From positions 1 to 64,000 of the forward strand of contig DVHE01000048.1 in assembly GCA_018712245.1 (NCBI GenBank): a stretch of DNA of 64,000 bases. Direction: 5' to 3'. The translations under genes and the position numbers were made by a program. The number at the start of each line of letters is the position of its first letter. The first letter of the stretch is position 1. Below are positions 1-64,000 of this stretch, piece by piece. The DNA is from Candidatus Avoscillospira avicola (GTDB lineage: Bacteria; Bacillota; Clostridia; Oscillospirales; Oscillospiraceae). A model generated the notes under the pieces. That model did not search any database. It was not told where the DNA came from and worked only from the letters and a program-made list of their open reading frames with translations.

Positions 1-470
1 CGGCTATCAGCCGCCCGGAACCGGCTGCGTTCGGCGGCAGTCTGCCGGGATCTCGGCCTGGCAAGCGGGCGGCTAATAGCCGCCCCTACGATGTGGCCGA
101 TGGCTGGCACGTTCGGCGGTGACGCTCAGGCAAGGCTGCCCAGCGGACGCGCGATGCGCGCCCCTACGGTGAGGATAGGGGAAGTAGGGGCCGATGCCTT
201 CATCGGCCCGTGCCGCGCAGCGGCCTCTCGCGGAGGGCGCGGTAGTTTTGTATGTCCGTTTGTACCGCTGCACCCAAAGGCTCCCTTGCGGGCCTCCCCT
301 AAAGCCCTGCGGGCGTTAGGGGAGGCTTGGGCTGGTACGTTCAGCGAAATCGCTCCGGCACCGCGACCAAGCGGACGCGCGATGCGCGCCCCTACTCCCG
401 GTGTGTTCGGCGAACCGCTCTGACATCGCAGCCCGGCGGGATTGCGGCTTGCCGCGCTGCCGGAAAAACT
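1..470. repeat. Mosaic of dispersed palindromic repeats, no gene
   Basis: This stretch holds no convincing gene. It is built of modules that recur through the window. Family a palindromes (GGCGGCTAATAGCCGCC type) lie at 1-18 (cut by the window edge) and 68-90. Family c palindromes (GCGCGATGCGCGC with CCCCTAC edge) lie at 139-165 and 368-393. A family b palindrome (GGCCGATG..CATCGGCC) follows GTAGGGG at 185-212. An inverted copy of the GGTACAAACGG/GAGAGGCCGCT module lies at about 214-275. A CCTCCCCT..AGGGGAGG hairpin sits at about 294-327. Open frames here are by-products of the GC-rich repeats. Confidence 0.8.
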
Positions 471-507
471 ACGCAGGGGCCGATGCTGTCATCGGCCCCT
501 GCGTTCA
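470..507 (-). terminator. Intrinsic terminator of the xdh operon, made from a family b palindrome
   Basis: A perfect 15-bp stem (ACGCAGGGGCCGATG pairing with its complement at 491-505) lies just past the stop codon of the iron-sulfur subunit gene. Read on the minus strand, the stem is followed by GTAGTTTTT. The stem core GGGGCCGATG..CATCGGCCCC is the same palindrome scattered elsewhere as family b, so a dispersed repeat seems to serve as the terminator here. Confidence 0.7.
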
Positions 508-530
508 ATAGATTTATTAAACTGTGCTTG

Positions 531-1025
531 TTATTTAGCTGCCTGCTTGGCCAGGCGGGCCTCCATGGTCTTGCGGACGGCCCGGAGAATGTTCTCGTAG
601 CCGGTGCAGCGGCACAGGTGGCCGGAGAGGAGTTTTCTGAGTTCGTCGTCGCTGTAGCGCTTGCCGCTCTCGAGAATCTCCACGGCAGTCATGATAAAGC
701 CCGGGGTGCAGAAGCCGCACTGGATGGCGGCCTCGTCTACGAAGGCCTGCTGGATGTCGGACAGCTCGCCGTTGGGGCCCAGCAGCCCCTCCAGGGTGCG
801 GATCTCCTTGCCGTCGGCCCAGGCGGCCAGGTACAGGCAGGAGTTATAGCACTCGCCATTGATGATGACGTTGCAGGCGCCGCACTCGCCCACCTCGCAG
901 CCCTTCTTCACCGACGTGAGGCGGAAGTCGTTGCGCAGCAGATCGGTCAGGCTGGCGCGGACGTCCACCATGGCGGTGACGGGCTTGCCGTTGATGGTGC
1001 AATGAATTTCCTTGAACTGTGCCAT
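531..1025 (-). CDS. xdhC: Molybdenum hydroxylase (xanthine dehydrogenase type) [2Fe-2S] subunit
   Basis: 164-aa small subunit that passes electrons from the molybdopterin site to FAD. The N-terminal plant-type ferredoxin domain has Cys43, 48, 51 and 63 (CEVGECGAC then C). The C-terminal helical domain has Cys103, 106, 138 and 140 (CGFCTPG and CRCTGYENI), the standard two-cluster layout of this family, and the length is normal. The start at 1025 overlaps the FAD-subunit stop by one base (TGATG), so translation is coupled. It is the last gene of the three-gene operon. The substrate could be xanthine, hypoxanthine or another purine or N-heterocycle; the small subunit does not tell. The symbol follows E. 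coli xdhABC usage. Confidence 0.9.
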   Translation of the reverse strand: MAQFKEIHCTINGKPVTAMVDVRASLTDLLRNDFRLTSVKKGCEVGECGACNVIINGECYNSCLYLAAWADGKEIRTLEGLLGPNGELSDIQQAFVDEAAIQCGFCTPGFIMTAVEILESGKRYSDDELRKLLSGHLCRCTGYENILRAVRKTMEARLAKQAAK

Positions 1026-1906
1026 CAGAGCTCACCTCCTGCGAGACGAATGGATTCCGTGAGGCAGCGCCGGGCCAGCTCCACGGCGATGTGTTCCCGG
1101 AAGGCCTTGGAGGCCCGCCAGGAATCCCGGGGATGGACGTCCTCCAGGACGGCCTTGGCAAAGGCGGACACGGTCTCCTTGCTGACCGGCTTTCCCTTGG
1201 CTGCGGCTTCGGCGGTCTCGGCCCGCATGGGGATGGGGCCGGCCACGCCGTAGGCGATGCGGGCATCCTCGATGGTCTTCTTGTCCAAAGAGAGCTTCAC
1301 GTTCACGGAGCAGCCGGTGGTGGCGATGTCCATGGCCTCGCGCATGGCATACTTAATATAGTGGCCGAAGTAGCCCTCGTAGGCGGCCTTCGGGATCAGG
1401 ATGGCGGTCTGAATTTCGTCGGGCTTTAAGTCCACCACGCCGGCCTTGATGTAAAAGTCCCGGATGGGCAGGCGGCGGATGCCGTGGCTTCCGGTCAGCT
1501 CCACCACGGCATCCCAGGCGAAGAGGGTGGAGGCGGAGTCGGCGGAGGTGACGCCGTTGCAGGTGTTGCCGCCGATGGTGCCGGCGTTGCGAATCTGCGG
1601 GCCGCCCACCAGGTCCACGGCCTCACCGAGGACGTTGATGTACTGCTGGATGATGGGATCGCGGGTGATGTGAGAGAAGCTGGTCAGGGAGCCGATGCGG
1701 ATGGTGCCGTCGGCCTCCAGGGTCACGCCCCGGAGGGCGTCGATGCCGAAGATGGAGATCAGAGCCTTGCCGGCCCGCTTGCCCTCGCGCATCTGCACCA
1801 GCACGTCGGTGCCGCCGGCGATGATCTGGGCCTCGGGGTGGGCTAAGCGCAGCGCCACGGCCTCTTCCACGGACTTGGCTTCATAGAGTGCTGCAAGATC
1901 GTACAT
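1025..1906 (-). CDS. xdhB: Molybdenum hydroxylase FAD-binding subunit
   Basis: 293-aa middle subunit of the xanthine dehydrogenase-type complex, carrying the FAD that reduces the final acceptor, usually NAD+. The vanillyl-alcohol-oxidase-type FAD signatures are present: AGGTD at about residues 30-34 and RNAGTIGGN at about 106-114, followed by the CO dehydrogenase flavoprotein C-terminal domain. I chose the ATG at 1906, which has an AGGAGG site 7 bases upstream; an in-frame GTG at 1912 lies too close to that site. It starts 2 bases after the large-subunit stop and overlaps the Fe-S subunit start, so the three genes form one tight operon. Confidence 0.9.
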   Translation of the reverse strand: MYDLAALYEAKSVEEAVALRLAHPEAQIIAGGTDVLVQMREGKRAGKALISIFGIDALRGVTLEADGTIRIGSLTSFSHITRDPIIQQYINVLGEAVDLVGGPQIRNAGTIGGNTCNGVTSADSASTLFAWDAVVELTGSHGIRRLPIRDFYIKAGVVDLKPDEIQTAILIPKAAYEGYFGHYIKYAMREAMDIATTGCSVNVKLSLDKKTIEDARIAYGVAGPIPMRAETAEAAAKGKPVSKETVSAFAKAVLEDVHPRDSWRASKAFREHIAVELARRCLTESIRLAGGEL

Positions 1907-1908
1907 GG

Positions 1909-4206
1909 TCACACCTCCTCAAAGAGCCCGGCCTCCTGGAACTTGGCAAAGAGGACATGGGGCGTGATGGGACACTGGTTGATGGCCACGCCGGTGGCCT
2001 GGAAAATGGCGTTGCGGATGGCCGGGGCGCCGGAGCAGGCCGGCGGCTCGCCCAGGGCCTTGGTGCCGTAGGGGCTGGTGGGCTCGGGGTTCTCCACGAA
2101 GCGGGCCTCCAGGTGGGGGTGGTCCATTGTGGTGGAGAGCTTGTAGTCCAGCAGGTTGTTGTTGAGAACGCGGCCTGTCTTGGGGTCGAACTTCAGCTCT
2201 TCGGAGAGGCCGTAGCCAATGGCCATGGACATACCGCCGTGGACCTGGGCCTCGGCCAGCGCCGGGTTGATGAGGCTGCCGCAGTCGTGGACGTTGACCA
2301 TGTTGAGGAGCTTCACCTTGCACATGGGGATATCCACCTCCACCTCGGCAAAGGAGCAGCCGAAGGAGTAGGCGTTGGACTTGATCTGGTACGTGCTCTC
2401 GGCGGTGATATGCTCCGAGTGGGTCATGGAGTAGAGAGCCTCGGTGGCCAGCTCGCCCAGGGTCATCAGCACCCGGCCGTCGGGCACCCGGACGATCTTG
2501 CCGTCGATTAAGTCCAGATTGGCCACGGGCATCCGGGTCAGTTCCTGGGCGTATTTGAGAATCCGCTCCTTTAAGAGCTGGCCGGTCTGCTGGATGGAGA
2601 AGCCGCCGATGTAGGTCTGGCGGGAGGCGTAGGCGCCCAGGCCGAAGGGAGTGACGTCGGTGTCCTGAGTGGAGACGATGTGGACGTCGGAAACCGGGAT
2701 GCCCACGGCGTCGGCGGCCATCTGGCTGTAAGCGGTGTCGCAGCCCTGGCCGATCTCGGTCTCACCGGTCTGTACCTGGATGGAGCCGTCCTGGTTCAAA
2801 ACCATGCGGCAGGAGCTACTTTCCAGGGAGATGGGCCAGACAGCGGTGTTGTACCAGAACACCGCGCAGCCCACGCCCCGGCGGATGGGGCCGGTCTGGT
2901 TCTGATACTGCGCGTATTTCTTCTGATACTCCAGCACGGCCTCGCCCTTTTCCAGGACCTGGCGGAAGGTGTCGTAGTAGTTTTCGTTCTTGGAGAAGCC
3001 GTCCACGTAGCCCTGGTGCATCACGAAGCGGTTGCGGTACTCCAGGGGCGGAATGCCCAGCGTCTTGGCGATGTCGTCGATGTGGCTCTCCCCGGCGAAC
3101 ATGGCCTGGGGGATGCCGTAGCCGCGCATGGCGCCGGCGGCAGGCCGGTTGGTGTAGACGGTCCAGCAGTCGCCCTCGACATTGGCGCAGGGGTAGAGCT
3201 GCGGGAAGCAGTTCATGCCCTTGGCGCCGACGCCGTGGCCGTGGGAGGCGTAAGCGCCCTGGTTGGAGTAGCACTCGATCTTCCGGGCGGCAAAGGAGCC
3301 GTCCGGCCGGACCCAGGAGATGATGTGGGTGCGGATGGCGTGGCGGACGCGGTTGGAGACGAAGGTCTCCTCCCGGGCGCAGTCCAGCTTCACCAGCCGG
3401 CCGCCCACCTGGGTGCAGACCCAGGCGCACAGGGGTTCATAGAGGGCGTCCTGCTTGTTGCCGAAGCCGCCGCCGATGTAGGGCTTGATGATCCGCACCT
3501 TGCCCCAGGGGATACCCAGGGCCTGGCCCACGACGCGGCGGATGATGTGGGGGATCTGGGTGGAGGAAGTCACCACCACCCGCCCGGCCTCCATCTGGGC
3601 GAAGCAGATGTGGTTTTCGATGTGGCAGTGCTGGACGGTGGGGGTGTCGTACCAGCCCTCCACCTTGATGAGGCCCGGCTCCCGGATGGCGGCTTCATAG
3701 TCGCCGTTGCGGAAGCCCGTGTGGGCCAGGATGTTGCCGGGGGAACCCTCGTGGAGCTGGGTGGCGCCCTCTTTCATGGCGTCGAAGACGTCCAGCAGCA
3801 CCGGGTATTCCTCATAGCTGACCTTGACGGCCCGGACGGCCTGGGCGGCGGCGACTTCGTCCTCCGCCACCACCACGGCCACGTCGTCGCCGTAGTACCG
3901 GACCCGGCGGTTCAGAAGCAGCCGGTCCGCCACGTCCTGGTGGCTGGGGTCGGTACTCCAGGGATGGCCCGCCGTGGGGAAGGGACGGTCAGGCACGTCG
4001 AAGCAGGTGAGAATTTTGACGACGCCGGGAATCCGCGCGGCCTCCGCCGTGTCCACCGCCGTGACCAGGCCGTTGGCCACGGTGGAGTGGACGATCTTGA
4101 CGACGAGGGCGCTGCGGTCGCACAGGTCATCGGTGTACTTGGCCCGGCCTGTGGCCTTGTCAAAGGCGTCCACCCGGGGGATGGACTTGCCTACGCTTGC
4201 ACGCAT
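1909..4206 (-). CDS. xdhA: Molybdenum hydroxylase catalytic subunit (xanthine dehydrogenase type)
   Basis: 765-aa large subunit that binds the molybdopterin cofactor and hydroxylates the substrate using water. The Ald_Xan_dh_C N-terminal domain (about residues 15-125) is followed by the MoCoBD domain. The glycine-rich GGGFGNKQ lies at 245-252, AMRGYG near 359-364, GQGCDT in the second half, and GTKALGEPP near 714-722 with the catalytic Glu at about 720. Length and order match single-chain bacterial XdhA. It is first in the operon, with AAGGAGGGT before the ATG. A MocA-type cofactor gene is divergent from it, and purine permeases and a purine phosphoribosyltransferase occur elsewhere in the window. 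Purine oxidation is therefore the favoured role, but substrate specificity in this superfamily cannot be read safely by eye. Confidence 0.88.
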   Translation of the reverse strand: MRASVGKSIPRVDAFDKATGRAKYTDDLCDRSALVVKIVHSTVANGLVTAVDTAEAARIPGVVKILTCFDVPDRPFPTAGHPWSTDPSHQDVADRLLLNRRVRYYGDDVAVVVAEDEVAAAQAVRAVKVSYEEYPVLLDVFDAMKEGATQLHEGSPGNILAHTGFRNGDYEAAIREPGLIKVEGWYDTPTVQHCHIENHICFAQMEAGRVVVTSSTQIPHIIRRVVGQALGIPWGKVRIIKPYIGGGFGNKQDALYEPLCAWVCTQVGGRLVKLDCAREETFVSNRVRHAIRTHIISWVRPDGSFAARKIECYSNQGAYASHGHGVGAKGMNCFPQLYPCANVEGDCWTVYTNRPAAGAMRGYGIPQAMFAGESHIDDIAKTLGIPPLEYRNRFVMHQGYVDGFSKNENYYDTFRQVLEKGEAVLEYQKKYAQYQNQTGPIRRGVGCAVFWYNTAVWPISLESSSCRMVLNQDGSIQVQTGETEIGQGCDTAYSQMAADAVGIPVSDVHIVSTQDTDVTPFGLGAYASRQTYIGGFSIQQTGQLLKERILKYAQELTRMPVANLDLIDGKIVRVPDGRVLMTLGELATEALYSMTHSEHITAESTYQIKSNAYSFGCSFAEVEVDIPMCKVKLLNMVNVHDCGSLINPALAEAQVHGGMSMAIGYGLSEELKFDPKTGRVLNNNLLDYKLSTTMDHPHLEARFVENPEPTSPYGTKALGEPPACSGAPAIRNAIFQATGVAINQCPITPHVLFAKFQEAGLFEEV

Positions 4207-4253
4207 GGATAACCCTCCTTACACTGTAGTTGGTTCGAGCTTTTCTTGGTTCT

Positions 4254-4364
4254 ATGATACCACAGATTCGGCGTCGGCGAAAGAAATAGCCGTTATCTTT
4301 TCAAAGAATATCGAACTGCACAAATTCCGCCGCCCTTGACCCCGGCGGCGCCGGGGGGTATACT
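4254..4364. promoter_or_regulatory. Divergent promoters for xdhABC and mocA
   Basis: On the minus strand, TTTCGC (4277-4282) and TATCAT (4254-4259) are separated by 17 bases and face the xdh operon. On the plus strand, TTGACC (4336-4341), 17 bases, then TATACT (4359-4364) faces mocA. This implies an mRNA leader of about 130 nt for mocA (about 4371-4503). I recognise no known Moco or purine riboswitch in it. Confidence 0.6.
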
Positions 4365-4503
4365 ATCAGAAAGTGACAAACGCGGTGCGAAAGGGACGCC
4401 GGGCCGGAATCTCGCAGGATTTCGCAAAGGAAAGTCGGAAATTTCCTGGAGATTTGGGCGCGTGGCGCGGTTTCGGCGCGCTGCGGAGCGGGAGGCGAGG
4501 CAG

Positions 4504-5085
4504 ATGAAATTGGGGCTGGTCGTCATGGCGGCGGGGGCCGGGACGCGCTTTGGCGGCGGGAAGCTGCTGGCGCCGTTTCAGGGGACGCCGCTCTATGCCC
4601 GGGCGCTGGACGCGGTGCCGGAAGGGGTGTTTCACCGGACGGCGGTGGTGACGGCCATCGAGCCGATGCTGTCCCTGGCGGCGGCGCGGGGGTTTTTGCC
4701 AGTGGTCAACGACCGCCCGGCGCTGGGCGTCAGCCGCACCATCGCCCTGGGGCTGGATGCCCTGGGGGACGTGGATGGGGCCATGTTCCTGGCGGCGGAC
4801 CAGCCGCTGCTGCGCCCGGAGACGGTGCGCCGCCTGACCGAAGCGTTTTTCGCCCACCCGGCGGCCATCGTTGCTCCGGCGGCGTCGGGCAGGCGGGGCG
4901 GACCGTGTACCTTCCCGGCGGCGTGCTTTCCGCAGCTGCGCCGCCTGACCGGCGACCAGGGCGGCGCGGCGGTGATCCGGGCCGAGGCGGCGCGGCTGCT
5001 GCTGGTGGAGGTCCCGGCGGCGGAGCTGTGGGATGCCGACACGCCCCAGGCCCTCCGGGCCCTGGAGCGGGCGAAGTGCCCATGA
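4504..5085 (+). CDS. MocA/MobA-like molybdenum cofactor nucleotidyltransferase
   Basis: 193-aa protein of the NTP-transferase (GT-A fold) family. It has the signature AAGAGTRFGGGK at about residues 9-20, then the acidic nucleotide/metal motif AADQP at 97-101 and a C-terminal DADTPQ. MocA enzymes attach CMP to molybdopterin to make the MCD form used by xanthine dehydrogenase-type hydroxylases; MobA attaches GMP. The divergent position next to a molybdenum hydroxylase operon favours a MocA-like cytidylyltransferase, but base specificity is not proven. I chose the ATG at 4504 because the family motif starts right there and GGGAGGCGAGGCAG gives a ribosome site. A longer in-frame extension to 4336 would run across the promoter. 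Confidence 0.8.
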   Translation: MKLGLVVMAAGAGTRFGGGKLLAPFQGTPLYARALDAVPEGVFHRTAVVTAIEPMLSLAAARGFLPVVNDRPALGVSRTIALGLDALGDVDGAMFLAADQPLLRPETVRRLTEAFFAHPAAIVAPAASGRRGGPCTFPAACFPQLRRLTGDQGGAAVIRAEAARLLLVEVPAAELWDADTPQALRALERAKCP

Positions 5086-5451
5086 TTCCCAGGGGACGCT
5101 GCCGCAAATTTTCCGCCGCATCTTACATTGTGCAGTAAGGGCGCGCATCGTGTGCCCGCCTGCTTGCGCTGCCAGAGCGCCTGCGCCGAACGCAGCGGCT
5201 CCCGGCCACATCGTAGGGGCGGCCTCACCAAACTACCGCCCCTACGACGGCGACGGGAAATCACTGGTACAAACGGCCATATCAAACCACCACACCCTCC
5301 TCGAGAGGCCGCTTCGCGGCACGGACGCGTGATGCGCGTGATCTACGGTGAAAATGGGAAAATCGTGCGTAAAACTGCCGGTTTGCACCCGCCAAGGCTC
5401 CCCTGTGTAAGGGGAGCTGTCACGGCAAAGCCGTGACTGAGGGGTTGTAAC
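5086..5451. repeat. Palindromic repeat mosaic upstream of 272-bp element copy A
   Basis: No gene is visible. The stretch holds a module with GAACGCAG (about 5155-5210), a family a variant starting GTAGGGGCGG (about 5214-5245), the GGTACAAACGGCC..GAGAGGCCGCT module (about 5266-5320), a degenerate family c palindrome (about 5325-5346), and at 5394-5447 the element CTCCCCTGTGTAAGGGGAG followed by the hairpin GTCACGGC-AAA-GCCGTGAC and TGAGGGGTTG. The order of modules is the same as in the other repeat islands. Confidence 0.75.
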
Positions 5452-5722
5452 GCTACCGCGTGCAAAATCTAACCCCTGTTCTGGTGCAGTCTGTGCGGCC
5501 TTTGAGGAAAGTTCTGTAGCCGTAACGGCTGGCCGATTCTACTGGCCCGCGCGAAGCCGGGAAGGGGCAGGCAGTATGGGACGGGACAGCCCGGTGGAGC
5601 GTAGCAGCTTAGGCAATGCCTCTCCTTGGGATGCACGCCGCGGGGCCCAAGGGAGTCCGGGGGCCGCAGCCCCCGGCGCATTTTGGGAACTTTTCTGCGG
5701 TGAAAAGTTCCCCGCCGGAGGC
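5452..5722 (+). repeat. 272-bp dispersed element, copy A
   Basis: One of four copies (others at 23812-24083, 39882-40153 and, reversed, 45599-45872) of nearly equal length and similar sequence. Landmarks: TGCAAAATC at the left end, GTGCGGCCTTTGAGGAAAG, GTAGCCGTAACGG, AAGCCGGGAAGGGGCAGG, GGGATGCACGCCGC, the hairpin CCGGGGGC-CGCA-GCCCCCGG (5657-5676), and the hairpin GGGAACTTTTC..GAAAAGTTCCC (5685-5712), ending CCCGCCGGAGG. No frame is conserved in a protein-like way. It is not part of any known family I can name. Confidence 0.8.
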
Positions 5723-6092
5723 CGGGGAAAGACAGCCAGTGCGCAGATGCCGCCCCGGCTGTTGAGGCCGCTGACGCGGCTCGGGCCGATGTGGGCATCG
5801 GCCCCTACATTCCCACCAGGCCACCGGTTCTCACCGTAGGGGCGCGCATCGCGCGTCCGCCTGGCTGTATCGTCAGAGTGCCACCGCCGAACGCAGCGGT
5901 TCCCGGCCACATCGTAGGGGCGGCTAATAGCCGCCCGCTTGCCAGGCAGCAATCCCGGCGGGCTGCCGTCGAACGCAGCCGGTTCCGGGCGGCGACGGGA
6001 AATCGCTGGTACAAACGGCCTTCCGCGACCACTGTACTCTCCGCGAGAGGCCGCTGCGCGGCGCGGATGGGGCTGATGCGTTTCGGAGCGGC
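5723..6092. repeat. Palindromic repeat mosaic downstream of copy A
   Basis: Non-coding. It contains a family b palindrome with CCCCTAC edge (5785-5812), a family c palindrome with GTAGGGGC edge (5839-5863), a CGAACGCAGCGG module, a family a palindrome (5914-5940), a CTTGCCAGGCAGC..GAACGCAG module, and the GGTACAAACGGCC..GAGAGGCCGCTGCGCGGC module (about 6008-6062). The DUF3786 gene starts about 60 bases further on. Confidence 0.75.
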
Positions 6093-6155
6093 CCCTACGG
6101 CATCCTCTATCAGGTCTGCGCCTTTGGGAGGCGCCATACGGAAAGGAGAAATCAT

Positions 6156-6800
6156 ATGGAGCGGAAAGACAACTACGAGACCTGGCGGCGGGACTGGCGC
6201 GCCCGGTTTTTGACGCTGGATCGGGAGGCGCTGCTGCGGAAGCTGCCGTGGCTGCGGCAGACCCGGCGCGGCCTTCTGGTGCGCTATTTCATCTGGGACG
6301 TGGAGATCGACGGCGCCACCGGCGAGTTGACCGCGCCCATCGACCTCCAGCTCTACGACGAGATGAACATTTTCACCCTCCTGTGGTACTGCAAGGAGGG
6401 CGCTGTACGCGCCGGGGAGTTTGTCCCCTTTGACCGCCTGACGCACGCCGCGCCCTACGGCCCGGCCTTTCGCCGGGGGAACCTGGAGACGCTGGCGGCG
6501 TCCTTCGCCGGACGGCCCGAAGCCCTGGAGCGGGCGCTGCTGGCCCTGGGTGGCCGAAAGCTCCCCTCCGGCGACGTGGGCTACGAGATCGACGTCTTCC
6601 CGGACTTTCCCATGCGCGTCCTCTTCTGGGACGCAGACGACGAATTCCAAGCCCAGGCCAACCTGCTTTTCGACAAAAACGCGACCGACTTCATCCACGT
6701 GGAGAGTGTCGTCACTATCGCCTCCCAGGCTGAAGTATGGCTGGAGCGGCTGGCCGCGGGGAGGTCTGAACAGGAGCAAAGATGGAAAACAGAATCATAA
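6156..6800 (+). CDS. DUF3786-like protein
   Basis: 214-aa soluble protein with no signal peptide or membrane segment. I recognise it as resembling the DUF3786 family from the fold-like pattern of a middle MNIFTLLWYCKEG region followed by a C-terminal DVFPDFPMRVLFWDADDEF and an ending FDKNATDFIHVESV. No biochemical function is established that I can cite. AAAGGAG lies 7-8 bases before the ATG. The stop overlaps the next gene by 19 bases, so the two are probably co-translated. It follows a repeat island and its base composition is typical of the window, unlike the two following genes, which look less GC-rich. Confidence 0.7.
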   Translation: MERKDNYETWRRDWRARFLTLDREALLRKLPWLRQTRRGLLVRYFIWDVEIDGATGELTAPIDLQLYDEMNIFTLLWYCKEGAVRAGEFVPFDRLTHAAPYGPAFRRGNLETLAASFAGRPEALERALLALGGRKLPSGDVGYEIDVFPDFPMRVLFWDADDEFQAQANLLFDKNATDFIHVESVVTIASQAEVWLERLAAGRSEQEQRWKTES

Positions 6801-7393
6801 CAGACATTTCAAACTACATATTTGTTTCCGATGAGCCGGAACAGGCTGACGCAATCTTTCTGCCTGGTGGCTCGCACCCCACGCCAGCGGAATATGCTGC
6901 CTGTCTCTACCAGAAAGGATATGCCAGATGGTTAATTCCGTCTGGTGGAATCAGCGTAAAAAGAGAAAAATGGCCCGGCGTGCAAGCAAAGGCGGACATA
7001 TACCATGGCGACTACCAATCGGATTGCGAGTTCCTCACCGATGTGCTTGTGAAGAACGGCGTACCGGCCAGTGCCATCATCGGAGAAAATCAGTCGGGCC
7101 ATACACGCGATAATGCATTTTTGTCGCGGAAGCTCGTTGACGCAAAGGGAATTGGGATCGAGACTGCTTTGATTGTGTGCAAGGCGTTTCACGCCCGGCG
7201 CTGTCTGATGCTTTACCAAATGGCATTTCCGGAGGTCACGTTCAAGGTTTGTCCCGTATCTTGCTACAACATCACGAAGGACAATTGGTTCAAGACAGAA
7301 CAGGGAGTTGATCGCGTGTTGGGGGAACTTACCCGGTGCGGCAATCAGTTTGTCGGGGATATTAAGGCGTACTTATTGAAAAGTACAGATTGA
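6782..7393 (+). CDS. YdcF/SanA family protein (DUF218)
   Basis: 203-aa protein of the DUF218 (YdcF/ElyC/SanA) superfamily. The Rossmann-like start has ADAIFLPGGSHP and then IPSGGISV. The family's acidic/polar motif region appears as GENQSGHTRDNAFLSRKL, and a later strand-turn as ALIVCKAFHARRCLMLYQ. Unlike SanA and ElyC it has no N-terminal membrane anchor, so it should be cytosolic. Reported roles in the superfamily range from envelope polysaccharide metabolism to SAM binding; none can be assigned here. The start lies inside the end of the DUF3786 gene. Codon use is visibly less GC-rich than in neighbouring biosynthetic genes, as in the MFS gene that follows, which hints at separate acquisition. 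Confidence 0.75.
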   Translation: MENRIITDISNYIFVSDEPEQADAIFLPGGSHPTPAEYAACLYQKGYARWLIPSGGISVKREKWPGVQAKADIYHGDYQSDCEFLTDVLVKNGVPASAIIGENQSGHTRDNAFLSRKLVDAKGIGIETALIVCKAFHARRCLMLYQMAFPEVTFKVCPVSCYNITKDNWFKTEQGVDRVLGELTRCGNQFVGDIKAYLLKSTD

Positions 7394-7516
7394 AGATGAT
7401 GAAGGCGGCCTTATGCCCCTGCACTTACAGCGGCTGGCCGCGGACGCCTAGCCGCGGGGGAAGATCGGGCGAGGCTGTGGATGGGCCGCACAGTTTCATA
7501 AACGGAGTTTTTTGTA

Positions 7517-8719
7517 ATGAATGCTACGTATATAAGGCTGCTGAAAAACCGGAATTTTGCGATCTTTCTATCGGGGCAGATTTTGAGCGTATTCAGTGAC
7601 AGCCTGTTTAAAATCTCGCTGATGTGGTACGTTGCGGGCATGGCGGACGCTATGTCCTCCGTTGCTGCCGTTCTCTTTGTATCCTATCTGCCCCGGCTGA
7701 TCGTGGGCATTTGGGGCGGATACCTGATCGACCAGTTCAACCGCAAGCACATGATGATTCTCAACGACTGCCTCAGCGGCGCGGCGCTGGTGGTTCTCAT
7801 GCTTGTCATGCAGGCGACGGGACTGAACTTGTGGCTCCTGTTGGGGGTCCGCTTTTTCCTCTCCCTGATGGATGTGTTTTACTCTCCCGCTGCCAGCGCG
7901 TATATTCCGACGATTGTTGCAAAAGAAGACTTGATCGGCGCCAATTCCCTGTTCAGCGTCGTGTACAACGCGCTGGACATTATTTCTGCGGGATTGGCGG
8001 GCATTGCCGTGGCAGCCATGGGATTTGACAAAATCCTCTGCATCAATGCGGCGCTCTATGTGGTCTCCGCGGGATTGATTGTCTTCCTGCCAGCGTCCAT
8101 ACAGGAGCGGTGTGTGGAAAAGGCGAACTGGCCGGAGCTGACGCGGGGGTATCGGGAAATCTTCACGGATCGCTTTCTGCGCCAGTTCGTGGCCATCGTG
8201 TTCACAACCAATATCCTCTATACGATTGCCTACGGACTGGTGGCTGTCTATACCCAATCCTCCCTCCACGTGGGGTCGGAAGGGTATGGCTTCCTGCAAA
8301 GTACGATTTCCATTGGAATGCTGGTGGGCTCTGCGCTGGTCGGCGTGCTGAAAATCCGGCATCCCGGCAAGGTGATGATCTGGGGCCTGCTGTTCCAGGG
8401 AGCTGTGCTTCTGGTCATCGGCGTCAACAGCAGCTTGTTCCTGGCGGTGGTGTGCTTCTTCTTGTTTGCCCTGTCCGACGCACTAGCAATTCCGCTGTTC
8501 TCGTACTTGCAGATATATGTTGCTGACGCGATCAAGGGGCGCGTTCTGACGGCGTTTGATACCATGGTCCTGCTTGCGTCGCCCATCGCCTCGATTTTAA
8601 TTGAACTGTTGTCCAGAAGCAGCGATACATTGCGAATCTACGTGTTTTGCGGCGGAATCATGGGCTTGCTTTTCGTAGTGTTCCTGAATTCCAAGGCGAT
8701 GAAAGAGATCGAAATCTGA
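7517..8719 (+). CDS. MFS transporter, MefA/drug-efflux-like
   Basis: 400-aa integral membrane protein with about twelve hydrophobic segments from residue 12 to the C-terminus. The loop between segments 2 and 3 carries GGYLIDQFNRKHMMI, the MFS motif A variant (G-x-x-x-D-x-x-x-R-K/R). Overall pattern and length fit the proton-driven macrolide/drug exporters of the MefA-like group; the real substrate is unknown. A weak purine-rich stretch (GGAGTTTTTTGTA) precedes the ATG. About 120 bases separate it from the YdcF gene, with a GC-rich inverted repeat (CGGCT..AGCCG, 7431-7454) between them. Lower GC than the ilv genes suggests transfer. Confidence 0.8.
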   Translation: MNATYIRLLKNRNFAIFLSGQILSVFSDSLFKISLMWYVAGMADAMSSVAAVLFVSYLPRLIVGIWGGYLIDQFNRKHMMILNDCLSGAALVVLMLVMQATGLNLWLLLGVRFFLSLMDVFYSPAASAYIPTIVAKEDLIGANSLFSVVYNALDIISAGLAGIAVAAMGFDKILCINAALYVVSAGLIVFLPASIQERCVEKANWPELTRGYREIFTDRFLRQFVAIVFTTNILYTIAYGLVAVYTQSSLHVGSEGYGFLQSTISIGMLVGSALVGVLKIRHPGKVMIWGLLFQGAVLLVIGVNSSLFLAVVCFFLFALSDALAIPLFSYLQIYVADAIKGRVLTAFDTMVLLASPIASILIELLSRSSDTLRIYVFCGGIMGLLFVVFLNSKAMKEIEI

Positions 8720-8828
8720 GGGATGCCCGCCGGACTGCGCAGCCCCGGAGCGGCAAACCACATTGCATCGCTAAAGAAAATGTGCCTTCCCCGCTTGACA
8801 AGACCCCGGCGGTGTGGTAGTATAACTC
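8720..8828 (+). promoter_or_regulatory. Promoter of the ilv-leu T-box operon
   Basis: TTGACA at 8795-8800 and TAGTAT at 8818-8823 are separated by 17 bases, placing the transcript start near 8830, right at the beginning of the T-box leader. The preceding 70 bases after the MFS gene hold nothing recognisable. Confidence 0.7.
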
Positions 8829-9112
8829 CAACATCGACACATAGCAAATACCATGACGGAATTTTGCCTGGGTTGGAGCGTTTCAGAGAGCCGGCGGCTG
8901 CTGCGAGCCGGTACCGAAGGCCCTGTGCAGTCTGCTTCCCGAGTAGGGCGCCCCAAAAGTCGCATGAGTAGGGCGTCACGGCTGCCCCGTTACAGGCTAG
9001 GAGCTTGCTGGAGCTTCGAACAAAGTGATCGTCCATCCCTCAGGATGCGATAATCAGGGTGGTACCGCGATAATTCGTCCCTGAAGCCGATAGGCTTCAG
9101 GGCTTTTTTTCA
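8829..9112 (+). ncRNA. T-box leader of the branched-chain amino acid operon
   Basis: A tRNA-sensing leader. AGAGAGCCGGCGG (about 8882-8894) is the stem I AG-rich bulge region. The T-box sequence AGGGTGGTACCGCG at about 9055-9068 pairs with uncharged tRNA acceptor ends. It is followed by a strong terminator CCCTGAAGCC-GATA-GGCTTCAGGG plus seven T (9080-9110), which overlaps the antiterminator. Uncharged tRNA should allow read-through into ilvB. The specifier codon could not be fixed by eye; Leu, Ile or Val are the expected candidates. Confidence 0.88.
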
Positions 9113-9156
9113 ACCTGCCGCCGTCTGGTATACAGGAAACAAAGGAGGAAGTACCT

Positions 9157-10863
9157 ATGCAAATGACAGGCGCGAAGATTTTGATGGAATGCCTGCTGGA
9201 GCAGGGGGTCGATACGATCTTCGGCTACCCCGGCGGCACCATTCTGAACGTCTATGATGAGCTTTACAATTATGGCGACAAGGTCCGCCATATTCTCACG
9301 GCCCATGAGCAGGGCGCGTCCCACGCCGCCGACGGCTACGCCCGCTCCACCGGCAAGGTGGGCGTGTGCTTCGCCACCTCCGGCCCCGGCTGCACCAACC
9401 TGACCACCGGCATCGCCACGGCCTATATGGACTCTTCGCCTGTGGTCTTCATCACCTGCAACGTCAGTGAGAACCTCATCGGCAAGGACTCCTTCCAGGA
9501 GGTGGACATCACCGGCATCACCATGCCGATCACCAAGTGTAACTACATGGTCCGGGACGTCAACCAGCTGGCCGACATCGTCCGCGAGGCCTTCGCCATC
9601 GCCCGGGGCGGCCGGCCCGGGCCGGTGCTGATCGACATTGTCAAGAACGTTACGGCGGAGACTGCCGAGTTCACCCCCCTGCCCCGGGAGGAGCACGCCA
9701 GCGAAGGCCGCCTGGGCGCCCTCATCAAGCGGGCCTCCCACGACCTGAAGCTCCCCGAGCCGGACATGGGCGACGTGGAGAAGCTGGCCGCCATGATCCG
9801 GGCGTCGAAAAAGCCCCTCCTGATCTGCGGCGGCGGCGTCGTCCGCGGCAGAGCCCACGAGGAATTCCTGCGGCTGGCCGAGAAGATCGATTCTCCCGTG
9901 GCCATCACCGTCATGGGCGCCGGCGGCTTCCGGGGTCGCAACCCCCTGACCACCGGCATGATCGGCATGCACGGCTCCCAGGCCTCCAATATGGCCGTGG
10001 ACGCCTGCGATCTGCTGATCGCCGTAGGCTGCCGGTTCTCCGACCGGGTGGCCCTGGACCCCAAGACCTTCGCCAGCCAGGCCAAGATCGTGCAGATCGA
10101 TATTGACCGGGCCGAGATCAATAAAAACGTTCAGACCGACCACCACATCATTGGCGACGCCAAGCGCGTTCTGGAGCTGCTGGATGGGATGCTTGACCAG
10201 CAGGACCACAGCGAGTGGAAGAAGTACGTCTTCTCCTTTAAGACTGAGACTGAGTACGACCAGGGCGGCAGCACCTTGACACCCAAGCAGATCTCCGACG
10301 TCATCGCCCGCATCTGCCCCCAGGACACCATCGTGGCCACCGACGTGGGCCAGCACCAGATGTGGGTGGCCCAGCACTTCCACTACGACTACCCCGGCCA
10401 GCTCCTGACCTCCGGCGGCTTCGGCACCATGGGCTTCGGCCTGGGCGCGGCCATCGGCGCCAAGGTCGGAAACCCCGAAAAGACCGTCATCCACGTCACC
10501 GGCGACGGCAGCTTCCGCATGAACTGCAACGAACTGGCCACGGAGCAGTATTACAAGCTGCCCATCATTACTTTTATCTATAACAACCAGACCCTGGGCA
10601 TGGTTCGCCAGTGGCAGACGCTGATCTACAACGGCAACTACTCCCAGACCACCCTGGACCGCGGCCCGGACTTCGTGAAGCTGGCCGAGGCCTACGGCCT
10701 GGGCGGCAAGCGGGTCTGCACCGTGCCGGAGCTGGAGGCCGCCGTCCAGGAGGCGCTGGAGAGCGGCCGCGGTTACGTCATTGACTGCGCCATTGAGATG
10801 GACGAGATGGTCCGGCCCATGGTGCCCGGCGGCGGACGGATCACCCAATTCCTGGTGGATTAA
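9157..10863 (+). CDS. ilvB: Acetolactate synthase large (catalytic) subunit
   Basis: 568-aa thiamine-diphosphate enzyme that condenses two pyruvates to acetolactate, or pyruvate with 2-oxobutanoate for isoleucine. FGYPGGT and the catalytic Glu51 (TAHEQGASHAADGYA) mark the N-terminal PYR domain. The ThDP/Mg motif runs from GDGSF at about 449 to YNN at 476-478 in the C-terminal PP domain. Length and domain order are normal for anabolic AHAS. AAAGGAGG precedes the ATG. It is the first gene behind the T-box and ilvN follows after 10 bases, so this is the biosynthetic enzyme and not the catabolic AlsS. Confidence 0.95.
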   Translation: MQMTGAKILMECLLEQGVDTIFGYPGGTILNVYDELYNYGDKVRHILTAHEQGASHAADGYARSTGKVGVCFATSGPGCTNLTTGIATAYMDSSPVVFITCNVSENLIGKDSFQEVDITGITMPITKCNYMVRDVNQLADIVREAFAIARGGRPGPVLIDIVKNVTAETAEFTPLPREEHASEGRLGALIKRASHDLKLPEPDMGDVEKLAAMIRASKKPLLICGGGVVRGRAHEEFLRLAEKIDSPVAITVMGAGGFRGRNPLTTGMIGMHGSQASNMAVDACDLLIAVGCRFSDRVALDPKTFASQAKIVQIDIDRAEINKNVQTDHHIIGDAKRVLELLDGMLDQQDHSEWKKYVFSFKTETEYDQGGSTLTPKQISDVIARICPQDTIVATDVGQHQMWVAQHFHYDYPGQLLTSGGFGTMGFGLGAAIGAKVGNPEKTVIHVTGDGSFRMNCNELATEQYYKLPIITFIYNNQTLGMVRQWQTLIYNGNYSQTTLDRGPDFVKLAEAYGLGGKRVCTVPELEAAVQEALESGRGYVIDCAIEMDEMVRPMVPGGGRITQFLVD

Positions 10864-10873
10864 GGAGGCAGCT

Positions 10874-12425
<1,552 letters not shown>

Positions 12426-12640
12426 GGCAATTCCGGGCGGGGGAAACCCCGCCCGCCTGCGGGACATCGCGGTTGCGGCGACAACGCACCGGGTTCCGGG
12501 CGACTGATAGTCGCCCCTACGGAATGATCTCAGGCAGCGGCGTAGGGGCGGCTATTAGCCGCCCGCGCCCAGGCATTGTGTCGGCGTACTGCCTTACACG
12601 CGCAGCCCGGCGGGCCGATGTGGGCATCGGCCCCTACGAA
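12426..12640. repeat. Palindromic repeats between ilvC and ilvD
   Basis: A 309-base gap inside the operon. It starts with a stable GAAA-capped hairpin (12435-12454). It then holds two family a palindromes, one in the compensated form GGCGACTGATAGTCGCC (about 12499-12522) and one regular GTAGGGGCGGCTATTAGCC (about 12540-12565), and a family b palindrome with CCCCTAC edge (about 12611-12638). The last 95 bases before ilvD hold only a ribosome site (TTGGAGGG) and a short GGGAAAGGGGAGAGG..CCTTTCC stem. No T-run was seen, so read-through is likely. Confidence 0.75.
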
Positions 12641-12734
12641 AGCTGCTTTGCGAATCGGCGGGGGAAAGGGGAGAGGCTCCCTTTCCGTTTTCCCCGGTCG
12701 ATTGGCCAATATTTTGTAAATTTGGAGGGTCATT

Positions 12735-14399
12735 ATGCCATCGGAACAGATCAAACGCGGCGTGGGACGCGCTCCCAACAGAAGCCTTTTATATGCCCTG
12801 GGCCTGACGGAGGAGGAACTCTCCCGGCCTCTGGTCGGCATCGTCAGCTCTTATAACGAAATCGTCCCCGGCCACATGAACCTGGACAAGATCGCCGAGG
12901 CCGTCAAGGCCGGCGTCCGGGCTGCCGGCGGCACCCCGATTATGTTCCCGGCCATCGCCGTCTGCGACGGCATCGCCATGGGCCACGTGGGCATGAAATA
13001 CTCCCTGGTGACGCGGGACCTGATCGCCGACTCCACCGAGGCCATGGTCATGGCCCACCAGTTCGACGGCCTGGTGATGATCCCCAACTGCGATAAAAAT
13101 GTCCCTGGCCTTTTGATGGCCGCGGCCCGGCTGGACATCCCCACCATCTTCTGCTCCGGCGGACCGATGCTGGCCGGCAAGCTCAAAGATGGCCGCCGCA
13201 CCTGCCTGAGCCATATGTTCGAGGCCGTGGGCGCCTACCACGCCGGGACCCTGGACGAGGACGGCGTCAAGGAGTACGAGGAAAACGCCTGTCCCTCCTG
13301 CGGCTCCTGCTCCGGTATGTACACCGCCAACTCCATGAACTGCCTGACCGAGGCCATCGGCATGGCTTTGCCGGGCAACGGCACCATCCCCGCGCCCTAC
13401 TCCGCCCGGCTGCGGCTGGCCAAGAAGGCCGGTATGCAGGTGATGGAGCTGATTAAAAAGGACATCCGCCCCAGCCAGATCATGACCGAGGCCGCTTTCC
13501 GCAACGCCGAGACCGTGGATATGGCCCTGGGCTGCTCCACCAACACCATGCTCCACTTGCCCGCCATTGCCCACGAGGCCGGTATCACCATCAGCCTGGA
13601 CGAGTCCAACGCCATCAGCGCCCGGACGCCCAACCTCTGCCACCTGGCTCCCGCCGGTGAGACCTTTATGGAGGACTTGGACCAGGCCGGCGGCGTCTAC
13701 GGCGTGATGAAGGAGCTGACCAAGAAGAATCTCCTGGACCTCTCGGTGATGACCTGCACTGGCAAGACCATGGGCGAGAACCTGGAAACGGCCCAGAACC
13801 GCGATCCCAGCATCATCCGCCCCGTGGAAAACCCCTACTCCCAGTCCGGCGGCATCGCCGTGCTGAAGGGCAACCTGGCCGTGGACGGCTGCGTGGTCAA
13901 GCAGTCCGCCGTGGCCCCGGAGATGATGGTCCATGAGGGCCCGGCCCGGGTATTCAACTCCGAGGAGGAGGCCATCGAGGCCATCTACGGCAAGCAGATC
14001 CGGCCCGGCGACGTGGTAGTCATCCGCTATGAGGGCCCCAAGGGCGGCCCCGGTATGCGGGAGATGCTCAACCCCACCTCGGCCATCTGCGGCATGGGCC
14101 TGGGCGAGAGCGTGGCCCTGCTGACCGACGGGCGCTTCTCCGGCGCCACCCGCGGCGCGTCCATCGGCCACATCAGCCCCGAGGCCGCCGCCGGCGGCAC
14201 CATCGCCCTGGTGGAAGAGGGCGACCTGATTTCAATTGATATTCCCAACTGCAAGATCGAGCTGAAGGTTTCCGACGAGGAGCTTCAAAAGCGCCGCGCC
14301 GCCTGGGTCTGCCCGGAGCCGAAGATCCAATCCGGCTACCTCCTCCGGTACGCCAAGCTGGTCTCCTCCGCCGACAAGGGCGCCATCTTGCAGGCTTGA
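12735..14399 (+). CDS. ilvD: Dihydroxy-acid dehydratase
   Basis: 554-aa Fe-S dehydratase of the IlvD/Edd family that forms 2-oxoisovalerate and 2-oxo-3-methylvalerate. Family motifs include [27 protein letters not shown] (cluster cysteines), [13 protein letters not shown], and the C-terminal [17 protein letters not shown]. The length is as expected. TTGGAGGG precedes the ATG at 12735. It is separated from ilvC by a repeat-filled gap but from leuA by only 14 bases. Confidence 0.95.
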
Positions 14400-14413
14400 T
14401 ATAGAGGTGCCAT

Positions 14414-15940
14414 ATGAAGCGAATTAAAATTTTCGACACTACCCTCCGGGACGGCGAGCAGTCCCCGGGGTGCAGCATGAATCTCAAGGAGAAGCTCCAA
14501 GTGGCCGAGTGCCTGGAGAAGCTCCAGGTGGACGTCATCGAGGCGGGCTTCGCCATCGCCTCGCCCGGCGACTTTGAGTCGGTCCAGGCCATTGCCCGGC
14601 AGGTGAAGGACTGCACCGTGGCCTCCCTGGCCCGCTCCACTGAGAAGGACATCGACACCGCCTGGGAGGCCGTCAAGGACGCCGCCGACCCGCGGATTCA
14701 CCTGTTCATCGCCACCAGCCCCCTCCATATGGAGTACAAGCTGAAGATGACGCCGGAGCAGGTACTGGAGCGGACCGCCGCCATGACGGCCCACGCCAAG
14801 AAATATACCTCCAACGTGGAGTTCTCCGCTGAGGACGCCACCCGGTCCGACCCGGAGTTCCTGGCCCAGGTGGTCCGCACGGCCATCCGCGCCGGCGCCA
14901 CCGTGGTCAACCTCCCCGACACCGTGGGCTACACCACCCCCGCCGAGATGCAGGCCCTGATCGCCTACGTCCTGGAGCACGTGGAGGAGGCCCGGGACAT
15001 CGAGCTCTCCGTCCACTGCCACAACGACTTAGGGTTGGCCGTGGCCAACTCCCTGGCCGGTGTCCAGGGCGGCGCCACCCAGATCGAATGCACGATCAAC
15101 GGCCTGGGCGAGCGGGCCGGCAACACCTCTTTGGAGGAAGTGGTCATGGCGCTGCGCACCCGCGCCGACGTCTTCGACGCCGCGCCCCGGATCGACACCA
15201 CCCAGATTTACCGCGCCAGCAAGACCGTCTACGATATCATCGGCCAGCCGGCGCCCCTCAATAAGCCCATCGTGGGCAAGAACGCCTTCCTCCACGAGAG
15301 CGGCATCCACCAGCACGGCGTCCTGGCCAACAAGAAGACCTATGAGATCCTCACGCCGGAATCCGTGGGCATCCGCACCAACAACCTGGTGCTGGGCAAG
15401 CACTCGGGGCACCACGCCTTCGAGACCCGCCTCAAAGAGCTGGGCTACGACCTGACGCCCGAGGAGCTGAGCGCCCTCTTTGTCCGCTTCAAGGCCCTGT
15501 GCGACAAGAAAAAGACCATCACCGACGACGATCTGGAGGCTCTGGTCCGCCACTCCAGCCGCGTGGAGGAGGACGAGAGCGGCTACAAGCTGGACTGGTT
15601 CGCCGTCCACACCACCAACTTCACCACCGCCACCTGCACCATCTCCCTCCAGCGCGGGGAGGAGAAGTTCGAGGCGGTCTGCCTGGGCGACGGCCCCATC
15701 GACGCCGCCTTCCAAGCCATCGACCAGATCATTAAGCCCGTGGAACACTCCTTTGAGATTTTCTCGGTCAACTCCATCTCCGAGGGCAAGGACACCCTGG
15801 GCGACGTCACCGTCAAGCTCTCCGCCGCGGGCAAGAGCTTCAGTGGCCGCGGCCTCTCTACCGATATCATCAAGGCCAGTATCGTGGCCTATCTCCAGGC
15901 CGCCAACAAGCTGATGCGGCATTTTTCCCGAGAGGGCTAA
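14414..15940 (+). CDS. leuA: 2-Isopropylmalate synthase
   Basis: 508-aa enzyme joining acetyl-CoA to 2-oxoisovalerate, the first step of leucine synthesis. The HMGL-type TIM barrel starts with FDTTLRDGEQSPG at residues 7-19. The metal ligands appear in SVHCHNDLGLAVAN near residue 203, and the acid-base segment NAFLHESGIHQHG near 290. The C-terminal LeuA allosteric domain (about 390-500) should give leucine feedback inhibition. Full length. Its TAA stop runs straight into a dispersed repeat (CTAAAGGCTCCCC), so the repeat edge touches the stop codon. Confidence 0.95.
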   Translation: MKRIKIFDTTLRDGEQSPGCSMNLKEKLQVAECLEKLQVDVIEAGFAIASPGDFESVQAIARQVKDCTVASLARSTEKDIDTAWEAVKDAADPRIHLFIATSPLHMEYKLKMTPEQVLERTAAMTAHAKKYTSNVEFSAEDATRSDPEFLAQVVRTAIRAGATVVNLPDTVGYTTPAEMQALIAYVLEHVEEARDIELSVHCHNDLGLAVANSLAGVQGGATQIECTINGLGERAGNTSLEEVVMALRTRADVFDAAPRIDTTQIYRASKTVYDIIGQPAPLNKPIVGKNAFLHESGIHQHGVLANKKTYEILTPESVGIRTNNLVLGKHSGHHAFETRLKELGYDLTPEELSALFVRFKALCDKKKTITDDDLEALVRHSSRVEEDESGYKLDWFAVHTTNFTTATCTISLQRGEEKFEAVCLGDGPIDAAFQAIDQIIKPVEHSFEIFSVNSISEGKDTLGDVTVKLSAAGKSFSGRGLSTDIIKASIVAYLQAANKLMRHFSREG

Positions 15941-16120
15941 AGGCTCCCCTTGAGGGGAGCTGTCAGCCGCAGGCTGACTGAGAGGTGTTACCGCACCGAA
16001 GGCTTGCCGCAGGTTTTCGGCGTGTGCAGTGGGGCGCTGACGCGCCGCCGCCCGAAGGGCGGCACACCTCTCCGTCACGCTTCGCGTGCCACCTCCCCTC
16101 AAGGGGAGGCTTTGATTGGG
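15938..16120. repeat. Facing pair of CTCCCCT..AGGGGAG elements between leuA and leuC
   Basis: The left copy begins AAAGGCTCCCCTTGAGGGGAGCTG with the hairpin GTCAGCC-GCA-GGCTGAC and GAGAGGTG. The right copy (about 16064-16116) is the reverse complement of the same element, ending CTCCCCTCAAGGGGAGGCTTTG. Together they form a long inverted repeat of about 180 bp inside a biosynthetic operon. No T-run follows. The same element, in one orientation, precedes the 272-bp element copies A and C. Confidence 0.8.
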
Positions 16121-16173
16121 TGCAATTACAGCCTGTTATCTAATTATTTTCCACCCCATAAGGAGGAATCACC

Positions 16174-17445
16174 ATGGGAATGACCATGACCCAGAAGATT
16201 CTGGCGGCTCACGCCGGGCTCCCGTCCGTCAAGGCCGGCGACCTGATTGAGGCCAAGCTGGACCTGGTGCTGGGCAACGACATCACCACCCCCGTCGCCA
16301 TCACCACCTTCGATAAGACCGGCTTCACCAAGATTTTTGACAAGGACAAAATTGCCATCGTCCTGGACCACTATACCCCCTGCAAGGACATCAAGTCCGC
16401 GCAGCTGTGCCATCAGGCGCGGGAATTTGCCAAACGCTTCTCCATCACCCACCTCTATGACGTGGGCGAGGCGGGAATCGAACACGCCCTGCTCCCTGAA
16501 AAGGGCCTGACGGCCCCCGGCGACCTGATTATCGGCGCCGACTCCCACACCTGCACCTACGGCGCATTGGGCGCGTTCTCCACCGGCGTCGGCTCCACCG
16601 ACATGGCCGCCGGCATGGCCATGGGCGAGAACTGGTTCAAGGTCCCCGCCGCCATCCAGGTGGAGCTGACCGGCGCGCTCCAGCCCTACGTCAGCGGCAA
16701 GGACGTGATTCTCCACCTGATCGGCGAGATCGGCGTGGACGGCGCCCTCTACCAGTCCCTGGAGTTCACCGGCGAGGGCGTTGCCTCCCTCTCCATGGAT
16801 GACCGCTTCACCATCGCCAACATGGCCATCGAGGCCGGCGCCAAGAACGGCATCTTCCCGGTGGACGAGAAGACCCTCGCGTACATCGACGGGCGGGTCA
16901 ACCGGCCCTACACTGTCTACGAGGCCGACCCCGACGCCGAGTACGTCCGCAAAGTGACCATCGACCTCAATACCCTCAAGCCCACTGTCTCCCTGCCGCA
17001 CCTTCCCAGCAACACCCGCACCATCGGCGAGGTGGAAGGCATGGAAATTCAGCAGGCCGTCATCGGCTCCTGCACCAACGGCCGCATCTCCGACCTGCGC
17101 TCCGCCGCCGCCATTTTGAAGGGCCGGAAGGTGGCCCCCGGCGTCCGGTGCATCGTCATCCCCGCTACCCAGGCCATCTACCTCCAGGCCATGGAGGAGG
17201 GCCTTCTGAAGATCTTCATTGAGTCCGGCTGCGCCGTCTCCACGCCCACCTGCGGCCCCTGCCTGGGCGGCCATATGGGCGTCATGTGCGAGGGAGAGCG
17301 GGCCGTCACCACCACCAACCGCAACTTCGTCGGCCGCATGGGCCACGTCAAGAGCGAGGTGGTCCTGGCCAGCCCCGCCGTAGCCGCCGCGTCCGCCGTG
17401 GCTGGCTGCCTCAAGGACCCCGCCAAGCTGGAGAAAGGAGAATAA
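16174..17445 (+). CDS. leuC: 3-Isopropylmalate dehydratase large subunit
   Basis: 423-aa aconitase-family subunit that holds the [4Fe-4S] cluster and isomerises 2- to 3-isopropylmalate together with LeuD. Cluster-region motifs are IGSCTNGR in the middle and [11 protein letters not shown] near the C-terminus, with [11 protein letters not shown] upstream. The length fits the shorter clostridial/archaeal LeuC type and not the 460-470-aa enterobacterial form. ATAAGGAGGAATCACC precedes the ATG at 16174. Two bases separate it from leuD. Confidence 0.94.
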
Positions 17446-17447
17446 CC

Positions 17448-17939
17448 ATGGCCCGTGGAACTGTTTTTAAATACGGCGACAATGTGGACACCGACGTCAT
17501 CATCCCCGCCCGGTACTTGAACGCCCCCTCGCCCGAGGAGCTGGCCAAGCACTGCATGGAGGACATTGACGTGAATTACGCCACCTCCGTCAAGCCCGGC
17601 GACATCGTCGTGGGCGGCTGGAACTTCGGCTGCGGCTCCTCCCGGGAGCACGCCCCCATGGCCATCCAGGCCAGCGGCGCGGCCTGCGTCATCGCCGCCA
17701 GCTTCGCCCGGATTTTCTACCGCAACGCCATCAACATCGGCTTCCCCATCCTGGAGTGCCCGGAGGCCGCCGAAGCCATCCAGAACGGCGACACCGTCTC
17801 CGTGGACTTCACCACCGGCAAGATCGAGGACGAGACCACCGGCCGGACCTTCCAGGCCGCGGCCTTCCCGCCCTTTATTGAAGAGATCATCCGCCACGGC
17901 GGATTGCTGCCGTACCTCAAGGCCCGGCAGGACAGCTAA
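17448..17939 (+). CDS. leuD: 3-Isopropylmalate dehydratase small subunit
   Basis: 163-aa swivelling subunit partnered with LeuC. It shows the family signatures [14 protein letters not shown] near the N-terminus and [12 protein letters not shown] in the middle, with FPILEC in the C-terminal half. The short length matches the LeuC type in this operon. The start at 17448 lies 2 bases after the leuC stop with AAAGGAGAATAACC as ribosome site. Confidence 0.94.
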
Positions 17940-17951
17940 GGAGGCGTTACG

Positions 17952-19019
17952 ATGGAATTCAAAATCGCACTGGTCAAGGGCGACGGCATCGGCCCTGAAA
18001 TCGTGGACAGCGCCGTCCGCGTTCTGGAGAAGATCGGCCAGAAGTTCGGCCACACCTTCCACTGCACGCCCTACCTGGCCGGCGGCTGCGCCATCGACGC
18101 CGTAGGCATCCCGCTGCCCCAGGAGACTGTGGACGGCTGCCTGGCCGCCGACAGCGTGCTGCTGGGCGCCGTGGGCGGCCCCAAGTGGGACAAGAACCCC
18201 GGCGACCTCCGGCCTGAAAAGGCATTGCTGGGCCTCCGCGCCGCCCTGGGCCTCTTCACCAACCTGCGTCCCGCCAAGATCTACCCGGCCCTGGCCGGGG
18301 ATTGCCCCCTGCGGCCCGACATTGTGGCAGACGGCTTCGACATGGTCATGGTCCGGGAGCTGACCGGCGGCATCTACTTCGGCGAACGGGGCCGCCGGGA
18401 AGGGAAGTACGGCCCCGAGGCCTACGACACCGAGGCGTATTCGGTCATGGAGATCGAGCGCATCGCCCGCGTCGCCTTTGAGACGGCCCGGAAGCGCCGG
18501 AAAAACGTCATCAGTATCGACAAGGCCAACGTCCTGGAGACCTCCCGGCTGTGGCGGGAGACCGTCCACCGCATCGCCGCCGAGTACCCCGACGTCACCT
18601 GCACTGATATGCTGGTGGACAACGCCGCCATGCAGCTGGTGCGCAATCCTGCCCAGTTCGACGTGGTGGTGACCACCAATATGTTTGGCGACATCCTCTC
18701 CGACGAGGCCTCCCAGATCACCGGCTCCATCGGCCTTTTGCCCTCGGCGTCCTTGGGCAGCACCAAGCGGGGCCTCTATGAGCCCATCCACGGCTCCGCC
18801 CCGGACATCGCCGGGCAGAACAAGGCCAACCCCATCGCCACGATTCTCTCGGCGGCCATGATGCTCCGCTACTCCTTCGACTTAGGCGCCGAGGCCGACG
18901 CCATCGAGGCCGCTGTGGACAGAGTCCTCAACCAGGGCTTGCGGACCGCGGACCTGGGCGGCGGCGAAGCCTCCCTGGGCTGCACCGAGATGACCGACGC
19001 CATCCTCAAGGAGCTGTGA
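17952..19019 (+). CDS. leuB: 3-Isopropylmalate dehydrogenase
   Basis: 355-aa NAD+-dependent beta-decarboxylating dehydrogenase that gives 4-methyl-2-oxopentanoate. Motifs: KGDGIGPEI at residues 9-17, [25 protein letters not shown] (substrate arginine region), the catalytic Lys region [16 protein letters not shown], and the C-terminal cofactor segment [18 protein letters not shown]. It starts 12 bases after leuD behind TAAGGAGGCG. Only one base separates its stop from the DUF815 gene. Confidence 0.95.
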
Positions 19020-19020
19020 G

Positions 19021-20349
19021 ATGTACCGGTACACCGCACGGCTGCTCTTATACAGCAATCTGGGGGAGGACAGCATCCTCCTGCGCCTTTCGGACATCTA
19101 CCGGGACTGGGAGGGCCGGCGCTGCGACAAGCCCCAGTTGATCCACCGGATTTATGTGGAGATCAAGCGGCTGCTGGACCTCTCCACCCGCTACGGCTTC
19201 AATGAGAACCTCTGGCAGAACTACCTCACCTTCCTGCTCCTCACCAACGAGAACTCCTTCTCCCTGACGGCGGAGCGGGTGGGTGCCGGGGACGGCTCCG
19301 TCAACCACTTCGCCAAGGGCGACTTTGCCATCTTCCGAAAGCTCTTCCACTTTGACTTTTCACCCCTGGAGGCGGATCTGGGCATCGACTGCTTCACCAC
19401 CGTGACAAATTACCACGCCCTGGTGAAGCTGGAAAAGCACTATTACCGCGCCGTCAGCGAGAAGGTCCAGGACCTGAGCCGCCGTCTGGCCGCCGCGCCC
19501 GACGCCGACACGGTGTTCGACCTGGTGACGGACTTCTACCGCGCCTACGGCGTGGGGATGTTCGGCCTCAACCGGGCCTTCCGCATCCAGAACCGGGGCC
19601 AGGGTGTGGAGTTCTTGCCCATCAACAACACCGACAAGGTGATGCTCCGCGACCTCATCGGCTACGAGCATCAAAAGCGGCAGCTGGTGGAGAATACCGA
19701 GGCCTTCGTCAAGGGCCTGCCGGCCAACAACGTCCTTTTGTACGGCGATGCCGGCACCGGCAAGTCCTCCTCGGTCAAGGCCCTCATCAACGAGTACTAC
19801 GATTCGGGCCTTCGGATGATCGAGATTTACAAGCACCAGTTCCGGGACCTCTCGGCGGTCATCGCCGCGGTCAAGGGCCGGAACTACCGGTTTATCATTT
19901 ACATCGACGACCTCTCCTTCGAGGAGAACGAGGTGGAGTACAAGTTCCTCAAGGCCGTCATCGAGGGCGGCGTGGAGACCAGGCCGGACAATATCCTGAT
20001 CTATGCCACTTCCAACCGCCGCCACCTCATCAAGGAAACCTGGTCTGACCGCAACGACATGGAGTATGAAAACGACATCCACCGCTCCGACACCATGGAG
20101 GAGAAGCTCTCTCTGGCGGCCCGGTTCGGCGTCAGCATCAACTATTCGGTGCCCAATCGCAAGGAATTCCAGGATATCGTCATGGGACTGGCCCGGCGGC
20201 AGCTGCGCGGCGCCATCGACGAGGCCACGCTGCTGGCCGAGGCCAACCGCTGGGAGCTGCGGCACGGCGGCATCTCCGGGCGCACGGCCCAGCAATTCAT
20301 CAACTACTTAGCGGGAAAGGAGCCTCCTGACCATGATCACCCTGGATAA
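19021..20349 (+). CDS. DUF815 AAA-type ATPase
   Basis: 442-aa cytosolic protein. Residues 1-200 form a helical N-terminal region of unknown role. The DUF815 AAA domain follows, with Walker A YGDAGTGKSS at 241-250, Walker B FIIYIDDLSF at 291-300 and a sensor-like ILIYATSNRRHL. Family members are annotated only as predicted P-loop ATPases; no substrate is established. It sits 1 base after leuB and overlaps ilvA by 17 bases, so it is translated with the amino-acid genes, yet no known biosynthetic step needs it. A chaperone- or assembly-like role for an Fe-S enzyme or regulator of the pathway would be pure inference. Confidence 0.88.
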   Translation: MYRYTARLLLYSNLGEDSILLRLSDIYRDWEGRRCDKPQLIHRIYVEIKRLLDLSTRYGFNENLWQNYLTFLLLTNENSFSLTAERVGAGDGSVNHFAKGDFAIFRKLFHFDFSPLEADLGIDCFTTVTNYHALVKLEKHYYRAVSEKVQDLSRRLAAAPDADTVFDLVTDFYRAYGVGMFGLNRAFRIQNRGQGVEFLPINNTDKVMLRDLIGYEHQKRQLVENTEAFVKGLPANNVLLYGDAGTGKSSSVKALINEYYDSGLRMIEIYKHQFRDLSAVIAAVKGRNYRFIIYIDDLSFEENEVEYKFLKAVIEGGVETRPDNILIYATSNRRHLIKETWSDRNDMEYENDIHRSDTMEEKLSLAARFGVSINYSVPNRKEFQDIVMGLARRQLRGAIDEATLLAEANRWELRHGGISGRTAQQFINYLAGKEPPDHDHPG

Positions 20350-21529
20350 AATCTACCACGCCGCCTTTGTGCTGAAAGAGGTGGCCCGGCGCACCGACCT
20401 GATCCACGCCCCCAACCTGGTGAAGGACGCGGAGCTGTACCTGAAGACCGAGAACCTCCAGGTGACCGGCAGCTTCAAGCTCCGGGGCGCGTACTATAAG
20501 ATTAGCCAGCTGACCGAGGAGCAGAAGAAGGCCGGCATCATCGCCTGCAGCGCCGGCAACCACGCCCAGGGCGTGGCCCTGGCTGCCACCCGCCAGGGAG
20601 CCAGAAGCGTGGTCTATATGCCCGACTCCGCTCCCATCAGTAAGGTGGAGGCCACCAAGCGCCTGGGCGCCGAGGTGGTGCTGGTGGCTGGCGCCTACGA
20701 CGACGCCTACGCCGCCGCCGTCAAGGCCCAGGAGGAGACCGGCGCCACCTTCATCCACCCCTTTGACGACGACGAGGTCATCGCCGGTCAGGGCACCATC
20801 GGCCTGGAAATCCTCGAGCAGATGCGCGACGTGGACGCGGTCATCGTGCCCATCGGCGGCGGCGGCCTCATCTCCGGCGTGGCCTTCGCCATCAAGCAGC
20901 TCCAGCCCTCGGTGAAGGTCTACGGCGTCCAGGCCCTCAACGCCCCCAGTATGTTCGAGAGCCACCGCCAGGGCCATCAGATCACTCTGGACACGGTCCA
21001 CACCTTCGCCGACGGCATCGCCGTCAAGCACCCCGGCGACACCACCTTCTCCCTGGTGGAAAAGTACGTGGACGACATCGTCACCGTTTCCGAGGATGAG
21101 ATCGCCACAGCCATCCTCGCCACCATCGAAAAGCAGAAGCTGATCGCCGAGGGCGCGGGCGCCGTCAGCGTGGCCGCCGCCATGTTCCACAAGCTGCCCA
21201 TCATCGGCAAAAAGGTGGTCTGCCTGGTCTCCGGCGGCAATATCGACGTCAACATCCTCTCCCGGGTCATCACCCGCGGCCTGGTGACGTCGGGCCGCAA
21301 CGCCAACCTGGTCATCGCCCTGGAGGACAAGCCCGGCCAGCTGGTGGGCGTCAGCAACATCATCTCCAGCTGCGGCGCCAATGTGATCTCGGTTCGCCAC
21401 GAGCGGTCCGACCCCAACATGGCCATCTCCAGCTGCTTCCTCCGGGTGGGCATGGAGACGCGGGACTTCGCCCAGATCGACGAAATCCGCCGCCGCCTCA
21501 CCGAAGCCGGCTTCGAGATCGTGCAGTGA
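20333..21529 (+). CDS. ilvA: Threonine ammonia-lyase (threonine dehydratase) with C-terminal ACT domain
   Basis: 398-aa PLP enzyme producing 2-oxobutanoate from threonine. The PLP lysine is in GSFKLRGA (Lys49), the phosphate loop is SAGNHAQGVA, and the C-terminal PLP segment is VSGGN. Residues about 325-398 form one ACT-like domain (ALEDKPGQLVGVSNII). This is the shorter clostridial form, similar in length to catabolic TdcB with an added ACT domain and shorter than E. coli IlvA, which carries two. Its place at the end of the ilv-leu cluster argues for isoleucine synthesis. AAAGGAGCCTCCTGACC precedes the ATG at 20333 within DUF815. Confidence 0.9.
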   Translation: MITLDKIYHAAFVLKEVARRTDLIHAPNLVKDAELYLKTENLQVTGSFKLRGAYYKISQLTEEQKKAGIIACSAGNHAQGVALAATRQGARSVVYMPDSAPISKVEATKRLGAEVVLVAGAYDDAYAAAVKAQEETGATFIHPFDDDEVIAGQGTIGLEILEQMRDVDAVIVPIGGGGLISGVAFAIKQLQPSVKVYGVQALNAPSMFESHRQGHQITLDTVHTFADGIAVKHPGDTTFSLVEKYVDDIVTVSEDEIATAILATIEKQKLIAEGAGAVSVAAAMFHKLPIIGKKVVCLVSGGNIDVNILSRVITRGLVTSGRNANLVIALEDKPGQLVGVSNIISSCGANVISVRHERSDPNMAISSCFLRVGMETRDFAQIDEIRRRLTEAGFEIVQ

Positions 21530-21537
21530 CTTCTAAG

Positions 21538-21568
21538 CGCCGCGGGAGCAAGTCCCGCGGCGTTTTTT
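21538..21568 (+). terminator. Intrinsic terminator after ilvA
   Basis: The stem CGCCGCGGGA (21538-21547) pairs with TCCCGCGGCG (21553-21562) around a 5-base loop and is followed by six T. It closes the ilv-leu-ilvA operon. Confidence 0.9.
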
Positions 21569-21585
21569 GGCAGGCGGGCGGGCCC

Positions 21586-21614
21586 TTGCGGCCCGGGATG
21601 ATTCGAGGTATAAT
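21586..21614 (+). promoter_or_regulatory. Promoter of the PyrF-like gene
   Basis: TTGCGG (21586-21591), 17 bases, TATAAT (21609-21614). It lies directly behind the ilvA terminator and about 75 bases before the next start codon. Confidence 0.65.
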
Positions 21615-21690
21615 AGCCATAAAGCAGCGATGAAACTGTAAATTCCCGGTCCTTTTCCTCGCCTCTTCCGGGGCGGGCAAAAGGAGGACG

Positions 21691-22629
21691 ATGAAAGGAT
21701 GGAGCCGTATGTCCATTGAACGTCTGCAGCAGCAGATTCGGGCCAAGAAGAACCCCACCATGGTCAGCCTGGACCCTGTTGCGTCGCGTCTGCCGACGCA
21801 TCTCCTGGAGGAGGCCACTGGCAAGCATGGCGAGACGCTCTCGGCCCTGGCCCACGCCTACGAGACCTTTTCTTTCGGCATTCTGGACGCACTGCGGGAC
21901 CTGGTCCCGGCGGTGAAGGTACAGGCGGGCTGCTTCCAGGCCTTGGGCCGCGACGGCGCGGCGGCGCTGGAGACGGTGCTGGCCCGCGCCCGGGAGCTGG
22001 GCTACTACGTCCTGCTGGACACCGCCGCTTCGCCTACGCCCGTCACCGGCGAGGCCCTGGCCCAGGCCTGTTTCGGCGGCATTCCGGTGGGGGCGCAGCG
22101 CTTCACCCCCCTGGCCTGCGACGGCCTGAGCCTCCAGCCCTACCAGGGCAGCGACAGCGTCAAGCCGCTGCTGCCCTATTTGAGCGAGGACAAGAGCCTC
22201 TTTCTGCTGGCCCGTAGCGCCAACAAGTCTGCCCGGGAGATGCAGGACCTGCTGTCGGGAGACCGGGTGGTGCATCAGGTGGTGATCGATCTGGCCATGC
22301 GCTGGTGCGGCGAGCGGTACGGCAAGAGCGGCTACGCCGGAATCGGCGTCGTCCTCTCGGGGACCCAGCCGGACTTCCTCAAGCGGCTCCGGAAAAAATA
22401 CGACCGGCTCTTCTTCCTGGTGCCGGGCTACGGCAGCTGGGGCGCCTACGGCAAGGACGTGCAGCACGCCTTCGACCTGGCGGGCCATGGCGCGGTGGTC
22501 TGCGCCGGGCGGACGCTGCTCTACGCCTACGAAAAATCCGGCGGCGACGGACGGGACTACCGGGAGGCGGCGCGAAGAGCCGCGGAAAAAATGCGCGACA
22601 ATATCCTGCAATATATCGAGGTGCTGTAA
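21691..22629 (+). CDS. PyrF-like protein (OMP decarboxylase fold) lacking catalytic residues
   Basis: 312-aa TIM-barrel protein clearly related to type 2 orotidine-5'-phosphate decarboxylase. It has the N-terminal SLDP (26-29), AVKVQAGCFQALG (Lys76), and a C-terminal PGYGSWGAYGKDVQHAF followed by GAVV, which aligns with the phosphate-binding PGYGxQG segment. The family's catalytic D-x-K-x-x-D is replaced by D-T-A-A-S-P at 110-115, so the catalytic lysine and second aspartate are gone. Normal OMP decarboxylation is therefore unlikely. The first ATG (21691) lies 3 bases after AGGAGG; a second in-frame ATG at 21709 is possible and matches the usual family start better. The next gene starts right after its TAA. 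Confidence 0.75.
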   Translation: MKGWSRMSIERLQQQIRAKKNPTMVSLDPVASRLPTHLLEEATGKHGETLSALAHAYETFSFGILDALRDLVPAVKVQAGCFQALGRDGAAALETVLARARELGYYVLLDTAASPTPVTGEALAQACFGGIPVGAQRFTPLACDGLSLQPYQGSDSVKPLLPYLSEDKSLFLLARSANKSAREMQDLLSGDRVVHQVVIDLAMRWCGERYGKSGYAGIGVVLSGTQPDFLKRLRKKYDRLFFLVPGYGSWGAYGKDVQHAFDLAGHGAVVCAGRTLLYAYEKSGGDGRDYREAARRAAEKMRDNILQYIEVL

Positions 22630-23658
22630 ATGACGACGCTGTACCTGATCCGCCATGCCGAGGCCGAGGGCAACCTCTACCGCCGCATCCACGGACAGTT
22701 CGACACCAACGTGACCCCCAACGGCCGGCGGCAGATCGCCGCCCTGGCCCGCCGCTTCGCCGCCGTCCCGGTGGACGCGGTCTACGCCAGCGACCTGACC
22801 CGTACCCAGACCACGGCCCAGGCCATTGCTGCGCCCCAGGGCCTGCCGCTCCGGCTGGAGCCGGGCTTCCGGGAGATCAACCTGGGTGTCTGGGAGGACC
22901 GGGCCTTCGGCTGGCTCTATGCCTTTGAGACGGCACAGATCCAGTGCTTCAACCAGGACCCCCGCCACTGGCAGGTGGAGGGCTCCGAGACCTTCGACGA
23001 CTACACAGGCCGGTTTATTGCGGCCCTGGAGCGAGTGGCCCGGGCCCACGACGGCGGCACAGCCGCGATCTTCTCCCACGGCGCGGTGATGCGCGGCGTG
23101 ATGATGGCGCTGTTCCCGGAGGCCGATATCCCCCACTGCGACAATACGGCTGTCACGTGCCTCCAGTATGAGAACGGCCGGTTCCATATTTCATATTTCA
23201 ACGACACGAGCCACCTGGGGGAGGGACTCTCCACCCTCTCCCGGCAGAGCTGGTGGCGCAAGGACGGGAAGCGCCGCGACACGAACCTGTGGTTCCGGCC
23301 CGGCACAACGGCGCTGGAGGGACTGACACCCCCCGACGGCGAGACTTTCACGGCCTACTGCGGAGAAACGCCCGCCGGTCTGGTGGTGCTGGGAGACGGC
23401 GGCAAGGCGGGAGAGCTGCGCTATCTGGGCCTGACCGCGCCCTACCGCCGCCAGGGGCTGGCGGTACAGCTCTTGGGCCAGGCAGTCTTCACCTGCCGCG
23501 CCAAGGGAAAGGAGCAGCTCACTTTGACTGTGCCGGATGGCTGCGCGGAGCTCCAGCCGCTGCTGCGGCAGATGGACCTCCGGCCGGACGCCCAGGGGCG
23601 CTGCACCATGGATTTGCGTGTGCAGGTATTCCCCTTGCTGGAGCCGGTTTGTATGTAA
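22630..23658 (+). CDS. Histidine phosphatase - GNAT acetyltransferase fusion
   Basis: 342-aa two-domain protein. Residues 1-190 are a histidine phosphatase (phosphoglycerate mutase-like) domain with R8-H9-A10 replacing the usual RHG, R58, E82 in REINLGVWE, and the second His150 in FSHGAV. Residues about 240-330 resemble a GNAT N-acetyltransferase (GELRYLGLTAPYRRQGLAVQLL has the R/Q-x-x-G-x-A acetyl-CoA loop). The substrates of both domains are unknown. It begins at the base after the stop of the PyrF-like gene, so the two proteins probably act together; a phosphorylated small molecule bound by the dead PyrF fold would be a reasonable but unproven guess. Confidence 0.8.
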   Translation: MTTLYLIRHAEAEGNLYRRIHGQFDTNVTPNGRRQIAALARRFAAVPVDAVYASDLTRTQTTAQAIAAPQGLPLRLEPGFREINLGVWEDRAFGWLYAFETAQIQCFNQDPRHWQVEGSETFDDYTGRFIAALERVARAHDGGTAAIFSHGAVMRGVMMALFPEADIPHCDNTAVTCLQYENGRFHISYFNDTSHLGEGLSTLSRQSWWRKDGKRRDTNLWFRPGTTALEGLTPPDGETFTAYCGETPAGLVVLGDGGKAGELRYLGLTAPYRRQGLAVQLLGQAVFTCRAKGKEQLTLTVPDGCAELQPLLRQMDLRPDAQGRCTMDLRVQVFPLLEPVCM

Positions 23659-23677
23659 GGCGGAGAAAAGCAGCGCG

Positions 23678-23811
23678 GCGGTGCAACCGGCTATTCGCAA
23701 TCACCGCACCACCGCAAAAGGCCGCTGACGCGGCGTGGGCCGATGAAGGCATCGGCCCCTACATTCCCACCAGGCCCCTTCGGTCAGGACGGGCAATATT
23801 TGTACATAAAA
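23678..23811. repeat. Repeat modules upstream of 272-bp copy B
   Basis: Non-coding. A degenerate GGTACAAACGG-type module (GGTGCAACCGG.., about 23678-23735, with AGGCCGCTGACGCGGC) runs into a family b palindrome with the CCCCTAC edge (about 23738-23764). The remaining 45 bases show nothing further. Confidence 0.7.
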
Positions 23812-24083
23812 ACCGCCGTGTGCAAGATCAATCCCCTGTTCCGGGGCAGTTCGTGCGGCCTTTGAGGAAAGTTCTGTAGCCGTAACGGCCCTCTGACTTT
23901 ACTGGCACGCGCGAAGCCGGGAAGGGGCAGGCAGTATGGAACGGGATGGCTCGGTGGAGCGTAACGACTTGGGAGATGCCTCTCCCTGGGATGCACGCCG
24001 CACAGCCCCAAAGGGGACCGGGGGCCGCAGCCCCCGGCGCATTTTGGGAACTTTTCTGCGGTGAAAAGTTCCCCGCCGGAGGC
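23812..24083 (+). repeat. 272-bp dispersed element, copy B
   Basis: Collinear with copy A across its whole length. Shared landmarks: TGCAAGATCAA, CCCCTGTTCCGGGG, GTGCGGCCTTTGAGGAAAG, GTAGCCGTAACGGC, GCGAAGCCGGGAAGGGGCAG, GGGATGCACGCCGCACAGCC, the CCGGGGGC-CGCA-GCCCCCGG hairpin, and the GGGAACTTTTC..GAAAAGTTCCC hairpin ending CCCCGCCGGAGG. It lacks the CTCCCCT..GGGGAG element that precedes A and C, which fixes the left border of the element near CCGCCGTG. Confidence 0.8.
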
Positions 24084-24262
24084 AACCAAACCTTGTCGCT
24101 TGAGTACTTTCGACGAACAAACCCGCCTCCGGCGGGTTCGGGCCGATGTGGGCATCGGCCCCTACAGTTCTACCGACTACCCTTCTTCATCGTAGGGGCG
24201 CGCATCGCGCGTCCGCTTGGTGACAGTGCCTGAGCGCCTGCGGCGAACGCAGTGGCCGTCGC
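24084..24262. repeat. Palindromic repeats downstream of copy B
   Basis: Contains a family b palindrome (about 24141-24166) and a family c palindrome with GTAGGGGC edge (about 24194-24218), followed by a GAACGCAG module. No gene. Confidence 0.7.
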
Positions 24263-24269
24263 GGCAGAC

Positions 24270-24312
24270 AAAAAGGGCCCGCTGCAGAAGCTCGAAAGCG
24301 CTGCAGCGGGCC
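24270..24312 (-). terminator. Intrinsic terminator of the repeat lipoprotein gene
   Basis: GGCCCGCTGCAG (24276-24287) pairs with CTGCAGCGGGCC (24301-24312). Read on the minus strand, the stem is followed by five T. It lies about 35 bases beyond the lipoprotein stop. Confidence 0.85.
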
Positions 24313-24347
24313 TGTCCGACGGAGGCAGATGGTGCCTATGCGCCGGA

Positions 24348-24689
24348 TTAGCGGCCGCCGGTCATGCCGGTGCCGGTCATGCCGGTGCTGGTGTTAGGGG
24401 TCATGTCCCGGCCGGTATTGGCGTTAGGGGTCGTGACACGGTTGGTGTTGGTGCTGGGAGTCGTGACCCGGCCAGTGTTGGCGTTGGAGGTCGTGGTCCG
24501 TCCGGTGTTGGTGTTGGGGTACATCCCCCGCTCCAGATCGCGGTTGGTGCCGTTGACCCGGCCATCGTCGGTGGTGGACACATTGCCCTCGTTCCAGGGG
24601 TCGTCATAGTAGACAGACCCGCTGCATCCGCTCAGGACGCCGGCCAGCAGCATGGCTGCGGCCATTGCCGCCAGAGTGCGTTTCATCAT
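24348..24689 (-). CDS. Small lipoprotein with Thr/Asn-rich decapeptide repeats
   Basis: 113-aa secreted lipoprotein. The N-terminus is a lipoprotein signal (MMKRTLAAMAAAMLLAG) with lipobox LSGC, Cys at about residue 22. After an acidic linker, residues about 59-100 hold four to five copies of a degenerate ten-residue unit of the form N-x-N-T-G-R-x-T-T-P, ending in Thr/Gly-rich STGMTGTGMTGG. The DNA repeats with a 30-bp period (about 24390-24520). Such tails suggest an extended, possibly glycosylated or variable surface stalk. AGGAGGG lies 7 bases before the ATG at 24689. I do not recognise a named family. Confidence 0.8.
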   Translation of the reverse strand: MMKRTLAAMAAAMLLAGVLSGCSGSVYYDDPWNEGNVSTTDDGRVNGTNRDLERGMYPNTNTGRTTTSNANTGRVTTPSTNTNRVTTPNANTGRDMTPNTSTGMTGTGMTGGR

Positions 24690-24800
24690 GTTTTGTCCCT
24701 CCTGCTATCTCAACGATCAATTGATCCGGTACAGCCGTAGTATTTGCCGCAGCCGGCGGACTATGCTGGGAATGGATGTCAGAAATGAAAAAGATATCAA

Positions 24801-24829
24801 TTGATTTATGGGGAAAGTCCTTGTATAAT
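24801..24829 (+). promoter_or_regulatory. Promoter of the ferredoxin gene
   Basis: TTGATT (24801-24806), 17 bases, TATAAT (24824-24829), 35 bases before the ATG. Confidence 0.7.
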
Positions 24830-24864
24830 GTAGAAAGAATTATGAACACAAAAGGGGAGTTACC

Positions 24865-25251
24865 ATGAAAAGACTCACGGTGAAAAAAGGCGAGACCTGC
24901 ATGGCGTGCCTGGAGTGCGTCCGCGCCTGTTCCATGGCCTTCTATAAGGAGTTCGACCCGGACAAGTCCTGCATCCAGATCATCGAGAAGAACGGCGCCG
25001 CCAAGCCCATGACTTGCGTCCAGTGTGGCAAGTGCGCCACGGTCTGCGAGCATGGCGCCATTACCCAGAACGCCAAGGGCGTGTACATGATCAACAAGAA
25101 GCTCTGCGTGGGCTGCGGCAAGTGCAAGGACATCTGTCCGTTCCATGTTCTGGTCAAGGCCGACGACGCGCCGGCGGCCAGCAAGTGCATCGCCTGCGGC
25201 ATCTGCGTCAAGGCCTGTCCCATGGAAGTGCTGGAAATCATCGAAAAATAA
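24865..25251 (+). CDS. Four-cluster [4Fe-4S] ferredoxin (HycB/CooF-like)
   Basis: 128-aa electron-transfer protein with sixteen cluster cysteines in four C-x2-C-x2-C-x3-C sets: 12/15/18/22, 51/54/57/61, 81/84/87/91 and 108/111/114/118. This is the polyferredoxin arrangement of HycB, CooF and DmsB-like electron-transfer subunits. No signal peptide, so cytosolic. It is monocistronic, with its own promoter and terminator, and no hydrogenase, formate dehydrogenase or aldehyde oxidoreductase is adjacent, so the redox partner cannot be named. AAAGGGGAG precedes the ATG. Confidence 0.9.
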   Translation: MKRLTVKKGETCMACLECVRACSMAFYKEFDPDKSCIQIIEKNGAAKPMTCVQCGKCATVCEHGAITQNAKGVYMINKKLCVGCGKCKDICPFHVLVKADDAPAASKCIACGICVKACPMEVLEIIEK

Positions 25252-25263
25252 TCGACCCTGCTC

Positions 25264-25301
25264 AAAAGAGGCGGCGCCCACCGGGGAACCGCCTCTTTTT
25301 T
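25264..25301 (+). terminator. Intrinsic terminator after the ferredoxin gene
   Basis: AAAAGAGGCGG (25264-25274) pairs with CCGCCTCTTTT (25289-25299), with the T-run continuing to 25301. It is convergent with the permease terminator immediately downstream. Confidence 0.88.
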
Positions 25302-25312
25302 GAACGATTTTG

Positions 25313-25351
25313 AAAGAAAAGAGCCCCCGGAAGGCGGAGCCTTCCGGGGGC
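25313..25351 (-). terminator. Intrinsic terminator of the purine permease gene
   Basis: GCCCCCGGAAGG (25323-25334) pairs with CCTTCCGGGGGC (25340-25351). On the minus strand it is followed by CTCTTTTCTTTC. Confidence 0.8.
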
Positions 25352-25368
25352 GATGCGCAGAGAGCGGA

Positions 25369-26775
25369 TCAGTGGGTCAGGAAGAAGGTCAGGGCGAAGA
25401 GGATGGCGATGATCCAGGTGGCGAAGCTCAGCTCCCTGGCTTTGCCGGAGAAGACCTTGATGAAGACGCAGGAAATCAGGCCGAAGGCGATGCCGTAGGA
25501 GATGTTGTAGGTGAACACCATCACGGCGATGGTCAGGAAGCCGGGCAGCGCTTTGGCGGGATCGTCCCAGGCGATGTTCTTGACGCCGGACATCATCAAA
25601 ACGCCCACGTAAATGAGGGCCGTGGCGGTGGCGTAGGTGGGGATCAGCTGGGCCACCGGGGCCAGGAACATGGCGATGAAGAACAGCGCCGCCGTGACCA
25701 GGGAGGCGAGGCCGGTGCGTCCGCCCTCGGAAATGCCGGAGGAGGACTCGACGAAGGTGGTGACGGTGGAGGTGCCGCAGACGGCGCCCACGCAGGTGGC
25801 CAGGGCGTCGGCCAGCATGGCGCGGTTCATGTTGGGTACCTCGCCCTCCTTGGTGAGCATATTGCCGCAGGAGCAGGCGCCGTAGAGGGTGCCCAAGGTG
25901 TCGAACATATCGACCATGCAGAAAGCCAGCATGGTGGTGAGGAACATGACGATGAAGCTGCCCGTGCCGTTGGCGGCGATGTAAGCGGAGAAGTCAAAGC
26001 CTTCCTTAAAGACGGCGAACAGGGAGAAATCGGCGAAGTCACGGAAGGCGCCGAAGAAGTCGCCGGCCAGGTTGGGGGCCACGGCGGTGGCGTAGAAATC
26101 CGGCACGGTCAGGAGGCCCAGGATGTAGTACACCACGGCGGAACCCAGGATGCCCCAGAGGACTGCGCCGCGAACCTTCTTGTGGGCCAGGATGGCGATG
26201 GCCAGCAGGCCGAAGATGGTGATGAGCATGGGCATGATGGAGGCCCAGGTGGCATTGCCGGAGTAGACGTTGAAAGAGTTCAGCGCCACGCAGGTGGAGG
26301 CGTCGCTGACGACGATGCCGGCGTTCTGGAAGCCGATGAAGGCGATGAACAATCCGATGCCGGCGGAGATGGCAACTTTGACCTCCTGGGGGATGCCCTC
26401 GAAGATCAGCTTCCTGAGGCCGGTGACGGTGAGGAGCAGGAAGACCAGGCCGTCCACCAGCACCAGCACCAGGGTGTTGGCATAGGAGAGGCCCATGCCC
26501 AGGCAGACGGTGTAGACAAAGTAGGCGTTGAGGCCCATGCCGGAGGCCTGCGCCAGGGGCAGGTTGGACAAAAGCCCGATCAGTACGGTGCCCACCACAG
26601 CCGAGAGGGCCGTGGCGATGTATACAGCGCCATAGGTTGTCTGGCCCTCCAGCGTGGAAAACATGCCCGCGTTGACCATGAGGATATAGGCCATGGCCAT
26701 AAAGGTGGTGAGACCGGCGAAGATCTCTGTTCGGACGGTGGAGCCTCGTTCTCGGATGTGGAAGAATTGTTCCAT
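25369..26775 (-). CDS. NCS2/AzgA-type purine permease
   Basis: 468-aa integral membrane protein of the AzgA branch (adenine/guanine/hypoxanthine:H+ symporters) of the NCS2 superfamily, with about 12-14 hydrophobic segments. The N-terminal TEIFAGLTTFMAMAYILMVN and the middle FVESSSGISEGGRTGLASLV are typical of this branch. I chose the ATG at 26775 because AAGGAGGT lies about 10 bases upstream; a longer frame reaches 26862 but would add non-conserved, AT-rich residues. It is divergent from a purine-type phosphoribosyltransferase, consistent with uptake followed by salvage. I looked for a purine riboswitch in the AT-rich leader and did not find its conserved core. Confidence 0.88.
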   Translation of the reverse strand: MEQFFHIRERGSTVRTEIFAGLTTFMAMAYILMVNAGMFSTLEGQTTYGAVYIATALSAVVGTVLIGLLSNLPLAQASGMGLNAYFVYTVCLGMGLSYANTLVLVLVDGLVFLLLTVTGLRKLIFEGIPQEVKVAISAGIGLFIAFIGFQNAGIVVSDASTCVALNSFNVYSGNATWASIMPMLITIFGLLAIAILAHKKVRGAVLWGILGSAVVYYILGLLTVPDFYATAVAPNLAGDFFGAFRDFADFSLFAVFKEGFDFSAYIAANGTGSFIVMFLTTMLAFCMVDMFDTLGTLYGACSCGNMLTKEGEVPNMNRAMLADALATCVGAVCGTSTVTTFVESSSGISEGGRTGLASLVTAALFFIAMFLAPVAQLIPTYATATALIYVGVLMMSGVKNIAWDDPAKALPGFLTIAVMVFTYNISYGIAFGLISCVFIKVFSGKARELSFATWIIAILFALTFFLTH

Positions 26776-26945
26776 TGAGCAGACCTCCTTGCAAAATGTG
26801 AAAATTCTGCTAATTTTGATACTTAAATTATAAACATTTTGTGAATCAATTACAAGAGACATGATGTGGACAGGAGTAACAAATTTGCACTGCGTTTTTG
26901 AGTGAGTTGCCCATTGACAAAATACGGGGGATTTTGCCTCCGGAC

Positions 26946-26974
26946 TTGCGGCGGAAGGAAAGATGGACTATAAT
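26946..26974 (+). promoter_or_regulatory. Promoter of the phosphoribosyltransferase gene
   Basis: TTGCGG (26946-26951), 17 bases, TATAAT (26969-26974), 37 bases before the ATG. The 236-base divergent region also has a TTGACA at about 26915 with no matching -10. Confidence 0.6.
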
Positions 26975-27011
26975 AAAAGTACCGGACTGCACGCAAGAAG
27001 GAGTGTTTTAA

Positions 27012-27569
27012 ATGCTGTATCATACCATGGAGATCGCCGGGCTGAAGCGGGATTTGCCCATCTGCAAGGTGTCCGACGATCTGTACATCGGCGCATTTGT
27101 CATTTTCGGGGATGTGGAGCTGACGGAGCATTGCGCCGCCGCCCTGCTGAAGAAGGCCCCGGCGTACGACTATCTCATCACTGCCGAGGCCAAGGGCATC
27201 CCCCTGATCCATGAGATGGCCCGCCAGAGCGGTCAGAACAAGTATCTCCTGGCCCGGAAGGCTCCCAAGCTCTATATGAACAACGTCCTGGAGGTTTCGG
27301 TCCATTCCATCACCACCGCCCGGGAGCAGCACCTCTATCTGGACGGAGAAGATGCCGCCCTGATGCGGGGCAAGCGCATCCTCATCATCGACGATGTGAT
27401 CTCCACCGGCGAATCCCTGACGGCGCTGGAGCGGCTGGTGGAAGCTGCCGGCGGCGTCATCTGCGGCCGCATGGCCATCCTGGCCGAGGGCGACGCCCAG
27501 AACCGGGACGATATCCTCTACCTGGAGAAACTGCCGGTATTCCATCCGGACGGTACCGTGAAAGCGTAA
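27012..27569 (+). CDS. Purine-type phosphoribosyltransferase (Apt-like)
   Basis: 185-aa type I phosphoribosyltransferase. The PRPP-binding motif ILIIDDVISTGES is at about residues 122-134, preceded by DYLITAEAKGIPLIHEMA (the pyrophosphate-loop region) and a flexible-loop stretch YLLARKAPKLY. The pattern best fits the adenine/xanthine phosphoribosyltransferase group, which makes AMP or XMP from base plus PRPP. The base it uses is not certain. Divergent from the AzgA-type purine permease, supporting a purine role. GAAGGAG precedes the ATG by 9 bases. Confidence 0.75.
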   Translation: MLYHTMEIAGLKRDLPICKVSDDLYIGAFVIFGDVELTEHCAAALLKKAPAYDYLITAEAKGIPLIHEMARQSGQNKYLLARKAPKLYMNNVLEVSVHSITTAREQHLYLDGEDAALMRGKRILIIDDVISTGESLTALERLVEAAGGVICGRMAILAEGDAQNRDDILYLEKLPVFHPDGTVKA

Positions 27570-27595
27570 GCGCATCCCGATATTCCGATCCAACA

Positions 27596-27625
27596 GCCCG
27601 GCCGGGAGACCGCCGGGCGATTTTT
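27596..27625 (+). terminator. Probable terminator after the phosphoribosyltransferase
   Basis: GCCCGGC (27596-27602) pairs with GCCGGGC (27612-27618), followed by GATTTTT. Weaker than the others because two bases separate stem and T-run. Confidence 0.6.
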
Positions 27626-27655
27626 CGAACAGGCGGTTTTCTAAGGAGGTGGCCC

Positions 27656-28492
27656 ATGACCCTGGGAGAAAAGCTGACGGCAGCCCGGCAGGCCAGGGGC
27701 CTGACCCAGACCCAGACCGCGGGGGAGGCCATCACCCGCAATATGCTCTCCCAGCTGGAGCATGACCAGGCGGAGCCCTCCCTGAAAACGCTGCGGTATC
27801 TGGCCGCGCGGCTGGAGGTGCCGCTCAGCTGGCTCTTGGAGGACGGCGACGGCGCTTCGGCGCTGGAGCAGGCGCGGCAGTGCTACAGAAGCGGAGACTT
27901 TGCCGCCTGCGTGCGGCTTTTGGAGGCGCAGCGGACGCCGCTGACCGAGGAGGGGCAGCTGCTGGGCTGCCGCGCCGCCCTGGCGGCGGGCTGGGCGGCG
28001 TTGAATTGCGGCGATGCGGCGGAGGCTGCATCCATGGCGGCGCTGGCGGAGCGCTGGGCCGCAGACGCCCTCTACCTGGGGCCGGAGACCGACGTGGCGC
28101 TGTGCGAGCTGCGGCTCCGCCTGGCGCTGGAGCAGGGGCAGGGGATTGCTGCGGCCCAGGCGGCCTGGGAAGCGGCCTGGGCGCCGGCGGAGGCCCGGCG
28201 GCAGCTGCTGCTGGCGCGGCTGGCGCTGGCCGAAGGTCGGCTGCGGGAGGCCGCTCAGGCGCTGCGCCGGGCGGAGGGAGGCCCGGCAGCGGAGACGGCG
28301 CTGCTCAGGGGGCTTTTGGAGGCAGCCCGGGGCCGCCACCGGGAGGCTGCCGCCCAGCTTTCCCGGGCCGAGGCCGGAGAACTCAGCCTGCCGGACCGCC
28401 GCCGCTGCCTGGCTGCGCTGGAGCAGAGCGCCCTGGCCCTGGAGGACTACCAGACGGCCTACGCCTGCGCCGCCAAAGCCCGGGCGCTGTGA
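27656..28492 (+). CDS. XRE-family HTH regulator with TPR-like C-terminus
   Basis: 278-aa predicted DNA-binding protein. Residues about 1-60 form a helix-turn-helix (LGEKLTAARQARGLTQTQ.. RNMLSQLEHDQAEPSLKTL) of the Cro/C1 type. Residues about 70-278 are Ala/Leu/Arg-rich helical repeats resembling TPRs, as in RRNPP-like or other peptide- or protein-responsive regulators. No catalytic residues seen. AAGGAGGTGGCCC precedes the ATG. The target is unknown; a GNAT gene follows 57 bases later. Confidence 0.82.
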   Translation: MTLGEKLTAARQARGLTQTQTAGEAITRNMLSQLEHDQAEPSLKTLRYLAARLEVPLSWLLEDGDGASALEQARQCYRSGDFAACVRLLEAQRTPLTEEGQLLGCRAALAAGWAALNCGDAAEAASMAALAERWAADALYLGPETDVALCELRLRLALEQGQGIAAAQAAWEAAWAPAEARRQLLLARLALAEGRLREAAQALRRAEGGPAAETALLRGLLEAARGRHREAAAQLSRAEAGELSLPDRRRCLAALEQSALALEDYQTAYACAAKARAL

Positions 28493-28549
28493 CTGTACGG
28501 CGGACGGCCTGTTCGCGCCGACGCTGCAACAACAGGTGGGAGGGATTTT

Positions 28550-29050
28550 ATGGAAACCATGATTATTCGGAAGGCCGGGCCAGATGATGCTGCTGCTCTG
28601 GCGCGGGTTCAAACGGCCTCCTGGCGTGACGCCTTTGCAGACTTTCTCCCATCGGAAATTCTGGAGGCCCACACAGACTTTGTACAGGTGGAAGCCATGT
28701 ACCGGCGTGTGCTGCAGCATCCTGCGGTTTTTATTCTCCTTGGATCAGTCGGCGGGACGCCCCATTGCATTGCGGCATGGAGCGTCAATCGGGATGGCTT
28801 GGCAGAGGATGTTGCAGAGCTGTTCTGCATACACAGCCTGTCCAGCCGCTGGCGCTGTGGCTATGGCTCTGCTATGATGCAGAGGGTGCTGTCGGAAATG
28901 CGCTGCGCGGCATTCCACAGGGCTGTTCTCTGGGTCTTTGCGGAGAACCGCCGCGCCAGGGCTTTTTATGAAGCCCTTGGATTTTCGCCGGATTCTGCAG
29001 TTCGAAACGTGTTCGGCACACCGGAACTGCGCTATCAAAAAAAGCTGTGA
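28550..29050 (+). CDS. GNAT-family N-acetyltransferase
   Basis: 166-aa single-domain acetyltransferase. The acetyl-CoA loop reads RWRCGYGSAMMQRVL (R-x-x-G-x-G at about residues 101-107), followed by VLWVFAENRRARAFYEALGF, the typical C-terminal beta4-alpha4 pattern. Substrate unknown: small amines, antibiotics or protein N-termini are all possible. GGTGGGAGGG lies before the ATG. Its codons are slightly less GC-rich than those of the XRE gene before it. Confidence 0.85.
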   Translation: METMIIRKAGPDDAAALARVQTASWRDAFADFLPSEILEAHTDFVQVEAMYRRVLQHPAVFILLGSVGGTPHCIAAWSVNRDGLAEDVAELFCIHSLSSRWRCGYGSAMMQRVLSEMRCAAFHRAVLWVFAENRRARAFYEALGFSPDSAVRNVFGTPELRYQKKL

Positions 29051-29055
29051 CATTC

Positions 29056-29090
29056 AAAACCGGCCCTTCCATACGGGAGAGCCGGTTTTG
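29056..29090 (+). terminator. Intrinsic terminator after the GNAT gene
   Basis: AAAACCGGC (29056-29064) pairs with GCCGGTTTT (29081-29089). The remaining 170 bases before rpe's 3' end hold nothing I recognise. Confidence 0.8.
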
Positions 29091-29259
29091 CAGTATATGC
29101 GGCCACAAAAACGATGTGCGCCTTTACGGGGAAATCGCGGAACGCGGGCCGGGAAGGACTGGCGGCAATCTGGGCCATTGGCCCCTGCAAGGTAGAAGCA
29201 TTGCCCACTGGTGCAAAGTGGAGTGCGGTTTCGGGCGGCACCGCGTTACGATACGCGCT

Positions 29260-29919
29260 TCATTTCCTCAGGGCGTGGAGCGCGGCCACAAAGGCTGCCG
29301 GGTCGGGGGCCTTGAAGTAGGCGCTGCCGGCCACCAGGACGTCGGCTCCGGCCTCCACACAGGTGCGGCCCGTGGCCTCGTTGACGCCGCCGTCCACCTC
29401 GATCTCGCAGGAGAGGCCTTTTTCCGTGACATAACGGCGAATTTCCGTAATTTTGGGCATCATATCCGCCATGAAGGACTGTCCGCCGAAGCCGGGCTCC
29501 ACGGTCATCACCAGCACCAGGCTGCAAAGCTCCAGGTAGGGCAGCACGGCCTCGGCGGGGGTGGCGGGCTTGACGCTGATGGCGGCCCGGACGCCCAGAT
29601 CGCGGATGCGCCGCAGGGCTTCCAGGTTGTTCTCCTGGGTGTCCGCCTCGATGTGAATGGTCAGAATGTCGGCCCCGGCCTTACAGAACCGCTCCACGTA
29701 CCGCAGGGGCCGGTCGATCATCAGGTGGACGTCCAGAGGCAGGGGCGAAATGCGGTGAATGGCCTCTACCACCGGGATGCCGATGGAGATGTTGGGGACG
29801 AACTGCCCGTCCATGACGTCCACATGGACGTAATCGGCCCCGGCGGGGCCCAGGGCGCGGATATCCCGCTCCAGGTTTACGAAGTCCGCCGAAAGAATGG
29901 AAGGAGACACCTTGACCAT
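29260..29919 (-). CDS. rpe: Ribulose-phosphate 3-epimerase
   Basis: 219-aa TIM-barrel enzyme interconverting ribulose-5-P and xylulose-5-P in the pentose phosphate pathway. Signature features: SPSILSADFVNLERDI at the N-terminus (Ser/Asp metal and phosphate region), HVDVMDGQFVPNISIG, HLMIDRP, MTVEPGFGGQSF, and EVDGGVN, covering the metal ligands (two His, two Asp). Length normal. The ATG at 29919 has a CTGGAGG site. It is alone here, not linked to rsgA or thiN as in many Firmicutes. A minus-strand promoter far upstream implies a long leader. Confidence 0.93.
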   Translation of the reverse strand: MVKVSPSILSADFVNLERDIRALGPAGADYVHVDVMDGQFVPNISIGIPVVEAIHRISPLPLDVHLMIDRPLRYVERFCKAGADILTIHIEADTQENNLEALRRIRDLGVRAAISVKPATPAEAVLPYLELCSLVLVMTVEPGFGGQSFMADMMPKITEIRRYVTEKGLSCEIEVDGGVNEATGRTCVEAGADVLVAGSAYFKAPDPAAFVAALHALRK

Positions 29920-30104
29920 AATCTAACCTCCAGGTAAATAATTTGTAGATTCCTGTACCGGCGGCGCCGGCCGCGGCATACTAATGAGTATACGGCAGTG
30001 CGGGGGAAGGCTCCCCAGCTGCCGCGCAGGCCTGCTCTGCCGTTTAGATAGGAGGCTGCGCACAGCCGGTGCGCAGTCTCCAATGAGAACATGATGTCAG
30101 CTTC

Positions 30105-30132
30105 ATTATAACAGGATTAAAAATTCTGTCAA
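30105..30132 (-). promoter_or_regulatory. Distant promoter facing rpe, with a leader of about 180 nt
   Basis: On the minus strand TTGACA (complement of 30127-30132), 16 bases, TATAAT (complement of 30105-30110). The start would be near 30098, giving rpe a leader of about 180 nt. That leader contains a CTGCGCAC-CGGCT-GTGCGCAG hairpin (about 30059-30079). No known riboswitch is recognised in it. Confidence 0.6.
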
Positions 30133-30156
30133 TCCGGCGGTGGCCGGGGGCGGTTC

Positions 30157-30185
30157 TTGCAATTTGACGCGGACCGTGCTACACT
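30157..30185 (+). promoter_or_regulatory. Promoter of the xpaC-telA-TPM cluster
   Basis: TTGCAA (30157-30162), 17 bases, TACACT (30180-30185), 55 bases before the ATG at 30241. Confidence 0.6.
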
Positions 30186-30240
30186 GGAGAAAATCACCTG
30201 CCGGGCGGCTGGGCCAGGCCGGCGGAAGCGGAGGCATTCC

Positions 30241-30951
30241 ATGGGGAAGAAACCGAAGAACCGATCCGTGGCGCCCATCTACGCCCTGGGGCTGACGGTG
30301 CTGGGCTACAGCCTGCTGTTTACCCTGGGCAGCGTGGGCGACTATATCAAATGCGCCCTGCTGGCCTGGGTGGTTTACCTGCTGGTGGGCGGCATCGTGA
30401 AAAAGGACCGCCCCGCGCAAGAGGCCCAGGCGCAGCAGGCTCCGCCCCGGAAGGACCCGCCGAAACAAGAGCCACCGAAACAGGACCCGCCCAAGCAGGA
30501 GGACAAGCCTGCCGGGGATCCGGAGCTGGAGGCGCTCTTGCGCCGGGGACGGGAGGCAGTGCGCCGCATCCAGGAGCTGAACGACGCCATCCCCGACTAT
30601 CGGATGTCGGCCAAGCTCAAGCAGATCGAGATTCTCACCTCCTCCATCCTCAGCCAGGTGGAGAAGAAGCCGGACAAGCGCAAGGCGGTCCGGCAGTTTA
30701 TGGACTACTATCTCCCCACCACCATTAAGCTCCTGGAGCAGTACGTGAACTTGCAGGAGGTGGGTCTTCCCGGGGAGAACATCACCACCGGCATGGAGCG
30801 GATCGAGGCCATGCTGGACAAGGTCATCGTGGCTTTTCAGAAGCAGCTGGACGGGCTCTTTGCCCGGGACGTGGTGGACATCACCGCGGACATCCAGGTG
30901 ATGGAACAGATGATGGCCCAGAACGGGCTGACCAACCAAAGAGACTTTTAA
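30241..30951 (+). CDS. XpaC-like membrane protein (5-bromo-4-chloroindolyl phosphate hydrolysis family)
   Basis: 236-aa protein. Two hydrophobic segments at about residues 13-32 and 38-55 anchor it. A Pro/Lys/Gln-rich linker (residues 60-92, repeated KQxPPK units) leads to a helical cytosolic domain resembling XpaC. XpaC proteins were named for phosphatase-like activity on X-phosphate but are typically found next to TelA and linked to envelope or toxic-anion stress. I chose the ATG at 30241 (GCGGAGG upstream) over a longer frame that overlaps the promoter. TelA follows after 12 bases. Confidence 0.75.
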   Translation: MGKKPKNRSVAPIYALGLTVLGYSLLFTLGSVGDYIKCALLAWVVYLLVGGIVKKDRPAQEAQAQQAPPRKDPPKQEPPKQDPPKQEDKPAGDPELEALLRRGREAVRRIQELNDAIPDYRMSAKLKQIEILTSSILSQVEKKPDKRKAVRQFMDYYLPTTIKLLEQYVNLQEVGLPGENITTGMERIEAMLDKVIVAFQKQLDGLFARDVVDITADIQVMEQMMAQNGLTNQRDF

Positions 30952-30963
30952 GGAGTGACACAC

Positions 30964-32079
30964 ATGGCAGATACCATTCCCCAACTGACGTTGACACCGG
31001 ACCTCTCCCTGGAGGAAAAGCCCCAGGCACCGCAGGTCAGCGCCGCGCCGGAGGCACTGCTGAGCCCCGAGGAGCGCAAGGCCGTGGACGACTTCGTCCA
31101 GCAGATTGACCTGCACAACTCCCAGCAGATTCTCACGTACGGCGCCGCGGCCCAGAAGAACATCGCGGACTTTTCCCAGGGCGCCCTGGAGACGGTGCGC
31201 ACCAAGGACATGGGCCAGGTGGGGGATATGCTCTCGGACCTGGTGGCGGAGCTGGGGCGGATCGAAGCGCCGGAGCCGCAGAAAAAGGGACTGGCGGGCC
31301 TCTTCCGCCGGGCGACGGACTCGCTGGAGAATATGAAGATTCAGTACAGCAAGGCCGAGACCAACGTGGACCGCATCTCCCAGGCCCTGGAGCAGCACCA
31401 GCTCACCCTGATGAAGGATATCGCGGTGCTGGACCAGATGTATGAGAAAAACCTCTCCTACTTCAAGCAGCTGACCATGTATCTCCTGGCCGGGCAGAAG
31501 AAGGTGCAGGCCGAGCGGGCGGGGACCCTGGCGGAGCTGCGGGCCACCGCGGCCCGGACCGGACGGCCCGAGGATGCCCAGGCCGCCAACGACTATGCCA
31601 ATCTCATCGACCGCTTTGAAAAGAAGCTCCACGACCTGGAGCTGACGCGGATGATCTCCCTTCAGATGGGGCCGCAGATCCGCATGATCCAGAACAACGA
31701 CACGCTGATGACCGAAAAGATCCAGACCTCCCTGGTCAACACCATCCCGCTGTGGAAGAGCCAGATGGTGCTGAGCTTGGGGCTGCATCACACGCAGCAG
31801 GCCATGGAGGCCCAGCGGCAGGTGACGGACATGACCAACCGGCTGCTCCGCACCAATGCCGATATGCTGAAGATGGCCTCGGTGGAGACGGCCAAGGAGT
31901 CCGAGCGGGCCGTGGTGGACCTGGAGACCTTGCAGCACACCAACCAGAGCCTGATCTCCACCCTGGACGAGGTATTGCAGATCCAGGAGGAGGGGCGGAA
32001 AAAGCGGGAAGAGGCCTCGCAGGAGCTCCAGCGCATGGAAGGCGAGCTGCGCCGGAAGCTCCTGGAGCTGCGGGGCTGA
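30964..32079 (+). CDS. TelA-family toxic anion resistance protein
   Basis: 371-aa helical, soluble protein of the TelA (tellurite resistance) family. The characteristic middle region runs through FRRATDSLENMKIQYSKAE, VDRISQALEQHQLTLMKDI, and LTRMISLQMGPQIRMIQNN. Much of the chain is predicted coiled coil. The family is associated with tolerance of tellurite, colicins or cell-envelope stress; the mechanism is unsettled. The start at 30964 has AAGGAG 8 bases upstream; a GTG at 30955 overlaps that site and is rejected. It sits between XpaC-like and TPM genes, a recurring combination. Confidence 0.85.
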   Translation: MADTIPQLTLTPDLSLEEKPQAPQVSAAPEALLSPEERKAVDDFVQQIDLHNSQQILTYGAAAQKNIADFSQGALETVRTKDMGQVGDMLSDLVAELGRIEAPEPQKKGLAGLFRRATDSLENMKIQYSKAETNVDRISQALEQHQLTLMKDIAVLDQMYEKNLSYFKQLTMYLLAGQKKVQAERAGTLAELRATAARTGRPEDAQAANDYANLIDRFEKKLHDLELTRMISLQMGPQIRMIQNNDTLMTEKIQTSLVNTIPLWKSQMVLSLGLHHTQQAMEAQRQVTDMTNRLLRTNADMLKMASVETAKESERAVVDLETLQHTNQSLISTLDEVLQIQEEGRKKREEASQELQRMEGELRRKLLELRG

Positions 32080-32127
32080 TCCCAGCGCCCCAAAAACGCG
32101 CGCTTGACCTTTTCAGGGAGGTACCCG

Positions 32128-33048
32128 ATGAAACTTTTGAAACAACGCTGGTTTGCCGTGGTGGTGGCCGTGCTGCTGGTGGCTGCCGCGGTGGGCATCA
32201 GCCAATACCGCCTCCGCGGCGGCGGGGAATACGCCCCCGAGAGCGCCTCTGCCGCCCAGCAGTGGGGCAGGGAGAACGCCGACGCCTACGAGCGCTTTGT
32301 CGACGACGGTGCGGGCCTCTTCTCCGACGCCGCGCTGGAGACCGTCGCCGAACAAAATGCTGCCCTGGATTACCGCTACGGCACCATCCTGGGGCTTTAC
32401 ACCACTGCCGGCGTCGCGGGTGACATGGAGGAGGCCGCCTACGACGCCAAGGACGCCCTGGGCCTGGGGGACGGAGACTTCCTGCTGCTCCTGGACAGAG
32501 GCGCCCAGGACTGGTACCTGGTTTTCGGCGGCGATTTGAGCTACTATGTGGACAATGAGCTGGAGATTCTCTTCCGGGGCGCCATGGGAGATCTGTTCCG
32601 CAGCCCCGATCGGGAGATCATCAGCCTCTATACCCAGCTGGAGGACTGGTGCCAGGACAATCTGCCCCTGGCGCAGCAGGAGGGCAGCCACACTTCCGTC
32701 TTCTCCTCCATTGCGCGGGTGCTGCTGGTGTTGATCGTACTGGCCGCACTGGTGATCGCTTTTGTGGCCGCCTCCGCCGTCCGGGTGGGGCGGCGCGTGG
32801 TGGGCGGCTGGCGGCCCAGGTTCTTCTTCTTCGGCCCCGGCCCCTTCTGGCGCAGCCCCTGGCGCGGCCCCGGCCCCTTCGGCCCGCCTCCGGGGCCCCA
32901 TCACGGCCCCGGCCCGCGCCCCGGCCCCGGCCCGCGCCCCGGCGGCGGACGGCCCGGCGGCTTCGGCGGTTCCGGCCGGGGCGGCGGCTTCGGCGGCTCC
33001 CGGGGCGGCTCCAGCCGAGGCGGCGGCTTCGGCGGTTCTCGCCGGTGA
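32128..33048 (+). CDS. TPM-domain membrane protein with Gly/Pro-rich tail
   Basis: 306-aa protein. An N-terminal hydrophobic segment (residues about 6-24) acts as signal or anchor. The extracytoplasmic TPM domain spans about 35-175 (VDDGAGLFSDAALETVAEQ.. GDGDFLLLLDRGAQDWYLVFG). A second membrane segment is at about 190-215. The tail after residue 225 is low complexity: FFFFGPGPF, repeated GPGP, then RGGGFGGS units to the C-terminus. TPM proteins occur in photosystem maintenance and envelope stress; here the domain accompanies XpaC and TelA. The ATG at 32128 follows GGGAGGT; the upstream frame extension has no ribosome site. Confidence 0.82.
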   Translation: MKLLKQRWFAVVVAVLLVAAAVGISQYRLRGGGEYAPESASAAQQWGRENADAYERFVDDGAGLFSDAALETVAEQNAALDYRYGTILGLYTTAGVAGDMEEAAYDAKDALGLGDGDFLLLLDRGAQDWYLVFGGDLSYYVDNELEILFRGAMGDLFRSPDREIISLYTQLEDWCQDNLPLAQQEGSHTSVFSSIARVLLVLIVLAALVIAFVAASAVRVGRRVVGGWRPRFFFFGPGPFWRSPWRGPGPFGPPPGPHHGPGPRPGPGPRPGGGRPGGFGGSGRGGGFGGSRGGSSRGGGFGGSRR

Positions 33049-33314
33049 CGCGCTTCAAAACGAAAATCCCGCCCGGACTTCCGGCATCAGCCGGAGGTCC
33101 GGGCGGGGCAGCGTGTCAAAAAACCTCCGGAAGCGGAAAATAAGCCTCGCAGAGTTTCGCCGCCGCAGCGGCGAAATAAAATTGAAATCGCGATTTCCGG
33201 GGACATGCGCATCGGAAATCGCACTTTACGCTCCAAAAGGTTCGACAGCTTTTCGAAGAAAACCGAGAACCTTTTGGGGCGCAATCCTCTTGTGTGTCCA
33301 GTGTTCAGACGGGT
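33049..33314. other. Convergent intergenic region with several hairpins
   Basis: Between the TPM gene and thiT (convergent). A 17-bp stem around CATCAG (33068-33107) directly follows the TPM stop but lacks a clear T-run. Further on, CCAAAAGGTTC (about 33234-33244) pairs with GAACCTTTTGG (about 33266-33276), and a GATTTCC..GGAAATC pair lies at about 33195-33220. These may end one or both transcripts. No gene seen. Confidence 0.5.
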
Positions 33315-33887
33315 TTATTTCTGGCCGTAGGGCCGGAGATAGTTTTTGGCGGGGGTCTTCACCAGCAGGAAGCCGATGAGCATGATGACCGCCCAGTCGA
33401 TGACCATGTAGAAGCCATTGTAGAGAGCAGAGTAGAACCAGGGGGTGGTCATGGTCATGCCGAAGAACACCTCGGGCATATAGGAGGCCCAGATGGTGGC
33501 GCCCACCACATAGTGGACCAGGAAGCGCAGGGCGCAGCCGACGGTGGTGCCGATGAAGAAGCCGCCCTTCATCTTCCAGAAGAGGCCGGCGAAGCCCAGC
33601 ACCACATAGGCTACCAGGAAGTCGCCGATGATGCTCTCCCAGCCGATGGCGATGCCGCCTTCCATGAGGGTCTGCAGCACGGCGTGGGCCAGGCTGGCGA
33701 TCATGCCGGGGCCGAAGCCCCACCGGACGCAGTAGATGAAGATCGGCAGCATGGCCAGATCGATGGCGCCGCCCCAGGGCATCTTGTAAAGGGGATACAA
33801 GCTGAGGATTTCCGCCAGGGCGATCAGCAGCGCCCCTTCACACAGGGCCAGTACGGCCGGGTGGCGGGTCAGGGTTTTGGTGTTCAT
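33315..33887 (-). CDS. thiT: Thiamine transporter ThiT (ECF S-component)
   Basis: 190-aa membrane protein with about six hydrophobic segments, the substrate-binding S component of an energy-coupling-factor thiamine transporter. The ThiT thiamine-site region is visible as MPWGGAIDLAMLPIF and later YMPEVFFGMTMTTPWFYSALYN. The ATG at 33887 has GGAGGTTG upstream. It is preceded by a TPP riboswitch, which confirms the substrate assignment. The shared EcfAAT module is not in the window. Confidence 0.92.
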   Translation of the reverse strand: MNTKTLTRHPAVLALCEGALLIALAEILSLYPLYKMPWGGAIDLAMLPIFIYCVRWGFGPGMIASLAHAVLQTLMEGGIAIGWESIIGDFLVAYVVLGFAGLFWKMKGGFFIGTTVGCALRFLVHYVVGATIWASYMPEVFFGMTMTTPWFYSALYNGFYMVIDWAVIMLIGFLLVKTPAKNYLRPYGQK

Positions 33888-33957
33888 AGAAACAACCTCC
33901 AGAAAAAAATACCGCACAACCTGAGCGGCAGTGCGGTACGAAGCGAATCAAAGAAAT

Positions 33958-34056
33958 CCAAAACAGCTTCCTACGCCGGCATTACCCGGATCAGGTTAAG
34001 GGACATGAAAGGGCCATTCCTTTCAATCTCAGCCGAAGCAGCCTTCAGCGCCCCTG
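33958..34056 (-). promoter_or_regulatory. TPP riboswitch (THI element) upstream of thiT
   Basis: On the minus strand the conserved thiamine-pyrophosphate motifs appear in order: GGGGCGC.., GGCTGAGA, then CCTGATCCGGGTAATGCCGG, followed by GCGTAGGAAGC. The spacing fits the P2-P5 architecture of the TPP aptamer. High TPP should reduce thiT expression. Confidence 0.95.
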
Positions 34057-34081
34057 TGTTCGGTTGTTGCGGTTCGGGAGT

Positions 34082-34110
34082 ATTATAGCCAACAGGGCGA
34101 AAAATGTCAA
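34082..34110 (-). promoter_or_regulatory. Promoter of riboswitch-thiT
   Basis: On the minus strand, TTGACA (complement of 34105-34110), 17 bases, TATAAT (complement of 34082-34087), a consensus promoter. It lies immediately before the TPP aptamer and overlaps the region just 3' of radC. Confidence 0.8.
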
Positions 34111-34117
34111 TGGCAAA

Positions 34118-34798
34118 CTACAGCGAGCGGAGGTAGCCGCTGTCGGCCATGGAGACGAAGTCGTTGTCGGCCACCACGATGTGATCCGCCAGGAGGATGT
34201 CCAGGGGTTCCAGGGCGTCCCGGAGGCGGCGGGTGGTCTCAAAGTCGGCCTGGGAGGGGAGCGCCACGCCGCTGGTGTGGTTGTGGGCCAGGATGACCGA
34301 GCTGGCGTTGAGGCTCATGGCGATCTCCGCGGCCTTGCGCAGGGAGAAGGAGGCGGAGTTGATGTTGCCCCGCTGCAAAAGGCGGCAGCCCAGGACGCGG
34401 CACCGGGCATCCATGCACAGAAGGTATACCAGCTCTTCGGTGGCGCCGAAGAAGTACGGCATGAGATATTCGCCGCAGGCATGGGTGGAGCCGAGGACCG
34501 TGCCCTTGCTGGAGCGCGAAAGGAGGTATCGCCGCGAAAGGGGATTGATCAGGAGCAACAGCGCCGCGGCGCTGTCGCCGATGCCGGCGACGGCCTTGAG
34601 TTCCTGGAGCGGTGCGTCCAGAACGGCGGCAATGGAGCCGAAGTGCTGCAGGAGCTTCCGGGCCAGGGGATTGGTGTCACGCCGGGGCAGGGCATAAAAG
34701 AGCAGCAGCTCCAGCACCTGGTCGTCCGGCAGGGCATCCAAGCCGTGGTCCAGGAATCGCCGCTTGAGCCGTTCCCGATGGCCGTCGTGTTCTCCCAT
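34118..34798 (-). CDS. radC: RadC-family JAB/MPN-domain protein
   Basis: 226-aa protein with the classic RadC layout: an N-terminal helix-hairpin-helix-like region (FGSIAAVLDAPLQELKAVAGIGDSAA, about residues 50-80) and a C-terminal JAMM metalloprotease-like domain with HNHTSGVALPSQAD (H-x-H-x(n)-D) at about 178-191. The name comes from an old DNA-repair annotation that has not held up; the molecular function is unclear. GGGAGA precedes the ATG. It follows the amidohydrolase gene by 27 bases on the same strand. Confidence 0.88.
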   Translation of the reverse strand: MGEHDGHRERLKRRFLDHGLDALPDDQVLELLLFYALPRRDTNPLARKLLQHFGSIAAVLDAPLQELKAVAGIGDSAAALLLLINPLSRRYLLSRSSKGTVLGSTHACGEYLMPYFFGATEELVYLLCMDARCRVLGCRLLQRGNINSASFSLRKAAEIAMSLNASSVILAHNHTSGVALPSQADFETTRRLRDALEPLDILLADHIVVADNDFVSMADSGYLRSL

Positions 34799-34825
34799 GG
34801 TGGATTCTCCCTTCTGCGGCGCGCC

Positions 34826-35611
34826 TTACAGGCGGAACAGCCGCTTAAAATTGCCGAATAGGATTTGGGCTTGCAGGGCTTCCTCCAATCCCAGGTCCAA
34901 AAAGCGCTGCAGCTCTTCCGCCGGCGTCCACATGGGGAAGTCCGTGCCGAAGAGGAAGCGCTGGGCGCCCAGCTTGTCCAGGAAGTCCAGCGCCCGCTCC
35001 TTGCCCAGGAACATCAGAGAGCTGGAGGTGTCGTAAAAGACGTTTTCCGGCTGGACGTGATCGTAGGACTTGTCCCAGGCCTGCCAGCCGCCGAAGTGCG
35101 CCGCGATGGCAATGAGGTCCGGCACCTGGCGAATCAGGTTGGTGAGCCGCTGGGGGGAGGAGTAGTCGTAACGGGCGTCGCCCATGTGGAACAGGACCGG
35201 CAGCCCGGCTTTGGCTACGGCCCGGTACATGGGAACTGCCTCGGGCAAATCGATGGGAATGTGCTGAAAATCCGGGTGGATCTTCACGCCCCGCAGCCCC
35301 AGGGCCACCATGCGCTCCACTTCCGCTTCCCAGCCCTCCATGGTGGGGAAGAGGGTGCCCAGCCCGATCAGGTTGGAGTGGGCCTGAACTTCGGAGGCGA
35401 TGAAATCGTTGATGTGCTGTACCTGGCTTGCGGAGGTGGCGGAGCTGGAAACGGCGCAGTAGGTGATGCCTGCCTGGGCCTCCAGCGGCAAAAGGGTCTC
35501 CACCGAGGCCAGGTGGCCGGTGTGGGTGCCGTAAAAGCTGCCGATGGAGGCCGAGGCCTTCTCCGCCAGCTTGTGGGGGAAAATATGGGCGTGAATGTCT
35601 GCAATGCGCAT
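34826..35611 (-). CDS. Amidohydrolase-family TIM-barrel metal hydrolase
   Basis: 261-aa protein of the amidohydrolase-2 type. The N-terminal metal motif is DIHAHIF (H7-x-H9). GVKIHPDFQ, VLFHMGD, AHFGGWQAW and FGTDFPMW supply the expected His/Asp ligands of the barrel. Relatives include decarboxylases (gamma-resorcylate and ACMSD-like) and lactone hydrolases; the substrate here is unknown. The ATG at 35611 is supported by AAAGAAGG; the frame upstream to 35683 overlaps the promoter. A minus-strand promoter TTGACA (35703-35708) and TATATG (35681-35686) with 16-base spacing lies directly upstream, its -35 overlapping the regulator's stop codon. Confidence 0.82.
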   Translation of the reverse strand: MRIADIHAHIFPHKLAEKASASIGSFYGTHTGHLASVETLLPLEAQAGITYCAVSSSATSASQVQHINDFIASEVQAHSNLIGLGTLFPTMEGWEAEVERMVALGLRGVKIHPDFQHIPIDLPEAVPMYRAVAKAGLPVLFHMGDARYDYSSPQRLTNLIRQVPDLIAIAAHFGGWQAWDKSYDHVQPENVFYDTSSSLMFLGKERALDFLDKLGAQRFLFGTDFPMWTPAEELQRFLDLGLEEALQAQILFGNFKRLFRL

Positions 35612-35704
35612 GGAAAGTCCTTCTTTGCGGGGATTTGGGCCAGCCGCGGCGGCCGCGCTGCGCCCAGTGTGCCGTGTAATCATATACCAAAAATAGGGTC
35701 CTTG

Positions 35705-36013
35705 TCAAATGTCGCTTGCGGCTGGGCCGGCGCGCTTTTTCAAAAGCTCCACCAGGCTGCACACCGCGGCGGCCTCCTCGTCGCTCAGTGCGGAGATGTC
35801 CAAAAACCGCCGGTCCTCCCGGCACAGGAGATAGTCCACCGTGACGCCGAACAGATCGGCCAGGCGTACCATCACCTCAAAGGAAGGCAGACGGATGTCC
35901 GTCTCGTAGCTGGACACCATCGACGCCGTCACGCCCACCCGGGCAGCCACTTGAGCCTGGGTGAGGTGCTTGTCCTGCCGCAGCTTTTTCAGTCTCTGTG
36001 AAAAATCAACCAT
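35705..36013 (-). CDS. XRE-family HTH regulator
   Basis: 102-aa small repressor-type protein. The HTH spans about residues 5-58 (FSQRLKKLRQDKHLTQAQVA.. VSSYETDIRLPSFEVMVRLADLF), followed by a short acidic, Leu-rich tail that may dimerise. AAGGAGGA lies 9 bases before the ATG at 36013. Its own upstream region has GCTTATA direct repeats around a GTGTACAC palindrome (36031-36053), a plausible autoregulatory operator. The nearest candidate target is the amidohydrolase-radC pair downstream. Confidence 0.85.
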   Translation of the reverse strand: MVDFSQRLKKLRQDKHLTQAQVAARVGVTASMVSSYETDIRLPSFEVMVRLADLFGVTVDYLLCREDRRFLDISALSDEEAAAVCSLVELLKKRAGPAASDI

Positions 36014-36030
36014 AAGCCGTGATCCTCCTT

Positions 36031-36053
36031 GCTTATAGTGTACACAGCTTATA
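36031..36053. promoter_or_regulatory. Candidate operator of the XRE regulator
   Basis: Two direct GCTTATA heptamers (36031-36037 and 36047-36053) flank the palindrome GTGTACAC (36038-36045), immediately upstream of the regulator's ribosome site. Position and symmetry suggest binding by the regulator itself. Confidence 0.4.
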
Positions 36054-36130
36054 CTTTCCAATAGAAATCATTTCCCTTGCTTGTAGTTGAGTCAGGCGTG
36101 GGCGGTGCGGGGCGATGGGAAATTTGCCTC

Positions 36131-36159
36131 TTGACAAGGGGACTTTATCGGAGTATAAT
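36131..36159 (+). promoter_or_regulatory. Promoter of the Trp T-box-trpB2 unit
   Basis: TTGACA (36131-36136), 17 bases, TATAAT (36154-36159): both hexamers match consensus exactly. Confidence 0.9.
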
Positions 36160-36165
36160 GCGAAA

Positions 36166-36436
36166 CAACAAAACCGATGAGCAAAAGGAGTACCCTTTGC
36201 ACGACATCTCAAGAGAGCCGCCGGTGGTGAGAGTGCGGTGATGGTCGCAGAGGCGAATGGGTTTGCGAGGGCGAGCCGAACGGAAACCAGTAGGCGAGAC
36301 GGAGGGGCGCTCCGTTACCAAGGGCGGCGCATGACTGTGCGCAGAAAAAGTGGGTATCAACGATACCAAGCCGGGTGGCACCGCAGGAGAGTATGCTCTT
36401 GTCCCAGCAAAAGGTTGGGAGAAGGGCTGTTTTTTT
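36166..36436 (+). ncRNA. T-box leader with Trp specifier
   Basis: Typical T-box leader: CCGATGAGC and GGAGTA near the start, AGAGAGCCGCCGGTGGTGAGAG in stem I (about 36210-36231), a GAA-TGG-G specifier loop with TGG at 36258-36260 (Trp codon), the T-box GGGTGGCACCGCAG at 36373-36386, and a terminator CTTGTCCCAGC..GTTGGGAGAAGG followed by GGCTGTTTTTTT. Uncharged tRNA-Trp should turn the gene on. Confidence 0.88.
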
Positions 36437-36473
36437 GCCCTTCTCACCGGAAAAATCGAAAGGAGAATATCCC

Positions 36474-37859
36474 ATGAAACAGCACAACGAAGTTCCCTAC
36501 AAGATTTACCTCAGTGAAGACGAGCTGCCCAAGGCATGGTACAACGTCCGTGCGGATATGAAGAACAAGCCCGCGCCGCTGCTGAACCCCGGCACGCACC
36601 AGCCCATGACCTTTGAGGATCTGCGAGGCGTCTTCTGCGACGAGCTGATCCGCCAGGAGCTGGACAACGACACCGCCTATATTCCCATCCCCCAGCCGGT
36701 GCTGGATTTCTATAAGATGTACCGTCCCTCGCCCCTGGTCCGGGCCTACTTCCTGGAGGAGAAGCTGGGCACGCCGGCCAAGATCTACTATAAGTTCGAG
36801 GGCAACAACACCTCCGGCAGCCACAAGCTCAACTCCGCCATCGCCCAGGCCTACTACGCCAAGATGCAGGGCCTGAAGGGCGTCACCACTGAGACCGGCG
36901 CCGGCCAGTGGGGCACGGCCCTGTCCATGGCCTGCTCCTTCTTCGATCTGGACTGCCAGGTCTACATGGTCAAGGTCAGCTATGAGCAGAAGCCCTTCCG
37001 CCGGGAGGTGATGCGCACCTACGGCGCGTCGGTGACGCCCTCTCCCTCCGACACCACCGAAGTGGGCCGCAGAATCCTGGCCGCCCACCCCGGCACCAGC
37101 GGCTCCCTGGGCTGCGCCATCTCCGAGGCCGTGGAGGCCGCCTCCAAGCAGGAGGGCTACCGCTATGTCCTGGGCAGCGTCCTCAACCAGGTGCTGCTCC
37201 ACCAGTCCATCATCGGCCTGGAGACCAAGGCCGCGCTGGACAAGTACAACATCGTGCCTGATATCATCATCGGCTGCGCCGGCGGCGGCTCCAACCTGGG
37301 CGGCCTGATCTCCCCCTTCATGGGCGAGAAGCTCCGGGGTGAGCGGGATTACCGCATCATCGCCGTGGAGCCGGCCTCTTGCCCCAGCTTCACCCGCGGC
37401 AAGTTCGCCTATGACTTCTGCGATACCGGCATGGTCTGCCCCCTGGCCAAGATGTACACCCTGGGCAGCGACTTCATTCCCTCGGCCAACCACGCCGGCG
37501 GCCTCAGGTACCACGGCATGAGCAGCGTCCTCAGCCAGCTTTACCACGATGGGCTGATGGAGGCCGTCTCCGTGGAGCAGACCGAGGTCTTCAAGGCAGC
37601 CGAACTCTTTGCTCGCTGCGAAGGCACCCTGCCCGCCCCCGAGAGCAGCCACGCCATCCGCGCCGCCATCGACGAGGCCCTCAAGTGCAAGGAGACCGGC
37701 GAGGAGAAGACCATCGTCTTCGGTCTCACCGGCACCGGCTACTTCGATATGGTGGCCTACGGCAAGTTCAACGACGGCCAGATGACCGACTATATCCCCA
37801 CCGACGAAGAGCTGGCCGCTTCCTTTGCCAAGCTCCCCCAGGTGCCGGAAATCAAGTGA
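36474..37859 (+). CDS. trpB: TrpB2-type tryptophan synthase beta chain
   Basis: 461-aa PLP enzyme of the TrpB2 subfamily, longer than ordinary TrpB (about 400 aa) with an extended N-terminus. The PLP lysine is Lys118 in SGSHKLNSA; TETGAGQWGTALS and GCAGGGSNLGG supply the indole-site and phosphate-binding loops. It converts indole plus serine to tryptophan. No trpA or other trp gene is near; TrpB2 enzymes can work without TrpA on free indole. AAAGGAGAATATCCC precedes the ATG at 36474. Trp-specific T-box control supports a genuine tryptophan role. Confidence 0.92.
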   Translation: MKQHNEVPYKIYLSEDELPKAWYNVRADMKNKPAPLLNPGTHQPMTFEDLRGVFCDELIRQELDNDTAYIPIPQPVLDFYKMYRPSPLVRAYFLEEKLGTPAKIYYKFEGNNTSGSHKLNSAIAQAYYAKMQGLKGVTTETGAGQWGTALSMACSFFDLDCQVYMVKVSYEQKPFRREVMRTYGASVTPSPSDTTEVGRRILAAHPGTSGSLGCAISEAVEAASKQEGYRYVLGSVLNQVLLHQSIIGLETKAALDKYNIVPDIIIGCAGGGSNLGGLISPFMGEKLRGERDYRIIAVEPASCPSFTRGKFAYDFCDTGMVCPLAKMYTLGSDFIPSANHAGGLRYHGMSSVLSQLYHDGLMEAVSVEQTEVFKAAELFARCEGTLPAPESSHAIRAAIDEALKCKETGEEKTIVFGLTGTGYFDMVAYGKFNDGQMTDYIPTDEELAASFAKLPQVPEIK

Positions 37860-37870
37860 TGTCCCAATAT

Positions 37871-37903
37871 AAACCGCGGCGCGCTTCACGCCGCGGTTTT
37901 TGT
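37871..37903 (+). terminator. Intrinsic terminator after trpB2
   Basis: AAACCGCGGCG (37871-37881) pairs with CGCCGCGGTTT (37889-37899), followed by TTTGTG. The next 130 bases up to the permease promoter hold nothing recognisable. Confidence 0.88.
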
Positions 37904-38029
37904 GTCCAGGAAGCCTCTTCTTGGGATGCCCCGGGGCACCCCGGGGCCGGCGGCGGGCGCTGCGGGACGATGGACAAGGTCTTGGAGGAATGCCCAAATT
38001 ATATCCTAAAAATTTTTAAGCATTCCTAA

Positions 38030-38058
38030 TTGTTTTTGTGAACTTTTGCTGGTATACT
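38030..38058 (+). promoter_or_regulatory. Promoter of the NCS2 permease gene
   Basis: TTGTTT (38030-38035), 17 bases, TATACT (38053-38058). It gives an mRNA leader of about 190 nt. Confidence 0.65.
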
Positions 38059-38064
38059 TAAGGT

Positions 38065-38255
38065 AGCACCGAATCATTTGGCAAGCGCATCCGGCCAAAG
38101 ATTTTGTCTCAGCCGAAAGATTTCAAAGAGCGGGAATACTGTATGTATTTCCCCTTTTTAAACCTGCACGTATGGGGCAAAAGATTGGACGGAGGCCACA
38201 GACACAATTGTGCGGTGCTGCCTTCACTTGAAAACATAGGAAAGGTCTGCTGCCC
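38065..38255 (+). promoter_or_regulatory. Leader with putative attenuator, unknown ligand
   Basis: The leader contains an AATCATTTGGC..GCCAAAGATT hairpin (about 38072-38106), then GGGAATAC (38132-38139) pairing with GTATTTCCC (38145-38153) followed by five T, an intrinsic terminator about 100 bases before the start codon. A premature terminator in a leader implies regulated read-through. The purine, guanidine and preQ1 riboswitch cores I know are not visible. Confidence 0.5.
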
Positions 38256-39593
38256 ATGTCGAAACCGCAACTCTTCCGGGGAAACCTCTTTGAGCTGGAG
38301 GGAGTGCCGCCGCTGCGGCGGGCGCTGCCGCTGGCCGTGCAGCACGTGGTGGCCATGATCGTCGGCTGCGTGACGCCGGCGATCATCGTCTCCGGTTCTG
38401 CCGGGCTTCCGGCCAATGAACAGGTGATCCTCATCCAGGCGGCGCTGGTGATCTCCGCGCTGTCCACACTCCTGCAGCTCTTCCCCCTGGGGCGCAGGCT
38501 CCCGCTGGGGCTGGGCTCCGGCCTGCCGGTCATCATGGGCGTCAGCTTCGCCTATGTCCCCACGATGCAGGCCATAGCCGAAGGCTACGGCGTAGCGGCC
38601 ATCCTGGGCGCACAGATCGTCGGCGGCGCCGTGGCGGTATTGGTGGGATTATTCGTGAAGAAGCTCCGGCGGCTCTTCCCGCCGCTGATCACCGGCACGG
38701 TGGTCTTCACCATCGGCCTCTCGCTCTATCCCACCGCCATCAACTACATGGCCGGCGGCGTCGGCAGCGTGGGCTACGGCTCCTGGCAGAACTGGCTGGT
38801 GGCCCTTTTTACCCTGGCGGTGGTGACGGCCCTCAACCACTACGGCAAGGGCCTTTGGAAGCTTTCGTCCATTTTGCTGGGCATCGGCGCGGGCTATGCC
38901 CTGTCGGCCTGCTTCGGCATGGTGAACTTCCAGAGCGTCGGCGAGGCGGCGGTATTCCAGCTGCCGCAGCTTTTGTACTTCGGCATCGACTTTGAAATCT
39001 CCGCCTGCGTGGCCATCGGCATCCTCTTTGGAATCAACGCAGTCCAGGCCATCGGTGACCTGACGGCCACCACCGTGGGCGCCATGGAGCGGGAGCCCAC
39101 GGACCGGGAACTCCAGAACGGCATCGTGGGCTACGGCGTGATGAATATGATCGGTGGCCTCTTCGGCGGCCTCCCCACGGCCACCTACAGCCAGAACGTG
39201 GGCATCGTTACTACCACCAAGGTCATCAACCGGGTGGTGCTGGGGCTCTCGGCGCTGATTCTCGGCCTGGCGGGGCTGATTCCCAAATTCTCCGCGCTTC
39301 TGACCACCATCCCCCAGTGCGTCCTGGGCGGCGCGACGGTCTCGGTGTTTGCCAGTATCGCCATGACCGGCATGAAGCTGGTCTCCTCGGCGGAGATGGA
39401 CTACCGCAATTCCTCCATCGTGGGCCTGGCGGCGGCCCTGGGCATGGGCATCTCCCAGGCCTCGTCGGCGCTGTCCAGCTTCCCGGAGTGGGTGACGACG
39501 ATCTTCGGCAAGTCCCCGGTGGTGGTGGCCACCCTGGTGGCCGTGGTGCTGAACGTGATCCTCCCCAAAAACCACTCCCAGAAAAAGCCATAG
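38256..39593 (+). CDS. NCS2 uracil/xanthine-type permease
   Basis: 445-aa membrane protein of the NCS2 (nucleobase-ascorbate transporter) family with about 14 hydrophobic segments. The N-terminal AVQHVVAMIVG contains the conserved QH segment of the first membrane helix. The family signature region reads GLFGGLPTATYSQNVGIV and the upstream acidic helix is AIGDLTATTVG. This pattern fits xanthine/uric acid or uracil symporters; xanthine would pair well with the window's xanthine dehydrogenase, but this is inference. The ATG at 38256 has AGGAAAGG upstream. Confidence 0.88.
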   Translation: MSKPQLFRGNLFELEGVPPLRRALPLAVQHVVAMIVGCVTPAIIVSGSAGLPANEQVILIQAALVISALSTLLQLFPLGRRLPLGLGSGLPVIMGVSFAYVPTMQAIAEGYGVAAILGAQIVGGAVAVLVGLFVKKLRRLFPPLITGTVVFTIGLSLYPTAINYMAGGVGSVGYGSWQNWLVALFTLAVVTALNHYGKGLWKLSSILLGIGAGYALSACFGMVNFQSVGEAAVFQLPQLLYFGIDFEISACVAIGILFGINAVQAIGDLTATTVGAMEREPTDRELQNGIVGYGVMNMIGGLFGGLPTATYSQNVGIVTTTKVINRVVLGLSALILGLAGLIPKFSALLTTIPQCVLGGATVSVFASIAMTGMKLVSSAEMDYRNSSIVGLAAALGMGISQASSALSSFPEWVTTIFGKSPVVVATLVAVVLNVILPKNHSQKKP

Positions 39594-39613
39594 CCGGTTC
39601 GCGCCCTCGATTG

Positions 39614-39666
39614 CAAAAAAGACGGGCCCGCCGCAGAAAGGAAAGTTCTGCGGCGGGGTCCTTTGT
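39614..39666 (+). terminator. Intrinsic terminator after the NCS2 permease
   Basis: CCCGCCGCAGAA (39627-39638) pairs with TTCTGCGGCGGG (39645-39656); A-run on the left, GTCCTTTGT on the right. Confidence 0.75.
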
Positions 39667-39669
39667 CTG

Positions 39670-39881
39670 CCGCAAGCCGCCAGGCTGTGGGCTGCATTTG
39701 CCGCCGCGCCCCTACGGCGAAAATAGGAGCCTATCTGTTCGGCGAAAGCCCTCAGGCGGCGCAGTCAGGCGGGCGGCTGCTAGCCGCCCTTACGGCGCAC
39801 AAGCTGCCGGACCGCACAGGCCAAAGGCTCCCCTGTGTAAGGGGAGCTGTCACGGCGAAGCCGTGACTGAGGGGTTGCAAT
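39670..39881. repeat. Palindromic repeats upstream of 272-bp copy C
   Basis: Contains a truncated GCGCCCCTACGG edge, a family a palindrome (GGCGGCTGCTAGCCGCC, about 39772-39794), and at about 39826-39880 the CTCCCCTGTGTAAGGGGAG element with GTCACGGC-GAA-GCCGTGAC and TGAGGGGTTG, identical in layout to that before copy A. No gene. Confidence 0.75.
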
Positions 39882-40153
39882 GCTGCCGTGTGCTGTAGCC
39901 CGCCCCGTTCCGGGGCAGCCGGTGCGGCCTTAGAGAATCGCCGCGTCGCCGTAACGGCTCTGCGATTTTACTGTCCCGCGGGAAGCCTTGAAGGGGCAGG
40001 GGGCAGCGGACGGGACGGCCCGGTGGAGTGCGGCTGCCCGCGCAATGCCGCTTCCGGGGATGCACGCCGCACAGCCCAAAGGGGGACCGGGGGCCGCAGC
40101 CCCCGGCGCATTTTGGGAACTTTTCTGCGCGGAAAAGTTCCCCGCCGGAGGCA
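39882..40153 (+). repeat. 272-bp dispersed element, copy C
   Basis: Collinear with copies A, B and D but the most diverged in its left third (GCCCCGTTCCGGGGCAG, CCTTAGAGAATCGCCG). The right third keeps GGGATGCACGCCGCACAGCC, AAAGGGGGACCGGGGGC-CGCA-GCCCCCGG and the GGGAACTTTTC-TGCGCG-GAAAAGTTCCC hairpin, and it ends CCCCGCCGGAGG. Loop bases differ from A and B while stems are kept. Confidence 0.78.
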
Positions 40154-40625
40154 GCATTAGCCCGCATAGCCAGAGTGCTTTCGCCGAGCAGACCTGCCTG
40201 CCAGGACACCTCTCCAGCGGAGCCTCGGGTGCGGCGATACAAATGGTCTCGCGTAACCTCTGCATCCTCCAAGAGAGGCCGCTGACGCGGCACGGGCCGA
40301 TGAAGGCATCGGCCCCTACGGTCCCTCACCAAACTACCGCACTTGCCGTAGGGGCGGCTATCAGCCGCCCGCCTGGCCTGCGCTGCGAGAGCGCCTTCGC
40401 AGCACGTACCGGCCAAAGCCTCCCCTGACGCCCTGCGGGCGTTAGGGGAGGTGGCGCACAGCGCCGGAGGGGTCAACAATCCCCCAGTCAGCCTTGCGGC
40501 TGACAGCACTCTTATGTAAAGGGGACTTTGGGTGCGGCGGTACAAACGGCCTTCCACAACCACTGTACCTTCCATGAGAGGCCGCTGCGCGGCACGGACG
40601 CGCGATGCGCGTAATCTACGATGTG
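40154..40625. repeat. Palindromic repeat mosaic downstream of copy C
   Basis: Non-coding. Modules: GATACAAATGG-type variant with GAGAGGCCGCTGACGCGGC (about 40238-40292), family b palindrome (about 40294-40320), family a (about 40349-40373), CCTCCCCTGACGCCCTGCGG hairpin (about 40418-40450), a reversed CAGTCAGCC..GGCTGAC element (about 40478-40520), a second GGTACAAACGGCC..GAGAGGCCGCTGCGCGGC module (about 40546-40600) and a degenerate family c edge ending near 40621. A GAAATCC-GTG-GGATTTC hairpin with CCGCCCC/GGGGCGG arms and a T-run (about 40706-40741) may terminate the minus-strand gene that follows. Confidence 0.72.
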
Positions 40626-40742
40626 TGGCGGGAAACTGTGCGCAGCAGCTGCCTTGTGTGATAGAGGCCGTTTCGCGTGCCAAAATCCTTATTTAACAGA
40701 CGAACCGCCCCGAAATCCGTGGATTTCGGGGCGGTTTTTTCA

Positions 40743-41339
40743 TTACTCCGCTGCGCCGGGGAGGATCAGCTCCGCGGCCAGGGGAAGCGTCTCGATCCAG
40801 CCGCAGAAGGCGCGCCACTCGGGCAGACGGTGGGTCCGCCGCTGGGCGTAGATCGTCTTCAGCTGGCGGTAGTTGGTGGTCATGCCCGCGGTCAGCTTGA
40901 AGCCGCAGGGGTTGGTCATCAGAAGCCGCAGGTAATCCTCGGGGTCCTGGGTCTCGTTGTACTTGGCCACCAGCTCCTTCATGATCTCCACCACCCGGGG
41001 ATCGGTGTGGGGGTCATACTGGTTGTCCAGATCGAAGCGGGCGATGCGGTGCATGGTGGACTGGCTGGAGACGAAATCCAGGAAGTGGTACCGCTCGGCC
41101 TCGGTCCAGGCCTTGACGGTGAAGGTCAGGTCGAACTGGACCACCACGCCGTTGAGCCAGTTGTCGTGGCCGGAGCCCTTGGCGCTCTGGGCCAGGGCCA
41201 GGATGCCGCGGGTCATGTCGCTGTTGAGGGACGCCACATCGGTGGCCATAGGGAACTTGGCCCGGACGATGCTCTCCTCCAGGCCGTAGACCGCGGCGTT
41301 GGAAACGGGGCCGAAATCGGGGACGGTGTGTACGCTCAT
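40743..41339 (-). CDS. Conserved-looking protein of unknown function
   Basis: 198-aa soluble protein, not recognised with confidence. Visible features: an N-terminal MSVHTVPDFGPVSNAAVYGLEESI-type stretch, a middle YHFLDFVSSQSTMHRIARFD, and a C-terminal NYRQLKTIYAQRRTHRLPEW. The last two faintly recall flavin-dependent thymidylate synthase (ThyX) helices, in which R-H-R and a Q-W segment occur, but the diagnostic RHR-x7-S motif is absent. The ATG at 41339 has AAAGGAGT about 6 bases upstream; a start further out is possible. It lies 36 bases after pheT on the same strand and is probably co-transcribed. Confidence 0.7.
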   Translation of the reverse strand: MSVHTVPDFGPVSNAAVYGLEESIVRAKFPMATDVASLNSDMTRGILALAQSAKGSGHDNWLNGVVVQFDLTFTVKAWTEAERYHFLDFVSSQSTMHRIARFDLDNQYDPHTDPRVVEIMKELVAKYNETQDPEDYLRLLMTNPCGFKLTAGMTTNYRQLKTIYAQRRTHRLPEWRAFCGWIETLPLAAELILPGAAE

Positions 41340-41375
41340 GGGGACTCCTTTCACGTAAGAGGCGGAAAAAGCGGA

Positions 41376-43757
41376 TTAGCGGAGCTTGACGCCCAGGTCC
41401 TGGTCCAGCTTCGTCAGGATCTTCTGCACCACGGCGGCGGAATCCTCGTCGGTGAGGGTCCGGTCGTCGGCCCGCAGCTCCAGGGAGAAGGCCAGGGACT
41501 TCTTGCCCTCGGGAATGCCGGGGCCGCGGTAGACGTCAAAGAGGCGGACGGACTTGAGGAGCTTGCCGCCGGCGGCGGCGATGCACTTTTCCACGCAGCC
41601 GACGGTCTTGTCCTCGTCGCAGACCAGGGCCAGGTCGCGACTGACGGTGGGGTACTTGGGCAGCGGGCAGTAGACGCAGTCGGGCTTGCGCACGGCCATG
41701 AAGCCGGTGAAGTTCAGCTGGGCGGCGTAGACCTCGCAGTCCATGCCGTAGTTCTGAGCCACCAGGGGGTGGATCTGGCCGAAGATACCCATGTCCTGGC
41801 CGGCGATGGTCAGCCGGGCGCAGCGGCCGGGGTGGAAGCTGGGATCGTCGGTGACGGCGGTGTACTCGGCCTCCTGAATGCCCAGACACTGGAGCAGCGA
41901 CTCGATCTCGCCCTTCATGGTGAAGAAGGTGACGTCGGGGCCGTAGGCGCCCAGGCTCAGCACCTTGGGCTCATAGGGCAGCACCTGGCCGGGCTGGGGC
42001 AGGTAAACGGTGGCCACCTCGTAGAACTTGGCGGCCTTGTTGTGGAAGGCCACGTTCCGCTGAAGGGTCTCCAGCATGGCGGGCAGAGCCGTGGTGCGCA
42101 TGACGGAGGTGTCCTCGCCCAGGGGGTTGAGGATCTTCACAGTCTCCCGCAGGGGGCTGTCGGCGGGCAGGCGGATGGCGTCAAACATCTTGGGGGAGTC
42201 GAAGGAGTAGGTGAGGATTTCGGAATAGCCCAGGCCCCGGGCAACGATGCCGGCCTTCTGGGCCAGGGTAGCCTCGGCGGAGTAGCCGCCCTGGGTGGTG
42301 GCGCCGTGGGGCAGGGTGGTGGGGATGCGGTTGTAGCCGTAGAGCCGAGCCACCTCCTCGGCGATGTCGGCCATGCACTTGAGGTCGGACCGCCAGGACG
42401 GGACCTTCACCATGCCGTTCTCCACCGGGATCTCCAGGCGGCGGAGGTACTCCACCATCTCGGCCTCGGGAATCTCCAGGCCCAGCAGACGGTTGATCTT
42501 GTCGGCCTCCAGGGGCAAAACCACCGGCTGGGGCACGCAGTTGAGAATGTCGATGACGCCGTCCAGCACCTCGCCGGCGCCCAGCAGCTCCACCAGCTCA
42601 CAGGCCCGGTCCACGGCGGGCAGGGTGTTCAGCGGGTCCAGATTCTTCTCAAACTTGGCCGAGGCCTCGGTGCGCATGCCCAGGGCCAGGGCCGTCTGGC
42701 GGATGGAGGTGCCGTTGAAGTTGGCGGACTCAAAGACCACGTCCACGGTGTCTTCCACGATCTCGCTGTTTTCGCCGCCCATGATGCCGGCCAGACCCAC
42801 GGGGCGGGTCTCGTCGGCGATGACCAGCATCCCCGGCTGCAGAGGCCGGACAATGCCGTCCAGGGTGGTCAGGGTTTCACCGGCCTCGGCCCGGCGGACG
42901 ATGATCTTGCCGCCCTTGACGTAGCGGTAGTCGAAGGCGTGCATGGGCTGGCCGTACTCGATCATCACGTAGTTGGTGATGTCCACGATGTTGTTGATGG
43001 GCCGGACGCCGGCGGACCGGAGCCGCTCCCGCATCCACTTGGGCGAGGGGGCGATCTTCACATTGCGGACCATCCGGGCGGTGTAGCGGCTGCACAGGTC
43101 GGTGGCGGGCACCTCCACGTCCAGCAGCTCGGGCAGCACGCCGTCGCCGCCGCCCTTGACCACCGGCTCGTGGTGGCGCATGGGCTGGTTGAAGGCCGCG
43201 GCGGCCTCCCGGGCCAGGCCGATGAGGCTGAAGCAGTCGGGGCGGTTGTTGGTGATCTCGAACTCCACCACGGTGTCGTCGTTGCCGATGACCTCGTTGA
43301 TGTCCTGGCCGACGGCGCAGTCCTCCTGGAGAATCCAGATGCCGTCCTCAATGGCGTAGGGGAAGTCGTTGAGGGTGAGGCCCAGCTCCTTGAGGGAGCA
43401 GAGCATTCCATTGGACACCTCGCCCCGGAGCTTGCCCTTGGTGATGTGGACGCCGCCGGGCAGGTAGGAGTTGTGCAGGGCCGCGGGCACCAGGTCGCCC
43501 TCGTGGACGTTCTGGGCGCCGGTGACGATCTGGGTCGGCTCGCCCTTGCCCACGTCCACCTGGCAAATCCACATATGGTCGGAGTTGGGGTGGCGGACCA
43601 TGGACAGAACCTTGCCCACCACCACGTTTTTGATTTCAGCGTCCAGCCGGGCATAGGTCTCGACCTTGGAGCCGGCGATGGTCATGATCTCGGCGAAGTC
43701 CTTGTCGTTGGCGTCCACGTCCACAAATTCGCCCAGCCATTTTCTGGAGAGATTCAT
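41376..43757 (-). CDS. pheT: Phenylalanyl-tRNA synthetase beta subunit
   Basis: 793-aa beta chain of the alpha2-beta2 enzyme. Domain order: N-terminal EMAP-like tRNA-binding domain (about residues 40-150, VVGKVLSMVRHPNSDHMWICQVDVG), B3/4 editing domain (about 210-370), B5 domain (about 400-470), catalytic-like core (about 480-690) and C-terminal ferredoxin-fold anticodon-binding domain (about 700-793). Length normal for bacteria. AAAGGGGAAATATTGCT precedes the ATG. It follows pheS after 22 bases. Confidence 0.95.
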   Translation of the reverse strand: MNLSRKWLGEFVDVDANDKDFAEIMTIAGSKVETYARLDAEIKNVVVGKVLSMVRHPNSDHMWICQVDVGKGEPTQIVTGAQNVHEGDLVPAALHNSYLPGGVHITKGKLRGEVSNGMLCSLKELGLTLNDFPYAIEDGIWILQEDCAVGQDINEVIGNDDTVVEFEITNNRPDCFSLIGLAREAAAAFNQPMRHHEPVVKGGGDGVLPELLDVEVPATDLCSRYTARMVRNVKIAPSPKWMRERLRSAGVRPINNIVDITNYVMIEYGQPMHAFDYRYVKGGKIIVRRAEAGETLTTLDGIVRPLQPGMLVIADETRPVGLAGIMGGENSEIVEDTVDVVFESANFNGTSIRQTALALGMRTEASAKFEKNLDPLNTLPAVDRACELVELLGAGEVLDGVIDILNCVPQPVVLPLEADKINRLLGLEIPEAEMVEYLRRLEIPVENGMVKVPSWRSDLKCMADIAEEVARLYGYNRIPTTLPHGATTQGGYSAEATLAQKAGIVARGLGYSEILTYSFDSPKMFDAIRLPADSPLRETVKILNPLGEDTSVMRTTALPAMLETLQRNVAFHNKAAKFYEVATVYLPQPGQVLPYEPKVLSLGAYGPDVTFFTMKGEIESLLQCLGIQEAEYTAVTDDPSFHPGRCARLTIAGQDMGIFGQIHPLVAQNYGMDCEVYAAQLNFTGFMAVRKPDCVYCPLPKYPTVSRDLALVCDEDKTVGCVEKCIAAAGGKLLKSVRLFDVYRGPGIPEGKKSLAFSLELRADDRTLTDEDSAAVVQKILTKLDQDLGVKLR

Positions 43758-43779
43758 AGCAATATTTCCCCTTTCTAAC

Positions 43780-44805
43780 TTAGAACTGAGACAGGAAGCG
43801 GATGTCGTTTTCGAACAGGAGCCGCAGGTCGCTGATCTGGAAGCGGCGCATGGTCATGCGCTCCACGCCCACGCCGAAGGCGAAGCCGGAGTACTTCTCC
43901 GGGTCGATGCCGCAGTACTGCAGGACCTTGGGGTGGACCATACCGGCGCCCAGGAGCTCGATCCAGCCCTCGCCCTTGCAGGTGCGGCAGCCGGCGCCGT
44001 GGCACTCAAAGCACTGCACGTCCATCTCGCAGCTGGGCTCGGTGAAGGGGAAGTGGTGGGGGCGGAACCGCACCACAGAGTCGGGGCCGTAGAGCTTCTT
44101 GACCATCTGCTCCAGGCAGCCCTTCAGGTCGGACATGGTGATGCCTTCGTCCACCACCAGACCTTCCATCTGATGGAACATGGGGGAGTGGGTGGCGTCC
44201 ACCTCGTCCTTGCGGTAGACGCGGCCCGGGGCCACAATGCGGATGGGGGGCTTGCGCTGCTCCATCACCCGGACCTGCATGGGCGAGGTCTGGGTCCGCA
44301 GCAGCACGGAGCTGTCCTCGGTGATGTAGAAGGTGTCGGACCAGTCGCGGGAGGGATGGCCGGGCTCGGCGTTGAGCTTGGTGAAGTTGTAGCTCTCCAG
44401 CTCCACCTCGGGGCCTTCCACCACTTCAAAGCCCATCTCCACGAAGATGTCCTTGCACTCGTCCAGGACGATGCTCATGGGGTGCTTGTGGCCGTGGGCC
44501 ACGGGCACGCCGGGGATGGTGACGTCCACGGCCTCAGCCCGGAGTTTGGCCTCCAGGGCCTTGGCGGCCAGAGCGGATTTCATCTGCTCCAGCTTTTCTT
44601 CGATGTCTGCCCGAACGGCGTTGGCCACCTGGCCCATGACGGGGCGCTCTTCCGGGGAGAGCTTGCCCATCTGCTTGAGGACGGCGGTCAGCTCGCCCTT
44701 TTTGCCCAGGTATTTGACGCGCAACGCTTCCAGCGCCTGGCTGTCCGCCGCCTGCTCCAGGGCGGACAGGGCCTCGCGCCGGATGATTTCCAGCTGCTCT
44801 TTCAT
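43780..44805 (-). CDS. pheS: Phenylalanyl-tRNA synthetase alpha subunit
   Basis: 341-aa catalytic chain with an N-terminal coiled-coil tRNA-binding arm (about residues 1-85), class II motif 2 (VYRKDEVDATHSPMFHQMEGLVV) and motif 3 (GFAFGVGVERMTMRRFQI) near the C-terminus. FECHGAGCRTCKGEGW is the usual Cys-containing insertion. TAAAGGAG lies before the ATG at 44805. It is the first gene of the pheST operon behind a Phe T-box. Confidence 0.95.
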   Translation of the reverse strand: MKEQLEIIRREALSALEQAADSQALEALRVKYLGKKGELTAVLKQMGKLSPEERPVMGQVANAVRADIEEKLEQMKSALAAKALEAKLRAEAVDVTIPGVPVAHGHKHPMSIVLDECKDIFVEMGFEVVEGPEVELESYNFTKLNAEPGHPSRDWSDTFYITEDSSVLLRTQTSPMQVRVMEQRKPPIRIVAPGRVYRKDEVDATHSPMFHQMEGLVVDEGITMSDLKGCLEQMVKKLYGPDSVVRFRPHHFPFTEPSCEMDVQCFECHGAGCRTCKGEGWIELLGAGMVHPKVLQYCGIDPEKYSGFAFGVGVERMTMRRFQISDLRLLFENDIRFLSQF

Positions 44806-44905
44806 AGTCGGTCTCCTTTATGATAATGTGTGGATTACAAGGGAAAATATCGGCCCGAACCGCCGGGGCTGGCCCGCGGTGAATGCAAGCAACACGCCCA
44901 GGGCG

Positions 44906-45157
44906 AAAAAAAAGAAGCCCTCCGTCCCCCTGGGGACGAAAGACCATGCTTCCGCGGTACCACCCGCATTCGCTTATGGGAATAAGCGCACTCTTGCCCG
45001 TAACGGGGGCAGTCCGGCCCACCCTAGCGCCAAGCGTTCAGGCGGCGGCTCGCGAGGGAAGGCCGCGGACCCACAGCAGGCGGTTCCACCAACCCCGCCC
45101 TCTCTTTGGCTGTGTTCTGGTCGTTGACAACTCGGTCATCGCCATTTCGATATCATT
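44906..45157 (-). ncRNA. T-box leader of pheST
   Basis: Read on the minus strand: GCGATGACCGAG near the start, AAAGAGAGGGCGGGGTTGGTGG (stem I region), a probable Phe specifier TTC at 45058-45060, the T-box GCGGGTGGTACCGCGG (complement of about 44953-44968), and a terminator CGTCCCC-AGG-GGGACG leading to a run of eight T (complement of 44906-44913). Confidence 0.88.
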
Positions 45158-45161
45158 CCCT

Positions 45162-45213
45162 ATGATAGCACACTTCTCCCGGCCTTGCAAGAAGGAATTT
45201 GATGGAGTATAAT
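45162..45213. promoter_or_regulatory. Divergent promoters sharing one palindromic -35 hexamer
   Basis: TTGCAA at 45185-45190 is its own reverse complement. To the left, on the minus strand, TATCAT (complement of 45162-45167) lies 17 bases away and drives the pheST leader. To the right, on the plus strand, TATAAT (45208-45213) lies 17 bases away and would drive transcription into the repeat island leading to nnrD. The minus-strand promoter is well supported by the T-box start; the plus-strand one is predicted only from sequence. Confidence 0.6.
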
Positions 45214-45214
45214 C

Positions 45215-45598
45215 ATCCAAGTAACGTCTGAGCGCGCTCCCGCGCGCCCGGAGTGCGATTCCACCGTAGGGGCGGCTAATAGCCGCCCGCTTGCCAGGCA
45301 GCGATCCCGGCGGGCTGCCGACGAACGCAGGCGGTTCCGGGCGGCTGATAGCCGCCCCTACGACGGCGACGGAAAATCGCTGGTACAAACGGCCATCCGC
45401 AACCACCGTACCCTCCATGAGAGGCCGCTGACGCGGCGCGGGCCGATGTGGGCATCGGCCCCTACACCCCCACTAGGCAACCGTCTTTACCGTAGGGGCG
45501 CGCATCGTGCGTCCGCCTGGCTGCGCTGTTTGAGTGGTTCGCCGAACGAAACTTTCGGCAGATGAGACGGCGATTGCGATTCGCGGGCCTTTCACCAG
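45215..45598. repeat. Palindromic repeat mosaic upstream of reversed copy D
   Basis: Non-coding. Family a palindromes at about 45266-45290 and 45337-45362, a CTTGCCAGGCAGC..GAACGCAGG module between them, a GGCGACGG..GGTACAAACGGCC..GAGAGGCCGCTGACGCGGC module (about 45362-45438), a family b palindrome (45441-45466), and a family c palindrome with GTAGGGGC edge (about 45493-45517). Confidence 0.75.
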
Positions 45599-45872
45599 CC
45601 TCCGGCGGGGCACTTTTCACCGAGGAAAAGTGCCGAAAACGCGCCGGGGGGCTGCGGCCCCCGGTCCCCCTTTGGGCTGCGCGGCGTGCATCCCAAGGAG
45701 CGGCATAGTCTATGGCGCTACGCTCCACCAACCCTGTACGATTCGCTGGCCCCTGCTCCTTCCCGGCTTCGCGCGGGCCAGTAGAATCAGATCACCGTTA
45801 CGGCTACAGAGGGCTCCTCAAAGGCCGCACCGACTGCCTCGGAACAGGGGTTGGATTTTGCACATGGCAGCT
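45599..45872 (-). repeat. 272-bp dispersed element, copy D (reverse orientation)
   Basis: Reverse complement of copies A-C over about 272 bases. The right-end hairpin here reads GGCACTTTTC..GAAAAGTGCC in element orientation, against GGGAACTTTTC..GAAAAGTTCCC in the others: both arms changed together. GCGAAGCCGGGAAGGAGCAGG, GGGATGCACGCCGC and GTAGCCGTAACGG are kept. The GGGGGC..GCCCCC stem (about 45644-45663) persists in altered form. Confidence 0.8.
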
Positions 45873-46017
45873 TTAGATGCAAAGATTGTCCGTCACTATG
45901 GTGGGGGCGGTGGCGCGGTGGCAGCACGCTGACATCGCAGCCTGGGCGCCTCCGGCGTGAACATCAGACAATGGAAATAACGCCCCCATGTGGGGTTTCA
46001 GCTGGAAAGGAGAGACC
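45873..46017 (+). other. Leader region before nnrD
   Basis: 145 bases with no gene. It contains a CAGCACGCTGACATCGCAGCC module resembling those at about 421-440 and the ribosome site AAAGGAGAG. No promoter match was found close to the gene; transcription may start at the TATAAT at 45208. Confidence 0.5.
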
Positions 46018-46881
46018 ATGGCGACGGTACCTGTTTGCATCCGCACGTCTCCGGCGCTGATTCGGCGGCTCTGTCCGCCCCGCCGGCCCGACAGCCACAA
46101 GGGCGACTACGGCAGGATATTGATCGTCGCCGGGGCCGAGGGCTTCACCGGCGCCCCGGTACTGGCGGCCCGGGCGGCCCTGCGCGCCGGGACGGGGCTG
46201 ATTTTCACCGCCGTGCCCCGGGCGGTCTACCCCATTGTGGCCGGGAAGCTGGACGCGCCCATGGTGCTGCCCCTCCCCGATGACGGGGCCGGAAAGCTCT
46301 CTTGCGCGGCGCTGCCGGAGCTTTTGGCCCGGCTGGAGACCGCCGACGCCTGCCTCCTGGGCCCCGGCCTGGGCCGCTCGGCAGAGTTGGACCGGCTGGT
46401 CGCCGCGGTGATCGACGCCTGCCGCTGCCCGCTGATTTTGGACGCCGATGGCATAAATGCCGTGGCGGCGCATAGAGATAGATTGCGCGGAGCAGCCTGT
46501 CCGCTGATCCTCACCCCCCACGAGGGGGAGTTCCGGCGACTGTGGCCGGAGCCGGAGACAAGCCGCCTCCAGGGCGCCATGGCCCTGGCCCGAGAGACCG
46601 GGGCGGTGGTCCTCCGAAAGGGCCACGAGACGCTCATCACCGACGGGCAGCGGAGCTATGTCAACCGCACCGGCAACCCGGGCATGGCCACCGGCGGCAG
46701 CGGCGACGCCCTGGCGGGCATCCTGCTGGCGCTGCTGGGCCAGGGGGCCAAGCCCCTGGAGGCGGCAGCCGCCGCGGCCTGGCTCCATGGCCGGGCCGGA
46801 GACCGGGCGGCTGCCCGGAGGGGGCAGTACGGCCTGGCGCCGGGGGATTTGATCGAGGCCCTTCCGCGACTCTTGCCATGA
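46018..46881 (+). CDS. nnrD: ADP/ATP-dependent NAD(P)H-hydrate dehydratase
   Basis: 287-aa ribokinase-like enzyme that repairs hydrated NAD(P)H. N-terminal HKGDYGRILIVAG (about residues 27-39), GLIFTAVP, LLGPGLG, LDADGINAV, LTPHEGEFRRL and the C-terminal NRTGNPGMATGGSGDALAG, which holds the catalytic GSGD. It lacks the NnrE epimerase domain that is fused in many bacteria. AAAGGAGAG precedes the ATG at 46018. It heads a nnrD-lipoprotein-alr-mazF series similar to the acpS-alr neighbourhood of Bacillus. Confidence 0.92.
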   Translation: MATVPVCIRTSPALIRRLCPPRRPDSHKGDYGRILIVAGAEGFTGAPVLAARAALRAGTGLIFTAVPRAVYPIVAGKLDAPMVLPLPDDGAGKLSCAALPELLARLETADACLLGPGLGRSAELDRLVAAVIDACRCPLILDADGINAVAAHRDRLRGAACPLILTPHEGEFRRLWPEPETSRLQGAMALARETGAVVLRKGHETLITDGQRSYVNRTGNPGMATGGSGDALAGILLALLGQGAKPLEAAAAAAWLHGRAGDRAAARRGQYGLAPGDLIEALPRLLP

Positions 46882-46891
46882 AGCGGATGTG

Positions 46892-47467
46892 ATGGGATTG
46901 TTTTTCAAACGACTGCTGCCCCTTTTGCTGGCGGCGCTGCTGCTGGCGGGCTGCGCCGGGACAAGCGGCTCCCCCACCCAGAAGGCCCTGGACTTTCGCA
47001 CCGCCCTGATGGAAGCGGGCGGCTGCGCCTTCACGGCGGCGGTTTCCGCCGACGTGGGAGGCCGCGTGTACCAGTTCACGCTGGAGAGCAGCGTCACCGC
47101 CGACGGCGCCGCCAATGTGACGGTCACGGCGCCGGAGGAGATCGCGGGGATTACCGCCGAAATCTCGGCGGACGGGACGCAGCTCTCCTTCGACGGCGCG
47201 GCGCTGGATTTCGGCGCCCTGGCCGACGGGACGGCGCCGCTGACGCTGCCGTGGCTCTTGGGCGAGAGCTGGACGGGGGACTACATCTCCGCCGCCGGGG
47301 CGGACGGCGCGCTGGAGCGCGTCACCTACCTCCACGGCTACGGCGACGAGACTCTGACTGTGGATACCTGGCTGGACGAGCAGAATCTTCCGGTCCGGTG
47401 CGAGGTGAGCTACGACGGTGCCAAGTGCCTGTCGGCAGAGATTTCCGACTTTGCGCTGTACCCGTAG
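46892..47467 (+). CDS. Predicted lipoprotein, function unknown
   Basis: 191-aa secreted lipoprotein. The signal peptide MGLFFKRLLPLLLAALLLAGC has lipobox LAGC with Cys at about residue 21. The mature part is rich in beta-strand-like, alternating Thr/Val/Asp segments (ITAEISADGTQLSFDGAALDF), somewhat like LolA-type or YdcC-type lipoproteins found upstream of alr in Bacillus, but similarity is not certain. Ten bases after nnrD. Its TAG stop (47465-47467) is supplied by the conserved GTAGGGGC edge of a dispersed palindrome, so the C-terminus may have been reset by a repeat insertion. Confidence 0.78.
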   Translation: MGLFFKRLLPLLLAALLLAGCAGTSGSPTQKALDFRTALMEAGGCAFTAAVSADVGGRVYQFTLESSVTADGAANVTVTAPEEIAGITAEISADGTQLSFDGAALDFGALADGTAPLTLPWLLGESWTGDYISAAGADGALERVTYLHGYGDETLTVDTWLDEQNLPVRCEVSYDGAKCLSAEISDFALYP

Positions 47468-47608
47468 GGGCCGATGCCGCATTGGCCCGCGCCGCGAAGC
47501 GGCCTTTCCTGCAAGGCCGGATGCGTGCCGGCAGCTGTTTGCACCAAAGTAACTGAACGAAATGCCGCCTGACGGCGGTTGGGTCGATGTGGGCATCGAC
47601 CCCTACAA
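47465..47608. repeat. Family b palindromes between the lipoprotein gene and alr
   Basis: A degenerate copy, GTAGGGGCCGATGCCGCATTGGCCC, starts inside the lipoprotein stop codon, followed by GCCGCGAAGCGGCCTTTCC. A second copy near 47579-47607 reads GGGTCGATGTGGGCATCGACCC with CCCTAC edge; both arms differ from consensus in a compensatory way. Confidence 0.75.
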
Positions 47609-47639
47609 AGCATTCTGGATATCATCCTACGGAGGCAAT

Positions 47640-48803
47640 ATGAAGCTACTGAAGAGAACCTGGGCCGACGTGTCCCTGGACGCCCTGGCCCACAATTACA
47701 GCGCCATCCGCGGCCACATTCCGGCGGGGTGCAAATTCTTGGGCGTGATGAAGGCCGACGCCTACGGCCACGGAGCCGTGCCGGTGAGCCACGCCCTGGT
47801 GGAGCTGGGCGCCGAATACCTGGCCGTGTCCAATCTGGAGGAGGCGGTGCAGCTGCGCCGGGGCGGGATTCGCGCCCCGATTCTGATTTTGGGCTACACG
47901 CCGGCCATGTACGCCGAGAATATGATCTACCTGGATCTGACCCAGGAGGTCCACTCCCTGGAGTACGCCCAGGCCCTCAACGAGGCGCTGAACGGCACCA
48001 ATTTCATCCTCAACGTCCACCTGAAGCTGGACACCGGCATGACCCGCATCGGTTTCACGGCCTACGGCGATGAGGCGGCCCTCCGGGACCTGGCAGCGGC
48101 GGCCCAGCTGAAGCACCTCCACGTGGAGGGGGCCTTCATGCACTTCTCCGTGGCCGACAGCCGCGCCGAGGCGGACGTGGCCTTCACGCGCCTGCAATAC
48201 CGGCGGTTCACCGAAGCGCTCTCCTATCTGGAGACCGTGGGGGTCAAGCCGGAGCTGCGCCACTGCTGCAACTCCGGCGCGACGCTCCTCTACCCGGAGT
48301 ACGCCATGGATATGGTGCGCCCCGGCATCATGACCTACGGCCTCAACCCCGCGCCGGACACCCGGGGCGTGCTGGACCTGGAGCCGATGCTGCGGCTCTA
48401 CACCACCGTCTCGCAGATTCGCGCCTTCCCGGCGGGGGTGGACGTGAGCTACGGCCGCACCTACCGGACGAGCGGCCCCCGGCGGCTGGCGGTGTTGTCC
48501 ATCGGCTACGCCGACGGGCTGCTGCGGAGCCTCTCGGGGAAGGCGGCATTTTTGCTCCGGGGGCGGCTGGCGCCTGTGGTGGGCCGGATCTGCATGGATA
48601 TGTGCATGGTGGACGTCACCGGCATCCCCGAGGCCCGGGAGGGGGACACGGTGGCGGTGATCTCGCCCCAGCGGCCCTGCGAGATTTTGGCCGAGCAGAT
48701 GGGCACCATCTCCTATGAGGTCCTCTGCGGCATCAACAAGCGCATCCCCCGGATCTATCTCCAGGGCGGCAAGGCCTCGGAAATCTTGCAGTACATCGTC
48801 TGA
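47640..48803 (+). CDS. alr: Alanine racemase
   Basis: 387-aa fold-type III PLP enzyme supplying D-alanine for peptidoglycan. PLP lysine Lys38 in VMKADAYGHG; the second catalytic base Tyr is in DVSYGRTYR near residue 268; GRICMDMCMVDVT is the usual C-terminal beta-domain motif. Length normal. GGAGGCAAT lies before the ATG at 47640. The mazF-type gene downstream preserves the Bacillus-like alr-ndoA order. Confidence 0.95.
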   Translation: MKLLKRTWADVSLDALAHNYSAIRGHIPAGCKFLGVMKADAYGHGAVPVSHALVELGAEYLAVSNLEEAVQLRRGGIRAPILILGYTPAMYAENMIYLDLTQEVHSLEYAQALNEALNGTNFILNVHLKLDTGMTRIGFTAYGDEAALRDLAAAAQLKHLHVEGAFMHFSVADSRAEADVAFTRLQYRRFTEALSYLETVGVKPELRHCCNSGATLLYPEYAMDMVRPGIMTYGLNPAPDTRGVLDLEPMLRLYTTVSQIRAFPAGVDVSYGRTYRTSGPRRLAVLSIGYADGLLRSLSGKAAFLLRGRLAPVVGRICMDMCMVDVTGIPEAREGDTVAVISPQRPCEILAEQMGTISYEVLCGINKRIPRIYLQGGKASEILQYIV

Positions 48804-48963
48804 GCGGCGGAATTCCGCCCGAGCGGGCACCGGCGGCGGGCAGCTGGCATAGAATGCTTCGGGAGCCTTTTGGTGGTATAAAATCGCCGCTGCGTGGGAG
48901 AATAACTGTAGCAGATCGGGAGATGACCCGGTGCGCCACATTTTTTCACGGAGTGTGAAGCGG

Positions 48964-49320
48964 ATGGATACCAACGTAAAACGAGGCGATATTTTCTATG
49001 CCGATCTCAGTCCCGTCGTCGGCAGTGAGCAGGGCGGCACGCGGCCCGTCCTCATTGTCCAGAACGACACGGGCAACAAGCATTCCCCGACGGTGATTGC
49101 CGCCGCCATCACCAGTCAGACCGGCAAGGCCAAACTGCCGACCCACATCGCGCTCACCGGGCGTGAAGTGGGGCTGAGCAAGGATTCAATCGTGCTGCTG
49201 GAGCAGATCCGCACCATTGACAAGCGCCGTCTGCGGGAACATATGGGCCACGTGGACGACAGAGTGATGAACCAGATTGATTCCGCCATTGCCGTGAGCT
49301 TTGGCCTGCAAACGCCTTAA
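48964..49320 (+). CDS. MazF/EndoA-type mRNA endonuclease toxin, no antitoxin seen
   Basis: 118-aa PemK/MazF-family ribonuclease. VKRGDIFYADLSPVVGSEQGG and RPVLIVQND are the standard N-terminal strands with the catalytic Arg, and ITSQTGKAKLPTHI supplies the Ser/Thr segment; it resembles Bacillus EndoA (NdoA), which cuts UACAU. The ATG at 48964 has GGAG 10 bases upstream; a start at 48931 has none. In Bacillus an antitoxin (ndoAI) lies between alr and ndoA. Here the 160-base gap holds no antitoxin-like frame. Confidence 0.88.
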   Translation: MDTNVKRGDIFYADLSPVVGSEQGGTRPVLIVQNDTGNKHSPTVIAAAITSQTGKAKLPTHIALTGREVGLSKDSIVLLEQIRTIDKRRLREHMGHVDDRVMNQIDSAIAVSFGLQTP

Positions 49321-49332
49321 ATGGAATAAAGG

Positions 49333-49375
49333 GCGCCCCTTCTGCATAGGTTTTGTGCAGGAGGGGCGCTTTTTT
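49333..49375 (+). terminator. Intrinsic terminator after mazF
   Basis: GCGCCCCTTCTGCA (49333-49346) pairs with TGCAGGAGGGGCGC (49356-49369), followed by six T. Confidence 0.9.
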
Positions 49376-49429
49376 GCGCCCACCGGGCGCAAAACCTATG
49401 CACGCTTCACTATTCACTTTTCACTTGCG

Positions 49430-49625
49430 CCTCGCAGCGTTCCCAGCAGCTGCACAGGAACCGCGCCCCTACGGGTGGCAGCGATTCCTGAGCGGTTCGC
49501 TGAACGGATGGGGGTAGGACTCTGTGGTAGGGGCGACTATCAGTCGCCCGAAACCGGCTGCATTCAGCGACAGCCTGCTGAAATCGCAGCCTGACAAGCG
49601 GGCGGCTGATAGCCGCCCCTACGAC
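49430..49625. repeat. Palindromic repeats before the 154-aa gene
   Basis: A GCGCCCCTACGGG edge, a family a palindrome in the compensated form GTAGGGGCGACTATCAGTCGCC (about 49528-49552), a module with GCAGCCTGACAAGC, and a regular family a palindrome with CCCCTAC edge (about 49600-49622). No gene. Confidence 0.72.
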
Positions 49626-49677
49626 GTTCGGTGGGGGAGTGACCCCCTGCAAATCGAACAAGATCAGGAGGTCTTCT

Positions 49678-50142
49678 ATGGAATATCCGGTGATTTACAA
49701 CGGACAGGAGATTGGGCGGTGCAGCCTCGCCGACGACGGGCTATACTGGGCGCTTGATTGCCGGTGCGAGGCGGTGTCGGACCAGGTGGAGCGGCTCTAT
49801 TGCGGCGGGGAACGGCTGGGGGTCCTCCAGCCGGAGGACGGGGGACTCTCTTTGCGGCGGCGGCTTTCCAAGGCCGGGTGGCCTTCGCTGCCGCCGGAGA
49901 ACGGGCAGTTTTCCCTCAGTCCCGCCGCCGCGGCCGTCGCCCCCTGGACGGGCCGGGTGCTGGGCTATCCGCTGCCCGAGGGTCTCTCCCGCCGGGACGA
50001 TGCCGGGGAGACACTGCAATTTCCCTACGATCCCCAGGGGCCGTGCCCCTGCCCGCCGCTCTTCTGCCTGTTCTCGGTGGAGGACGGCTACTGGCGGCTC
50101 CGGCTGGACAGCGCAGGCGCACCGATGCTGCCCGCAGGCTGA
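49678..50142 (+). CDS. Hypothetical protein, unrecognised
   Basis: 154-aa soluble protein. It starts MEYPVIYNGQEIGRCSL, has Cys-containing WALDCRCEAV, a Pro-rich middle, and GPCPCPPLFCLFSVEDGYWRLRLD near the end. No signal peptide, membrane segment or known motif seen. The clear AGGAGGT 5 bases before the ATG and consistent GC-rich codon use argue that it is real. The pattern of short strands ending in W-R-L is somewhat like a small beta-rich domain; no function is offered. Confidence 0.65.
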   Translation: MEYPVIYNGQEIGRCSLADDGLYWALDCRCEAVSDQVERLYCGGERLGVLQPEDGGLSLRRRLSKAGWPSLPPENGQFSLSPAAAAVAPWTGRVLGYPLPEGLSRRDDAGETLQFPYDPQGPCPCPPLFCLFSVEDGYWRLRLDSAGAPMLPAG

Positions 50143-50194
50143 CCGCCAGACGATACTATGCTCTATGAGCCATGATATACAAAGGAAGAAAGTT

Positions 50195-50223
50195 GTTTAC
50201 ACATAGGAACGTTAATGGTAAAA
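50195..50223 (+). promoter_or_regulatory. Promoter of the GIY-YIG/DUF4041 gene
   Basis: TTTACA (50195-50200), 17 bases, TAAAAT (50218-50223). Transcription would start at about 50230, exactly where the hairpin begins. Confidence 0.6.
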
Positions 50224-50228
50224 TATAG

Positions 50229-50278
50229 TAGACATATATCGCCGCCATGTGCCACCTTGTGGCGGTGATATATGTCTA
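50229..50278 (+). promoter_or_regulatory. 19-bp leader hairpin at the predicted transcript 5' end
   Basis: TAGACATATATCGCCGCCA (50229-50247) pairs with TGGCGGTGATATATGTCTA (50260-50278) with a single G-U wobble position. No T-run follows, so it is not a terminator. It may protect the 5' end, act as an operator dyad, or be an attenuator component. Confidence 0.75.
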
Positions 50279-50353
50279 TCGGCGTATTTTATATAGAAAT
50301 TACGAAACACCCCTATCGCTTGAAAAAAGAGTTACGAGAGAAAGGAAAAAGAC

Positions 50354-51634
50354 ATGGGACTGTTTGGACCAAGTAAAAAGGAGAGAGCGCTTCAGGAAGA
50401 GGTTGCATTTTTGAAAAATCAATTGCAGCCGGAACAGAAAGAGATTTTAGCGCTGCAAGGACAGATTGCGGAGTTGTCTCAACAGAAGATTACGCTGGAA
50501 GATGCCCTGAACCAGCAGCGCCAGGAAATCCGCCAGAGAAATGATGCCATTGTCCAGATGGATAAAGAGTTGGAGTACAAAAGAGGCCAGCTCCTTTCTC
50601 TGACGGATGACATTGCCTTGCAGGAATACGGTTTGTATCAGCCCACGTATGAGTTTGCCAATTCAGACCTATATGCAGAGAGGCTTAAGGCAGTTCGAGC
50701 TGATCAGAAGCAGTGCATAAAAGACGGCAAGGCTTGCTTGGGCAATATGAATTGGACAGTCAATGGGAGTGCTTCCAAAGGAAAGAAAATGGTGCAGGAT
50801 ATGCAGAAGCTGCTGCTGCGCGCATTTAATGTGGAGTGCGACAACATCGTTGACACTGTCAAAGTCTCCAATGTTGAGCGGGCAAAAGAGCGAATCATCA
50901 CGACAAGTCAGCAGATTTCAAAACTCGGCGGTATGATGTCTATCTCAATTTCCCAGCGATACATAGATCTCAAAATGCAAGAGCTGCTATTGGCACTGGA
51001 TTTTCAACAGAAAAAGCAGGAAGAAAAGGAACGGCTCCGCGAATTACGAGAGCAAGAGCGCGAAGAAAAACGTGTGCAAAAGGAAATAGAAGAGGCCAGG
51101 AAGAAACTACAAAAAGAAAAAACACATTATCAAAATGCGCTGGATGCGCTGATGAAGCAAATTCAAACCAACGGAGAGACGCCTGAGCTGCTGGAGAAGA
51201 AGAACAATCTGGAGGCAGAGCTGGAGGATGCGGCCAAGGCCATTGCCAATGTGGACTACCGGGAGGCCAATCGAAAGGCAGGATATGTGTACATTATCAG
51301 CAATATTGGCGCTTTTGGGCAGGACGTCTATAAAATCGGCATGACGCGGCGGCTGGAACCCATGGAGCGGATTGAGGAATTGGGCGACGCGTCGGTACCG
51401 TTTGATTTTGATGTCCATGCGCTGATTTTTACGGAGGATGCCCCGGCGCTGGAAAACGCGCTGCACACGGCTTTTGAAGCGAACAAGGTAAACAAAATCA
51501 ATAAGCGTCGGGAATTTTTCCATGTCAGTCTGGATGAGATCAAAACGGTGGTCCGGCAAAATTTTGATAAGACCGTAGAATGGGGCGATGTGCCCGAGGC
51601 AGAGCAATACCGGCAATCGTTGCTGATGAAGTAA
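50354..51634 (+). CDS. DUF4041 - GIY-YIG (T5orf172/MUG113) nuclease-like protein
   Basis: 426-aa protein. Coiled coil at about residues 5-75, a DUF4041-like domain (about 85-205, including QEYGLYQPTYEFANSDLYAERL), a long charged coiled coil (about 210-310), then a C-terminal GIY-YIG-like domain of the T5orf172 type: GYVYIISN, DVYKIGMTRR, and the acidic ALENALH with catalytic-type Tyr, Arg and Glu. Such proteins are scattered in prophages and accessory regions; a role in defence or element biology is suspected in the field but unproven. Base composition is clearly lower in GC than all neighbours, so it is likely acquired. AGAAAGG precedes the ATG. Confidence 0.85.
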   Translation: MGLFGPSKKERALQEEVAFLKNQLQPEQKEILALQGQIAELSQQKITLEDALNQQRQEIRQRNDAIVQMDKELEYKRGQLLSLTDDIALQEYGLYQPTYEFANSDLYAERLKAVRADQKQCIKDGKACLGNMNWTVNGSASKGKKMVQDMQKLLLRAFNVECDNIVDTVKVSNVERAKERIITTSQQISKLGGMMSISISQRYIDLKMQELLLALDFQQKKQEEKERLRELREQEREEKRVQKEIEEARKKLQKEKTHYQNALDALMKQIQTNGETPELLEKKNNLEAELEDAAKAIANVDYREANRKAGYVYIISNIGAFGQDVYKIGMTRRLEPMERIEELGDASVPFDFDVHALIFTEDAPALENALHTAFEANKVNKINKRREFFHVSLDEIKTVVRQNFDKTVEWGDVPEAEQYRQSLLMK

Positions 51635-51715
51635 CGCAAGTGAAATCCTCATACGGGGAGATCAATGGTTTCGGTTACGCATTTCGATGTAGGCTGTCTC
51701 CAAATATGGCGCAGC

Positions 51716-51754
51716 AAAAACCGCGCCGCCCCCGCAGCGATGGGGGCGGCGCGG
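51716..51754 (-). terminator. Intrinsic terminator of the NlpC/P60 gene
   Basis: CCGCGCCGCCCCC (51721-51733) pairs with GGGGGCGGCGCGG (51742-51754). On the minus strand it is followed by five T. Confidence 0.85.
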
Positions 51755-51772
51755 CGGCGTTTTGGCACAGGC

Positions 51773-53104
51773 TCAATCGACAATGATCCGCCGGGCGCCG
51801 ATGTAGCGGTTGGCGTAGTAGGTCTCGTTCAGGCTGGAGACCCGGACGCCGGAGGAGGGGTTGGCGGCGTGGACGAAGTTGCCGTTGCCGATGTACATGC
51901 CCACGTGGTTGGCGTAGGTGCCGGAGCCGAAGAACACCAGGTCGCCGACCTGCAGGTTGTCGTAGGAGACGGCGGTGCCATTGTTCATCTGATCGTCGGC
52001 CACGCGGTTGAGGCTGTAGCCGAAGTGGCCGTAGCAGTAGTACATCAGGCCGGAGCAGTCAAAGCCGGTGCTGGGATCCTTGCCGCCGTAGACGTAGGAA
52101 TAGCCCACGAAGGAGAGGGCGTAGTTGGCCACTTCCACGGCGCCCTCGGTGGCGTCGTGATCGACCTCCTGGTACTCGGTGACGTAGTCGCCGCTGACGT
52201 AGGCCGTCTGGCCCTTGTAGTTGATCTGCACCCAGCCGTTGGCGCACAGGCCGGTGACGGTCAGGTCCGCGCCGTAGCGGACGGTGCCGAGGATCTTGCC
52301 GTCGGTGGACCAGCTGGAGCGGACGTTGAGGGTATCGGTGTCCACCAGCATGTGCATATCCACGCCGGTGATCTCCACGTTGTCCACCACAGTGTTCTCG
52401 CCGGTTTCGCCGCCGGAGGAGCCGGTGTTGTCGTCCACCGAGACCTGGGCGTTTTTAATATAGTAGTAGTACTCGTTGAGGCTCTTGTAGGCCCGGAGGA
52501 ACATGGCCATGGCCTCATCCCGGGCGGTGGCGCCGGCGGGGTCCAGCTGGGCACCCTGGTCGGTGCCGCGGCCGTTGACGTAGCCGTACTTCACGCAGAT
52601 TTGGGCGGCCTCCCGGGCCCAGGCGGCCACGGCGCCCTTGTCGTCAAACTTGTTGAGGTAGCTCTCGTCGGCCTCGGGCAGGAAGGCGGCGGCGTTGCAG
52701 AAGTTCTCAATGATCTGGAAGAACTCCTGCCGGGTCAGGCGGGCGTTGGGCCGAAAGGTGCCGTCGGGGTAGCCGCTGACGATGCCCAGCTCATAGGCCT
52801 TGACGATGTAGTCCGCCGAGGTGTCGGAGAAGTAGTCGGTCCGCTCAGGGTCGATGCTGTAGCCCCAGATCTTTTCCAGGGCATGGACGGCCAGCTCGCA
52901 CATCTCGCCCCGGGTGATGTTTTTGGAGACGTTCATGCCGTAGTAGGAGTCCGGCAGCAGGTCCAGCTCCTGCATCTCCCGCAGGCTGGGCTCAAACCAG
53001 GCGTCCACGCCGGAGAAGCCCTCCACCGCCGAGACGGCGGGAATGGCGCCCAGCAGCAGGCACGCCGCCAAAAGCAATGTGACAGTACGTTTCATCAATT
53101 TCAT
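51773..53104 (-). CDS. SLH-SH3-NlpC/P60 cell-wall endopeptidase
   Basis: 443-aa exported peptidoglycan hydrolase. Signal peptide residues 1-26. SLH-type repeats at about 35-190 (ITRGEMCELAVHALE.. GIVSGYPDGTFRPNARLTRQEF). A linker with GSSGGETGEN, a bacterial SH3 domain (about 245-310, LNVRSSWSTDGKILGTV.. GWVQINYKGQTAYV), then NlpC/P60 (about 325-443) with Cys350 in GFDCSGLM, His400 in NHVGMYIG and His412. It should cut gamma-D-Glu-type peptide links while held to the wall by the SLH part. The ATG at 53104 overlaps the exonuclease stop as ATGA and has GAGGTG upstream. Confidence 0.9.
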   Translation of the reverse strand: MKLMKRTVTLLLAACLLLGAIPAVSAVEGFSGVDAWFEPSLREMQELDLLPDSYYGMNVSKNITRGEMCELAVHALEKIWGYSIDPERTDYFSDTSADYIVKAYELGIVSGYPDGTFRPNARLTRQEFFQIIENFCNAAAFLPEADESYLNKFDDKGAVAAWAREAAQICVKYGYVNGRGTDQGAQLDPAGATARDEAMAMFLRAYKSLNEYYYYIKNAQVSVDDNTGSSGGETGENTVVDNVEITGVDMHMLVDTDTLNVRSSWSTDGKILGTVRYGADLTVTGLCANGWVQINYKGQTAYVSGDYVTEYQEVDHDATEGAVEVANYALSFVGYSYVYGGKDPSTGFDCSGLMYYCYGHFGYSLNRVADDQMNNGTAVSYDNLQVGDLVFFGSGTYANHVGMYIGNGNFVHAANPSSGVRVSSLNETYYANRYIGARRIIVD

Positions 53105-53862
53105 GGTAACACCTCGATGGAAAGTCCGATGGGACAGTGGTCGGAGCCGTAGATGTCCCGGTAGATGGGGGTGTCGGCGATGCGGCCTTGCAGCCGCCGG
53201 GACACCAGGAAATAGTCGATGCGCCACCCGGCGTTGTTCTTGCGGGCGTTGAAGCGGTAGCTCCACCAGGAGTAGGCGCCGGTGGCGTCGGGATTGCGGT
53301 AACGGAAGGTGTCGGTAAAGCCGGCGTCCAGCAGCTTCGTGAACTTTTCGCGCTCCTCGTCGGAGAAGCCGGCGTTGCCTCGGTTGGGGCCGGGGTTCTT
53401 GAGGTCGATCTCCTGGTGGGCCACGTTATAGTCCGCGCAGGCGATCACCGGCTTTTTCGCGTCCAGCTGTGTCAGGTGGGCGCGGTAGGCGTCGTCCCAG
53501 GCCATGCGGTGGTCGAGGCGCTTGAGCCCCTCCTGGGCGTTGGGCGTGTAGCAGTTGACCAGGAAGAAGTCCGGGTACTCCAGGGTGAGGATGCGGCCCT
53601 CGCCGTCCAGCGCCGGGTCGCCCAGGCCCTCGGTGACGGAAAGCGCCGGTTCCTTGGCGAAAATCGCCGTGCCGGAGTAGCCCTTTTTCTCGGCGTAGCT
53701 CCAGTACTGGCTGTAGCCGGGCAGATCCAGCTCCACCTGGCCCGCCTGGAGCTTGGTCTCCTGCAGGCAGAAGAAATCCGCGCCGGACGCCAGGAAAAAG
53801 TCCATAAAGCCCTTGTTCAGACAGGCCCGGAGGCCGTTTACGTTCCAGGAAATGAGCCGCAT
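53101..53862 (-). CDS. xth: Exodeoxyribonuclease III / AP endonuclease
   Basis: 253-aa EEP-family nuclease for base-excision repair. Motifs: ISWNVNGLR at residues 4-12, LQETKLQ with catalytic Glu35, ADYNVAHQEIDL, and GSDHCPI near the C-terminus. Length normal for XthA/ExoA. It starts with GAGGATGGCTG upstream and overlaps the next gene (SLH-NlpC) by four bases. Coupling of a repair enzyme to a wall hydrolase is odd but probably just compact packing. Confidence 0.93.
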   Translation of the reverse strand: MRLISWNVNGLRACLNKGFMDFFLASGADFFCLQETKLQAGQVELDLPGYSQYWSYAEKKGYSGTAIFAKEPALSVTEGLGDPALDGEGRILTLEYPDFFLVNCYTPNAQEGLKRLDHRMAWDDAYRAHLTQLDAKKPVIACADYNVAHQEIDLKNPGPNRGNAGFSDEEREKFTKLLDAGFTDTFRYRNPDATGAYSWWSYRFNARKNNAGWRIDYFLVSRRLQGRIADTPIYRDIYGSDHCPIGLSIEVLP

Positions 53863-53966
53863 CAGCCATCCTCCTCAAAATCAGTTACCATAATCCATAA
53901 CGGAACCAGTATACCAAAATTCGAGCCGCTTCACAAGGTGGTTTTTCATTTTCTTTCGCGGCGCGG

Positions 53967-53995
53967 TTGTGCCGCGCGACAAAATGTGGTATAAC
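53967..53995 (+). promoter_or_regulatory. Promoter of murT-gatD, at leaderless spacing
   Basis: TTGTGC (53967-53972), 17 bases, TATAAC (53990-53995). A start 6-7 bases further falls on or next to the ATG at 54002, and no ribosome site is visible before the ATG. Confidence 0.55.
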
Positions 53996-54001
53996 TACGC
54001 T

Positions 54002-55369
54002 ATGATGATACGAGTAACGCTTTCCATTCTCGCCTGCAAACTCTGCCGGGCCCTGCTGCGGCTGCTGGGAAGAGGCGGGACGGACTTCCCGGGCCGGGTG
54101 GCCCTGAAGCTCTGCCCCGGCGTGCTGGGCGTGCTGGCAAAGAACGTGACGACGATTCTCGTCACGGGCACCAACGGAAAGACCACCACCTCCCGGATGA
54201 TCGAGCAGGTGCTGGCCGACGCTGGAATTTCTTACTTTGCCAACAAGTCCGGCGCGAATCTCCTCAGCGGCGTCACCGCGGAGTTTGCCATGCATTCCAC
54301 CCTGACGGGGAAATGCAAGTACGACTATGCCCTCATCGAGGCAGATGAGGCGGCCTTCAAGGCCATCAGCAAGTTTGTGGACGCCAAGGTGGTGGCCGTG
54401 ACCAACGTCTTCCGGGACCAGCTGGACCGCTACGGCGAAGTGAGCCACACCCTGGACAACATCCGAATCGGCGTGGGCAACAGCAAAAACGCCACCCTCT
54501 GCCTCAACGCCGACGACTCCCTCTCCGGCTCCCTGGGCCGGGAGATGCCCAACCCCGTCCTCTACTACGGCGTGGACACGCCCATCTACAAGACGCGGGT
54601 GGCGGAGCTGTCCGACGCGCCCTACTGCCCCCACTGCAAGCACGCCTACGTCTATGACTACGTGACCTACGGCCACCTGGGCGGCTATCGCTGCCCCCAC
54701 TGCGGCAGCCATCGCCCCGCGCCCCAGGTGCACGTTTCCCGCGTCCTCTCCTCCGACGCCCAGTGCTCCCGGGTGGAGTTCTCCCTGGACGGCAAGACCG
54801 TCCCCGCCGTCATCAACCTGCCCGGCGGCTACAACATCTACAACGCCGCCACGACCATGGCGGTGGCCAAGGCGCTGGACATCCCGCCGGAGCTGGCGGC
54901 CAAGTCCCTGGGCAGCTTCTCCTGCGGCTTCGGACGGATGGAGAAGTTCGATATCCGCGGCACATCCCTGCGGATGATCCTGATTAAAAACCCCGCCGGG
55001 TGCAACCAGGTTCTGAACTTCCTCACCGACACCGCCGAGCCCTTCGTCTTTGTGGCCTGCCTCAACGACCGGGCCCAGGACGGCAAGGACGTCAGCTGGA
55101 TCTGGGACGTGGACTTCGAGCGGCTGGTGGCCATGGAGCAGCTTCAAAAGATCGTCGTCTCCGGTATCCGGGCCGACGATATGGCCATGCGCTTCAAGTA
55201 CGCCGGGATGCCCACCGACAAGATCGAGGTCATCCGCGACTACGGCCAGCTGGTGGAATCCCTGATTCAAGAGGGCAAAATGGTCTATATCATGCCCACC
55301 TACACCGCCATGCTGGAGCTGCGGGGCACCATCAGCAAGCACTACGGCTTCAAGGCCTTCTGGGAATAG
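54002..55369 (+). CDS. murT: Lipid II isoglutaminyl synthase, MurT subunit
   Basis: 455-aa Mur-ligase-like protein that, with GatD, amidates the D-Glu of lipid II. P-loop GTNGKTTTSRM at about residues 56-66. The MurT-specific Cys4 zinc ribbon CPHC..CPHCG lies near residues 208-235. The C-terminal DUF1727 domain (about 310-450) contains KNPAGCNQVLNFL. Short hydrophobic N-terminus (about residues 4-22). Start is 54002 or the next ATG at 54005; neither has a ribosome site, see promoter. gatD follows 9 bases later. Confidence 0.92.
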   Translation: MMIRVTLSILACKLCRALLRLLGRGGTDFPGRVALKLCPGVLGVLAKNVTTILVTGTNGKTTTSRMIEQVLADAGISYFANKSGANLLSGVTAEFAMHSTLTGKCKYDYALIEADEAAFKAISKFVDAKVVAVTNVFRDQLDRYGEVSHTLDNIRIGVGNSKNATLCLNADDSLSGSLGREMPNPVLYYGVDTPIYKTRVAELSDAPYCPHCKHAYVYDYVTYGHLGGYRCPHCGSHRPAPQVHVSRVLSSDAQCSRVEFSLDGKTVPAVINLPGGYNIYNAATTMAVAKALDIPPELAAKSLGSFSCGFGRMEKFDIRGTSLRMILIKNPAGCNQVLNFLTDTAEPFVFVACLNDRAQDGKDVSWIWDVDFERLVAMEQLQKIVVSGIRADDMAMRFKYAGMPTDKIEVIRDYGQLVESLIQEGKMVYIMPTYTAMLELRGTISKHYGFKAFWE

Positions 55370-55378
55370 GAGGGGCAC

Positions 55379-56110
55379 ATGGAACTGAAAATCTGTCACC
55401 TCTACCCGGATGTCCTCAACCTCTACGGAGACCGGGGCAACATCCTCTGCATGGAGCAGCGCCTTAAGTGGCGGGGCATCGACGTCACCACCACAGGCGT
55501 CTCGGTGGGTGAGCCGCTGAAGGCCTCCGACTTCGACCTCTTTTTCATCGGCGGCGGACAGGACTTCGAGGAGGAAGTGCTGCTGCCGGACCTGGCCGCC
55601 GGGAAGACCGCCGAGCTGAAGGCCGCCATCGAGGACGGGGCCACGTTCCTGGCCATCTGCGGCGGCTACCAGATGCTGGGCGCCTACTATAAGACCTGGG
55701 ACGGCCAGCAGTGCGACTTCACCGGCGCCTTGGACCTCTATACCGAGGGAAGCGCCGAGCGGATGATCGGCAACTACGCCTTCACCTGCGAGGAGCTGGG
55801 CGTCAACGTGGTGGGCTTTGAGAACCACTCCGGCAAGACCTACCTGGGCAGCGGCGTCAAGCCCCTGGGCAAGGTCCTGAAGGGCTACGGCAACAACGGC
55901 GCCGACGGCACCGAGGGCGCGCGGTACAAAAACGTCTTCGCCACCTACTCCCACGGCTGCCTGCTGCCCAAGAACCCGGTCCTCTGCGACCATATCCTCA
56001 AAACCGCGCTGGCGCGGAAGTACGGCGCCGTGGAGCTGCCGCCCCTGGACGACACCCTGGAAGAGAGCGCCCACCGGTATATGGAGCGCCGCCTGCTGGG
56101 CGAGAAATAG
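55379..56110 (+). CDS. gatD: Lipid II isoglutaminyl synthase, GatD glutamine amidotransferase subunit
   Basis: 243-aa class I (CobB/CobQ-like) glutaminase that feeds ammonia to MurT. Nucleophile Cys94 in LAICGGYQMLG; the His is in TYSHGCLLPKNP near residue 190; FFIGGGQDFEEE is the N-terminal glycine-rich strand. TAGGAGGGGCAC precedes the ATG and overlaps the murT stop. Amidated lipid II is common in Gram-positive bacteria and affects cross-linking. Confidence 0.93.
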   Translation: MELKICHLYPDVLNLYGDRGNILCMEQRLKWRGIDVTTTGVSVGEPLKASDFDLFFIGGGQDFEEEVLLPDLAAGKTAELKAAIEDGATFLAICGGYQMLGAYYKTWDGQQCDFTGALDLYTEGSAERMIGNYAFTCEELGVNVVGFENHSGKTYLGSGVKPLGKVLKGYGNNGADGTEGARYKNVFATYSHGCLLPKNPVLCDHILKTALARKYGAVELPPLDDTLEESAHRYMERRLLGEK

Positions 56111-56123
56111 CACGTTCCAATTC

Positions 56124-56171
56124 CCCCGCGGAGGACGGCACTAGCCGTCCTCCGCGGGGTTCGTCTTTTTC
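56124..56171 (+). terminator. Intrinsic terminator after gatD
   Basis: CCCCGCGGAGGACGG (56124-56138) pairs with CCGTCCTCCGCGGGG (56145-56159), followed by TTCGTCTTTTT. Confidence 0.88.
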
Positions 56172-56248
56172 CACCGGAGAAAATTTCCCCGGCGCGCCGG
56201 GAATATGCTACAATGGGAATAAGACTTGGGAAGAGAGGGACGGAAGCC

Positions 56249-57988
56249 ATGAAACTAATTCTGCGCCAGATGGGCCTTTACCGGGGAAAAATCACGATCT
56301 CCATGGCCATTAAGCTGGCGGGCGCCATGACGGAGCTGCTGATTCCCTATATCCTGGAGCATCTCATCGACGAGGTGGTGCCCCTGGGGCGGCTGGAGCT
56401 GGTGCTTTTGTGGAGCGCGCTGATGATTCTGACAGCCATACTCACTCGGCAGCTGAACGTCTGGGCCAACCGCATCGCCATTGACAATGCCCACCGCGTC
56501 TCCTACGACGTGCGCCAGGCCCTCTTCGCCAGGACGGCCAACCTCTCCGGCGCGCAGTTTGACCGCTTCGGCCTGCCCAGCCTCATCAGCCGCATGACCA
56601 GCGACAGCTATAACGTCCAGTCCTGCGTCCAGGCGCTGCAAACCATGTGCGTGCGGATGCCCATGATGCTCCTGGGCGGCATCGCCGTCACCCTGGCCAT
56701 GGATGCGCCCCTGGCCTCGATTTTGCTGGTGATCGTGCCGGTGCTGGTGGTGGTGATCCTCTGCGTCTCCCGCTACGGCATCCCTCTCTACCGCCGGGTG
56801 CAGGCGCGGCTGGACGAAGTGGTGCGGGTGATGCGGGAGGACATCACCGGCATCCGCGTCGTTAAGGCCCTGAGCAAGACGGCCTATGAAAAGCAGCACT
56901 TCGCCCGGGAGAACGAAGCCATGACCCGGGCCGACATCCGGGCCAGCACCATCATGGCCATCCCCGGCCCCCTGATGCAGATGTGCCTGAACCTGGGCCT
57001 CACCCTGGTGGTCTGGGTAGGCGCCCGGCGGGTCTACACCGGGGCCATCAAACCCGGCGTGATTCTGGCCTTTTTGACGTATTTCAACATGGTCATCCAG
57101 GGCGTCATGGGCATCAACCGGATTTTCATCATGCTCAGCAAGGCCACGGCCTCCGCCAACCGCATCGAGCAGGTGCTTTCCCTGGAGCCGGATCAGCGCG
57201 TCCTGCTGCCGGAGGAGGCCAAGACGCCCCAGGGAGAGGAGTTCATCCGTTTTGAGCATGTGTCCTTCCACTACGATGCCGACGCCGGGGACGGTCAGGA
57301 GCGGGAAAAATGCCTCAGCGACATCAGCTTTGCCCTGAAGCGGGGCGAGAGCCTGGGGATCATCGGCCCCACCGGCTGCGGCAAGACCACGATTGTCAAC
57401 CTCCTGATGCGGTTTTACGACGTGGAGGAGGGCGGCGTCTTTGTGGATGGCCGCGACGTGCGCACCTACCAGTTGGACGCACTGCGGCGGAAGTTCGGCG
57501 TGGTGTTTCAGAACGACATGGTGTTCTATAACTCCCTGCGGGAGAACATCCGCTTTGGCCGCCCGCTGGAGGATCGGGCGCTGCTGGCGGCGGTGGAGGA
57601 CGCGGCGGCGATGGAGTACGTCGGCTCCCTGGACGACGGACTCAGCCACCAGGCGGAGATCAAGGGCGCCAACCTCTCCGGCGGGCAGAAGCAGCGGATG
57701 CTGATCGCCCGGGCCCTGGCCGGCGATCCGGAAATCCTCATTCTGGACGACTCCTCTTCGGCCCTGGACTATCAGACCGATGCGGCGCTGCGCCGGGCCA
57801 TCCAGGCCCACCACAGCCGCTCCACCACCATCATGGTGGCCCAGCGGGTCAGCTCCATCCAGTCCATGACCCATATCCTGGTGATGGACGACGGGCGGGC
57901 CATCGGCTACGGCACCCACCAGGAGCTGCTGGAGACCTGCCCGGCCTACCGGGAGATTTACCGCGCCCAGATGGGCGCGCTGGCTTAA
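56249..57988 (+). CDS. ABC exporter half-transporter, degenerate-site subunit
   Basis: 579-aa protein: six-segment ABC exporter membrane domain (about residues 1-310) and ATPase domain (about 335-570). Walker A GPTGCGKTT near 373-381, signature LSGGQKQR, and Walker B ILILDDSSSALD, where Asp replaces the catalytic Glu. This is the degenerate half of a heterodimeric exporter such as TM287/288 or BmrCD. The ATG at 56249 follows GAGAGGGACGGAAGCC. The partner gene is 183 bases downstream, separated by a large palindrome. Substrate unknown, drugs or lipids most likely. Confidence 0.9.
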   Translation: MKLILRQMGLYRGKITISMAIKLAGAMTELLIPYILEHLIDEVVPLGRLELVLLWSALMILTAILTRQLNVWANRIAIDNAHRVSYDVRQALFARTANLSGAQFDRFGLPSLISRMTSDSYNVQSCVQALQTMCVRMPMMLLGGIAVTLAMDAPLASILLVIVPVLVVVILCVSRYGIPLYRRVQARLDEVVRVMREDITGIRVVKALSKTAYEKQHFARENEAMTRADIRASTIMAIPGPLMQMCLNLGLTLVVWVGARRVYTGAIKPGVILAFLTYFNMVIQGVMGINRIFIMLSKATASANRIEQVLSLEPDQRVLLPEEAKTPQGEEFIRFEHVSFHYDADAGDGQEREKCLSDISFALKRGESLGIIGPTGCGKTTIVNLLMRFYDVEEGGVFVDGRDVRTYQLDALRRKFGVVFQNDMVFYNSLRENIRFGRPLEDRALLAAVEDAAAMEYVGSLDDGLSHQAEIKGANLSGGQKQRMLIARALAGDPEILILDDSSSALDYQTDAALRRAIQAHHSRSTTIMVAQRVSSIQSMTHILVMDDGRAIGYGTHQELLETCPAYREIYRAQMGALA

Positions 57989-57989
57989 C

Positions 57990-58148
57990 GTAAACGCCGA
58001 TCAAACAGACAGCGGCGGCCGGCGGATCTTTTGTTCCAACTGTGCAGTTTGAAAATCTGGCAAGACATCCAGTATTGCGGCGATTTCCAAACTTTCATTT
58101 GAAACAAAATCTCTCGCCGCCTGCTCTTGCGATTTAATCAGCGTTTAC
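57990..58148. repeat. 159-bp imperfect palindrome between the two ABC genes
   Basis: The ends GTAAACGCCGAT and ATCAGCGTTTAC match as a 12-bp inverted repeat with one difference. Pairing continues inwards: GATCTTTTGTTCCAACT against ATTTGAAACAAAATCTC, and GCAGTTTGAAAATC against GATTTCCAAACTTTC, so the whole element can fold into one long hairpin. It is less GC-rich than its surroundings. It begins two bases after the first ABC stop. Likely a MITE-like element or a large regulatory/processing hairpin; no T-run. Confidence 0.7.
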
Positions 58149-58171
58149 TAGATCGAAGGGAGGGAGACGCC

Positions 58172-59944
58172 ATGCCGCCGAGAGGCTTGGGCGCGAAAAA
58201 AGAAAAACCCAAGGACACCCGGGGGACGATCCGCCGGATCGCCCGCTACCTCACCCGCTACCGGTGGGTGCTGCTGGCGCTGCTGGTCTGCACCCTCGTC
58301 AGCAACGTGGGGAACCTGCTGGGGCCGACCTTTGCCGGCAAGGCCATCGGCGCGGCGGTGGACGCCGGGCAGGTGGACTTCGCCGTGGTGGCCTACTACG
58401 CCAAGTGGATGCTGGGGGCCTATCTGGTGGGGAATCTCCTCTCCTTCCTGGTGAACCAGGGCATGATGCGCCTGGGCCGACGGGTGGCCCGGCAGATGCG
58501 CCAGGACGTGTTTGACAAGCTGATGGCCCTGCCGGTCAGCTACTTTGACCGCAACCAGGCCGGCGACATCATCAGCCGCGTCTCCTACGACATCGACGTG
58601 GTGACGACCTGCCTCTCCGCCGACCTCATTCAGATTCTTACCAGCGTCGTCACCGTGGTGGGCTCCTTCGGGATGATGTGCATGATCTCGCTGCCCATGG
58701 TGACGGGGCTGTGCATCACCATTCCCATGGCCATCGGCTTCACACGGTTTATGGGCAAGCGGACGCGGCCCCTCTACGCCCGGCGCAGTGCCGCCTATGG
58801 CCGGATGAACGGCTATGTGGAGGAAATGTTCTCCGGCCAGAAGACCATCCTGGCCTACGCCTATGAGGACCAGGTCTGCGAGGACTTCTCCCAAATCAAC
58901 CGCGATGCCGCCGAGGCCTACCGGGCCGCCGACGCCCTGGGCATGACCACCGGCCCGACCATCAATATGATCAACAACCTGGGCCTCTCCCTGGTGGGCA
59001 TGGCCGGGGCGGTACTGTACCTGCTGGGCCTGACCGGCATGGAGCAGATATCCTCCTTCGTCCTCTACTCTCGGAAGTTCTGCGGCCCCATCAACGAGGT
59101 GGCCAATATCCTCAACGAACTCTATTCGGCCCTGGCGGCGGCGGAGCGGGTCTTCGCGCTGCTGGACCAGCCGGAGGAGACCGCCGACGCCCCCGGCGCC
59201 CAGGTGCTTTCCCGGGTGGCGGGGGAGGTGGAGATGGACCACGTCCGCTTCGGCTATCTCCCGGGGCAGACGGTGCTGCACGACCTGAGCCTCCGGGCAA
59301 AGCCGGGGCAGACCGTTGCCATCGTGGGCCACACCGGCGCGGGCAAGACCACCATCATCAACCTCCTGATGCGGTTTTACGACGTGGACAGCGGCGAGAT
59401 TCGGGTGGACGGAACGCCCATCTGCCGCCTGACCCGGGATTCCCTCCGCCGGGCCTACGCCATGGTGCTGCAGGACACCTGGGTCTTCCACGGCACGGTC
59501 TATGAGAACATCGCCTACGGCAAGGAGGGCGCCACCATGGAGGAAGTGGTGGCGGCTGCCAAGGCGGCGCGGATTCACAGCTACATCATGCGGCTGCCCC
59601 AGGGCTACCAGACCGTCATCCGCGAGGACGGCGGCAACATCAGCAAGGGGCAGAAGCAGCTTTTGACCATCGCCCGGGCCATGCTCTACGACACCCATAT
59701 GCTGATTCTCGACGAGGCCACCAGCAATGTGGATACCAACACCGAGCAGCAGGTCCAGCGGGCCATGCAGACGCTGATGCAGGGCAAGACCTGCTTCGTC
59801 ATCGCCCACCGGCTCTCCACCATCCAGAACGCCGACTGGATTTTGGTCATGGACCACGGCGACGTGGTGGAGCAGGGCACCCACGAGACGCTGATGGCCC
59901 AAAAGGGCGCCTACTACCGCCTCTACGCCGCGCAGTTTTCGTAG
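58172..59944 (+). CDS. ABC exporter half-transporter, consensus-site subunit
   Basis: 590-aa partner of the preceding protein: a basic N-terminal tail, six membrane segments (about residues 40-325) and ATPase domain (about 350-585). Walker A GHTGAGKTT near 386-394, Walker B MLILDEATSNVD with intact catalytic Glu, but a deviant signature ISKGQKQLL instead of LSGGQ. Together with the first half this gives one active and one degenerate ATP site. The ATG at 58172 has AAGGGAGGGAG upstream. Its TAG stop (59942-59944) lies within the GTAGGGGC edge of a dispersed palindrome. Confidence 0.9.
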   Translation: MPPRGLGAKKEKPKDTRGTIRRIARYLTRYRWVLLALLVCTLVSNVGNLLGPTFAGKAIGAAVDAGQVDFAVVAYYAKWMLGAYLVGNLLSFLVNQGMMRLGRRVARQMRQDVFDKLMALPVSYFDRNQAGDIISRVSYDIDVVTTCLSADLIQILTSVVTVVGSFGMMCMISLPMVTGLCITIPMAIGFTRFMGKRTRPLYARRSAAYGRMNGYVEEMFSGQKTILAYAYEDQVCEDFSQINRDAAEAYRAADALGMTTGPTINMINNLGLSLVGMAGAVLYLLGLTGMEQISSFVLYSRKFCGPINEVANILNELYSALAAAERVFALLDQPEETADAPGAQVLSRVAGEVEMDHVRFGYLPGQTVLHDLSLRAKPGQTVAIVGHTGAGKTTIINLLMRFYDVDSGEIRVDGTPICRLTRDSLRRAYAMVLQDTWVFHGTVYENIAYGKEGATMEEVVAAAKAARIHSYIMRLPQGYQTVIREDGGNISKGQKQLLTIARAMLYDTHMLILDEATSNVDTNTEQQVQRAMQTLMQGKTCFVIAHRLSTIQNADWILVMDHGDVVEQGTHETLMAQKGAYYRLYAAQFS

Positions 59945-59970
59945 GGGCAGATGCCCACATCCGCCCGCCA
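59941..59970. repeat. Degenerate family b palindrome at the 3' end of the ABC gene
   Basis: GTAGGGGCAGATGCCCACATCCGCCCGCC: the GTAGGGGC edge provides the stop codon of the upstream gene. The following 150 bases (to 60120) hold nothing I recognise. Confidence 0.65.
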
Positions 59971-60120
59971 GCTGGCGCTTCCCGCCGCGCCCGCGCGCCC
60001 TGGACCGGGTGGGCCTTCGCATGGAGCGCAGGCGTCTGACAGGGAAGACCATGCGGATGAGGAGGCTGCCCATGCGGGTATGCAGCAATAGCGTGCTGTC
60101 GTGCGACATGATCGAATAGC

Positions 60121-60442
60121 GTGTACGGTGTGTACGGCGCGTGTACGGCACAATTTTAGGGGGTGAAAACCCGCAAACCCAGTATTCCCAAGGGTTTGCG
60201 GGACTGTGTACGGTGTGTACGGCATAATTGTAAAAAAACCAGAAAATCTGATTTTAGGAATTTACCCTTTTTAGACAAAAGTGCTGTTCGCACCGTACAC
60301 ACCCCCCCGCGCCGAAATTGTCACAACAAAATAGCGTGGATAGTGTTGGGTTTTTGGACAATTCCAAGGAGCTTTGAAACTTTTCAGGGAAAATCCAGTC
60401 AGGCTGCGTGTACGCGGCCCGCTGTACACGCGCTGTACACGC
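60121..60442. repeat. GTGTACGG iteron-like array with hairpin
   Basis: GTGTACGG occurs at 60121, 60130, 60141, 60206 and 60215 (two pairs with exact 9-base spacing) and inverted at 60293-60300. Related palindromic sites follow: GTGTACGC at 60408 and a tandem GCTGTACACGC at 60421-60431 and 60432-60442. Between the first two clusters lies an 11-bp stem, CCCGCAAACCC (60170-60180) with GGGTTTGCGGG (60192-60202). No protein frame is credible. It resembles iteron or multi-operator DNA, but no initiator or regulator gene is adjacent. Confidence 0.75.
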
Positions 60443-60499
60443 TGTCACGCCCCCACGGGGTGCGGTGTGTGTGCCGGGTGCGCGGGGGGAATCGGCAGT

Positions 60500-60560
60500 T
60501 GGCGGGCCGATGTAGGCATCGGCCCCTACGAACAACGATGCGGCATCGGCCCCTACAGCG
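60500..60560. repeat. Family b palindromes upstream of alaS
   Basis: A complete copy GGGCCGATGTAGGCATCGGCCC with CCCTAC edge (about 60504-60530) is followed by a half copy GCATCGGCCCCTAC (60543-60556). Confidence 0.7.
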
Positions 60561-60634
60561 GAATCGGCGGGGCGCTGCGTTGTCTGCCGCGGGGGCTTTT
60601 GCAAATCCTTCGGCAAAATCCCCCCTCTGGCCTA

Positions 60635-60662
60635 TTGACAACGGCAAAAATCGTGGTAGAAT
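60635..60662 (+). promoter_or_regulatory. Promoter of the T-box-alaS unit
   Basis: TTGACA (60635-60640), 16 bases, TAGAAT (60657-60662), just upstream of the T-box leader. Confidence 0.7.
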
Positions 60663-60667
60663 AGCGG

Positions 60668-60902
60668 TATTGTGAAACATATGGCCATTTGCCATGAGGA
60701 AGTCAGCCACAGCCACGGGGCCGGAGCGAGGAGGGGACGGTGCAAGCCCTCTGCACACCAGCTGGGGCAGCCGCTTCGGAGCATCCCTGCGAGGAGCAGG
60801 GCGGTCCACCGCCGTTACCCGGTGAGCTAAGACGCCGCGCCGCGGCAATTAGGGTGGTACCGTGAAGCTTGCTTCGCCCCTATGCTGGGCGGGGCATTAT
60901 TT
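60668..60902 (+). ncRNA. T-box leader of alaS
   Basis: Leader with the T-box AGGGTGGTACCGTGAAGC at about 60849-60866, upstream helical regions (CAGGGCGGTCC, GGTGAGCTAAGACGCC), and a terminator in which GCCCC and GGGGC flank the loop, followed by ATTATTTTTTT (to about 60907). An Ala specifier is expected from the gene; I could not fix its position with confidence, a GCA near 60779 being one option. Confidence 0.82.
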
Positions 60903-60929
60903 TTTTCGGAAAAAGGAGAAAGAACCCCC

Positions 60930-63599
<2,670 letters not shown>

Positions 63600-63630
63600 T
63601 AAATAGTGAAAGAGCAATAAATAGACACAA

Positions 63631-63665
63631 ACGGGCGCACCGCAGTCAGCGGTGCGCCCGTTGTC
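63631..63665 (+). terminator. Intrinsic terminator after alaS
   Basis: ACGGGCGCACCGC (63631-63643) pairs with GCGGTGCGCCCGT (63649-63661), followed by TGTCT; a strong stem with a short T stretch. Confidence 0.75.
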
Positions 63666-63669
63666 TACC

Positions 63670-63935
63670 TGTAGGGGCACGCGGCGCTGATGATTTCCCA
63701 TTCCCACCGTAGGGGCGCGCATCGCACGTCCGTTTGTTTGTGTCGCCTGAGCGCCCGCGCCAAACGCACCAGGCCTGACGGAGAGATATCGTAGGGGCGG
63801 CTATCAGCCGCCCGCTATGCCGCCCCGCCGGAGCGCTGGCGGGAAACGCACGCTCACCCCGTCTTTACCGTAGGGGCCGATGCCCACATCGGCCCGTGCC
63901 GCGAAGCCGCCACGCCGGAGCGCTGACGGCAACGC
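63670..63935. repeat. Palindromic repeat mosaic at the window end
   Basis: Family c palindrome with GTAGGGGC edge (about 63709-63731), a family a palindrome GTAGGGGCGGCTATCAGCC (about 63792-63816), and a family b palindrome GTAGGGGCCGATGCCCACATCGGCC (about 63871-63896) followed by GCCGCGAAGCC. No gene. Confidence 0.72.
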
Positions 63936-63969
63936 ACCGACCCGCGGTTCCAACGTCGGGGAACTGGGA

Positions 63970-63998
63970 TTGTGCTGGAAAGGAAAATATGGTATTAT
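63970..63998 (+). promoter_or_regulatory. Promoter facing out of the window
   Basis: TTGTGC (63970-63975), 17 bases, TATTAT (63993-63998). It presumably drives a gene beyond the right edge. Confidence 0.5.
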
Positions 63999-64000
63999 AA

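Follow-up and report, generated by a model that had tools for sequence, protein, structure and literature searches.

A mirrored iteron array near alaS in Candidatus Avoscillospira avicola, a candidate orphaned origin of a VapE-type element

In the 64,000-nucleotide stretch of Candidatus Avoscillospira avicola DNA analyzed here (the window), a repeat array at positions 60121 to 60449 is likely an orphaned replication origin, probably a relic, that once belonged to an integrative or satellite element of the VapE type. The array is located between an ABC-transporter gene and the T-box of alaS, and one further copy was detected in the genome (the C87 copy, at C87:14624-14850, with serS on one side and an ABC-transporter gene on the other). 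If this reading is true, gut Clostridia-like genomes contain free-standing origins of the PICI/VapE type, which the spacing and hairpin signature given here would help to recognize. The parts of the element and the adjoining alaS signals are as follows.

60023 to 60117, minus strand: flank also present in the C87 copy (identity of 82/95), with a minus-strand ORF fragment (MSHDSTLLLHTRMGSLLIRMVFP...)
60121 to 60148, plus strand: outer iteron set, three direct GTGTACGG units at 60121, 60130, and 60141 (spacing 9, 11)
60170 to 60202, plus strand: hairpin with an 11-bp perfect stem (CCCGCAAACCC/GGGTTTGCGGG) and a conserved CAGTATT.CCAAGG loop
60206 to 60222, plus strand: inner iteron pair, two direct GTGTACGG units (spacing 9)
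60223 to 60283, no strand: AT-rich stretch, candidate DNA unwinding element
60284 to 60300, minus strand: inner inverted pair, CTGTTCGC (the C87-type unit GCGAACAG) and CCGTACAC (the GTGTACGG unit), spacing 9
60408 to 60449, minus strand: outer inverted set, GTGTACGC, CTGTACAC at 60422, CTGTACAC at 60433, and a degenerate CTGTCACG at 60442
60635 to 60662, plus strand: probable alaS promoter (TTGACA...TAGAAT), read from the sequence and similar in genus members; outside the array
60685 to 60884, plus strand: alaS T-box leader (Rfam RF00230, E value of 3e-12, bit score below the gathering cutoff); outside the array

The octamer GTGTACGG occurs at 60121, 60130, 60141, 60206, and 60215 on the plus strand and at 60293 on the minus strand, and is absent elsewhere in the window, matching the five direct copies and one inverted copy listed in an earlier reading made from the letters alone (the sequence-only reading). 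These six copies fall inside 180 bp (60121 to 60300), compared with a window-wide expectation of ∼0.9, and six copies were reached in no shuffle. Among 60 dinucleotide shuffles of the whole window, the top octamer cluster per 330 bp reached 5 once and was otherwise 3 or 4, while clusters in 2000 local dinucleotide shuffles of the intergenic region were always ≤4. Across the 2.41-Mb genome, this is the sole GTGTACGG cluster of its kind (29 copies, the remaining 23 isolated), and the reversed control pattern occurred 20 times in the whole assembly. The sequence-only reading would have given up the array had the octamer been as frequent at other sites; GTGTACGG proved to be clustered here only. 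The other parts it had described were recovered as well, namely two pairs at exact 9-base spacing (60121/60130 and 60206/60215), a GTGTACGC at 60408, a tandem GCTGTACACGC pair at 60421 to 60442, the 11-bp perfect hairpin at 60170 to 60202, and a less GC-rich interior (0.22 over 60224 to 60273, versus about 0.55 to 0.83 in the flanks). It had overlooked an inverted GCGAACAG (CTGTTCGC, 60284 to 60291) at 9-bp spacing from the inverted GTGTACGG copy. The hairpin gave a DNA fold of −14 kcal/mol (z score of −5.3), and Rfam matches inside the array were all far below the cutoff. From left to right, the element is composed of direct units (9, 11), a pair at +65 (9), AT-rich sequence, an inverted pair (9), and an inverted set (11, 9), the last mirroring the spacing of the left set, and its right end carries GTGTACAG units.

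According to published work, PICI origins consist of an AT-rich region between two iteron sets, immediately 3′ of the initiator gene (PMC6092414), and the C-terminal domain of SaPI Rep reads its origin (PMC7581432). The layout in the window fits the PICI description. It differs from SaPI/PICI origins (pri-rep-ori) in having no rep gene immediately upstream, in the hairpin placed between outer and inner iterons, and in its solitary chromosomal location. Iteron plasmid origins of the Rep/DnaA type also have direct repeats beside an AT-rich element, whereas in the window element the AT-rich stretch has iteron sets of opposite orientation on its two sides, and no plasmid rep gene is visible.

Counterparts were found in a survey of 11 VapE loci (PF05272), mostly gut or Gram-positive. 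Iteron arrays, each with its own 7- to 8-bp unit, lay directly 3′ of VapE in eight of them (L023, L355, L358 to L362, and L365), a proportion that is no frequency estimate because the loci were picked by hand. An array density as high was present in 33 of 677 windows of those VapE loci, true arrays included. The array of L354 was further away from its VapE gene, and no array accompanied VapE in the double-stranded DNA phages L363 and L364. The VapE-linked Firmicutes arrays (L023, L355, and L358 to L361) resemble the window element in unit length and spacing and differ from it in lying directly 3′ of an intact VapE gene. In MT838598.1 (L355), a VapE homologue is followed by a mirrored GGGACAA array of three direct units (9, 10), a pair (8), AT-rich sequence, an inverted pair (8), and an inverted set (10, 9). 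In L023, a Ruminococcus MAG contig, twelve GTGTACGG copies in both orientations lie between a VapE-domain gene (PF05272) and a relaxase-like gene, which showed tblastn similarity to MobV-type plasmid recombination proteins and no Pfam match. Both arrays share the mirrored order of the window element. Moreover, the hairpin motif CAGTA....CAAGG...TTTGC also occurs in L355 and partly in L023, and the hairpin core is kept in the C87 copy and at two loci of another genome of the genus (G165). L023 and a solitary element of that genome (G165:C150) share the positions of an inverted unit (+23) and a pair (+45), which are +22 and +48 in L355; the inverted unit at +22/23 is missing from the window and C87. 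Exact 17-mer matches in genome contigs were mostly coding repeats or chance, L023 alone being relevant; BLAST of the element against plasmids and phages yielded no homologue, and no VapE closely related to that of L023 or L355 was found in IMG/VR. Among the four uses proposed by the sequence-only reading for such arrays (initiator, partition protein, recombinase, or repressor), the initiator is the one supported by these arrays of the same architecture 3′ of VapE, and the co-occurrence with a replication initiator that it had suggested looking for was seen in VapE-linked arrays elsewhere, one with the same octamer (L023).

Comparison of the two copies in the genome revealed a concerted change of the repeat unit. 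Window positions 60023 to 60302 share 84% identity with the C87 copy, yet at all five aligned direct units the window has GTGTACGG where C87 has GCGAACAG, with positions 2, 4, and 7 differing each time. In the gap-free part, 15/40 unit columns differ versus 23/210 other columns. The inverted unit at 60284 in the window is of the C87 type. Such a change would be expected if one sequence-specific protein with shifted specificity bound all units; independent neutral mutations would be hard to reconcile with the alignment, and conversion between units may be an alternative source. A rep-linked parallel was observed in Oscillospiraceae plasmids, where four homologous VapE-linked origins carry GTTGCC (L358 and L361), GTTGAC (L359), or GTTGTC (L360) at corresponding sites. 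The Rep proteins of L358 and L361 are 92% identical, while pairs with switched iterons share 83 to 92% identity in the ATPase core versus 47 to 61% in the C-terminal 60 columns, the N terminus diverging too. Sister origins that keep their backbone but have had their iterons replaced wholesale would be natural material on joint changes of initiator and origin specificity. The left flank (60023 to 60117) and the C87 copy contain a minus-strand ORF fragment (MSHDSTLLLHTRMGSLLIRM), in which most differences between copies are synonymous. Its segment from 60023 to 60109 matched no Pfam or PHROGs family in either copy, and a MATE-pump N terminus was ruled out for this flank, as it was unlike all ten MATE loci examined and the Pfam/PHROGs searches were empty.

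In tblastn searches, no convincing VapE, integrase, or MobV match was found in the window, in the next 8 kb, or around C87, with one marginal match (E value of 0.09) inside the 8 kb beyond the window; the earlier remark that no such gene adjoins the array therefore holds for these families. Likewise, no PF00589 integrase gene was found on contig C66 or C87, and the PF00589 matches of the genome are on other contigs beside other repeats. The window element resembles the VapE/PICI class in architecture and evolution, but no rep gene adjoins it, so its defining partner is missing, and it is not classed as a complete VapE/PICI-type member because the class-defining rep adjacency is absent. The sequence-only reading had also considered a deletion scar without conserved spacing: the element is probably a scar, left by a mobile element since lost, but its spacing is conserved.

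These features suggest how the element might once have worked. An AT-rich melting region would lie between two sets of an 8-bp iteron in opposite orientation, with the hairpin between outer and inner iterons. In the parent element, a VapE-domain helicase (Rep), the product of the gene immediately upstream, would recognize and bind the iterons, probably by means of its C-terminal region, form assemblies on either side of the AT-rich stretch, and then unwind this stretch. The origin would later have parted from its rep gene and is now solitary in the chromosome, most likely a relic of an integrative or satellite element that has since disappeared. Initiator binding, unwinding, and relic status are what we infer for this element.

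An unlikely alternative is that the array is a relic tyrosine-integrase attachment region, the direct octamers being arm-type sites around a lost or unrecognized core. Several phage-type integrase genes in the genus and in relatives are followed closely, on their 3′ side, by tandem 7- to 8-bp direct repeats with 10- to 12-bp spacing, and on phage contig L131 the same octamer GTGTACGG, in short direct repeats in pairs as in the window, lies on both sides of a tRNA/tmRNA-like core, next to an integrase that has an arm-binding domain. In addition, the hairpin core recurs close to guaA, to tRNA fragments, and to an integrase, and the hairpin motif near integrase or attachment sites of other genomes (L053, L057, and L045). 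However, arm-type sites of the L131 type flank a tRNA-like core next to int, and none was found at the window. No tRNA or other att core was recognized between the iteron sets, a tRNA/tmRNA search of 54000 to 64000 was negative (the target may have been other than a tRNA), and no integrase gene was found on C66 or C87. The opposed sets around the AT-rich stretch and their spacing agree better with VapE-linked origins, and the integrase-arm reading, initially preferred, was displaced by L355 and the VapE survey.

Several related loci were noted during these comparisons. Viral contigs L131 (3570 to 4010), L139, and L167 contain a probable attP with GTGTACGG pairs on both sides of a tRNA/tmRNA-3′-end-like sequence, adjoining an integrase gene with an Arm-DNA-bind_3 domain. 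Phage intergenic regions of L103 (38 to 300), L094, L111, and L125 have AT-rich sequence framed by sets of GTGTACGG-like repeats in opposite orientations and are possibly phage origins using the same octamer. In L053 (476 to 9464; G201:C82), a CRISPR-cas locus that looks like type I-C lies between two hairpin-core copies with TTTGACTACTG repeats, one of which adjoins a tRNA 3′ fragment, giving the appearance of a tRNA-inserted island. In relatives (L064, L065, L042, and L045), CCCGCAAACCC...GGGTTTGCGGG-like hairpins and short repeats occur just after the 3′ ends of guaA or other genes, possibly representing the ends of integrated elements.

It is also conceivable, albeit distinctly improbable, that solitary origins are kept for a function. 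They might be parasites consisting of an origin alone, which a VapE Rep replicates in trans, or decoys in the chromosome whose iterons titrate Rep brought in by incoming elements (incompatibility-based immunity); the concerted turnover of iterons would then reflect an arms race. A nonautonomous MITE-like element spread by a trans-acting recombinase or transposase is very unlikely. The inverted ends of the array would suit such an element, as would the solitary copies that two species carry in intergenic sites at gene ends or between convergent genes (the window, C87, G165:C150, and perhaps G165:C34), but no target-site duplications or fixed termini were seen, the copy number in this genome is two, and the copies have no common right end, C87 being without the right third of the element and ending differently.

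The alaS neighborhood was compared with those of the seven other genomes of the genus, all of which have an alaS match. The T-box is kept upstream of alaS in the six with a readable upstream region (G165, G097, G202, G204, G200, and G201), whereas the array was not found there, other genes occupying its place. The closest alaS is that of G165 (96% identity over 300 amino acids), with an apparent Crp/Fnr-type gene upstream. Because the array is missing upstream of the relatives' alaS, this intergenic stretch would be a variable one and the array in it an insertion or a relic, and regulation of alaS by the array was ruled out, as the promoter and T-box are kept in relatives and the array is not. 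A multisite operator for the alaS or ABC-transporter genes, which the position upstream of alaS might suggest, is hardly credible given the conserved alaS promoter and T-box downstream of an array missing in six genus members, the convergent intergenic region occupied by the C87 copy, and a repeat unit without dyad symmetry in C87. Next to the array, at 60500 to 60560, lies a GGGCCGATGTAGGCATCGGCCCCTAC-type intergenic repeat, and similar ones are found near the C87 and G165:C150 copies.
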